A stretch of DNA of 46,541 nt from Flavobacteriales bacterium (GTDB lineage Bacteria; Bacteroidota; Bacteroidia; Flavobacteriales_D; Sanyastnellaceae): assembly GCA_947452685.1 (NCBI GenBank), contig CANGEF010000002.1:1-46541 (forward strand). The letters run 5' to 3'. The translations under genes were made by a program, and so were the position numbers. Below the pieces are notes generated by a model, which had not been told where the DNA came from, did no database searches, and saw nothing but the letters and a program-made list of their open reading frames with translations. Shown here one piece after another: positions 1 through 46,541 of the stretch (positions are counted from its first letter, which is position 1; each line of letters begins with the position of its first letter).

Positions 1-31
1 CAACCAATGTTCTTAACAGCAAATTACTCAC
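1..31 (-). CDS. Possible 5' end of phosphatidate cytidylyltransferase (CdsA), truncated by window edge
   Basis: Minus strand reads GTG AGT AAT TTG CTG TTA AGA ACA TTG GTT (VSNLLLRTLV), resembling a CdsA N-terminus; the rsfS-ftsH-cdsA order is common in Bacteroidota. Only 10 codons visible. Confidence 0.35.
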   Translation of the reverse strand, partial: MSNLLLRTLV

Positions 32-33
32 GA

Positions 34-2109
34 CTATTTCTCTTCGGTTGTTGAGGTTTCACTGGAATCAGATGCCTGTTCTTCTTGTGAACTTCCTTCA
101 CTAGCAGTTGTATCAACTGTTACTTCAGATACAGATCCGTTTGCAGCATCAATACGATTTTTTTCAATTTGCGCTGTCGTTTCGGCTTCGTCTATTTGGG
201 TTTGGCGATCTATATATGGACGAACACCAAGTACTCGTTCAAGATCTTCCTTGAAGATAACTTCTTTATCCAAAAGCAACTGAGCCAACTCCTCCAATTT
301 CTCACGGTTTTCTGTGAGTAAATGAAGTGCGCGCTGATAAGCCGCTTCCACCAATTTACTTACTTCTTCATCCATGGTTCGTGCAGTAACGTCACTGTAT
401 GGTTTGGTAAACTGATTTTCCCCGGAAGAGTCATAGTAACTCAAGTTTCCAATACGATCGTTCAATCCGTAAATTCCAACCATCGCATAGGCTTGCTTAG
501 TTACTTTTTCCAAATCGGAAAGTGCACCAGTAGAAATTTTACCGAAAATAACTTGCTCTGCGGCACGACCACCCAACGTTGCACACATCTCATCTAATAT
601 CTGATCTGTTGTGGTAATTTGTCTTTCCTCTGGTAAATACCATGCAGCTCCTAAAGATCTTCCTCTTGGAACAATAGTCACTTTCACCAAAGGCGATGCG
701 TATTCCAACAACCAAGATGTAACAGCGTGACCAGCCTCGTGGAAAGCAATAGAACGCTTTTCATCTGGAGTAATAATCTTGTTTTTCTTCTCTAATCCAC
801 CAATAATGCGGTCAACGGCAGCTAAGAAATCCTTTTGAACAACAGTAGCGGCACCATGACGCGCAGCAATAAGTGCAGCTTCATTGCAAATGTTTGCAAT
901 ATCGGCACCCGAAAAACCAGGAGTCTGACGAGCTAAAAAGTCTACATCAACAGCCGGATCCGTTTTAACATTCTTCAAATGAACATTAAATATCTGCACA
1001 CGCTCTTTCACGTCGGGCATGTCTACGTAAATCTGACGGTCAAAACGACCCGCTCTCATCAAGGCCTTATCTAAAATATCGGCACGATTCGTCGCGGCAA
1101 GAATAATAATTCCTGAATTCGTACCGAAACCATCCATTTCAGTCAACAACTGATTCAACGTGTTCTCACGCTCATCGTTTCCACCAAAATTTACATTCTT
1201 ACTTCTTGCTCGACCAATGGCATCAATTTCATCAATGAAAATAATGGCAGGAGCTTTCTCCTTTGCCTGACGGAATAAATCACGAACACGGCTGGCTCCT
1301 ACACCTACAAACATTTCCACAAAATCAGAACCTGAAAGCGAGAAAAATGGAACTTGTGCTTCACCAGCTACCGCTTTTGCCAAAAGCGTTTTTCCTGTTC
1401 CTGGAGGTCCTACAAGTAAGGCTCCTTTCGGAATCTTCGCTCCTAATTCGGTGTATTTTTTAGGATGCTTCAAGAAATCTACAATCTCTTCTACTTCTTC
1501 TTTTGCACCTTCCAATCCGGCTACATCTGCAAAAGTCACATCGGTTCCTTTGCCCTTCTCAAACAACTGTGCTTTGCTTTTTCCAATATTGAAAATCTGT
1601 CCACCACCAGCACCACCGCCGCCACCCATGCGACGCATAATGAATGTCCATGCGGCAATCATGACCCCTAAAGCAATTAACCACCACAACAAACTCTGCG
1701 CAGTTTCATTTGGCGGTTCAAACTTCACTTCGAAATTGTGAACGGGACCCAACTCATGCAACTCATCAATGAAATGCTCACTCGGCGGAATGTTAAACCA
1801 GAAGTCACTCCCCTGACGAGTTCCCATGACACCTTTCTGTTCTGGATATTGCCCTTTCAAATTCGCTTTTCCAAGTGAATCTAAATACACCTTTCCCATT
1901 GAACCGTTGTATTCAACACGTGCAATGTAATTGCTTTCAGCCCAAGATTTAACCTGCGCATAGTTCGTTTCAGAACCGTCCGAACTTCCGTTGAAGATCA
2001 TTAATCCAATCAATACAATCGCAATAATTGCGTAAATCCAATAAAAACTGAAACCACCTTTCATCGGATTGTTCGGACCACCTGGCTTTTTAGTATTCTG
2101 ATCACTCAT
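34..2109 (-). CDS. ftsH: ATP-dependent zinc metalloprotease FtsH
   Basis: N-terminal TM, Walker [12 protein letters not shown] second region of homology, zinc motif HEAGH. Confidence 0.98.
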
Positions 2110-2665
2110 CTTTTTTCTTTACTATTTTCTTGGTTACCACTTTTGGCTTCGCTGCGGCCTTTGTCTTTGGTTCCGCTTTCGGTTTTGCCGCAGCCTTTGC
2201 TTTTGGCTCTGCCTTTGGCTTAGCTGCAGCCTTTACTTTTGGTTCCGCCTTCGGCTTGGCCTCTGCTTTTACTTTCGCTTCCGGTTTAGCTTTCTTTGGC
2301 AACGCCATTTCATTGGCATCGGCCCACAAGCCCTCAATGTCATAATGCTCACGCATAGGTTCGTAAAACACATGCACAATAATGGAAAAATAATCCATCA
2401 AAACCCATTGCGCATTACGCACACCCTCTACTCTGCGAGGTCTCTCATCCAATTGCTTTCTTGTGAAATTCTCAGCACTCCGCGCTATTGCTTCAACTTG
2501 CGTTGTACTCGTTCCTGTGCATACGATAAAATAATCGGCTATGGCAGCTTCTATATTTCGTAAATCAAGAATCTTAATATCGTGTCCTTTTACTTCTTCA
2601 ATTCCTTCGATAATGGAAAGTAACAATGCATCATCATTACCTGTCGTCGTTTCTTTTTTCTTCAT
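2102..2665 (-). CDS. rsfS: Ribosome silencing factor RsfS with Lys/Ala/Pro-rich repeat tail
   Basis: RsfS/Iojap core (DIKILDLRNIEAAIADYFIVCTGTSTTQVEAIA...WVLMDYFSIIVHVF); 8-nt overlap with ftsH start; C-terminal repeats. Confidence 0.93.
   Translation of the reverse strand: MKKKETTTGNDDALLLSIIEGIEEVKGHDIKILDLRNIEAAIADYFIVCTGTSTTQVEAIARSAENFTRKQLDERPRRVEGVRNAQWVLMDYFSIIVHVFYEPMREHYDIEGLWADANEMALPKKAKPEAKVKAEAKPKAEPKVKAAAKPKAEPKAKAAAKPKAEPKTKAAAKPKVVTKKIVKKKDE
2126..2269 (-). repeat. Four tandem 36-bp units encoding KA(E/A)AKPKAEPK(V/A/T)
   Basis: RsfS residues 133-180 read KAEAKPKAEPKV / KAAAKPKAEPKA / KAAAKPKAEPKT / KAAAKPKVVTKK. Confidence 0.9.
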
Positions 2666-2746
2666 TTTTTTATCTTCTGTAGCAAAGGTATTCCGCTACG
2701 GCGTAATTTCGTTGTAAACTTTAAGTTTTCTGCATTGAAAGACTCC

Positions 2747-3478
2747 ATGTTTGAATATTCCCCACATTTCCATTTCGAGCAGCTCGACAGCACAAACAAC
2801 TATGCTTCCACAATTGCAAAACTGCCAGAAACCCAAAACGGGACTGCCATTACTGCCGATTTTCAACGTGAAGGTAGAGGGCAGCGTGACAACTCGTGGC
2901 TAGCAGAACAGGGAAGTTCGTTCCTCGGGACCATTATTTTAAAACTCAAAATTAAGCCCGAAGAGATCTTTTATTTAAGTAAATGGGCGGCCCTTCAAGT
3001 AGCCAACACCCTTGCGCAGCTTGGTATTCAAGATGGATCAATCAAATGGCCCAATGACATTTTTGTTGAAGGAAAAAAACTGGGTGGAATTCTGATTGAA
3101 AACTCTTGGAATGAACACCACCTTCATTATTCGTTGGTTGGAATTGGAATTAACCTCACAAACAGTCCCTACGAAAAAGCTACCAATTTTTCCAAGCACT
3201 CCAAAAACATTCCTTCAACTCACTCGTTTCTTCAAACGCTCAGAAGAGAAATGGGAAACCATTTTTTTCTATTGGAAGAAAAACAATGGGAGGAAATAGA
3301 TGTCCAATACCATGAAATACTTTTTCAAAAAGATGAAAAAAGGGAATATCTTATTGCAAAAGATCAATCCGTTTTCTCGGGGAAAATAACTCGAGTGGAA
3401 GCTGATGGGAAACTCATCGTTGAAACAGAAAACCAATCATTGTTTGGTTTCTACATGAAAGAAATCATATTTATTTAA
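2747..3478 (+). CDS. birA: Biotin--[acetyl-CoA-carboxylase] ligase
   Basis: LDSTNNYA, GRGQRDNSW, KWPNDIFV, KLGGILIE motifs. ATG at 2747 preferred over the TTG at 2735 used in the ORF track. Confidence 0.93.
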   Translation: MFEYSPHFHFEQLDSTNNYASTIAKLPETQNGTAITADFQREGRGQRDNSWLAEQGSSFLGTIILKLKIKPEEIFYLSKWAALQVANTLAQLGIQDGSIKWPNDIFVEGKKLGGILIENSWNEHHLHYSLVGIGINLTNSPYEKATNFSKHSKNIPSTHSFLQTLRREMGNHFFLLEEKQWEEIDVQYHEILFQKDEKREYLIAKDQSVFSGKITRVEADGKLIVETENQSLFGFYMKEIIFI

Positions 3479-3527
3479 TTCAAATGGAAGGAAAGAACAC
3501 TTACCTTCAATCTGCTAATTTTACTAC

Positions 3528-5879
3528 ATGAAAACGATAAAGAGAATTGCCGTTTTAGGTTCGGGAATCATGGGTTCACGCATCGCCTGTCACTTTGCAC
3601 AGTGCGGAATTCCAGTGCTTCTGTTAGACCGCGCATCGGAAGACGAAAAGGATAAAAACAAGATTGTCAACGACTCGTTGAAAAACGCTTTGCAATCCTC
3701 ACCTTCTCCTATCTATTCAAAAAAATTCGCTTCGCGCATTATTACCGGAAATTTCGATGACAACTTGAAAGACATTTCCAATTGCGATTGGGTTATGGAA
3801 GTCATTATTGAAAAGCTCGAGCCCAAACAAACGCTCTTCGAAAAAGTAGAACAATTCAGAAAGCCTGGAAGTATTGTTTCAACAAATACCAGCGGCATTC
3901 CCATTCATCTCATTGCTGAAGGAAGAAGCGAAGATTTCAAAAAGAATTTTATTGGAACACACTTCTTCAATCCGCCACGCTATTTGCGTTTGTTGGAAAT
4001 AATTCCCATAGCTGAAACCAATCCCGAACTTATTTCTTTTCTGAAAGAATTTGGAAGTCTTAAACTAGGAAAGGAAGTCGTGCTGTGCAAAGACACTCCT
4101 GCCTTTATAGCCAACCGGATTGGTGTGTTCAGTATTCAAGCCTTGCTTCACAGCATGAAAGAATTGGATCTTACCGTTGAAGAAGTAGATAAGCTTAGCG
4201 GAACCATTATGGGCAGACCGAAATCTGCAACCTTTCGAACATGCGACGTTGTTGGATTAGACACGCTCGTTCATGTTGCAAACGGACTTTTCGCTGTTGC
4301 GAAATCAGATGAACAACATGCATTGTTCGCCTTGCCCGAATTCATTCAGACTATGATTACCAATCAATGGTTCGGAGACAAAACGAAGCAGGGATTCTAT
4401 AAAAAAACCAAGGGTGAAAACGGAGAGAAAGAAATCCTCGTGCTCGATTTAAACACACTGGAATACCGCAAACAAAACAAAGTGAAATTCGTTTCATACG
4501 AAGCCGCTAAACTCATCGACGATCTTCCTTCCAGATTAATACATTTATACAACGCAAACGATAAAGCGGGACTGTTCTACAAGAAAATGTTTCATTCACT
4601 TTTCTCTTATGTGAGTTTCAGAATGAATGAAATTGCAGATGAGTTGAAAGATGTAGACGCTGCTCTGCGTGCAGGATTCGGTTGGGAATTAGGTCCCTTC
4701 GAATTGTGGGACACACTCGGATTCGAAGCCTGTTTAACGAACATGATCAACGAGGGTTATGAAGTAGCACCTTGGGTTCATGAAATGAAAAAATCTGGAT
4801 TCACTTCCTTCTATAAAAATTCAGAAAGCCCAGAGCAATTCCTTCCAACAGAAAATAAATACGGCGTCATTCAACGAAGCGAACAAGCGCGTTCGTTGGA
4901 TTCGTTTCAAGAAATAATTTGGACGAACAGTGCCTGCACCGTGAGACACATTGGAGACGGTATTCTTTCTCTTTCATGGAAATCTAAAATGAATACCATT
5001 GGTGGCGAAGTGCTTGCGGGTATTAACAAAGCCATTGATCTTGCGGAAGAAAAATACAACGGACTTGTCATCTACAACCAAGGAGACAATTTCTCTGCTG
5101 GTGCGAACGTAGGAATGATCTTCATGTTCGCTGTAGAGCAAGAATATGAAGAGCTCGACATGGCCATTCGCTATTTCCAAAAAACCGTTATGCGCCTGCG
5201 CTATTCGAACATACCCGTTGTGGTTGCTCCGCATGGACTAGCCCTTGGTGGTGCATGCGAAATGTCCATGCACTCAGACGCAACCGTTGCACATGCAGAA
5301 ACCTACATGGGTTTGGTTGAAATGGGTGTGGGAGTAATTCCTGGTGGAGCGGGCACGAAAGAATTCGCGCTGCGCGCATCTGATGAAATGAAAGATGGAG
5401 ACATTCGTTTGAATGTTCTTCGAAATAGATTTTTAACAGTAGGACAAGCGAAGGTGGCAACCTCGGCAGAAGAAGCATTCGAATTGGGATACTTAAGCAA
5501 AGAAAAAGATGAGGTTTGTGTAAGCCGCGCCCATCAACTCATGCGTGCGAAAGAAGTGTGTTTGAATCTTCATCATGCCGGATACTCGGCACCCCAAGAA
5601 CGCAAAGACATTACAGTTTTAGGAAATGAAGGATTAGGTATTGTTTACGCCGGAGCCTCTTCCATGAAATCTGGAAATTACATTTCAGAACACGATCAAT
5701 TGATTAGCGAAAAATTGGGATACGTCATGTGTGGTGGTGATCTTTCTTCACCCACAAAAGTGAGTGAGCAATACTTGCTCGATCTCGAACGCAAAGCATT
5801 TCTCGAATTGTGCATGCAACGCAAATCGTTGGAGCGCATGCAAAGCCTTATTAAATCAGGAAAAATTTTAAGAAACTAA
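3528..5879 (+). CDS. fadN: 3-hydroxyacyl-CoA dehydrogenase / enoyl-CoA hydratase fusion (FadN-like)
   Basis: N-terminal Rossmann AVLGSGIMGSRIACHFA and 3HCDH domain; C-terminal crotonase (NFSAGANVGMIF, GLALGGACEMSMHSD). Confidence 0.93.
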   Translation: MKTIKRIAVLGSGIMGSRIACHFAQCGIPVLLLDRASEDEKDKNKIVNDSLKNALQSSPSPIYSKKFASRIITGNFDDNLKDISNCDWVMEVIIEKLEPKQTLFEKVEQFRKPGSIVSTNTSGIPIHLIAEGRSEDFKKNFIGTHFFNPPRYLRLLEIIPIAETNPELISFLKEFGSLKLGKEVVLCKDTPAFIANRIGVFSIQALLHSMKELDLTVEEVDKLSGTIMGRPKSATFRTCDVVGLDTLVHVANGLFAVAKSDEQHALFALPEFIQTMITNQWFGDKTKQGFYKKTKGENGEKEILVLDLNTLEYRKQNKVKFVSYEAAKLIDDLPSRLIHLYNANDKAGLFYKKMFHSLFSYVSFRMNEIADELKDVDAALRAGFGWELGPFELWDTLGFEACLTNMINEGYEVAPWVHEMKKSGFTSFYKNSESPEQFLPTENKYGVIQRSEQARSLDSFQEIIWTNSACTVRHIGDGILSLSWKSKMNTIGGEVLAGINKAIDLAEEKYNGLVIYNQGDNFSAGANVGMIFMFAVEQEYEELDMAIRYFQKTVMRLRYSNIPVVVAPHGLALGGACEMSMHSDATVAHAETYMGLVEMGVGVIPGGAGTKEFALRASDEMKDGDIRLNVLRNRFLTVGQAKVATSAEEAFELGYLSKEKDEVCVSRAHQLMRAKEVCLNLHHAGYSAPQERKDITVLGNEGLGIVYAGASSMKSGNYISEHDQLISEKLGYVMCGGDLSSPTKVSEQYLLDLERKAFLELCMQRKSLERMQSLIKSGKILRN

Positions 5880-5883
5880 TTCC

Positions 5884-7059
5884 ATGAACGCATACATAGT
5901 TGGGGGTTACAGATCTGCTGTTGGCAAAGCGCAAAAGGGAATGTTCAAGTCCATGCGCGCCGACGAACTTGCGGCGCAAGTCATTCAACATTTAATGACA
6001 GACTTTCCGCAAATAGACAAAGATGAAATTAGCGATGTCATTGTTGGAAACGCCACGCCCGAAGCAGAGCAAGGGTTGAACATTGGTCGTATGATTTCTT
6101 TAATGGGATTGAATACGGAAAAAGTTCCGGGCATGACTGTGAACAGATATTGTTCAAGCGGATTGGAAACCATTGCGATTGCTAGCGCCAAGATTCATGC
6201 AGGCATGGCCGATTGCATTATTGCCGGTGGTGTTGAAACCATGTCGCCGATTCCGTTCGGAGGCTGGCGCATTGTTCCGCATCCGAAAGTTGCAAAGTCT
6301 CATCCAGACTGGTATTGGGGAATGGGATTAACCGCTGAAGCGGTAGCAAAAGAATACAACGTCTCGCGCGAGCAGCAAGACGAATTCGCTTTTCATTCAC
6401 ATCGAAAAGCGTTGGAAGCCATTGCAAACGGACATTTCGCAAATGGCATTGCGCCCATTGAAGTGGAAGAAATTTTTCTAGATGAAAAAGAGAAAAGACA
6501 AGTTCGAAATACAACCGTTACCATAGACGAAGGACCTCGAGCAGGAACTACTATTGAAGCACTTTCAAAATTGAAACCTGTGTTTGCGTTAGACGGAACT
6601 GTTACCGCAGGAAACGCTTCACAAACGTCAGACGGCGCGGCTTTCGTCATGGTGTGTTCAGAAGACTTCATGAAGAAACACAACCTCACTCCTATTGCCC
6701 AATTGAAAAGTTATTCAGTTGCAGCGCTCGCTCCACGAATCATGGGCGTGGGTCCAATCTATGCGATTCCAAAAGCACTTCAAGCAGCCGGGCTCAAACA
6801 AAGCGACATCAGTTTATTCGAATTGAATGAAGCCTTTGCTTCGCAAAGTGTTGCAGTAATCAATCACTTGGAATTAGATCCTTCACGCACAAACATCAAC
6901 GGCGGTGCCATTGCATTGGGACATCCGCTTGGTTGCACGGGAGGAAAACTAACCGTTCAATTGTTGAACGACTTGAAAAGAAGAAATGAAAAATACGGTG
7001 TAGTGACCATGTGCGTAGGAACAGGTCAGGGCGCTGCTGGAGTATTCGAAAGATTTTAA
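5884..7059 (+). CDS. fadA: Acetyl-CoA C-acyltransferase (thiolase)
   Basis: VNRYCSSGLETIA active-site Cys, NINGGAIALGHPLGCTGG, C-terminal CVGTGQGAAGVFERF. Confidence 0.96.
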   Translation: MNAYIVGGYRSAVGKAQKGMFKSMRADELAAQVIQHLMTDFPQIDKDEISDVIVGNATPEAEQGLNIGRMISLMGLNTEKVPGMTVNRYCSSGLETIAIASAKIHAGMADCIIAGGVETMSPIPFGGWRIVPHPKVAKSHPDWYWGMGLTAEAVAKEYNVSREQQDEFAFHSHRKALEAIANGHFANGIAPIEVEEIFLDEKEKRQVRNTTVTIDEGPRAGTTIEALSKLKPVFALDGTVTAGNASQTSDGAAFVMVCSEDFMKKHNLTPIAQLKSYSVAALAPRIMGVGPIYAIPKALQAAGLKQSDISLFELNEAFASQSVAVINHLELDPSRTNINGGAIALGHPLGCTGGKLTVQLLNDLKRRNEKYGVVTMCVGTGQGAAGVFERF

Positions 7060-7073
7060 TAAAACATCACATT

Positions 7074-8849
7074 ATGAAACCAATTACAGGAGGGGAATTT
7101 TTAATTCGCAAAACAACATCATCAGAAATTTTCATTCCGGAAGAATGGAACGAAGAACAACAGATGATGAAAAAAATGTGTGAAGACTTCGTGAACAACG
7201 AAATCACGCCAATCCTTGATCGTCTCGACCATATGGAAGAAGGACTCATGCAATCTGTTCTTCACAAGGCCGGAGAATTAGGTCTGCTTGGTCTTTCAGT
7301 TCCAGAAGAACTGAATGGTATGGGAATGGATTTTAAAACCACCATGCTCTGCACAGAAACATTGGGCGCTGGCCATTCCTTTTCTGTTGCCTACGGAGCG
7401 CATACCGGCATTGGAACTTTGCCCACGCTGTATTATGGAAATACCGAACAGAAAAAGCACTTCGTTTCGAAATTAGCTACTGGCGAGTGGTTCGCGTGTT
7501 ATTGTTTAACTGAACCAAACTCGGGAAGTGACGCCAATTCAGGAAAAACAAAAGCGACCTTAACGGAAGACGGAAAGCACTATAAAATTTCCGGACAAAA
7601 AATGTGGATCACCAATGCCGGTTTCGCAGATGTTTTTACGGTCTTCGCAAAAATTGAAGACGACGAAAATCTCACAGCCTTCATTCTTCACAAAGACATG
7701 CCTGGCATTTCGTTGAATCCGGAAGAAAAGAAAATGGGTATTAAAGGATCTTCCACGCGTCAAGTGTTTTTTAACGATGTGTTGGTTCCTGTGGAAAACA
7801 TGCTAAGCGAGCGTCAGAATGGATTCAAAATCGCTGTAAACATTTTGAATATCGGGCGAATTAAATTAGCCGGAGCGGTTATGGGCGGTGCGAAAGCAAC
7901 CGTTACAGATGCTTTAGAATACGCCATTGCACGCGAACAATTCGGAAGATCTATTTCGAAGTACGGCGCAATAAGACACAAGCTCGCTGAAATGGCTATT
8001 CGTTGCTATGCCACGGAATCAGCGCTATACCGCGCAACCCAAAACATAGACGATGCAATCGTTGGTTTAACTGAATCAGGCCTAGAAAAAGGAACGGCTG
8101 TGTTAAAAGGAATTGCAGCTTTCGCACCTGAGTGTGCCATCTTGAAAGTATACGGAAGTGAGTCATTAGACTACGTTGTAGACGAAGCCGTTCAGATTTT
8201 CGGAGGAATGGGCTATAGCGCTGAATCACGCGTAGAACGTGCTTACCGCGATTCGCGCATCAACCGCATTTTTGAAGGAACCAACGAAATCAATCGCATG
8301 CTCATTGTAGATATGTTATTGAAAAAAGCCATGAAAGGCGAATTAGATTTAATGACTCCAGCTATGAATGTAGCCAACGAATTAATGTCTATTCCAGATT
8401 TCGCAGAGCCCAGCGAAGACATCTTCGAACGCTACTTAGCCTGCATTGAAAATTTCAAAAAAGCAGTGCTCATGATTGCGGGAAGTGCCGCGCAAAAACT
8501 CATGATGCAGTTATCGAAAGAGCAAGAAATTTTAATGAATGTAGCAGACATGGCTATCTGGACCTACGTTGCTGAAAGCACAGTTCTCAGAACTCAGAAA
8601 AGAGTTCAGCTGAAAGGAATAGAAAATTCCGCAAGTCAAATTGCAATGATGCAAACGCTGGTTACTGATCTGGCAGACTTCATAAACAAAGCTGGAAAAG
8701 ATGCGTTGAACGCATTTGTTGAAGGAGATGAGCAGCGCATGATGATGATGGGCTTGCGCCGATTCACCAAGACAGAGCCTTTCAACACCAAAGAAGGTCG
8801 TCGAGTAATTGCAGCAGAATTAATTGCTTCAGGAAAATATTGCTTCTGA
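7074..8849 (+). CDS. fadE: Acyl-CoA dehydrogenase (FadE-like, with C-terminal extension)
   Basis: CYCLTEPNSGSDA, KMWITNAGFAD, AREQFGRSISKYGAIRHKLAEMA, QIFGGMGYSAESRVERAYRDSRINRIFEGTNEINR. ATG at 7074; the ORF-track start at 7011 overlaps fadA. Confidence 0.95.
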   Translation: MKPITGGEFLIRKTTSSEIFIPEEWNEEQQMMKKMCEDFVNNEITPILDRLDHMEEGLMQSVLHKAGELGLLGLSVPEELNGMGMDFKTTMLCTETLGAGHSFSVAYGAHTGIGTLPTLYYGNTEQKKHFVSKLATGEWFACYCLTEPNSGSDANSGKTKATLTEDGKHYKISGQKMWITNAGFADVFTVFAKIEDDENLTAFILHKDMPGISLNPEEKKMGIKGSSTRQVFFNDVLVPVENMLSERQNGFKIAVNILNIGRIKLAGAVMGGAKATVTDALEYAIAREQFGRSISKYGAIRHKLAEMAIRCYATESALYRATQNIDDAIVGLTESGLEKGTAVLKGIAAFAPECAILKVYGSESLDYVVDEAVQIFGGMGYSAESRVERAYRDSRINRIFEGTNEINRMLIVDMLLKKAMKGELDLMTPAMNVANELMSIPDFAEPSEDIFERYLACIENFKKAVLMIAGSAAQKLMMQLSKEQEILMNVADMAIWTYVAESTVLRTQKRVQLKGIENSASQIAMMQTLVTDLADFINKAGKDALNAFVEGDEQRMMMMGLRRFTKTEPFNTKEGRRVIAAELIASGKYCF

Positions 8850-8857
8850 TGGAAAAA

Positions 8858-8883
8858 GAAATAGGGAATTAATTCCCTATTTC
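8858..8883. terminator. Perfect 26-nt palindrome, bidirectional terminator candidate between fadE and recQ
   Basis: GAAATAGGGAATT/AATTCCCTATTTC, overlapping the recQ stop codon. Confidence 0.6.
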
Positions 8884-11073
8884 TGAATGAAACTTAATGC
8901 GCATCAAACGCAAAATTTCTTCTTCATAATCGCCGTCGAAATATTCTTCGGCTTCAACAATATCATCCGTTTCAGACTGCATGAAGTATTCCATTATTTC
9001 ATCTTGCGCATCTTCATCTATTTCATCGTCTATGAAATACTGAATATCTAAGCGGGTTCCAGCATGAACAATGGTTTCTATTTCATCTATCAAATCTGAA
9101 TAGGTCTTACCTATTCCCTTTGCAATATCGAAAAGAGGAATTCGCTTGTCTACGTTTTGAATGATCTTAATCTTGTGACTGCTCTTCGCGTGAGCACTTT
9201 TCAAAACAAAATCCTCTGGACGTTCAATGTCGTTGTCTTCAACATATTTTTTAATGAGTGCTAAAAAAGGAGAACCGAACTTCATAGCCTTTCCCTTACC
9301 TACACCACCAATGTGCGAAAGTTCATCAATGGTAATCGGGTATTGAGTGGCCATTTCTTCAAGCGAAGGCTCAGAGAAAATAACATACGGCGGCAGACCT
9401 TTTTCTTTTGAAACCTTCTGACGCAATTCCTTCAGCATTAAAAATAAGGTTTCATCCGATGCTCCGGATCCGCTTGCTTTCACTGCGTGAATCAATTCAC
9501 CGTCATCATCTGTTTCGCCTATTTCTTCCTCTTTCACCAAATCCATTTGGAAAGGTGATTTCAAAAACTCTAATCCTTCAGCGGTTAGCTTAAGTGTTCC
9601 GTAGGTTTCAATTTCCTTGCGAATTAAATTTTTCACAAGAAGCTGACGCATAATTGCATTCCAGTGCTTGTCGGACTCTTCTTTTCCTGCGCCAAATAAT
9701 TTGTGTTTATCGGCCTTGTAAGTAGAAACCTCAGCGTTGTTAATTCCGCCCAAGACATTCGCAATAAATTTCGCTTTGTGGGTTTCCTTGAAGGCTTTAA
9801 TGCACTCTAACACCAACTTCACGTCTTGCGTTGCATCGAAAATTTCTTTCGGCTTTCGCGAGTTGTCGTCCATGCCCGCACCTTCACCTGTCACTTCATC
9901 CCACTCTTCACCAAAGTAGTGAAGCAAATATTTTCTGCGACTCATCGCTGTTTCAGCGTATGCCATCACTTCCTGAAGCAGAAGCATTCCTATTTCTTGC
10001 TCTGCAACTGGTTTTCCGTGCAGAAATTTTTCCAATTTCTCTACATCCTTTGGCGAGTAAAAAGCCAAGCAATGTCCCTCTCCACCATCTCTACCCGCCC
10101 TACCTGTTTCTTGGTAATAGCTCTCTAAACTTTTTGGAATATCGTGGTGAATAACGAAACGCACATCGGGTTTATCTATTCCCATTCCGAATGCAATGGT
10201 TGCAACAATGACATCAACATCCTGCATAAGGAATTTGTCTTGTACATCGTTCCGCTGATGGCTATCCATACCTGCGTGATAAGAGAGTGCTTTTATTCCA
10301 TTGGCGACAAGCAGCTCGGCAATTTCTTCCGTTTTCTTGCGCGACAAGCAATACACAATTCCACTCTTCCCTGCATTCCCTTTTACGAATTGAATAATTT
10401 GTTTTCCAACATTGACTTTCGGACGAACCTCGTAGTACAAATTTTCACGGTTGAATGAAGATTTGAAGACCTTGGCATCAACCATACCCAGATTCTTCTG
10501 AATGTCTAACTGTACTTTTGGCGTGGCAGTAGCCGTTAACGCCATTACGGGTAAATCGGCAATTTGCTGAATAATGGTTTTTATTCGTCTGTATTCCGGA
10601 CGGAAGTCGTGGCCCCATTCGGAAATGCAATGGGCTTCATCTATGGCAACGAATGAAATTTTACAAGTTCGAAGAAACTCAATGTTGTCTTCCTTCGTCA
10701 AAGATTCAGGAGCCACATAAAGCAGTTTGGTTTTGCCGCTGAGCATATCTTTCTTCACTTGCGCAATCTCACTTTTGTTTAAAGATGAGTTTATCACATG
10801 AGCAATACCTTCTTCATTGGAAAATCCGCGCATGGCATCTACCTGATTTTTCATGAGCGCAATGAGAGGAGAAACGACAATGGCTGTTCCTTCAGACATG
10901 AGTGCAGGTAGTTGGTAGCAAAGTGATTTCCCGCCACCGGTTGGCATAATGACGAACGTATCTTTTCCAGCTAAGACGTTGTCTATTACATCTTGCTGAA
11001 GACCTTTAAAGTTCGAAAATCCAAAAAAATATTTCAAGGCATCCTTAGGAGCCATATCTGTCGCTGTTGTCAT
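8869..11073 (-). CDS. recQ: ATP-dependent DNA helicase RecQ
   Basis: MPTGGGKSLCYQLPA, DEAHCISEWGHDFRPEY, ALTATATPKV, GRAGRDG. ATG at 11073 (MTTATDMAPK) preferred; the upstream ORF extension does not look conserved. Confidence 0.96.
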   Translation of the reverse strand: MTTATDMAPKDALKYFFGFSNFKGLQQDVIDNVLAGKDTFVIMPTGGGKSLCYQLPALMSEGTAIVVSPLIALMKNQVDAMRGFSNEEGIAHVINSSLNKSEIAQVKKDMLSGKTKLLYVAPESLTKEDNIEFLRTCKISFVAIDEAHCISEWGHDFRPEYRRIKTIIQQIADLPVMALTATATPKVQLDIQKNLGMVDAKVFKSSFNRENLYYEVRPKVNVGKQIIQFVKGNAGKSGIVYCLSRKKTEEIAELLVANGIKALSYHAGMDSHQRNDVQDKFLMQDVDVIVATIAFGMGIDKPDVRFVIHHDIPKSLESYYQETGRAGRDGGEGHCLAFYSPKDVEKLEKFLHGKPVAEQEIGMLLLQEVMAYAETAMSRRKYLLHYFGEEWDEVTGEGAGMDDNSRKPKEIFDATQDVKLVLECIKAFKETHKAKFIANVLGGINNAEVSTYKADKHKLFGAGKEESDKHWNAIMRQLLVKNLIRKEIETYGTLKLTAEGLEFLKSPFQMDLVKEEEIGETDDDGELIHAVKASGSGASDETLFLMLKELRQKVSKEKGLPPYVIFSEPSLEEMATQYPITIDELSHIGGVGKGKAMKFGSPFLALIKKYVEDNDIERPEDFVLKSAHAKSSHKIKIIQNVDKRIPLFDIAKGIGKTYSDLIDEIETIVHAGTRLDIQYFIDDEIDEDAQDEIMEYFMQSETDDIVEAEEYFDGDYEEEILRLMRIKFHSEIGN

Positions 11074-11217
11074 TCTCTTTTGTAATTGAACGTTATGAAA
11101 AAGTAACGTCACTGTAAAATTCGCTAAACGAATGTAAGCACAAAAGCACATGCACACCAACAAATTCATTCGAAAAAAAAGACCTGAAAAACTATCGATT
11201 CTTTGCATCTTTGCAAA

Positions 11218-12192
11218 GTGAAATTGACTTCCCAAACAACAATTTTAGACTCTGCGAAGGAGGCCATTCGGTTAGAAGCAGATGCGCTTTCCGCACTAGG
11301 GACGTCCTTAGACAGTGTTTTTGTATCTGTGGTAATGGCGGTGCTTGCCACCAAACAACCGATTACAATTACTGGAATTGGTAAGAGTGGCATTATTGCG
11401 CAAAAATGGGTTGCTACCTTCAACAGTACCGGACAGCCTGCGCAATTTCTTCATGCTTCTGAAGCCATTCACGGCGATTTAGGAATGGTTCAAAACAGCA
11501 GTCTTGTATTCTGTCTTTCAAAGAGTGGCGATTCACCTGAAATACAGTATTTGGTTTCTTTGTTGAAATCGATGAACGTATTATTGATTGGTGTTGGGGC
11601 GAACCCGGAGAGTTATTTGGCGAAGGAATCGACCTACTTCGTTCACACGCCCATGACAAGTGAGGCTTGCCCGAACAACCTCGCGCCAACCGTTAGCACC
11701 ACCCTTCAGTTGGCGATTGGCGACGCTATTGCGGTGGCGCTCATGACAGAAAGAGGATTTAGCAAACTCGACTTCGCTAAGTTTCATCCAGGCGGTGCGT
11801 TGGGTAAAAAACTTTTCACAACCATTGGTCAAGTCATGCGAACCGACGCTCTACCTCAGGTAAAGCCCAATTGTAATTTCAGAGATTTATTGATTGAAAT
11901 ATCATCGAAGCGTGCAGGAGCCACAGCAGTTGTAGAGAACAATGTTCTTTTAGGAATTGTAACCGACGGAGACATTCGAAGAGCTGTTGAGCGAAATGAG
12001 AATCTTGAAATCCTTTGTGCGTCTGATCTAATGAACACTTCAGCTAAGAGAATTCAAATTTCCGCATTGGCCGTTGAAGGATTTCAACTGATGGAAAACA
12101 ACAAGATAAGCCAGTTGCTTGTGATTGATGAAGAAGATAAATACTGCGGCATCATACATTTGCACGACCTGTTGAGTGCAGGAATTAATTGA
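11218..12192 (+). CDS. kdsD: KpsF/GutQ family sugar-phosphate isomerase (arabinose-5-phosphate isomerase, KdsD-like)
   Basis: SIS domain (ITGIGKSGIIAQKWVATFNSTG) plus two CBS domains. GTG start at 11218 likely. Confidence 0.93.
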   Translation: MKLTSQTTILDSAKEAIRLEADALSALGTSLDSVFVSVVMAVLATKQPITITGIGKSGIIAQKWVATFNSTGQPAQFLHASEAIHGDLGMVQNSSLVFCLSKSGDSPEIQYLVSLLKSMNVLLIGVGANPESYLAKESTYFVHTPMTSEACPNNLAPTVSTTLQLAIGDAIAVALMTERGFSKLDFAKFHPGGALGKKLFTTIGQVMRTDALPQVKPNCNFRDLLIEISSKRAGATAVVENNVLLGIVTDGDIRRAVERNENLEILCASDLMNTSAKRIQISALAVEGFQLMENNKISQLLVIDEEDKYCGIIHLHDLLSAGIN

Positions 12193-12992
12193 GTAAGATG
12201 GCTGAAGAAAAAAACATGAGTTTTTTAGAGCATTTGGAAGAGCTTAGAAAGAGACTATTCCGTGCCGTATTATTCGCTGTTGCCGGGATAATCGTTGTAT
12301 TTATTTTCGATGAATACGTTATTGAGAATATTATCATGGCTCCTCGAAGAGCCGATTTTCCTACTTATCGTTTTTTCTGTTGGCTGGGTCACCTCTTAGG
12401 ACTAGAAGACCAGCTGTGCTTTTCAGATGCTAATTTCACTTTACAAAGCACAACCATGGGCGGTAATTTTTCTGCTTACATGACCGTTGTCTTGGTCGGT
12501 GGAGTTATCCTCGCATTTCCCGCCATTTTCTACCAAATATGGGCCTTTGTTCGTCCGGGATTGAAAAAAACAGAACTTAAATCGGTACGAGGAATTGGAT
12601 TCTATGTCTCGTTGTTATTTTTTCTTGGGATATTGTTTGGCTATTACGTGCTAACCCCTTTATCTATTCAGTTTTTAGGAAATTTTGCTTTTGCCGATGT
12701 AGAAGTAAATGCAACCATTCTGTCTTATCTCAAGCTTTGTTCTTCCTTAATTTTAGGAACCGGCTTGGTGTTTCAAATGCCCGTGGTGATATACTTCCTT
12801 GCGAAAATAGGATTGGTAAGTTCTGCCTTCCTTAAAAAATATAGAAGACACGCTTTTGTAATTAACCTCATTGTTAGTGCAATAATTACACCTCCAGATG
12901 TAACCAGTCAAATGCTGGTCTCCCTTCCTTTGCTCTTGCTTTATGAAATAAGCATTCGTGTTGCTCAGCGCGTTGAAAAAAAGAAATTGTAA
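12189..12992 (+). CDS. tatC: Sec-independent protein translocase TatC
   Basis: MSFLEHLEELRKRLFRA, multiple TM helices, FRPGLKKTELK-like loop, SAIITPPDVTSQ. Start TTG 12189 or ATG 12198. Confidence 0.96.
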   Translation: MSKMAEEKNMSFLEHLEELRKRLFRAVLFAVAGIIVVFIFDEYVIENIIMAPRRADFPTYRFFCWLGHLLGLEDQLCFSDANFTLQSTTMGGNFSAYMTVVLVGGVILAFPAIFYQIWAFVRPGLKKTELKSVRGIGFYVSLLFFLGILFGYYVLTPLSIQFLGNFAFADVEVNATILSYLKLCSSLILGTGLVFQMPVVIYFLAKIGLVSSAFLKKYRRHAFVINLIVSAIITPPDVTSQMLVSLPLLLLYEISIRVAQRVEKKKL

Positions 12993-13080
12993 ATCCAATT
13001 GGTAGATGTTTTTGGTTTGTTATCTCTATTGAGAATTTCCTTATATTCGTAGCCTTAAAAGTTAACTTAAATTTAATCAA

Positions 13081-15003
13081 ATGAAGAAAATCTACTTATT
13101 AGGTTTGTTCACAGCTGTAGCGAGTGTATCATTCGCACAATGGTCAGTGCAACAATCACCTGCTCGCAGAACTTTCACTAGAAATGAAATTTCCCCAAGA
13201 GCTAGCAATCGTCAAGAAATGGCTCCATCTGTTGATTGGAGTAACCGTGTTGTTCTTCTTTCAGAAGACTTCCAAGGGGTTTCTGGTGCAATGCCTGCTG
13301 GTTTACCAGCTGGATGGTCAACCAATACTGTGAGTCAAACTCAAGGTACCGCTGCTACCACAGATGATACCAACGGTAATGCATTTTTCGTACACAACAG
13401 CACCAGTGCAAACGGTGGTGGTTACTGGCCAGTTCCTCAAGTTGGAACAGGTAACAAATTCGCTGGTGTGAACGACGATAACACTCCATGTGATTGTGAC
13501 AACATTGATTCTTATGTTCAATCTCCATCAATGGACTTCTCAACTGCAACGAATATTGCAATTTCATTTGACATTTTCCACGACATGAACTTCGGTGGTG
13601 GTGATGCTACATTGCAAATCTCTACAGACGGTGGAGCAACTTTTGTTATTCGTTCTATCGGAACGGATGCAACAGGTGCTAGCATTGATGTATTCCCTGC
13701 AGATCAAGATTACTGGCAGTCTATCATCGTTCCATTGTACGACATTACTGCATCTAACGTAATCATTCGTTTCCAATGGACTGACGGTGGATCATGGGCT
13801 TCAGGATTTGCAGTTGACAACATTGTTGTTGGTGAGCTTCCTGCAAGCGATATCCGTGTGGTAAAAACTAAAGTAGGTGACTGGAACCAAGCAAACTTCG
13901 GTTTAGGTTTCTGGGATTACAACAGAGTACCAGTTACTCAAGTTAGCCCTGTGCACGCTACATCTGTTATCTTTAACGGTGGTACGAACGACCAAGTTGA
14001 TGCTACAATGAACTACGCAGTAACTTTCAACGGAACTCCAGTTGCTGGTTCTCCATTCGCTGCTGACCAAACATCTGCTGCATTCTTGTCGTTAGACAAA
14101 GACACGATTTCTGTTTCTGCTCCTTGGACTCCAAGTGCAGTAGGTACAATCCAAATCACTGGAACAACGACTTCAACTACTGGAGATGACGTTGCTTCTA
14201 ACAACACTGGAACAGCATCAATTGAAATCACTGACTTCACATACGGTCGTGATGCAAACGCTGCTCAAGCTTTCTCTGGTCCTACTTCTGATTTCGAATA
14301 CGGTAACTTGTTTGATATCTACGCTGACGACCAATTCGGTGGTATTGATGTTGCAATCGGAGCTGGATCAGCTGCAGGTGACCCAATCATCGGTCGTATC
14401 TATTTGTTCGAAGGATTTGACGCTGCTGGCGCTCCAATCTTCACTGACCTTACGCTTGAAACAACTGAGTACATCTTCACTGGAAATGAATTCAACAGCG
14501 TTGGTGGAAACACTTTCGTAACTCTTCCTTTCGCTTCAGCTGTAACGTTGAACGCAGGTAACATCTACTTAGTAGTTGTGTCATGTGTAACTGGAACTCG
14601 TATTCCTGTTTCTGGAAGCAATGACTGGGTTACTTCTTGGCTATTCGATAGCGGTACTTCTACTTGGGGAGCAACTGGATCTGTTCCAATGGTTCGTTTG
14701 AACTCTGACGAAACTGCAGCTGTAGCTTCTGTTACTGGCGCTGCTTCTTTCGAATTGGCTCAAAACATGCCAAACCCTTCTAACGGAAATACAACAATTG
14801 TTTACAACCTTCCAAGCAACGAGCGTGTTACTTTAACCGTTCGCGATTTAACTGGACGTGTTGTTGCAGTATCTAACGAAGGTGTTAAACCAACAGGTAA
14901 GAACATGATCACATTGAATACTTCTGCTTACGGTGCAGGTGTTTACACTTACACAATCACTGCAGGTTCTTCAAGCTTGACAAAACAAATGATGGTGAAA
15001 TAA
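13081..15003 (+). CDS. Secreted surface protein with MAM/choice-of-anchor-like domain and T9SS type A sorting domain
   Basis: Signal peptide MKKIYLLGLFTAVASVSFAQ; C-term NMPNPSNGNTTIVYNLPSNERVTLTVRDLTGRVV...GVYTYTITAGSSSLTKQMMVK. Confidence 0.9.
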   Translation: MKKIYLLGLFTAVASVSFAQWSVQQSPARRTFTRNEISPRASNRQEMAPSVDWSNRVVLLSEDFQGVSGAMPAGLPAGWSTNTVSQTQGTAATTDDTNGNAFFVHNSTSANGGGYWPVPQVGTGNKFAGVNDDNTPCDCDNIDSYVQSPSMDFSTATNIAISFDIFHDMNFGGGDATLQISTDGGATFVIRSIGTDATGASIDVFPADQDYWQSIIVPLYDITASNVIIRFQWTDGGSWASGFAVDNIVVGELPASDIRVVKTKVGDWNQANFGLGFWDYNRVPVTQVSPVHATSVIFNGGTNDQVDATMNYAVTFNGTPVAGSPFAADQTSAAFLSLDKDTISVSAPWTPSAVGTIQITGTTTSTTGDDVASNNTGTASIEITDFTYGRDANAAQAFSGPTSDFEYGNLFDIYADDQFGGIDVAIGAGSAAGDPIIGRIYLFEGFDAAGAPIFTDLTLETTEYIFTGNEFNSVGGNTFVTLPFASAVTLNAGNIYLVVVSCVTGTRIPVSGSNDWVTSWLFDSGTSTWGATGSVPMVRLNSDETAAVASVTGAASFELAQNMPNPSNGNTTIVYNLPSNERVTLTVRDLTGRVVAVSNEGVKPTGKNMITLNTSAYGAGVYTYTITAGSSSLTKQMMVK

Positions 15004-15028
15004 TTCATCTTCTTTCATAGAAAGGAAA

Positions 15029-15057
15029 AGTCCCGCAATAGTGCGGGACTTTTTTTT
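15029..15057 (+). terminator. Intrinsic terminator
   Basis: AGTCCCGCA-ATAG-TGCGGGACT followed by T7. Confidence 0.92.
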
Positions 15058-15121
15058 GTCTTTACAGATTTGGATATAGAAAGATTTCTTAACTTCCCAC
15101 CTTAAAATAAAACCTGATAAG

Positions 15122-17071
15122 ATGAAAAAACTTTTTACTCTTTGTGGTGCTATTGGTCTCGCTTTTTCTGCAACGGCGCAAATTACGCCAACTACAGATA
15201 TTAAGGCTGCACTAAAAGCTCCTTCAAACGCTGAGATGGAACGCTCTGCTCATTCAACTGCAACTGCTCCATCGAACACTGCAGACCGTGTTGTTGTATA
15301 CAGCCAAAACTTCTCTACTGGATTTGGCGATATGACTCACCAAGACAGCAGCCCTGCTGGAACCATTTGGATGGTTGCAAACGCAAGCTCTCCTGCTGGT
15401 GAATTCTCTTCTACACTTCCTGCTTTAGCTTCTCCAACTGCTGCTAACGGATGGGTAATTTTCGATTGTGATTTATACAACACGCCTGTTTCAAACGGTG
15501 TTGAAGATGTTACTGGAAGCCTTTCTACTCCAACCATGGATTGTAGCGCATTGACTTCTGTAATTGTAGAGTGGTCACAATACTTCCGCTACTGCTGCTT
15601 CTCGGCGTCACCATTGACGTTAGAAGTTTCTACAGATGGTGGAACTAACTGGACTGTTTTCCCTGCAAACGGAAATTTCACTCCAAGTGCAAACTCACTT
15701 TCTGCTAACCCATTGAACACACGTGTTGACATTTCTTGTGCTGCTGCTGGACAATCTAGCGTTTTGGTACGTTGGGGATATAACACTGCTGCTGCAACGG
15801 GCTACAGTCACTACTTCTGGGGAATCGATGATATTCAAATTCACGACAACGGAAGCACCAACGATCTTGAAATTCTTCAAGTAACCAACGGAGATGTTCT
15901 AAACATTTGGGAATACCGTGTTACGCCTTTCGAGCAACGTATTTTCGCTGCTGACGGAGGTTTAAATGTTGGGGTTATTTACCGCAACAACGGAAGTGCT
16001 GACCAAACCAACACTTCAATAAACATTGACATCTTAGATGCTTCTGGTGCTGTTGTTGGAAACGCAGTTTCTAACCCTTTCACCATGGAATCTTTTGGTC
16101 ACACTCCAGAATGTCCATCATTCTTAAGTGATACGTTATACATTCAGACCGGTTGGGAGCCAAGTGTTATTGGAACCTACACCGTTCGCGCAAGCATTCT
16201 TAGCTTAGATGCTACAGATGAGACGCCAGCGAACAATACAATGGACCACATCATTGTTTATTCAACCGATGAGTACGGTCATGAAGACGAAGCTGCACTT
16301 GACATTGAATTGACTCCACGCGCTAGCGATACTAGCCCAGGCGAATTCGATCCAACAGGATATGGTGCATTTTACACTTGCCCTAACGCAGGTTCATTGG
16401 CTTATGGATTGACTGTAGTTTTCGGTCCAACCTCAGACGGTGGCGCAGACTTTACTGCAATTCTTTTCGAAGGATCACCGAACAATGCTGCTGTATTGGC
16501 TTCTCAAGATTATGTATTGAATGCCGGTTGGATTGACAACGGATATCAGTACTTCCCATTCGATGCTCCATATGCTTTGGATACACAAGCAAATGGTCTT
16601 TCTTATTTCTGTGGAGTATTGAACGAAAGCACAAGTGCACTTCAATTAACTTGCGCTGCAGAATCGAACAGCGACTCTGACAACTCTACTTCAGTGTATG
16701 AAAAAGCTGGTGACGGTACTTTCGTATGGTTCGGTAGCCAAAGCTTCTCTCCTGCTGTTCGTATGATTCTTTCAGAACGTGTAGCTGTAGACGAAATCAA
16801 CTCTGACAATCTTACTTTCTTCCAATTCGCTCCAAACCCAGCAGTATCTTCAACTCGCGTTAATTTCGAGTTAACTTCTGCTGCGAACGTTGCTTACGAA
16901 GTTCGTGACATCACTGGAAAATTAATCGAGTTCAAAAACTTAGGTAAATACACTCCAGGAAGAAACAATTTCGAATTAAATGTAGCTGGCTTAAACGCTG
17001 GAAACTATGAAGTTTCTTTAGTAATTGGTGGGGCTAGAATGTTCACCAAAACACTTTCAGTTAAGAAATAA
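15122..17071 (+). CDS. Secreted protein with T9SS type A sorting domain
   Basis: Signal peptide MKKLFTLCGAIGLAFSATAQ; C-term FAPNPAVSSTRVNFELTSAANVAYEVRDITGKLIE...NAGNYEVSLVIGGARMFTKTLSVKK. Confidence 0.9.
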   Translation: MKKLFTLCGAIGLAFSATAQITPTTDIKAALKAPSNAEMERSAHSTATAPSNTADRVVVYSQNFSTGFGDMTHQDSSPAGTIWMVANASSPAGEFSSTLPALASPTAANGWVIFDCDLYNTPVSNGVEDVTGSLSTPTMDCSALTSVIVEWSQYFRYCCFSASPLTLEVSTDGGTNWTVFPANGNFTPSANSLSANPLNTRVDISCAAAGQSSVLVRWGYNTAAATGYSHYFWGIDDIQIHDNGSTNDLEILQVTNGDVLNIWEYRVTPFEQRIFAADGGLNVGVIYRNNGSADQTNTSINIDILDASGAVVGNAVSNPFTMESFGHTPECPSFLSDTLYIQTGWEPSVIGTYTVRASILSLDATDETPANNTMDHIIVYSTDEYGHEDEAALDIELTPRASDTSPGEFDPTGYGAFYTCPNAGSLAYGLTVVFGPTSDGGADFTAILFEGSPNNAAVLASQDYVLNAGWIDNGYQYFPFDAPYALDTQANGLSYFCGVLNESTSALQLTCAAESNSDSDNSTSVYEKAGDGTFVWFGSQSFSPAVRMILSERVAVDEINSDNLTFFQFAPNPAVSSTRVNFELTSAANVAYEVRDITGKLIEFKNLGKYTPGRNNFELNVAGLNAGNYEVSLVIGGARMFTKTLSVKK

Positions 17072-17088
17072 TATTTTCTTTTTGAATG

Positions 17089-17116
17089 AAAAGGCCACCT
17101 TCGGGTGGCCTTTTTT
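17089..17116. terminator. Intrinsic terminator (bidirectional, between convergent genes)
   Basis: AAAAGGCCACC-TTCG-GGTGGCCTTTTTT. Confidence 0.92.
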
Positions 17117-17117
17117 A

Positions 17118-18371
17118 TTACTCATACCGAAGAGCATCTATCGGATCGAGGTTCGAGGCCTTCTTCGCCGGATAATATCCGGAAGCCACAGATACAATAA
17201 AAGAAATTGTTGCACCCAGTAATAACCACAACCATGGAATGGTGAATCCAACACCTACAACCAAGGAAACAACATTTCCTACCAACACACCTAATACAAT
17301 TCCAATTGCACCGCCTATTTGACCAATAACAACGGCTTCAATTAAAAATTGTTGACGAATAATTTTTGAGCTGGCCCCAATGGATTTGCGAACGCCTATT
17401 TCTCGCGTTCGCTCGGTAACAGAAACCAACATAATATTCATGAGACCTATTCCTGCACTTATTAAGGTGATGATTCCTATGCAAATTCCACCCAACGTAA
17501 TTCCTGAAATCAAGCCCATCAATTGCTCAACCAATCCATTGCTCATATTTACTTCGAATGAATTGTCTTCACCAGGAGCATCGGCCCGAGCCACTCGCAT
17601 GGCTTCAACAGCAGACTCAGTAGCCGCTTCCAATTGCTTCGCTGTTTTCACAGCAATGCTAATTTGATATTCAGATTTCTCGTCGCCGAACGTTTTGCGA
17701 ACATTGGTCAACGGAATTAAACACTGGTTATCTCCTGCAAATCCAAATGTGTTTCCCTTCTCCTTCAAAACCCCCACAATCACGTAAGACCTTCCACTTA
17801 CATCTACCGTTTGTCCAATGGGTGAAACGCCACCTTTAAATAGTTCCTTGGCTATATCTGCTCCGCAAACCATAGCATTTGTCCCGTCTTTAATTTCGAA
17901 GGAAGAAAAATTCCGGCCGTCGCTCAACACGTAGGAAGAAAGTTCGAAATAATTAGCGTCGCAGCCTAAGACCGATACATTCGGATTGGTTTTCAAACCG
18001 CCTCTTGAAACCGTTGAAGTTGCCGAAGCAAAAACACTCAGCGAAACAATGGCATCTTCCTTAAATAATTCTTGAAACTTGCGGGCTTCGTCATAAGAGA
18101 TGACTTCAACTTGTTTGCTGCTCTGACCGCGTCGCATGCCTTGACGCGCGTTATTACCCGAGCGAATAGAAAATGTATTCGAGCCTAACCTGGAAAATTC
18201 CTCGCTCAACTTACGTTCAATACACTTCACAGCGGTGATCATGCCTACCAAAGCTGTGATACCAATAGCAATAATTGAGACCGTTAAAGTGGCTCGAAGC
18301 TTCTGACTTCTTACCGAGCCAATAGCCGTTCTGAGATTTTCTTTGAAAGATGTCGATAAAACTCGAATCAT
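17118..18371 (-). CDS. ABC transporter permease (MacB/FtsX-like)
   Basis: N-terminal TM, MacB-like periplasmic domain, C-terminal FtsX core (SVTERTREIGVRKSIGASSKIIRQQFLIEAVVI). Confidence 0.93.
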   Translation of the reverse strand: MIRVLSTSFKENLRTAIGSVRSQKLRATLTVSIIAIGITALVGMITAVKCIERKLSEEFSRLGSNTFSIRSGNNARQGMRRGQSSKQVEVISYDEARKFQELFKEDAIVSLSVFASATSTVSRGGLKTNPNVSVLGCDANYFELSSYVLSDGRNFSSFEIKDGTNAMVCGADIAKELFKGGVSPIGQTVDVSGRSYVIVGVLKEKGNTFGFAGDNQCLIPLTNVRKTFGDEKSEYQISIAVKTAKQLEAATESAVEAMRVARADAPGEDNSFEVNMSNGLVEQLMGLISGITLGGICIGIITLISAGIGLMNIMLVSVTERTREIGVRKSIGASSKIIRQQFLIEAVVIGQIGGAIGIVLGVLVGNVVSLVVGVGFTIPWLWLLLGATISFIVSVASGYYPAKKASNLDPIDALRYE

Positions 18372-18386
18372 AAAACAAAAGTAGGG

Positions 18387-18417
18387 TTGTAATTCCCTCG
18401 ATTCCTAACTATTTTTG
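18387..18417 (+). promoter_or_regulatory. Bacteroidota-type promoter upstream of aconitase
   Basis: TTG at 18387-18389, 20-nt spacer, TATTTTTG (TAnnTTTG) at 18410-18417. Confidence 0.6.
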
Positions 18418-18438
18418 CAAGGTAAAAATCTACAAATA

Positions 18439-20706
18439 ATGAGTCAAGTATTCGACCTAGACATGATTAAAAGCCACTACAGCAGACTTGCTGAACGAGT
18501 GGAAAGCGCAAGAAAAGTTGTTGGAAAACCATTAACGCTAAGCGAGAAAATTCTTTACTCACATCTTTGGGAAGGCTCAACTGACGTGGCTTTCGAGCGC
18601 GGAAATTCATATGTAGATTTCGCTCCAGACCGTGTAGCTATGCAAGACGCTACGGCACAAATGGCGCTGTTGCAATTCATGCAAGCAGGGAGAAAAAAAG
18701 TTGCTGTTCCTTCTACTGTTCACTGCGACCATTTGATACAAGCTCGTGTGGGTTCTACCACCGACTTGAGTGATTCATTGATTAAAAACAACGAAGTATT
18801 CAATTTCCTTTCAACCATTTCAACCAAATATGGAATTGGTTTTTGGAAACCTGGTGCTGGTATCATTCACCAAGTGGTGCTTGAAAACTATGCCTTTCCT
18901 GGCGGATTAATGATTGGAACCGATTCACATACCGTGAATGCCGGCGGATTGGGAATGATTGCTATTGGTGTGGGTGGTGCAGATGCTATGGACGTTATGG
19001 CCGGCATGGCTTGGGAATTGAAATTCCCGAAATTGATCGGTATTAAACTGACTGGAAAATTAAGCGGCTGGTGTTCTGCTAAAGACGTTATTTTGAAAGT
19101 AGCTGGAATTCTGACCGTGAAAGGTGGAACCGGTTGCATTGTAGAATATTTCGGTGAAGGTGCTACTTCGTTGTCTTGCACCGGTAAAGGAACCATCTGC
19201 AACATGGGTGCTGAAATTGGAGCAACCACTTCAACCTTCGGTTACGATGACAGCATGGAGAAATACTTGCGCTCTACCGGTCGTCCGGAAGTGGCAGATC
19301 TTGCGAACAACATTCGCGAACACTTAACTGGAGATGCTGAAGTATACGCAAATCCTGAAATGTATTTCGATCAAGTTTTAGAAATTAACTTAGACGAATT
19401 AGAGCCATACATCAACGGTCCTTTCACTCCAGACTTGGCTACGCCAATTTCAAAAATGAAAGAAGCTGCTGCGGCAAACGACTGGCCTACCAAGGTTGAA
19501 GCTGGACTTATTGGTTCATGTACCAACAGTTCTTATGAAGATATTTCACGCGCAGCATCGTTAGCGAAGCAAGCGGCTGAAAAAGGAATGGAGCCGAAAG
19601 CTGAATTCAGCATTACGCCTGGTTCAGAGAAAGTTCGTTTTACCATTGAGCGTGACGGATTTATTGAAACGTTCTCGAAGATTGGCGCGAAAGTATTCGC
19701 GAACGCTTGCGGACCATGCATTGGCATGTGGGCAAGAGCCGGTGCCGAAAAGAAAGAACGCAACACCATTGTGCATTCATTCAACAGAAACTTCTCTGCA
19801 CGTCAAGACGGAAATCCGAATACACTCGCATTCGTTGCTTCTCCAGAAATAACAACGGCATTGGCCATTGCCGGAGACTTAACGTTCAATCCACTTACCG
19901 ATTCATTAACGAATTCGAAAGGAGAGCAAGTGATGTTCGATGCTCCAACCGGATATGAATTACCGCCACTTGGATTCGATGTGAAAGATGCAGGTTACCA
20001 AGCCCCTGCTGAAGATGGAAGTGCAATTGAAATTGCTGTTGCACCTGACAGCGAGCGCTTGCAATTACTTGCTCCATTCGCAGATTGGGACGGACACAAC
20101 ATTGAGAACGCACGTGTCTTGATTAAAGCAAAAGGAAAATGCACAACAGATCATATTTCTATGGCTGGACAATGGTTGCGTTTCCGTGGTCACTTAGACA
20201 ACATTGCAAACAACACCCTAATTGGAGCAACCAACTTCTTCAACGGAGAACAGAATAAAGTGAAAAATCAAATCACCGGTGAATACGCTGAAGTACCTAC
20301 CGTACAACGCGCTTACAAAGCTGCAGGTATTCCGTCTATTGTTGTAGGCGATCAGAATTACGGTGAAGGTTCTTCACGCGAACACGCTGCCATGCAACCA
20401 CGTCACTTAGGTGTTCGAGCAATACTTGTAAAGAGCTTCGCGCGTATTCACGAAACAAATTTGAAGAAACAAGGAATGCTAGCGCTCACTTTCGCTAATG
20501 AAGCAGACTACGATAAAATTCAAGAAAACGATAAAATCAATTTCGTTGATTTGGTGAATTTCACAGCTGGAAAACCTTTGACATTGGAGTTGGTTCATGA
20601 AGATGGGTCGAAAGAAAACATTCTTGTAAACCACACCTACAACGATCAACAAATTGAATGGTTCAAAGCAGGCGGCGCCTTAAACCTAATAAGAAAATCA
20701 CTTTAA
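18439..20706 (+). CDS. acn: Aconitate hydratase (mitochondrial-type)
   Basis: [60 protein letters not shown]. Confidence 0.96.
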
Positions 20707-20710
20707 AAAT

Positions 20711-20741
20711 AAAAAAAGGGACTTGTTAAAGTCCTTTTTTT
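20711..20741 (+). terminator. Intrinsic terminator after aconitase
   Basis: GGACTT...AAGTCC hairpin followed by a long T tract. Confidence 0.85.
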
Positions 20742-20755
20742 TTAATCTTCGCACT

Positions 20756-21133
20756 ATGAAAAATCTATTGTATCTCTTTCTTGCTTTAACACTCTTCGCA
20801 TGCGGAAACGCCACGCCAAACGCTGAAGCAACTCCTTCTGCTACCACGAATACAGTGGTAGACGGAACAAACAAAACGGAAGCAGTTCTTTCAATAAGTG
20901 GAATGACTTGCGCTGCCGGTTGTGGTGGGAAAATTCAAAAAGAACTGCAAGGAATTAAAGGAGTTGTTGCAACTTCATTGGATTTCGTTGAAGATCGAGA
21001 TGTGAATGTTGTGAAGGTGGAATTCGATCCGAATGTGGTGAAAGAAACAGACATGACAAATATCGTTAACACCATTGCCGATGGTCAATACCATGTTGTG
21101 AAAGCTGAAATAATTTCGCACAAAGCTTCCTAA
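20756..21133 (+). CDS. Lipoprotein with heavy-metal-associated (HMA) domain
   Basis: Lipobox LTLFACGN; HMA fold with SISGMTCAAGCGGKIQKEL. ATG at 20756, because the ORF-track start (20723) lies in the terminator. Confidence 0.85.
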   Translation: MKNLLYLFLALTLFACGNATPNAEATPSATTNTVVDGTNKTEAVLSISGMTCAAGCGGKIQKELQGIKGVVATSLDFVEDRDVNVVKVEFDPNVVKETDMTNIVNTIADGQYHVVKAEIISHKAS

Positions 21134-22179
21134 TGTCAACCCTTCAACAAACAAAAAAAAGACTGAACGCAGCAGGCAAGATTGGTCTCGTCTGCATGTT
21201 CTTAATCATTATTGCAGGCAGTTTCGTGCGCATCACCGGCAGCGGAATGGGTTGTCCAGATTGGCCAAAATGTTTTGGCTATTACATTCCGCCCACTGAT
21301 ATTTCAACCGTTCAATTGGAAGAAGGAAGAGCCTATTCCAAAGGTCAAATGGTCATTTATCATGATACCCTTTGGATAGCGCAACAAAACTTCAACTACA
21401 CATCTGAATTCTGGAAAACCAATATCGGAAAAGAAGCTGCACTGAAAGTTTATCCCAAGCATCAATACGCAGAATTCAATGCGTTTCACACTTGGACCGA
21501 ATACATCAACCGTCTTCTAACAGGCTTACTTGGGTTGCCCATTTTAGTCATGGTGTTTCTTTCAATGCTGTACTACAAAAAATCAAATGACTATTGGCCT
21601 GTTCTTTATTCTGTATTTGCCATTGTCATGATTCTTTTTGAAGCGTGGTTGGGGAAGATGGTGGTTGACAAAAATTTGAATACTTCAACCATTACTTTAC
21701 ACATGGTAGGGTCATTGGGAATCTTACTGAGTTTGCTCTTTCTCATTCGCAGAACCAGCGAAAAAGCTACTTACCACATTCCACCTGTTCTTCGAAAAGC
21801 ACTCTCTTTTTTCTTCATCATTCACTTGGTTCAACTTTTACTGGGAACCCAGGTAAGAGAGTCTGTTGATTTACTTCTTGAAAATGGTGTTGGAAGAAAT
21901 ATTCTCATAGACAATTTGCCCGTTGGATTTAAAATACACCGAAGCTTTTCCATCTTAATTGTTATTTTGGCAACCATAATGTACTTCCAATACAAGCGTT
22001 TGGACATTAAACCAAGAAAATTTTCCTTCTTGTTTATTGTTCTTGTATTTGAAATACTCTTCGGTGTAAGCCTTGCCTATCTAGGGTTACCGATTGCCCT
22101 TCAGCCTTTACATTTGCTTTTTTCGATCATCCTTTTCGCTCTGAGCGGAATGTTATTGTTGGAATCGAAAAAGAAATAA
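21133..22179 (+). CDS. ctaA: COX15/CtaA family heme A synthase
   Basis: IIAGSFVRITGSGMGCPDWPKCFG, FNAFHTWTEYINRL, HxxG/TM pattern; start codon overlaps upstream stop (TAATG). Confidence 0.9.
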   Translation: MSTLQQTKKRLNAAGKIGLVCMFLIIIAGSFVRITGSGMGCPDWPKCFGYYIPPTDISTVQLEEGRAYSKGQMVIYHDTLWIAQQNFNYTSEFWKTNIGKEAALKVYPKHQYAEFNAFHTWTEYINRLLTGLLGLPILVMVFLSMLYYKKSNDYWPVLYSVFAIVMILFEAWLGKMVVDKNLNTSTITLHMVGSLGILLSLLFLIRRTSEKATYHIPPVLRKALSFFFIIHLVQLLLGTQVRESVDLLLENGVGRNILIDNLPVGFKIHRSFSILIVILATIMYFQYKRLDIKPRKFSFLFIVLVFEILFGVSLAYLGLPIALQPLHLLFSIILFALSGMLLLESKKK

Positions 22180-22252
22180 ACACTTCATTTATTTTTTAAC
22201 ATTTCCTAATTTACTTTGGTCGACGATTATCTTTGACCTTTGCAATTGGGAA

Positions 22253-23638
22253 ATGAAAGGTATATGCTTTTTGCTTTGGTTCACTTTTTATTGCTTGATT
22301 TCAAGTGCTCAGGAAAGTATGCCATTACGTTTGAAGCAAATTAAGCCCAATCGCTCGCTAGTTAATTTCCTGTCGTTAGATACCCTTCAACAATCTAAGC
22401 CTAATTTCAATTACGAACTTATTCTTTCTCATGGAAAATGGTATGCAGTCGGCAATGGAGACGGCCAAGTTTTCACACCTGAAAACGAAGCATGGAAAAG
22501 AATTGACAAGACTCGTTTAGAAGGATACCATTACAGTGCTTTCTTATTCGATTGCAATGGAACCCTTATGAAGTATGGCGGATACGGCTTCTGGAGAACT
22601 CATGGAATGTTTGTGTACTTCCATGAACCAAGTGGCGACTGGCAAATTCAACCCAGCGATCGTGACCTTCCGTTTAGTGGCAAGCTTGCTTACTTCAGCA
22701 GAAAAGAAAACAGTCTCTACTCGTTTGGCAATTTCATTTTTAATCAATCGATGAGCGAAGAGAAAAAATTTCTCGACAGCCTTTACCGAATTGATTTACT
22801 TACCATGAAATGGAAGAACCTTGGAAAGCTCAATTACGCGCTAATAGATAAGTATCACCTGCATTACCGACTGAATACGTTAGCTAACAATTCCGGATGT
22901 TTTGTCTTACCCATTAGCTCCGATTCAACTGCCATTTTTTTGAATTTCACAACACTTGAATATTCCATTTACAATTCAAAAAATAATCCGCGACTTTTTT
23001 ATTTTTTCCGAGAATTGCCTTTGAATCAACAAGCCTTTTCTGACAATTACGGATTGAAAATTCTTGCTACAGATTCCATTGACATTCTAGATTCTATTTC
23101 ATGGAGCGAAGCACTTGCTCAACCGTTGGAAACTTCCAATCTAGTCGACCCGCCAACAACCACGGTTGCCTTCAAGTATTATCTCATTCTAAGCGCAATT
23201 GGACTAACGTTCGGAGTCCTTCTTCTCCTGTATTTGTACAAACGAAAAAAAACAGCACTGGGAAAAACACAAATTCAAAGCGCTCTGACCTATTCAAAAA
23301 CACTTGACCTGACTATTTCCAACACAATCATCTTCCAAGGGGCCATGTATCCAATTGATTCTGAAGATTACTTTGTGATTCAAAAACTTTCGCTTCAAGA
23401 TGCTTCAACCATTGATTTAAACGACTGGCTTCAATTAGAAAATAAGCAGCCCGAAAATCAAAAGAAGCAACGCGCTGAATGGATTAAGCGTATGAATTCA
23501 TTTTTTAATTCAATCGGTTTTAAGGAAGAAGCTTTTCTTCGAGAAAGACAGGAAACAGATAAGCGCATGTTTGTATACAAAATGAACAGCATCCTTAAAG
23601 GAAACACAGAACACGAAAATACACCTTCCGAAAAATAG
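22253..23638 (+). CDS. Uncharacterised membrane protein: signal peptide, kelch-like exterior domain, one TM helix, cytosolic C-terminal domain
   Basis: Continuous 461-aa ORF; hydrophobic start; TM YYLILSAIGLTFGVLLLLYLYKRKK; no family recognised. Confidence 0.8.
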   Translation: MKGICFLLWFTFYCLISSAQESMPLRLKQIKPNRSLVNFLSLDTLQQSKPNFNYELILSHGKWYAVGNGDGQVFTPENEAWKRIDKTRLEGYHYSAFLFDCNGTLMKYGGYGFWRTHGMFVYFHEPSGDWQIQPSDRDLPFSGKLAYFSRKENSLYSFGNFIFNQSMSEEKKFLDSLYRIDLLTMKWKNLGKLNYALIDKYHLHYRLNTLANNSGCFVLPISSDSTAIFLNFTTLEYSIYNSKNNPRLFYFFRELPLNQQAFSDNYGLKILATDSIDILDSISWSEALAQPLETSNLVDPPTTTVAFKYYLILSAIGLTFGVLLLLYLYKRKKTALGKTQIQSALTYSKTLDLTISNTIIFQGAMYPIDSEDYFVIQKLSLQDASTIDLNDWLQLENKQPENQKKQRAEWIKRMNSFFNSIGFKEEAFLRERQETDKRMFVYKMNSILKGNTEHENTPSEK

Positions 23639-23792
23639 GTGAATCAGTCAAAACCACTCTTAACTTCAAGTAATTCATTTTCAAAATTTTAAATTCATGA
23701 AATAGGTGAAGAGTGGAACGGCCACCCAATTCACGCGAATTCTGTAGCGAACGCTTTTGCAAAGCAATTCATTTGCGCCAATACTTTTTGAA

Positions 23793-24158
23793 ATGAATCG
23801 CGTACAGGAAATTAAACATTGGCTGCAAGAAGGCAATCTCTACCGAGCGGAAAAGGCTATTCAAAACTGTCATAATGATCTGAAGCCCGAGGAAAAGGAA
23901 GAATTCGAAACCCTTTTAAATGAAATCAGTGTAAGACATTACAGATTACTTGCTGGCAAGGCTGTTCTTTCCAAAGATGAAACTTTACTGAAAATTTGCA
24001 TACAAAAACTAAAGGAAAAGAAGGCTCCGGTTGAAGGACTTCAAAACGCTCTCGATCAAATTATTTCCAATCGCAGGACTGCTCGATTTCAAAAATTTCT
24101 GATGATTATTTTCGGATTAATTACGATTGTATTTTCAGCTTTGTTCTTTCTGAACTAA
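23793..24158 (+). CDS. Small predicted alpha-helical protein with C-terminal membrane anchor
   Basis: MNRVQEIKHWLQEGNLYRAEKAIQNC... ending FLMIIFGLITIVFSALFFLN; ATG at 23793 within the 23757 ORF. Confidence 0.65.
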   Translation: MNRVQEIKHWLQEGNLYRAEKAIQNCHNDLKPEEKEEFETLLNEISVRHYRLLAGKAVLSKDETLLKICIQKLKEKKAPVEGLQNALDQIISNRRTARFQKFLMIIFGLITIVFSALFFLN

Positions 24159-25120
24159 TCCTTTTTCTTGGAAGTATCTAAAAGCGTATCCATACCCATC
24201 ATCTGCTTCATTACTTTTTGCATTCCATCAGGCGACCCGTCTAAAAACAAGACATTGCCTTTTCCATATTCCGCGAAATTCTTAATGGCTTCGGTCCACA
24301 TGGAAAACATAATCATTGAAGTATCTAAGTTCGCTTGCTGCATTTCTCTTGCTGCGTTTTGCATACCCTTAGCCACCTCTTCTCTGAACAACGCAACTCC
24401 CTGACCTCTCAATTGCGCAGCTTCTCTTTCCGCTTGCGCGGCAATCTTAATCGCATTTCCATCTGCTTCTGCTGCCTTTGTCTTCGTAATCAACAAGGCT
24501 TGACCTTCATTCTCTGCTGCTGCCTTCAAATTGCTTGAAGCCACAACCTGGCTCATCGAACGCATTACGGCTTCATCGAACGTAATGTCGTTAATCTGTA
24601 AATCGTGCAAATGATATCCCCATTCTTCAATGACATTATCGATTTGTTCTTTCACATGATCAATGATTTCATTGCGAAGAGAAAGAACTTCTGCTTGTTT
24701 TTTCGTGGCAACAAATGCACGAATATTTCCTTCAATGGTTCGAATTAAAGCTTGCATCAAGCTCTTTTCATCTATGAACTTGAAGGCAACTTTTTTAATA
24801 CTCTCTTCTGCATCGTTCTGAACAGAAAACAAAAGCATACTTTTAAAATAAACATTGGCTTGATCAATGGTTACCGCTTGAAACTCCAATTCCACCGAAC
24901 GATTCTGTGTTGAAATTCGTTTGAATATAGTTTCAACAAATGGAATCAGCAGGTTCAATCCTGGACGAATTACGCGACGGTATTTTCCAAAAACAGTAAC
25001 AACGGCAACATTTCCCTGTTGAACCGTTTTCAATCCAGAGAAAATAAGTAGCGCAGCAATTGCGAGTAAAATGTATAATGGCATGTTCTTTTTTTTACGA
25101 ATGTATCTAAACAATTTCAA
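24155..25120 (-). CDS. SPFH/band 7 domain protein (stomatin/prohibitin-like)
   Basis: N-terminal TM, QQGNVAVVTVFGKYRRVIRPGLNLLIPFVE, Ala/Glu-rich coiled coil EREAAQLRGQGVA. Confidence 0.9.
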   Translation of the reverse strand: MKLFRYIRKKKNMPLYILLAIAALLIFSGLKTVQQGNVAVVTVFGKYRRVIRPGLNLLIPFVETIFKRISTQNRSVELEFQAVTIDQANVYFKSMLLFSVQNDAEESIKKVAFKFIDEKSLMQALIRTIEGNIRAFVATKKQAEVLSLRNEIIDHVKEQIDNVIEEWGYHLHDLQINDITFDEAVMRSMSQVVASSNLKAAAENEGQALLITKTKAAEADGNAIKIAAQAEREAAQLRGQGVALFREEVAKGMQNAAREMQQANLDTSMIMFSMWTEAIKNFAEYGKGNVLFLDGSPDGMQKVMKQMMGMDTLLDTSKKKD

Positions 25121-25168
25121 TTATATCAGAATCCAAGCATTTCACTCTAAAAAAGTGTAATTTTGAGC

Positions 25169-25663
25169 ATGCAGAATTCCGAACTACTCAACTCAGAAGA
25201 AATAGAGCAAAAGTTAACGCGCATGGCTTATGAAATAGCCGAGCGTCACTACACAGAGAAGAATATAGTCTTTATTGGTATTGAAGAAAACGGAGCTGCT
25301 GTTTCGAAAAGACTCTTTGAATTGGTGAAAGAAATTGTGACTATACCTTGTGAAATCAGTAGCATTCAACTTTCAAAAGACCACCCCATTGGAAGTGCAA
25401 AACTTTCATCTCCCCTTTCACTCAAAAACAAATGTGTTGTACTCATAGATGATGTCTTCAACTCTGGAAGCACACTTATGCACGCCGCATCATTCCTTGT
25501 TTCGCAAGATATTCATCGCCTAACTACAGCGGTGTTAGTGGAACGAAAGCACCGAAGATTTCCCATCAAAGCGGACTTCGTTGGATTGAAATTGTCGACC
25601 ACACTGAAGGAACATGTGACTGTGAGTATGGACGGAAAAAATTCTTCCGTGACGATTCGTTAA
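25169..25663 (+). CDS. Phosphoribosyltransferase (PyrR-like)
   Basis: PRPP-binding motif CVVLIDDVFNSGSTLMHA; PyrR-like C-terminus (AVLVERKHRRFPIKADFVGLKLSTTLKEHVTV). Confidence 0.88.
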   Translation: MQNSELLNSEEIEQKLTRMAYEIAERHYTEKNIVFIGIEENGAAVSKRLFELVKEIVTIPCEISSIQLSKDHPIGSAKLSSPLSLKNKCVVLIDDVFNSGSTLMHAASFLVSQDIHRLTTAVLVERKHRRFPIKADFVGLKLSTTLKEHVTVSMDGKNSSVTIR

Positions 25664-27942
25664 TTTAACTCGAAGACGAAATTTATCATGTAGTTTCTTC
25701 CCGCTTGCGGATAGTAAAATCGCTCTGTTACAGGGCTTCCATATATGTATGAATAAGCGTATCCGTTGCTCGAATACATTCGATTCAAAACATTGTTTGC
25801 CCAAAAAGTAATCTTCATCGAAGAGCCGTTTGCTCTTTTTTCAGTCCACTGAATTCCCATATCGCTGACTGCAAACGCTGTTAAAACAGCACTGCTACTT
25901 CCCGTATTATCCAGGTGTTGCTTTCCTACAAACTTCTCATTGAACAAAAGATTCAATTGTCTTCTTTTCCATTCCGTTGACAACATCTTGTAATCTGCAT
26001 TCAAAGCTGCAATCATATTCGGACTAAAAGCAATATCGGTAGTACCGCGCGATACAACTTCTTCAGCATACGTATCGTAATTGAAAACACGCTCGTTAAA
26101 ATCTAAAATTTTGTTTTCGCTTAACGTAATGTTTCCACCAACTTTCAATTTTCGTGAAAGATTTGCTGAAGCACTAAACTCAATTCCCTTTCTGTAAGAC
26201 TTAGCAACATTGGTTCTCAGCGGAGCACCCACATCGTTCAAGGCTCCTGTTAAAACAAGTTGATTGGTGTAATTCATTATATATGCATTGACATCGAAAA
26301 GAATTTTCTTCCCATTTCCAAAATGAAGTCCAGCCTCATAATCGGTCATGTATTCATTCTTCGGAAAATTTCCAGGTGCAGCATCCACATAATCACTTCT
26401 GTTCGGCTCTTTGCCTGAATGTGCAACAGATGCATAAACAGAAAAAGATTTACCTATGAAATAACGCAAACCAATTTTCGGATTCAAGAATTTACTCGTC
26501 ACATTTACGTCATATGAACGTTGATCGTTGTCTACGCCTTTCGTGTTGTATGCTACATAGCGGGCTTGAATATCTGCATTCACAATGAATTTCTCTGGAA
26601 CAAATGCCCATTCCATTTTTGAAAATGCATTCACATCGTATTTGTCTGATTGACCGTAATAATATTGATGATCGACTACAAAAATTAACGGGTCTCCAGT
26701 GGCAATGACTCTTCCGTAATGCTGACCGTTGTAGTGGTTCGCGCCAACTCCGAAAGTACTCGTGAAATTATTTTTCTTGAAAACATACGAACCGGTAACA
26801 CCATAAAAATTGTTATTCAACCATCTACGCGTAACCAAATTTGTAGTGTTAATGGTGTCTCCGTTGATTATATTCGGAAGCATGTTGTAACTGGCTACTT
26901 CCTGATCAACTTTAAACTGCTCGAAATATCCTTGTCCGTGCGTGAAGTGAAATGCGGTTCTGAATTCATGCGTTGCGCCATTTTTTTTCTTCGAAGAAAA
27001 ATAATGCGCTTGCGCGTGATGCTGCGCGTAGTTGTCTATTTCATTTTCGTAGAGATAGGCGTTGTACGTTCTTCCTGAATTCAACAAATTGTTAATGTCG
27101 GCTTGCGAAGAACCATTGCGTGCGGCAAAAGCTAGAATGTCTGCAGTGGTGCCGTAAAGTTTTTCGAACGGTGTTCCGTTCCACGCTTGGTAGGTATTTT
27201 CCTTTCCACCAAAAACAAAAAACGTTAATTCCTTCGAACGATTTTCTTCCTGAAGAATATTCAATTTTCCCTTCGTGAAGTAGGAAAATAATTTTGTCTC
27301 TGCGCGATCTATGTATCCCTTTGACGCAATACTACTCATTCTCGCGTTCAACTCGAACTTCTTTCCAATCTTACTTCCCAATTCCAATGTTGCTTTCGTA
27401 GCACCAAAAGAACCAATACCATATTTTATCCGAACGAAATTCTTTTCCAAATGTGCATCGGTATCTATGTGTATGCTTCCACCGAAAGAACCTGTTCCGT
27501 TCGCCGAAGTTCCTATTCCGCGTTGAATTTGAATGTTCGAACTGGAAGACGCTAAGTCAGGCGTGTTCACCCAAAACACTTGCTGACTCTCAGGATCATT
27601 GAGTGGAACGCCATTGATGGAAACGTTCACGCGCGTGGGATCACTTCCGCGGATCCACAAACCTGTGTATCCAATTCCATTTCCAGCATCTGAAGTAACG
27701 GTCAACGAAGGCGTAAATCTTAAAAGAAAAGGAAGATCAACACCTGTGTTAATCTTTTCAATGTCCTTCGGCTGAAGGTTTGTCAATGCGAAAGGAGCGG
27801 TGTTATTCGCCGACCAAACATCGCGAATACTCACAGCGTCGAGCACAAAATTTGGAACAACCGTCGTGTCTATTTTTTCTTGCGCAAATAAACTTGACGC
27901 AACAAAAAGCGCAGCACAAACAAAAATAATTTTCTTAAACAT
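25660..27942 (-). CDS. TonB-dependent receptor, putative thiamin-related outer-membrane transporter
   Basis: Plug domain (VDLPFLLRFTPSLTVTSDAGNGIGYTGLWIRGSDPTRVNVSINGVPLNDPESQ) and beta-barrel; ATG at 27942 (MFKKIIFVCAALFVASSLFAQ). Preceded by a TPP riboswitch. Confidence 0.92.
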   Translation of the reverse strand: MFKKIIFVCAALFVASSLFAQEKIDTTVVPNFVLDAVSIRDVWSANNTAPFALTNLQPKDIEKINTGVDLPFLLRFTPSLTVTSDAGNGIGYTGLWIRGSDPTRVNVSINGVPLNDPESQQVFWVNTPDLASSSSNIQIQRGIGTSANGTGSFGGSIHIDTDAHLEKNFVRIKYGIGSFGATKATLELGSKIGKKFELNARMSSIASKGYIDRAETKLFSYFTKGKLNILQEENRSKELTFFVFGGKENTYQAWNGTPFEKLYGTTADILAFAARNGSSQADINNLLNSGRTYNAYLYENEIDNYAQHHAQAHYFSSKKKNGATHEFRTAFHFTHGQGYFEQFKVDQEVASYNMLPNIINGDTINTTNLVTRRWLNNNFYGVTGSYVFKKNNFTSTFGVGANHYNGQHYGRVIATGDPLIFVVDHQYYYGQSDKYDVNAFSKMEWAFVPEKFIVNADIQARYVAYNTKGVDNDQRSYDVNVTSKFLNPKIGLRYFIGKSFSVYASVAHSGKEPNRSDYVDAAPGNFPKNEYMTDYEAGLHFGNGKKILFDVNAYIMNYTNQLVLTGALNDVGAPLRTNVAKSYRKGIEFSASANLSRKLKVGGNITLSENKILDFNERVFNYDTYAEEVVSRGTTDIAFSPNMIAALNADYKMLSTEWKRRQLNLLFNEKFVGKQHLDNTGSSSAVLTAFAVSDMGIQWTEKRANGSSMKITFWANNVLNRMYSSNGYAYSYIYGSPVTERFYYPQAGRNYMINFVFELN

Positions 27943-27965
27943 GTCTTTTAATTTATGCGCACGAC

Positions 27966-28081
27966 AGGGGTTGCGGTGCACGTTGTTCATCTTTTCCTTG
28001 GCGGCATTACCCGCCCAGGTTCCTCTTGTTCTGAAACAAGAAGGGTCTAATCTCAGCCATTTTTTTTCGAATGGCACCCCT
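27966..28081 (-). promoter_or_regulatory. TPP riboswitch (THI element)
   Basis: Minus strand: AGGGGTGCC...GGCTGAGATTAGACCC...GAACCTGGGCGGGTAATGCC...ACCGCAACCCCT; P1 pairing AGGGGT/ACCCCT closes the element. Confidence 0.95.
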
Positions 28082-28122
28082 ATGAGAACGGCGCAAATAT
28101 AGAAAGGTATTACCTTAGACAA

Positions 28123-29049
28123 GTGAAAAAAGGATTGGTATTCAAAACAACAGGAAAATCTTACGACGTATTAATCGACGGAAAGATTGTGGTGTGTTCG
28201 CTGCGAGGAAAAATTCGCCTGCAGGGCCTTCGCACCACAAACCCTATTGCTGCTGGAGATTACGTAGATGTTGAAATGGACAGCGACGGCAACGGAAGTA
28301 TTCATCGCATTCACGACCGCACCAATTACATCATTCGAAAATCGGTGAACCTTTCCAAAGAAGCACAAATTATTGCAGCGAATATTACGCGTGCTTTCTT
28401 GCTTGTTACCATTGACCGTCCGCAAACCACACCTGGATTTATCGATCGATTTTTAGTTACGGCGGAAGCCTATCGCATTCCCGTTACATTGGTTTTTCAT
28501 AAGTGGGATGTCTTTTCAGACGAGGAAAAAGAGAAGGCCATTGACTTGGCTTCCATTTATAAAAGCATTGGATACGAGTTGTTATTTACAAGCATTGAAA
28601 CGGGACAAGGACTGAAAGAATTGAAAGAACTCATTGAAACCGGAACGTTTTTATTTTCGGGACACAGCGGTGTTGGGAAATCTTCGTTGGTTGGAAAAAT
28701 TTCTAATAACGAAGACATTCGCATTGGTGAAATCAGCGACTGGAGCGGGAAAGGACAACACACTACAACGTTTGCTGAAATATTTCCCTTGAGTGAAACT
28801 TCGTTTTTAATTGACACGCCCGGCATCAAAGGATTCGGATTGGTGAATTTCGAAGAGGAAATGTTAGCGAATTATTTTCCTGAATTTTTAGAATTATTAC
28901 CTGCATGCAAGTTCAACAATTGCAAGCACATTAACGAACCGAAGTGCGCTGTTCTAGAAGCATTGAGTGAAGGTGAGATTGCAGAATCGCGTTACATGAG
29001 TTATAGATCTATGTTAGAAAGCGAAACTGAAAAATACCGTTCTTCATGA
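28123..29049 (+). CDS. rsgA: Ribosome small subunit-dependent GTPase A
   Basis: Circularly permuted GTPase: HKWD, SGHSGVGKSSLVGKI, DTPGIKGFG, C-terminal Zn motif CKFNNCKHINEPKC. GTG start. Confidence 0.96.
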   Translation: MKKGLVFKTTGKSYDVLIDGKIVVCSLRGKIRLQGLRTTNPIAAGDYVDVEMDSDGNGSIHRIHDRTNYIIRKSVNLSKEAQIIAANITRAFLLVTIDRPQTTPGFIDRFLVTAEAYRIPVTLVFHKWDVFSDEEKEKAIDLASIYKSIGYELLFTSIETGQGLKELKELIETGTFLFSGHSGVGKSSLVGKISNNEDIRIGEISDWSGKGQHTTTFAEIFPLSETSFLIDTPGIKGFGLVNFEEEMLANYFPEFLELLPACKFNNCKHINEPKCAVLEALSEGEIAESRYMSYRSMLESETEKYRSS

Positions 29050-29741
29050 AATTTCAACTGTTCACCAACGAGCACTTTTTTATTATTGGCTTAACGATTT
29101 TCCTCTCACTTTTTTTTGTTTGGGTTGGAAGGAAATACGATAAATCGCGGGAAATACTGCGCTGGTTTTTCGGGATATTGTTGTTGACGAATATGGTCGT
29201 TTATCAGACGTATCGTTATCAAACAGGCTTGTGGGAAGTTCGTCACGATCTTCCTCTAGAGTTATGCAACCTTGCCAATATACTTGCAGCGTTAGCTCTG
29301 TTATTGAAGCGAAGGAGCATGGCGGAAATTGCATGGTGTTGGGTTATGACCGGCACATTGAATGGATTAATCACACCCGACTTCATGGGTGTATTTCCGG
29401 AAGTACCTTATGTCTCTTTCTTTATCGGACATGCAGGCTTAATCATCGCTACATCTTTTTTGGTTTTCGGAATGAAATTGTATCCGGAAAAAGGATCATG
29501 GTTGCGTGTTGTTCTTGCGTCACAAATTTATTTCGCAGTTGCCTTTTCAGTCAATAAAATTATCGGCAGCAATTACGGATACCTCATGCACAAACCCGAT
29601 GGCGGCAGCGCCATGGATTTCTTCGGTCCTTATCCGTATTATTTAATCACGCTCGAATGTTTGGGAGCGTTGTTGTTTTTCTTGGTGTTGTTGCCGTTTA
29701 GGAAGAAAAAAATGAGGGCAAAGAATCTCAATTTACAATGA
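29046..29741 (+). CDS. YwaF/TIGR02206 family integral membrane protein
   Basis: Six or more TM helices, LPLELCNLANI, WCWVMTGTLNGLITPD; ATGA overlap with rsgA. Confidence 0.8.
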   Translation: MKFQLFTNEHFFIIGLTIFLSLFFVWVGRKYDKSREILRWFFGILLLTNMVVYQTYRYQTGLWEVRHDLPLELCNLANILAALALLLKRRSMAEIAWCWVMTGTLNGLITPDFMGVFPEVPYVSFFIGHAGLIIATSFLVFGMKLYPEKGSWLRVVLASQIYFAVAFSVNKIIGSNYGYLMHKPDGGSAMDFFGPYPYYLITLECLGALLFFLVLLPFRKKKMRAKNLNLQ

Positions 29742-30643
29742 AAAAAATAATCATACTCGCTGGTGCGACAGGAAATTTAGGTGGTAAAATAGCAACTGCT
29801 TTATTAGCGAAAGGCGCAGAGGTCAGAGCAATCGTTCGACACGAAACTGATGCGATAAAAATAAAAAACTTAGAAGAAAAAGGTGTCTTAGTCTTTCGAG
29901 TTGATACGAGTAGTAAATCTGAAATTTCAAAACATTGTGCAGGTGCACACTGCATGGTTTCTGCGCTAGCTGGATTAAGAGAAACGGTTATAGATGCTCA
30001 AAAAGTATTTCTAGACGCAGCGGTTGAAGCCGGAGTTCCAAGATTTATTCCTAGCGACTACTCCAGTGATTTTACAAATCTCGTAAAGGGACAAAACAGA
30101 AATTTAGATTTCAGAAGAGAGTTCCACACGTATCTCGATTCGAAACCCATTCAAGCAACTACGATTTTTAACGGACCATTTATGGATTTGTTAACCACCG
30201 ACATGCCTTTGATACTTTTTAAACAAAAACGAATTCTGTGCTGGGGAAATCCAGATCAAATTGTAGAGTTCACTACCACCTTTAACGTGGCTGACTTCAC
30301 CGCTGAAGCGGCCCTCGACAGCAGCACTCCAAGATTTTTACGAATTGCTGGTGACCGACTTTCTTGCAACGACTTTGTGAAACTCCTTTCAGAAATTACC
30401 AACGAAAAATATAAATTATTCAGACCTGGAGGTATTGGTCTTCTGAATACTGTTATCGCATTAACACGATTCTTTTCACCCTCTAAAAATGAACTTTATC
30501 CTGCTTGGCAAGGAATGCAGTATATGCGTGACATGATGGAAGGAAGAATAATATTCCAAGAATATGACAACGACAGATATTCAAACGTCAATTGGACTTC
30601 TGCTAAAGAATTTTTAATTCAAGAAAAAATAGACGCGAAGTAG
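29738..30643 (+). CDS. NmrA-like NAD(P)-binding protein
   Basis: Rossmann IILAGATGNLGGKIATALLAKGAEVRAIVR; VPRFIPSDYSSDF; ATGA overlap with preceding gene. Confidence 0.87.
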   Translation: MKKIIILAGATGNLGGKIATALLAKGAEVRAIVRHETDAIKIKNLEEKGVLVFRVDTSSKSEISKHCAGAHCMVSALAGLRETVIDAQKVFLDAAVEAGVPRFIPSDYSSDFTNLVKGQNRNLDFRREFHTYLDSKPIQATTIFNGPFMDLLTTDMPLILFKQKRILCWGNPDQIVEFTTTFNVADFTAEAALDSSTPRFLRIAGDRLSCNDFVKLLSEITNEKYKLFRPGGIGLLNTVIALTRFFSPSKNELYPAWQGMQYMRDMMEGRIIFQEYDNDRYSNVNWTSAKEFLIQEKIDAK

Positions 30644-30662
30644 ACTGGCTGTTGAATTCAAA

Positions 30663-31544
30663 TTAATTCCAACTCGGAATCATTCCGCGTAGGCCCATAT
30701 CAACGACAGATTCGTTAGCACCTGGCTCCCACTTTCCATCTGGATTGGTGTCTATCCATTCAAAACTTTTGTTGGTCGAAAGTGAAAGCGTCACATAAAT
30801 ATCTTCTGTCTCGTTTCCGGTAATAACCAAGGGTGAAGAAAATCCGCCAGTTACAACACAACTCCCTTGAGGAATTGGAGACGTAGCGAACAATGGATTC
30901 GGAACAGTGGTTGCACCCGGAGGGGCTTGTCCTGAAGACACGTACGGAGTTCCTAAAACGCTCGTCTCGAATCCCCAATAACCTTGCAACACATCGTCGT
31001 TCACAGCCACCGATTGTGTATTGATTAAGTAGTTCGTGATATACGTGTTGAAACCAACAAAGCTTGCCACACGTCCTGTTAAATCGAATCCATTCGCCAA
31101 CAAGTTCACATCGTAATTCTGATACAACAACGAAGCACGAACGTATTCATAAGTACCTGGTGTAAATGAACTGATGGGAACAGCTACAAAAATTTCTCCC
31201 GGCGCATCAATTCGTGCTTGAGCAAAATCAATTGCATTGGCGCCACCAGCGGTTGTTTCGGCTGCGTGATATACAACTTTACCGGCGCCTAATGCTGTGT
31301 ACATGTTCGGCGCGAATTCAATGTAATGCGCAGATATTTTATGAAACAACGGACTTAATGCAGCATGTCCAGAAGGCACGGCTGAAGGCGCACCTAAGTT
31401 GTTCAATCGCTCCTGCGTTGAGTCTGTCACAATTTTTATGAAGACCATTGGAACCTCTAATGATCTTGGGTCGTCTTTGCAACGGTCGCAAGAAACCAAA
31501 ACCATCATCATTAAAAAAGCAAAAAGGAAATTCGATTTTTTCAT
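30663..31544 (-). CDS. Hypothetical lipoprotein
   Basis: Signal with lipobox MKKSNFLFAFLMMMVLVSCDRC. Confidence 0.75.
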   Translation of the reverse strand: MKKSNFLFAFLMMMVLVSCDRCKDDPRSLEVPMVFIKIVTDSTQERLNNLGAPSAVPSGHAALSPLFHKISAHYIEFAPNMYTALGAGKVVYHAAETTAGGANAIDFAQARIDAPGEIFVAVPISSFTPGTYEYVRASLLYQNYDVNLLANGFDLTGRVASFVGFNTYITNYLINTQSVAVNDDVLQGYWGFETSVLGTPYVSSGQAPPGATTVPNPLFATSPIPQGSCVVTGGFSSPLVITGNETEDIYVTLSLSTNKSFEWIDTNPDGKWEPGANESVVDMGLRGMIPSWN

Positions 31545-31572
31545 AAAGTGAAAATAAGATATTTTTCGAAAC

Positions 31573-33447
31573 TCAACTCATGTAAATCCACGCACTTTCA
31601 TAGGATTCTTGCATTTCAAAAAACTGAAGCATCTCCTGATAAAATGAATCTCCACCAATCGTTGCGCTATCGCCAATCACGATCAACTTCTTCCTAGCGC
31701 GAGTGAGCGCAACATTCATCCTGCGGTAGTCTTTCAAGAATCCAATTTCATTCTCATCGTTGCTTCGCACCAGAGAAATAATAACCACATCGGCCTCTTG
31801 CCCTTGAAACGAATCCACCGTATTAATCGTCACCTCCGCTTCTTTAAACACACGCTCCAACAACTCAATCTGCGCGCGATACGGTGAAATTAAGGCGCAT
31901 GAAAAAAACTGTTGCGTCTGTTCCTTCAACATCGAATACATTTTCATGGCCAATTCAGCTTCACCTTTGTTCATGCGCGAATTTCCCTCTGCTCCTGCTT
32001 CTTCGTTGTATCCTGTTCCAGCAGTGTCAATGAATTGAATTGGATTCAAATCGCCTTCCAACATGCGACGTGCAACGGAAATATCTGCAGTGAGCTTTCC
32101 TTCATAGAAATGCTTGTTGCTAAACGCCGCAATTTTTTCGTTCATGCGGTATTGCACATTCAGAAAATGCACGCCTTTTTCTATGCGTGCAGTTCTTTCC
32201 ATTAACGAAATGGCTAAGCCCTTCTGGGCTGCTTCATTCGAAAAAACAGTTGGAGGAAGTTGCAAGTGATCTCCAGCTAAAACCAATTTATTTCCTTTCG
32301 CAATCGGAATCCAACAGGCTGGTTCCAGCGCCTGCCCTGCTTCGTCGATCACAACCACATCGAACACGCGATCGCGAAGCATATCATTCGCAGACCCTAA
32401 GAGCGTGGTGCAAATCACATCGGCTTGATCTATGAGTCTATCCAATAAAAACAATTCCGTCTCGCGCGCTTCGCGCATCATTTCTTTTGCTTCCTTGAAA
32501 ATTAATTTGCGCTGCTCCGCTTCTTCTCTGCCAAACGAACGTTTGTATTTACTTCCCAACGAGCGCAATTCTTTCGCTCTTCTTTTCCATTCACGCACGC
32601 GCGAATAATCTTTGTCTTCCACCAATTTCACATCAACCGTAAATGCATTGGCTTTGGAATGAACTTTCGCCGGATTGCCCAAACGCAAAACTCTAATTCC
32701 TTTCTCCCCTAACCCTTCCACCAAATGATCCACCGCCGCATTGCTTGGCGCACAGCACAAGACTTTCTTTTTTAACCTTGCTAACTCTTGCATGGCATGA
32801 ATGAGCGTGGTGGTTTTTCCTGTGCCGGGAGGACCGTGAACCACACTCACAACCAAATCATTCACAACACCTCGTGCAGCTTCATTCTGCGAATCGTTCA
32901 AGTTTCCGTGTGAGCCGTTGTATTCAATTTCTGAAAGGCGTTTCTCTTCGGAAGTAATGGCATCTCGAATTTCAGCCAGGCGATTGTTCTTCGCGTTTAT
33001 GACATTGTTCAAAGCGGCAAACATTTCTTTGTACGATTTTTCATCGAAGGAAACATTCAGTCCTATTTTTCCATCGTCTGTCCAGTCGGGCAATTCATCT
33101 ACTCTGAATTGAATTTTCATTCGCGCCTGATCTACGAAAGCAATGGTTCCCTTCAGTGATTCACCTTGATGGTTTTCATGGTTGGAAAACAATTCAACGG
33201 GCTGACCGGATTGAAAGGAATGTTTTGCAGGACCGTTTGTTTTTTCTACGACTAAAAACGGATACGAACCGAAACCGAATCCATCTTCCACAATTTTCAA
33301 GGGGAACCAAGTGAGTCCTTCTTTTATTCGTGCATTCACCGGTTGCTCTTTCAATTGTTTTTGAAAGCGCGCCCAATCTTCATCGCGCTCTATTTTTAGA
33401 AGCTCCGCAAGATTTCCGAAATATGCTAAATTTTCTTGAATGGTCAT
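31573..33447 (-). CDS. DNA2/NAM7 (IGHMBP2-like) superfamily 1 helicase
   Basis: [73 protein letters not shown]. Confidence 0.94.
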   Translation of the reverse strand: MTIQENLAYFGNLAELLKIERDEDWARFQKQLKEQPVNARIKEGLTWFPLKIVEDGFGFGSYPFLVVEKTNGPAKHSFQSGQPVELFSNHENHQGESLKGTIAFVDQARMKIQFRVDELPDWTDDGKIGLNVSFDEKSYKEMFAALNNVINAKNNRLAEIRDAITSEEKRLSEIEYNGSHGNLNDSQNEAARGVVNDLVVSVVHGPPGTGKTTTLIHAMQELARLKKKVLCCAPSNAAVDHLVEGLGEKGIRVLRLGNPAKVHSKANAFTVDVKLVEDKDYSRVREWKRRAKELRSLGSKYKRSFGREEAEQRKLIFKEAKEMMREARETELFLLDRLIDQADVICTTLLGSANDMLRDRVFDVVVIDEAGQALEPACWIPIAKGNKLVLAGDHLQLPPTVFSNEAAQKGLAISLMERTARIEKGVHFLNVQYRMNEKIAAFSNKHFYEGKLTADISVARRMLEGDLNPIQFIDTAGTGYNEEAGAEGNSRMNKGEAELAMKMYSMLKEQTQQFFSCALISPYRAQIELLERVFKEAEVTINTVDSFQGQEADVVIISLVRSNDENEIGFLKDYRRMNVALTRARKKLIVIGDSATIGGDSFYQEMLQFFEMQESYESAWIYMS

Positions 33448-33457
33448 GGCTACAAAT

Positions 33458-33486
33458 AAATAAGGGGCGAATATCGCCCCTTATTT
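33458..33486 (-). terminator. Hairpin terminator candidate
   Basis: AAATAAGGGGCGA-ATA-TCGCCCCTTATTT, 13-bp stem between two minus-strand genes, downstream of the T9SS type B gene. Confidence 0.7.
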
Positions 33487-33502
33487 CAATACTATTGAAT
33501 GA

Positions 33503-35809
33503 TTATTTTCTCAAGAGGTGGAAGTAACCGGTGTAGTCTTCCAATTTTCCTGCAGGGGTAGTCACTTTCAAGATGTAGTAGTACACACCGTCGTTCAGGT
33601 CTTTCGGAGACCAATCGTTGTGGTAGTTTGTGTTTTCATAAACCAAATCTCCCCAACGACTGAACACTTGCACTTCCGCATTTTGGAAATATTGCAACGC
33701 ACTTCCGAAGCTTAACACCTCATTCAACACGTCGTTGTCTAAGGTTAAGATATTCGGCAAGAATACTTCGCAAGGAAGTGAAGTTACTTCATAGTTCGAA
33801 GTGCTGTTGAACAAACAGATGGGCTCAGAAATAGTAACACTGTATTGGAAAGGAGTGAATGGCACATTCGCATTCGAAGGGTAGTTTATTCCTACTGCTC
33901 CGGCCACGGCGCCTGTTGCATCTGACCACTGATACAAATAAGTTGGATCAATAAACGGAGCCGTCAGTAACATGTCTTCACCCATACAAATAGAGTCAGT
34001 AGAAAGCGGAGCGCTTGATGGTGTTAATGGGGTTACCAGCATTACATTATCGGTGACTGTACATTGAATATCGTCTATCGGGTGAACGGATAACGATACC
34101 TCCGAAGTCCCTGTTGCGCCGCTAAAGCTTGGGAATGGTATATTGGTCGCGTTCAATGAACCGCCGTTCGCACTAACAATGGACCAATCATAGATGTAGT
34201 TTATTCCTGATACTTGTCCAGATAAATTGCTCGTTAGGTTTACCGTGTTCAAGCAATAAGGTAAGTCGCCTCCTAGGTCTAAAACTGGAGGTGCGAAATA
34301 ATTTACACCAATAGTGTCTGTATAGGTACAACCAAAATTATCCAAAGCTGAAACAATGGCGTAGTAATCACCAGGAGCAGTTGGGTTGAATACTGCACCA
34401 CCACAATTGGCTACAGTGTTTGTAATTCCAGCACCTGTCCAAGAAAGAGAATCGCATGTGAATCCGAAAGACGGCGTAAACGACATCAATGGCGGATACA
34501 ATTGCGGAGCGAAGTCTACTGACCAGTCGAAAATCCAACCGTCATCAGAAGCCCACATGTCGCACACTTCAATGATCCAAGCGCCGTTTAACGGACACCC
34601 GATAAGATTTGTGAAGGGCTGAACAGAGTTGTAAGTTCCACTTGGCAATGTTGACCCTGCATTTGCCGCCCAAGTGCCTGCTGTGGCAGTTGGTGACCAA
34701 TAGTAATCATAACCTGTTCCGGCAGGATCTGCAGGACCGTTGATATCGATAGGCACTCCTAAGAACGTTCCGCTTCCACCTTGTTGGTGAACAACAATGG
34801 TTTGTCCATTTGGACAAATAAATGAAATAACGATATCACCCATGAAGCTGTGCTCAAAGTTGATGAAGAAGTCGGCGATGTCGGTTGCACTTTGAATGGT
34901 TTGACCAGCATTGAAACTGCCAAACAATAGTGTGTCTGAAAAGCACTGTGTCTGATCATCTGGAATGTACAAGGCTCCTCCGAAATTCGCGGTAGGAATT
35001 GCAGTCCAATAGGTCGGTGTAATCGATACAGCAAGGTTGATCTCTTGTCCAAGACAAGCTTGAAAATCATCTGCAGCAATGCTTATTGAAGGCTCTGTAT
35101 CTACCAGAACAAGTGCGTCGATTAAGTTAATGTTTCCGCAACCGTTCGTATCTAAAACATTTAGCTCTACCATGTAAGCTCCTGGCTGAGAGAATGAGTG
35201 AGAAACTATTGGCCATGAAGTATCGTCTGTTGTTCCGTCATCGAAATCCCACGTGTGACTTCCCATCACAGAACCTGGAGCGAAAACGGTTGGTGTTGCG
35301 TCGAAGGTCATGGTTTCACCTACACACAAATGTGTGGGTTGGAAATCTAATTGATCGGTTGTTACCGCTACCACCGGCGGAGTACAAGGAATACCGCAAG
35401 AGATTTCAGCACCAAAGTTTCCAACACTTGCATCGCCATCTGAAGTAAACAAGACTGTTAAGCAATTCGTTGGGTTACTTGAAGAAATAATCACACCACT
35501 TAAATCTACGCCGGTGTATGTACCAATTAACGGTGCAGATGGATCTCCACCGTTGAAGATGGCTATTTGGTCACCGGCACCAAGGCTGAATACATTAAAC
35601 TCTAAGTTTACTTGTCCAGGAATGGAATTATCTGAGCATATCACTGAAATAGCCACGACATTCGGGCCATAATCTGCAGCGCTTAATCCTGGATCCACCA
35701 AGAAACCACCGCAATCACTGATTGCTGCAGTTCCCACCGGGTACTCTTGCGCTGTTGCTTGAAAAACGGACAAGGCCGCTACGAAAAGGGAGAATAAAAC
35801 TTTTTTCAT
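33503..35809 (-). CDS. Multidomain secreted protein: CUB-like, PKD, proprotein-convertase P-like domain, gliding-motility/T9SS type B C-terminal domain
   Basis: Signal MKKVLFSLFVAALSVFQATAQ; PKD (GSHTWDFDDGTTDD..VSHSFSQPGAYMVELNV); P-like (FEHSFMGDIVISFICPNG...GAWIIEVCDMWASDDGWIFDWSVDF); C-term FLPNILTLDNDVLNEVL...VFSRWGDLVYEN...WSPKDLNDGVYYYILKV. Confidence 0.88.
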   Translation of the reverse strand: MKKVLFSLFVAALSVFQATAQEYPVGTAAISDCGGFLVDPGLSAADYGPNVVAISVICSDNSIPGQVNLEFNVFSLGAGDQIAIFNGGDPSAPLIGTYTGVDLSGVIISSSNPTNCLTVLFTSDGDASVGNFGAEISCGIPCTPPVVAVTTDQLDFQPTHLCVGETMTFDATPTVFAPGSVMGSHTWDFDDGTTDDTSWPIVSHSFSQPGAYMVELNVLDTNGCGNINLIDALVLVDTEPSISIAADDFQACLGQEINLAVSITPTYWTAIPTANFGGALYIPDDQTQCFSDTLLFGSFNAGQTIQSATDIADFFINFEHSFMGDIVISFICPNGQTIVVHQQGGSGTFLGVPIDINGPADPAGTGYDYYWSPTATAGTWAANAGSTLPSGTYNSVQPFTNLIGCPLNGAWIIEVCDMWASDDGWIFDWSVDFAPQLYPPLMSFTPSFGFTCDSLSWTGAGITNTVANCGGAVFNPTAPGDYYAIVSALDNFGCTYTDTIGVNYFAPPVLDLGGDLPYCLNTVNLTSNLSGQVSGINYIYDWSIVSANGGSLNATNIPFPSFSGATGTSEVSLSVHPIDDIQCTVTDNVMLVTPLTPSSAPLSTDSICMGEDMLLTAPFIDPTYLYQWSDATGAVAGAVGINYPSNANVPFTPFQYSVTISEPICLFNSTSNYEVTSLPCEVFLPNILTLDNDVLNEVLSFGSALQYFQNAEVQVFSRWGDLVYENTNYHNDWSPKDLNDGVYYYILKVTTPAGKLEDYTGYFHLLRK

Positions 35810-35810
35810 T

Positions 35811-36197
35811 TTACTTGGCTTTGTTGTTTATCAATTCTCTTTTGTACAAAGTCTCTAAACGCTTTGCTGAAAAAACCGTGATTACATAATCCGAATTCAT
35901 CCAACGGTAGGTTTTGGTTTCAATTTCATCGGGTTGCAAAGCCGGTGTATTATTTAAAGCATTGAACAACATGTTCGAGGTTGGAACAACCGACTCAAGT
36001 GATTGGCCCGATGTTAACTTCAGCTTTGGAGCGGTTGCCGCTTTCTCTGGAGCAAGGGTCACTGAAACCATATTGTTCTGTAAAAAATTCAACCAAGAAG
36101 CATCACTGTTGTGACGGTTGGTTATGTTCGATTGAGCGAACGAAATTCCAATTGTTCCAAGGAACAAAAAGAGAGAGAGCAGAATTTTCTTTTCCAT
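35811..36197 (-). CDS. Hypothetical secreted protein
   Basis: Signal MEKKILLSLFLFLGTIGISFAQ; 1-nt gap to the downstream T9SS type B gene. Confidence 0.75.
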   Translation of the reverse strand: MEKKILLSLFLFLGTIGISFAQSNITNRHNSDASWLNFLQNNMVSVTLAPEKAATAPKLKLTSGQSLESVVPTSNMLFNALNNTPALQPDEIETKTYRWMNSDYVITVFSAKRLETLYKRELINNKAK

Positions 36198-36296
36198 AAA
36201 AACAAAAATAGGTAATGTCTTGACAATTTCACTAAGAAAATAGTTGTCTATTCTTGAAATTCCTTTTCAAAAAAATAGGATATTCAAAAATATGTG

Positions 36297-36304
36297 TATA
36301 TTTG
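36297..36304 (+). promoter_or_regulatory. -7 promoter element upstream of tRNA-Lys
   Basis: TATATTTG matches Bacteroidota TAnnTTTG; 21 nt separate it from the tRNA. Confidence 0.6.
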
Positions 36305-36325
36305 CACCCGCTTTTAGATAAAGAT

Positions 36326-36398
36326 GATCTCGTAGCTCAGCTGGTAGAGCAATACACTTTTAATGTATGGGCCCTGGGTTCGAATCCCAGCGGGATCA
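36326..36398 (+). tRNA. tRNA-Lys (UUU)
   Basis: Cloverleaf: GATCTCG/CGGGATC acceptor, ATACA-CTTTTAA-TGTAT anticodon arm, CTGGG-TTCGAAT-CCCAG T arm; CCA not encoded. Confidence 0.97.
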
Positions 36399-36406
36399 CA
36401 AAACAA

Positions 36407-36438
36407 AAAACCTCTCAAGAAATTTGAGAGGTTTTTTT
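36407..36438. terminator. Intrinsic terminator between tRNA-Lys and SPFH gene
   Basis: ACCTCTCAA-GAAA-TTGAGAGGT with flanking A and T tracts. Confidence 0.9.
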
Positions 36439-36458
36439 TACGCCGAAACTTTTTCCAA

Positions 36459-37244
36459 TTAAGGATTGCCATCTGTGTTAATGAGCACATTGCCCACATT
36501 GGGACTTGTGATTATTATTTTCGCATTCGGCGAATTCGTTAAACTTCTTAGCGCTTCAATTTGATTGTACTGCAATTGCTTCTCTGTAAGGGAAGAATTA
36601 ATTATGTCTTGCGCCTGCTTAACGGCAGTTGCTTCAATGATCATTCTTTCGGCTTCTTTCTTTTGCTTTTCAATTACAAATTCCATTTGAAGAGCTGCTT
36701 GCTCTGCCATAACCTTGTTTTCAATGGCCTTCATCATTTGATCTGGAAGATCAATGTCTTTCAACAATACTGCGTCTACCACAAAGCCGTGAACCTCAAT
36801 GTGCATCGATAGTTCATCGAAAATAGCTTTTTCAATTTTCAATCGCTCTGTCGCATACAACTCCTTCGCTGAATAACGAGCAGAAATCTCTCGTGCCGTG
36901 GCTCTGAAATTACTTAGAACAATAATCTCTTCGTAATTTCTTCCAAATTGTGTGTAGATAGACTGTGCTCTTGAAGGATCTATGTGATAAAGCAAGGTTA
37001 TTTCTGCTTTAACACTCAACCCCTCTTTCGTTGGCAAAGGCAATACATTGAATTTCTCAATCGTTCGGGTGTCCATCTTAATCACCTTCGCAATAAACGG
37101 ATTGAAAAGCACGGGGCCACCCTTGTAGGTTTTCGTGGTTAATTTACCTAAGCGTTGCTTAATGGCTGTTTCGCCCGGTCTAACCACGGTGCACGCTGGT
37201 AGCAAAACAATTGCAGCCAGAAAAGGAATAAGAAGTTTTTTCAT
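36459..37244 (-). CDS. SPFH/prohibitin-family protein with lipoprotein signal
   Basis: MKKLLIPFLAAIVLLPACTVVRPGETAIKQRLGKL...; prohibitin-like core. True ATG at 37244; the ORF-track extension to 37391 is antisense tRNA-Leu. Confidence 0.87.
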   Translation of the reverse strand: MKKLLIPFLAAIVLLPACTVVRPGETAIKQRLGKLTTKTYKGGPVLFNPFIAKVIKMDTRTIEKFNVLPLPTKEGLSVKAEITLLYHIDPSRAQSIYTQFGRNYEEIIVLSNFRATAREISARYSAKELYATERLKIEKAIFDELSMHIEVHGFVVDAVLLKDIDLPDQMMKAIENKVMAEQAALQMEFVIEKQKKEAERMIIEATAVKQAQDIINSSLTEKQLQYNQIEALRSLTNSPNAKIIITSPNVGNVLINTDGNP

Positions 37245-37292
37245 GTCGCTATTTTTTATTGAACGAAAGTAGTGAGAAAGAAATGAGATGCG

Positions 37293-37300
37293 TACATTTG
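37293..37300 (+). promoter_or_regulatory. -7 promoter element upstream of tRNA-Leu
   Basis: TACATTTG (TAnnTTTG), 8 nt before the tRNA. Confidence 0.55.
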
Positions 37301-37308
37301 CACTCTTA

Positions 37309-37390
37309 GCCCTGGTGGTGAAATTGGTAGACACGCCATCTTGAGGGGGTGGTTCCGTAAGGTGTGCTGGTTCGAGTCCAGTCCAGGGCA
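37309..37390 (+). tRNA. tRNA-Leu (GAG)
   Basis: GCCCTGG/CCAGGGC acceptor, anticodon arm CCATC-TTGAGGG-GGTGG, long variable arm, CTGG-TTCGAGT-CCAG T arm. Confidence 0.95.
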
Positions 37391-37392
37391 CA

Positions 37393-37418
37393 AAGGGGAA
37401 ATTTTCCCCTTTTTTTTA
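37393..37418 (+). terminator. Intrinsic terminator after tRNA-Leu
   Basis: AAGGGGAAAATTTTCCCCTT-type hairpin (AAAGGGGAAA/TTTTCCCCTTT) followed by T tract. Confidence 0.85.
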
Positions 37419-37481
37419 TGCTTAAAAACAGAGTGTGCCTCTTGGAATAAGGTACTTTCGCAGTAAGATTGAAAGGACGAA

Positions 37482-38534
37482 ATGGAAAAGAACAAAGGCA
37501 ATTTCACATGGATAGCAGGACCGTGCAGCGCGGAATCGGAGGAGCAAGTATTAAATACCGCTCGAGCGCTAAGTTCGAAATTACCCTTGACCTATTACCG
37601 CGCGGGCCTATGGAAGCCACGAACCAGCCCTAATTCCTTTGAGGGAATGGGAGCTGCAGGGCTTCCTTGGATGAAAAAAGCTCAAGAAGAAACAGGTGTG
37701 AAAATCATTACTGAGGTGGCCACTTCACAGCATGTTGAACTTTGTCTAGAATACAATTTCGACGCTCTTTGGATTGGCGCACGAACAACTACCAATCCGT
37801 TTTCAGTGCAAGAAATTGCAGAAGCGCTTCGTGGGGTGAACATTCCAATATTCATTAAAAACCCCATTAATCCTGACCTTTCGCTTTGGATTGGGGCCTT
37901 CGAACGTTTTCAAAAAGTTGGACAAACCGATTTAAGTGCCATTCACCGCGGGTTCTCGGTGGCGAATAAACTACCTTACCGCAACAAACCACTTTGGGAA
38001 ATTCCAATTGAATTTAAAACACAATTTCCAGACATTCCGCTTCTCTGTGACCCTAGCCACATCTGCGGAAACAGAACATTGCTGAAAGATGTTAGCCAAC
38101 GAGCCATAGACTTGGGCATGAATGGTATCATGATCGAAAGCCATCCGAATCCAGACCAAGCACTGAGCGACGCTCAACAACAAATTACTCCGGAGCAAGT
38201 GGCTGAAATGGCCGAGCTTCTGCATTATCGAAGCACTTCACTGACAACCGACTCTGCTCAAAAATTGCAAACTTTGAGGGACCGAGTAGACGCGTTGGAT
38301 GCCGACATTATTGATTTGTTGGGAAAGCGAATGAATATTGCTAGAGAGATGGGAGCTTTGAAAAAAGAAGAAGGCATTATCATTTTCCAATTGGAACGTT
38401 GGAAGGAAATTCTCGACAGTCGCGAGTCGTGGGGCAAATCGGCAAACCTAACGGAAACATTTCTTTCCGCTTATCTTGAAGCGATTCACAAAGAAAGTAT
38501 TCGCGCTCAAAATGGCGTCATGAACAAAGACTAA
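37482..38534 (+). CDS. Bifunctional 3-deoxy-7-phosphoheptulonate synthase / chorismate mutase (type II)
   Basis: GPCSAESEEQ, YRAGLWKPRTSPNSFEG, DPSHICGNR, plus C-terminal AroQ-type helices LRDRVDALDADIIDLLGKRMNIAREMGALKKEEG. Confidence 0.95.
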   Translation: MEKNKGNFTWIAGPCSAESEEQVLNTARALSSKLPLTYYRAGLWKPRTSPNSFEGMGAAGLPWMKKAQEETGVKIITEVATSQHVELCLEYNFDALWIGARTTTNPFSVQEIAEALRGVNIPIFIKNPINPDLSLWIGAFERFQKVGQTDLSAIHRGFSVANKLPYRNKPLWEIPIEFKTQFPDIPLLCDPSHICGNRTLLKDVSQRAIDLGMNGIMIESHPNPDQALSDAQQQITPEQVAEMAELLHYRSTSLTTDSAQKLQTLRDRVDALDADIIDLLGKRMNIAREMGALKKEEGIIIFQLERWKEILDSRESWGKSANLTETFLSAYLEAIHKESIRAQNGVMNKD

Positions 38535-38608
38535 CTCCCGTCATTGTGAATGAATGGTGAATAAAATCAACGAGTTCCCTTCCTTCGTGTGTGTTAATTT
38601 TACGTGCT

Positions 38609-39109
38609 ATGCGCGCGTTGCTGATTTTCCTTTTTTTTGTTTCAAGCATGACCGTGTTTGGTCAAGATCCCGCGCCCCAAGATTCTTTGCTACCCATAGT
38701 TCCTTACTCTTCAGATGGTGCCGCTAGGCAATGGCTGAATGGAAGCGATAAATCTAGCTTGCCCAAATTCACTGCAGCACCGGTGCCCATTCAACCCATT
38801 GTTATTTACTTCGAAAAATCGGGTGTTGATTTGAGCACAACAGCGCAACAGCAGTTGAATGATGTTGTTGAAAAACTCGCACGCAACGGGAAAACAGGCG
38901 TGCTCATAACGGGTTATTCAGATCGAAATGGCAGTAGCGAAAAGAATTGGAAAGAATCCGAGAAACGCGCGAAAGCAGCGCGCAATTTTATTGTGAATTC
39001 AGGTATTGACGCCAACCGTTGTGTAGCAAAGTTCGTGGGTGACGTTGGTTCCATTGGAAAAAACCCCGGAGATAGAAAAGTGATCGTTGAATTTATTGCT
39101 CGTCCCTAA
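38609..39109 (+). CDS. Secreted OmpA-C-like protein
   Basis: Signal MRALLIFLFFVSSMTVFGQ; OmpA-like VIYFEKSGVDLSTTAQQQLNDVVEKL...VLITGYSDRNGSSEKNWKESEKRAKAARNFIVNSGID. Confidence 0.85.
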   Translation: MRALLIFLFFVSSMTVFGQDPAPQDSLLPIVPYSSDGAARQWLNGSDKSSLPKFTAAPVPIQPIVIYFEKSGVDLSTTAQQQLNDVVEKLARNGKTGVLITGYSDRNGSSEKNWKESEKRAKAARNFIVNSGIDANRCVAKFVGDVGSIGKNPGDRKVIVEFIARP

Positions 39110-39717
39110 TGAAAATAATTTGTATCGGCAGAAACTATGCGGCACATGCCGCCGAATTGGGAAACGCAGTTCCTGAAAACCCCGTGGTATTTTGCAAGCC
39201 AGACTCTGCAATTATTCAGCGAGGAAATCCGTTTGTCATTCCAGCCTTCACCCATGATGTGCATTACGAGTTGGAATTGGTTTTCCGAATAAACAGATTG
39301 GGCAAACACATTCAAGAATCTTTTGCTCCTCGTTATTACAACGAAGTGACCTTAGGAATAGACTTTACAGCGAGAGATGTTCAAGATGATTTGAAGAAAA
39401 AAGGACTGCCCTGGGAACGCGCGAAAGCATTCGACGGATCTGCCTTTGTAAGTGAAAAATTCTTCGAAGTAGCGACCCTTCCTTCCCCCCTTATTTTTAC
39501 TTTGAAACAAAATGGAGTCACTGTTCAAGAAGGTAACAGTTCGCATATGATTCATTCCATTGATAAGCTCATTGAAAACGTCTCTGAAGTTTTCACGTTG
39601 AAGATCGGCGATTTAATCTTCACAGGAACTCCAGCGGGCGTTGGCCCTGTTGCTTCGGGCGATCTATTGGAAGGATACCTTTTCGAAGAAAAAGTATTTT
39701 CCCTTCGAATTAAATAA
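39109..39717 (+). CDS. Fumarylacetoacetate hydrolase family protein
   Basis: IGRNYAAHAAELGN, HYELELVFRI, GIDFTARDVQ, GDLIFTGTPAGVGPV; start overlaps upstream stop (TAATG). Confidence 0.93.
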   Translation: MKIICIGRNYAAHAAELGNAVPENPVVFCKPDSAIIQRGNPFVIPAFTHDVHYELELVFRINRLGKHIQESFAPRYYNEVTLGIDFTARDVQDDLKKKGLPWERAKAFDGSAFVSEKFFEVATLPSPLIFTLKQNGVTVQEGNSSHMIHSIDKLIENVSEVFTLKIGDLIFTGTPAGVGPVASGDLLEGYLFEEKVFSLRIK

Positions 39718-39719
39718 TA

Positions 39720-40376
39720 CTATGATTTGGTGTTGCTTCTTTTTTCAAGCATAGGAACAAAGGAAAATTCACCGAAATAGGTGTTCTGAAAATTCCCTTC
39801 AGCATCTTCTTGAATTAGGGTCATTTCTTGTTTATCTCCTTCACCGTAGGGCATAACCAATTTCCCGCCGGGCTTCATTTGCATAAGCAGTTCTTCCGGA
39901 ACAATAGGTATTGCGCATGTTATGATAATTCTATCGTAAGGCGCAAATGCCGGAATGCCCTTGTATCCATCGCCGTAGGCTAAATGACACTTGTATCCCA
40001 TTTCCGCCAACATTTTTTTTGAAGTATCGAAAAGCAATTTCTGTCTTTCGATGGAATAGACCTTCGCCCCCATTTCACACAGAACAGAAGTTTGATAGCC
40101 CGAACCGGTTCCTATTTCCAACACCTTCATTCCCTTTTCCACATCTAACAACTGGCTTTGGAAAGCCACGGTATAAGGTGCAGAAATGGTTTGCTCCGCT
40201 CCAATGGGAAGTGCCTTGTTTTCATAGGCCAACTCTACAAAAGCACTCGTTAAAAAAGCGTGCCTCGGCACTTTATTCAAGGCTTCCAATACGCGGGTGT
40301 CTGAAATTCCCTTCTCGCGCATTTCGTCTACCAATTTTCTTCTCAGCCCCTTGTGTCTGTAATTATCCTCAATCAT
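39720..40376 (-). CDS. pcm: Protein-L-isoaspartate O-methyltransferase
   Basis: QTISAPYTVAFQSQLLDVEKGMKVLEIGTGSGYQTSVL. Confidence 0.95.
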   Translation of the reverse strand: MIEDNYRHKGLRRKLVDEMREKGISDTRVLEALNKVPRHAFLTSAFVELAYENKALPIGAEQTISAPYTVAFQSQLLDVEKGMKVLEIGTGSGYQTSVLCEMGAKVYSIERQKLLFDTSKKMLAEMGYKCHLAYGDGYKGIPAFAPYDRIIITCAIPIVPEELLMQMKPGGKLVMPYGEGDKQEMTLIQEDAEGNFQNTYFGEFSFVPMLEKRSNTKS

Positions 40377-40487
40377 ACCGCCAAGGTAAGTGACTATTTC
40401 TTCCGCTTTTCAGTGTTGAAAAGTAAAAATCAACCAAGTGATGTAGACATCAATTTCAATCACATTTGCAAAAGAAGAGATTTATTT

Positions 40488-41432
40488 ATGTTGAAAATAG
40501 GAGTTTTAGGAACGGGCTACTTAGGGAAGATTCATATGCAAGTGCTTTCGGAATTACCGGAGCTGTTTCAATCTATCCACTTTTTCGATCCAGATATTAA
40601 AGCCGCGAAAGAAGCTGCAGCGCGTTTTGGAATAGAGCCCTGCCATAGTCTTGATGCGTTAATAAACGAAGTAGACGTTGTTGATGTTGTTTCGAGCACA
40701 CCCTCGCATTTTCAATGTGCTTCGAATGCCATTCGAAATTTAAAACATGTCTTTATAGAGAAGCCTATTACTTCTACTTTAGAGGAGAGTAATCGATTGA
40801 TAAAGCTTGCCAAGGAAGCGCAAGTCATTGCACAAGTCGGACATATTGAACGATTCAATCCGGCTTATCTCGCTGTTTCTCCATTATTGGAAAACACCAA
40901 GTACATTGAGGCTCACCGATTGAGTCAATTCAAAGGAAGAAACAACGATGTGTCTGTGATTCTCGATGTAATGATTCACGACATAGATTTAATTTTGGCC
41001 GTCACGAAAGCCAATGTCAGAAGGGTTTCTGCCAATGGCGCATCTGTGCTTACCCCGCACATAGACATTGCCAATGCCCGCATAGAATTAGACAACGGAT
41101 GCGTTGCGAACCTTACTGCCAGTAGGGTTGCAACTGACGCTATGCGTAAAATGAGATTCTATCAAAAAGATGCATGTTTCGTTTCAGACTTCTTGAATAA
41201 AACAGCACACAGTTATGAATTACTTCGCGAAAACGAAGAAAATGAAATAACTAAAAAGAATCTTGTGGTACCGGATAGCAATGCACTGAAGCAAGAACTG
41301 ACCAGCTTTGGAAAGGCGGTGTTAAGCCAAAGCGCACCAACGGTCTCATTGGAAGATGGGCACAAGGCACTTGCTGTAGCCGAAATGATTGCAGAAAAAA
41401 TACGACTGAACGTATTCACGTCAGAAGACTAA
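40488..41432 (+). CDS. Gfo/Idh/MocA family oxidoreductase
   Basis: MLKIGVLGTGYLGKIH, HVFIEKPITSTLEE, VGHIERFNPA, DVMIHDIDLI. ATG at 40488; the upstream extension overlaps pcm and is rejected. Confidence 0.92.
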   Translation: MLKIGVLGTGYLGKIHMQVLSELPELFQSIHFFDPDIKAAKEAAARFGIEPCHSLDALINEVDVVDVVSSTPSHFQCASNAIRNLKHVFIEKPITSTLEESNRLIKLAKEAQVIAQVGHIERFNPAYLAVSPLLENTKYIEAHRLSQFKGRNNDVSVILDVMIHDIDLILAVTKANVRRVSANGASVLTPHIDIANARIELDNGCVANLTASRVATDAMRKMRFYQKDACFVSDFLNKTAHSYELLRENEENEITKKNLVVPDSNALKQELTSFGKAVLSQSAPTVSLEDGHKALAVAEMIAEKIRLNVFTSED

Positions 41433-41530
41433 GCCACTGATTTCTCTCATTGGCAATAATCTCATTTTTATTGCGTTTCTCTGCGTAACCTTTTTTGGCG
41501 AATGTATATTCGCAACCCAAAACACAAACA

Positions 41531-42397
41531 TTGAAACCACTCGTTATTTTTCTAGGATTAGCTGTTCTTTTTCTGCAAGGGTGCGATATTATTAACCCCA
41601 AGGAAAAAGAGCCGGCCTACCTGTACATTCCCTCGTTTACCTTTCAAGCCAATGCTACCCAAGGAACCTCAAGCGAAGCAATTACGGAAGTCTGGGTATA
41701 TGCAGACGATCAAAGTCTTGGAGTATATGATCTTCCGGCTAAAGTGCCCATTCTTGATTTAGGAACGAAAAGCATTCGCATGTTCGCAGGCATCAAAAAC
41801 AACGGAATTTCCAATACGCGAATTCGTTATCCGTTTTACGCTCCGTTTGACACCACACTTACCATTTCGTCGTTTCAAATTGATACCATCGTCCCTCATT
41901 TTTCATATTACAACCTTGCTGTTATTTCGGAAAAAGGATTTGAAAGCGGGAATTTTCTTATTCAAACTGGAACGAATAACGGAACGTTTTCAGTGACCAA
42001 CGCAGCCGCGCAAGTGTTTGAAGGAAACAGAAGTGGTTGGGGACATATAGATGTTGGTATGAGTCATTTGTATTTTAAGGACGACGATAATTTGACTTAT
42101 CCGAGCGGCAGCAATTTATTTCTTGAAATGAATTACAGCAGCAACAACACCTTCTCTGTTGGTTTCATTACGACCACCGGAGGATTGTCCGCAAAAAATT
42201 TAGCGCTCATTATCAATCCTTCTTCAAGTGGAGATGGGTTAACACCGGTTTGGAAAAAGATTTACATTGATTTTGGGTATATCCTTCAGCAAAATCCGAA
42301 TGCCCAATTTCATGAATTATATATTGAAGCGGTTCCATCCAGCGCAACAACACCCGTTAACATTTTTGTAGATAATTTGAAGTGGGTGACTTGGTAA
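41531..42397 (+). CDS. Hypothetical lipoprotein
   Basis: Likely TTG start giving LKPLVIFLGLAVLFLQGCDIINPKE with lipobox; upstream ORF part lacks signal character. Confidence 0.75.
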   Translation: MKPLVIFLGLAVLFLQGCDIINPKEKEPAYLYIPSFTFQANATQGTSSEAITEVWVYADDQSLGVYDLPAKVPILDLGTKSIRMFAGIKNNGISNTRIRYPFYAPFDTTLTISSFQIDTIVPHFSYYNLAVISEKGFESGNFLIQTGTNNGTFSVTNAAAQVFEGNRSGWGHIDVGMSHLYFKDDDNLTYPSGSNLFLEMNYSSNNTFSVGFITTTGGLSAKNLALIINPSSSGDGLTPVWKKIYIDFGYILQQNPNAQFHELYIEAVPSSATTPVNIFVDNLKWVTW

Positions 42398-42416
42398 GTG
42401 TAAAGGCGAAAAGAAT

Positions 42417-43826
42417 TTGAAGCACAAGGGAATTATATTTTCATACGTAGCCGCAGATTGGATTGCAGCAGGATTGTCTTGGACAAGTCTTTATTTTTTG
42501 CGGAAAAAATTTGAATCGATTAAATACGGATACGACCTCGGCTTTCACACGGATTCGAATTTCATTGCAGCACTTCTTTTTATTCCTTTGGCGTGGATCT
42601 GCTTTTACGCCATGTGGGGCATGTATTCCGATGTTTTAAGAAGACACCGCTTGCGAGAGATCGGTCAGGTGCTAGCCACCTCTTTAATTGGTAACATTGT
42701 TATTTTCTTTTTGTTTTTGCTCGACGACGAACTTCCTAATTACAATTACTATTACACCACCTTCAGTTTTCTTTTGCTGGCGCATTTGAGTTTAACGTTA
42801 ATTCTTCGATTGTCCATTACTTCGCGGACAGTAAAGAAAATTCAGTCGAGAAAATGGGGTTTCCCTACGGTTATTGTTGGTGGAAACGCACGCGCTTTGA
42901 ACCTTGTTGATGAGATTAACGCATTAAAAAAATCTCCCGGATTTTTATTTAAAGGTTACTTGAAAATTAATGGGGCCGACGAACAACTTTCCTCACGATT
43001 ACCGCTCTTTGGAAAATATCCAAGCCTTCCTTCCATCATTGAAAAGTACCAGATTGAGGAGGTTATTCTTTCTGTTGAAAGTGGCGACCATAAAGAATTG
43101 GAAGTCATTTTAGCGCTGTTGGAAAACTACAATGTTCGGATCAATATTATTCCAGACACTTTCGATATTTTATCTGGAAATGTGAAGATGACCAGTGTTT
43201 TCGGTGTTCCTCTTATTCGATTGAATACGCTATTGATGCCGAGCTGGCAGTTTAGTATCAAGAGAATCATTGATATTGTTTTCAGCGCGTATGCATTAAT
43301 TATTTTGGCCCCTCTTCTAATTGTTATTGGGGTGCTCGTAAAGGCTACCTCTACGGGGCCCGTTTTCTTTTTTCAAGAGAGAATCGGAAGGAATGGAATT
43401 CCCTTTCAAATAATAAAATTCCGAAGCATGCGCCTTGATGCAGAGAAATCTGGTCCTCAGTTAAGTTCAACCAACGATTCACGCATTACTAAGATTGGGA
43501 AGATTTTGCGAAAAACTCGCCTCGATGAATTGCCACAATTCATTAACGTGCTTGCAGGAGATATGGCTCTTGTTGGCCCTCGACCCGAGCGCCAATTTTA
43601 CATTGATCAGATTTCTAAAATCAATCCGCATTACCACAAACTTCACCGCATTCGTCCGGGAATTACTTCATGGGGACAAGTGAAATACGGCTATGCAGAA
43701 AACGTAGAGCAAATGGTTCAACGTCTTCGCTACGACTTGTTGTATCTCGAAAACATGTCCTTAGCTATGGACATTAAAATTCTCTTTTACACGGTTGTGA
43801 TTGTGCTTAAAGGGAGTGGGAAGTAA
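42417..43826 (+). CDS. Exopolysaccharide biosynthesis polyprenyl glycosylphosphotransferase (undecaprenyl-phosphate sugar transferase)
   Basis: N-terminal TM helices, CoA-binding-like domain, C-terminal sugar transferase KRIIDIVFS...GPVFFFQERIGRNGIPFQIIKFRSM...RKTRLDELPQFINVLAGDMALVGPRPE. TTG start. Confidence 0.93.
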   Translation: MKHKGIIFSYVAADWIAAGLSWTSLYFLRKKFESIKYGYDLGFHTDSNFIAALLFIPLAWICFYAMWGMYSDVLRRHRLREIGQVLATSLIGNIVIFFLFLLDDELPNYNYYYTTFSFLLLAHLSLTLILRLSITSRTVKKIQSRKWGFPTVIVGGNARALNLVDEINALKKSPGFLFKGYLKINGADEQLSSRLPLFGKYPSLPSIIEKYQIEEVILSVESGDHKELEVILALLENYNVRINIIPDTFDILSGNVKMTSVFGVPLIRLNTLLMPSWQFSIKRIIDIVFSAYALIILAPLLIVIGVLVKATSTGPVFFFQERIGRNGIPFQIIKFRSMRLDAEKSGPQLSSTNDSRITKIGKILRKTRLDELPQFINVLAGDMALVGPRPERQFYIDQISKINPHYHKLHRIRPGITSWGQVKYGYAENVEQMVQRLRYDLLYLENMSLAMDIKILFYTVVIVLKGSGK

Positions 43827-45306
43827 GATCTAAAATTTCATTTGCCTTTTGCATATCGTTGTGTTGCATGCGATCGGTAACGTAATGCGCAACTTTGGTT
43901 CTTGTTAGTGCATGCAATTCCTCAACAGCCTTCGACGATTTCAACGGTCTTCTAAAGTCCAACCCTTGCGCGGCATTCAACAACTCTATAGCTAAAACTG
44001 ACTGAAGATTTTTAACGACTTGATAGCATTTCGTTGCGCCATTCGCACCCATGCTTACGTGATCTTCTTGACCGTTGCTGCTGTCTATGGTGTCTACACT
44101 TGAAGGTGTGCAAAGTTGTTTGTTCTGACTTACAATAGACGCTGCCGCGTATTGTGGAATCATGAAGCCGCTGTTCAGTCCAGCGTCTTTCACCAAGAAA
44201 GCGGGTAAACCGCGTTGACCTGAAATAAGTTTGTACGTTCTTCTTTCTGAAATGCTCGCTACTTCTGCTAAAGCAATGGCTAAAAAATCCATGCTTAAAG
44301 CCAACGGCTGACCGTGGAAATTTCCACCAGAAATGATTTGATTTTCTTCCGGAAAAATAATTGGATTGTCTGTTACCGCATTGATCTCGCGCTCCACAAT
44401 GGTAAGCACATATGCAATGGCGTCGTGCGAAGCACCCAACACTTGCGGAATGCAACGAAACGAATAGGGATCTTGAACGTGCGCTTTTTTCTGAACTTGA
44501 ATTTCACTTCCCTTCAATGCGTCTTGCATAGCAATGGCTACAATCTGCTGGCCTTCTTGATTTCTAACACGGTGTGTTAGATCAATGAACGGTTCAGGAC
44601 GTGCATCGAATGCATCTACAGACATGGCTGCAATGGTTATGGCTTTATCGAACAAATGTTCAGCGCGAATTAAATTCTCTACTGAATACGCCAACATGAA
44701 TTGTGTTCCGTTGATAAGCGCTAAACCTTCTTTCGATTGAAGCGCAATGGGCTTCAATCCCTCTTCTTTCAACACCTCGGCAGCATTGCGTTCGTATCCT
44801 TTGTAGATCACCTTCCCTTCACCAATTAACGGAAGACACAAGTGTGACAAGGGAGAAAGATCTCCGCTTGCTCCCAATGAACCTTGCGTGAAAACGATGG
44901 GTAAAATGTTTCGGTGATAAAATTCCAACAACAATTCAACGGTTGCCAATTGAACGCCGCTGTGTCCGTGCGACAAGCTCTTTGCTTTCAACACTAACAT
45001 TAAGCGAACAATTTCTTCGGGCACTTGATCGCCCATTCCGCACGCATGGGAACGAAGCAAATTGTTTTGAAGAAGATTTAAATCTTCCATGGAAATTTCG
45101 GTATTGCAAAGCGAACCGAAACCAGTATTGATTCCGTAAACCGGATTTTCGCTCGTCTCTAAATACGAGTCTAAAAAAGTTCTACATGCCTGAATTTTTT
45201 CCTTCGCCACATCGGAAAGTGAAACATTCGTTTCACCTGTTCTAACAGCAACTAGGTCGTTCAACACCCATTCTTCGTTTGGGCAAAGGATTAAATTATT
45301 ACGCAT
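43807..45306 (-). CDS. hutH: Histidine ammonia-lyase
   Basis: MIO-forming GSLGASGDLSPLSH, YGINTGFGSL, GGNFHGQPLA, DTIDSSNGQEDHVSMG. Confidence 0.95.
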   Translation of the reverse strand: MRNNLILCPNEEWVLNDLVAVRTGETNVSLSDVAKEKIQACRTFLDSYLETSENPVYGINTGFGSLCNTEISMEDLNLLQNNLLRSHACGMGDQVPEEIVRLMLVLKAKSLSHGHSGVQLATVELLLEFYHRNILPIVFTQGSLGASGDLSPLSHLCLPLIGEGKVIYKGYERNAAEVLKEEGLKPIALQSKEGLALINGTQFMLAYSVENLIRAEHLFDKAITIAAMSVDAFDARPEPFIDLTHRVRNQEGQQIVAIAMQDALKGSEIQVQKKAHVQDPYSFRCIPQVLGASHDAIAYVLTIVEREINAVTDNPIIFPEENQIISGGNFHGQPLALSMDFLAIALAEVASISERRTYKLISGQRGLPAFLVKDAGLNSGFMIPQYAAASIVSQNKQLCTPSSVDTIDSSNGQEDHVSMGANGATKCYQVVKNLQSVLAIELLNAAQGLDFRRPLKSSKAVEELHALTRTKVAHYVTDRMQHNDMQKANEILDLTSHSL

Positions 45307-45309
45307 AAA

Positions 45310-45768
45310 TTATTTGATCTTAAATACAATGGGCAAGGTCATGAACACACGTTTCGGCTCTCCGTTAAGTTTTCCCGGAGTAAAATCTTTTAGCGTTTTC
45401 ACCACACGCATTGCTTCTTTTCCGAGCACACTTCCTTAGTCGCCTTCAGGCTGACGTAAAATTTTTACGTTTGAAATTTCACCGTTTTTTTCAACCACAA
45501 ACTGAACATATACTCTTCCTTGAAAATCGTTTTCTAAACAGATTTGAGGGTAAATCATTGCGGCTGAAATATCTTTCATCATTTGCGTTTCACCTCCTGG
45601 ATACACGGGCATTACCTCAGGGTATACCAGCGGCTCTTCTCCCTGAACTCCTCCAATAACCGGAGGTGGCGGCGGAGGCGGTGGAACCGGATTTGGATCA
45701 GGTTGCGCAGCGCAATAAAAAGCACCCACAACAAACAAGAATGAAAAGATATATTTCACTATACCCAT
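45310..45768 (-). pseudogene. TonB-like C-terminal domain protein interrupted by an in-frame TAA
   Basis: ORF 45768->45436 ends ...QGRVYVQFVVEKNGEISNVKILRQPEGD*, and the same frame continues GSVLGKEAMRVVKTLKDFTPGKLNGEPKRVFMTLPIVFKIK* to 45310, completing a TonB C-terminal domain. Confidence 0.85.
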
Positions 45769-46541
45769 GATTCGCCTTTGTTCAGCTTAATGTCGTTAAC
45801 GAATTGCTTAATCTTTTGTTCGTCTTCTTTTTTGCAGACCAACAATGAAACGCCTGTGTCTACGACAATGTATCCGTTTAGTCCGTGAAGAACAACCAAC
45901 TTGTCGCTTCCCACGTGCACAACGCTGTCTGAACAGTTGTACAACATTACGTTTTCTCCCACTACTCCGTTGTTATGCTCATCAGAAGACAATTGTGTAT
46001 GAAGAGATCCCCAAGTTCCAAGGTCACTCCATCCGAAATCGCTTAATACCACATTCACATTTTTTGCTTTTTCCATAATACCGTAATCGATACTGATGTT
46101 TTCGCAACTGCTGTACATGTTGTTGATGAAAGCCATTTCTTCTGCTGTTCCGTACTTCCCTTTTCCTTCTTCGAACTGTGCATACATTTCTGGAAGATGT
46201 GATTGGAACGCTTTCATGATTGACTCAAGATTCCAAACGAAAATTCCAGAGTTCCAATAGAAGTCTCCACTTTCAATGAAGTCCTTCGCCAATTCTAAAT
46301 TCGGTTTCTCGGTGAAGGTTTTTACTTTCTTCACGCGATCGTTGTCTACGTCTTTCGCATCGGCCCATTGAATGTATCCATAACCGGTGTCGGGGCGTGT
46401 AGGCTTAATTCCAAGCGTTACGAGGTTACCCGATTTGTTCGCTTGATTCATGCTGATTTGAATGTCTTCAATGAACGAAGCTTCACGTGTGATAAGGTGA
46501 TCGCTTGGCGCAACGACGATGTTTGCATCGGGCGTGCGCTC
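45759..46541 (-). CDS. Mannose-1-phosphate guanylyltransferase, 5' end beyond the window
   Basis: Frame open to window edge: ERTPDANIVVAPSDHLITREASFIEDIQISMNQ...TLGIKPTRPDTGYGYIQ...FTEKPNLELAKDFIESGDFYWNSGIFVW...GWSDLGTWGSL. Confidence 0.93.
   Translation of the reverse strand, partial: ERTPDANIVVAPSDHLITREASFIEDIQISMNQANKSGNLVTLGIKPTRPDTGYGYIQWADAKDVDNDRVKKVKTFTEKPNLELAKDFIESGDFYWNSGIFVWNLESIMKAFQSHLPEMYAQFEEGKGKYGTAEEMAFINNMYSSCENISIDYGIMEKAKNVNVVLSDFGWSDLGTWGSLHTQLSSDEHNNGVVGENVMLYNCSDSVVHVGSDKLVVLHGLNGYIVVDTGVSLLVCKKEDEQKIKQFVNDIKLNKGESWV

Follow-up and report, generated by a model that had tools for sequence, protein, structure and literature searches.

The interrupted gene and its neighbours

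The analysed stretch of Flavobacteriales DNA (46,541 nucleotides, hereafter the window) carries, on its minus strand between two enzyme genes, a reading frame of 152 codons that runs from 45768 to 45310 and is open in translation except for a single in-frame TAA. Conceptual translation gives 110 residues ending in RQPEGD, the TAA, the residues GSVLGKEAMRVVKTLKDFTPGKLNGEPKRVFMTLPIVFKIK and a second TAA. The features of the locus are listed here.

45759..46541, minus strand: mannose-1-phosphate guanylyltransferase (ManC-like), the upstream gene, which runs off the contig end (PF00483 and PF22640)
45310..45768, minus strand: interrupted TonB_C-domain gene, 152-codon frame with its final TAA at 45310-45312 (translation; PF03544 across the stop; six same-genus orthologues)
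45439..45768, minus strand: truncated 110-codon ORF with a signal-peptide-like start and short proline stretch (both by eye) and the first half of TonB_C
45436..45438, minus strand: premature TAA; Leu (TTA twice, TTG twice, CTC) or Tyr (TAT) in orthologues (codon comparison)
45310..45435, minus strand: second half of TonB_C after the stop, 41 codons and the original stop codon, in frame (PF03544; nonsynonymous/synonymous balance as before the stop)
43807..45306, minus strand: histidine ammonia-lyase-type enzyme (HAL, an aromatic amino acid lyase), the intact downstream gene (PF00221, 623 bits)

The genes are tightly packed: the last codons of the ManC-like gene overlap the start of the TonB_C gene at 45759-45768, and HAL starts 3 bases past the original stop codon of the latter. 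HAL is 94-95% identical to the closest copies in the same genus. Some 1.1 kb separate the premature stop from the end of the contig, and the genome is a draft of 2.13 Mb (231 contigs, 96% complete). The closest named records are metagenome-assembled genomes (MAGs), mostly labelled Flavobacteriales or Bacteroidetes, whose isolate names suggest freshwater organisms. The locus is also present in the MAG record CAMCVP010000015.1 (HAL 95% identity), the title of which, Chryseobacterium gleum, looks wrong, and a HAL homologue from another genus of the family (G029:C64:1705-3129) was reported with one internal TGA.

With X at the position of the stop, the protein matches TonB_C (PF03544.19) with 54.3 bits over residues 71-151 and profile positions 3-79, the whole length of the domain. 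The part before the stop scores 27.5 bits by itself (profile 3-39) and the 41 residues beyond it 25.4 bits (profile 42-79), so that the bridged protein and each half alone all exceed the curated cut-off of 24.6 bits. A chance open frame after the stop is ruled out by the independent match of the 41-residue tail. The original prediction was exact in placing an in-frame TAA here without a frame change, and it read the residues beyond correctly as the second half of the domain; the search of the bridged 152-residue translation that it had proposed yields the match given above. A second intact copy or duplicate was not found in the genome, and the DNA is single copy.

By eye, the protein consists of a signal-peptide-like N-terminus, a short proline stretch, a linker of about 20-45 residues and the TonB_C domain. 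In this architecture it resembles the small TonB_C (PF03544) proteins of Bacteroidota, from which it differs in that a stop halves its domain; the same genome encodes another small protein in which TonB_C is combined with such a start (C179:2858-3097, 218-aa frame). With the TonB energy transducer, which works with ExbB and ExbD, it shares homology in the C-terminal domain, and phmmer matches it weakly (E 0.04-0.6) to TonB domains of solved structure. It differs in having just 152 residues and a short linker, and in being encoded between ManC and HAL. TonB_C occurs at seven other places in the genome. ExbB-family genes reside on contigs C18 and C41, away from the window gene, and the best TonB candidate is a 305-residue frame (TonB_C at C18:15210-15449) that has an ExbB-family gene (C18:17585-17929) some 2 kb away. 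The window protein is thus probably not the energy transducer of the cell, and the earlier label ‘TonB-like’ is better replaced by one that describes a small protein carrying a TonB_C domain behind a signal-peptide-like start. A literature search on TonB_C in Bacteroidetes found no paper. Two further frames of 397 and 394 aa (L001 and L003, G000:C22), which lie next to each other and encode similar proteins, combine a C-terminal TonB_C with a domain that by eye looks like the formylglycine-generating-enzyme type.

Orthologues and probable repeated loss in the genus

The comparison set comprised eight other genomes of the genus, one genome per species. Six of them (G001, G002, G003, G005, G007 and G008) encode a full-length orthologue in the same place between ManC and HAL. 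At the site of the stop the codon is TTA in G003 and G007, TTG in G002 and G005, CTC in G008 and TAT in G001, the Tyr codon belonging to the most distant orthologue; all six have a sense codon there and stay open as far as the downstream stop, and none (0/6) has a stop at the orthologous site. To judge from these codons, Leu, encoded by TTA or TTG, is almost certain to have been the ancestral state, and since TTA is one base away from TAA a TTA to TAA change would be the simplest origin of the stop. The codon comparison, which the original prediction had called for, thereby argues against its example of a CAA to TAA mutation, as no orthologue has Gln at this site; nor do any intact homologues end naturally at RQPEGD, the finding that it had named as counter-evidence, for all of them reach the second stop. 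An unusually fast or foreign allele was considered and rejected because the synonymous divergence of the gene (1.1-1.8) falls inside the span of values seen in other window genes; its dN of 0.12-0.15 is high, not extreme, by the same comparison.

The remaining two genomes, G004 and G006, retain the order of ManC and HAL, and their TonB_C gene is reduced by an in-frame internal deletion to the following remnants.

L169:2985-3104 (G004): 37-codon remnant between ManC and HAL
L171:890-1009 (G006): 37-codon remnant between ManC and HAL

The frame that remains, MGI(V/M)KYIFSTLFVLNALFSAGQPKRVFMTLPIVFKLS, fuses the first ~23 codons in frame to the last 14, and most of the domain is gone. A short AACC stands at both edges of the deletion in some relatives, which suggests that the deletion may have arisen by slippage. 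When a tree of ManC and HAL, most forks of which are weak, is labelled with intact and broken states at least two changes are needed, and by this reckoning the gene would have been inactivated at least twice within the genus. Broken separately in the window genome and in G004 and G006, the gene appears to be dispensable in the genus.

Age of the stop and competing explanations

Among codons unique to the window gene the ratio of nonsynonymous to synonymous changes is 6:12 in the part preceding the stop and 5:9 in the part that follows (Fisher p = 1). Constraint after the stop equal to that before it means either that the stop is recent or that it is a one-base consensus error. When the 41 codons beyond the stop were given about 15 neutral substitutions or more, simulations rarely ended with five or fewer amino-acid changes and no new stop (P about 0.01). 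The whole branch would be expected to accumulate roughly 40 neutral substitutions, a figure extrapolated from the 9 silent changes at some 28 silent sites. By this estimate constraint would have lasted through most of the history of the lineage, and the stop would have arisen within roughly the last third of the branch, probably much later. From the preserved downstream frame the original prediction had deduced either a recent event or continued translation of the downstream part; the equal ratios agree with the former, and for the latter there is no positive sign of readthrough.

We favour, with a probability of about 0.72, a recent nonsense substitution that truncated a non-essential small TonB_C-domain protein and gave rise to a young pseudogene. 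A TTA (Leu) codon would have changed to TAA recently in this Flavobacteriales lineage, and translation would now stop there. The predicted 110-residue product is missing the second half of the TonB_C fold, for which reason it is likely to be non-functional; the neighbouring HAL and ManC presumably continue to work. This was one of three readings initially put forward, and it draws on the sense codons of the orthologues, the conserved downstream frame and the loss in two sister genomes. Of the other two, assembly error retains some weight and readthrough very little.

The most serious competitor, which we consider unlikely, is that a wrong base entered the metagenome consensus, through sequencing, through assembly or from a minority strain, and that the population has an intact gene. 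The draft is fragmented, the site is close to a contig end, and the TAA is one base away from the TTA of two relatives; moreover, the frame beyond the stop is free of decay, which would be expected equally of an error, a minor strain variant or a recent mutation. Against this, the consensus looks clean, as the conserved window genes contain no other interior stop in comparison with G003 (about 33 genes, 13,540 aa) or with G005 (34 genes, 13,099 aa), nor in the fewer genes compared with G007 and G002. That check covered window genes against the genes of relatives, and the remaining stops that it reported fall at start-site extensions. That two sister genomes carry a separate lesion of this gene also makes a real loss in the window genome unsurprising.

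It is highly improbable that stop readthrough or stop-codon reassignment still yields the complete product of 152 residues. The constraint on the frame beyond the stop would be compatible with it, and in a survey many in-frame stops within prokaryotic genes were found to keep signs of selection, which suggested frequent readthrough (PMC7918605). The same survey describes many such cases as short-lived and names TGA, not TAA, as the leaky codon (PMC7918605), and the window stop, a TAA found at this site in the window genome only, fits the short-lived kind. TAA terminates 25 of the 37 window genes and the genome has three release-factor domain matches. A change of the genetic code was rejected: it would require TAA as a sense codon in many genes together with a matching tRNA, whereas the window holds this single interior stop with no other conserved gene in need of TAA as sense, and a UUA-anticodon tRNA is absent from the 21 tRNA matches, an incomplete set.

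Comparably improbable is the idea that the reading frame between ManC and HAL owes its retention chiefly to the flow of ribosomes into the HAL start, so that lesions which keep or restart this flow would be tolerated because the TonB_C protein itself is dispensable. Expression in two pieces, with a truncated protein or a restart product that keeps the function or the flow into HAL, is the least credible: an in-frame GTG (45427-45429) and ATG (45409-45411) lie less than 30 bases past the TAA, and the deletion in G004 and G006 is likewise in frame and retains a small ORF leading to the HAL start, which would be expected if HAL benefits from translation through this place, but a fragment from either codon would have no signal peptide, relatives have start-like codons there too, so that the stop created nothing special, and a third of random deletions are in frame.

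The gene, known here from an assembly consensus, shares with nonsense-mutation pseudogenes of bacteria a single in-frame stop, a frame intact beyond it, intact orthologues and loss of the gene in other relatives, and we found no feature in which it differs. For annotation, it is best marked as a pseudogene or a possible assembly error rather than as a recoding event. Repeated loss of this TonB_C gene from its place between ManC and HAL within a single genus offers a modest clue as to which TonB_C proteins of Bacteroidota are dispensable; beyond annotation the significance is little.

Variable stretches elsewhere in the window

Two further stretches stand out by their similarity to G007. Positions 29738-30640 are 98.7% identical to it at the DNA level, with no match in the examined stretches of the other three relatives, and over positions 25663-27990 the identity is 93% with G007 and about 75% with the others. 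Taken together, these identities suggest a recent exchange between the window and G007 lineages. An ORF at 36462-37244, with a match in G007 alone of four relatives, has a tRNA Lys gene (36326-36398) on one side and a tRNA Leu gene (37309-37390) on the other, and the region 36326-37391 has the look of a variable site between tRNAs.
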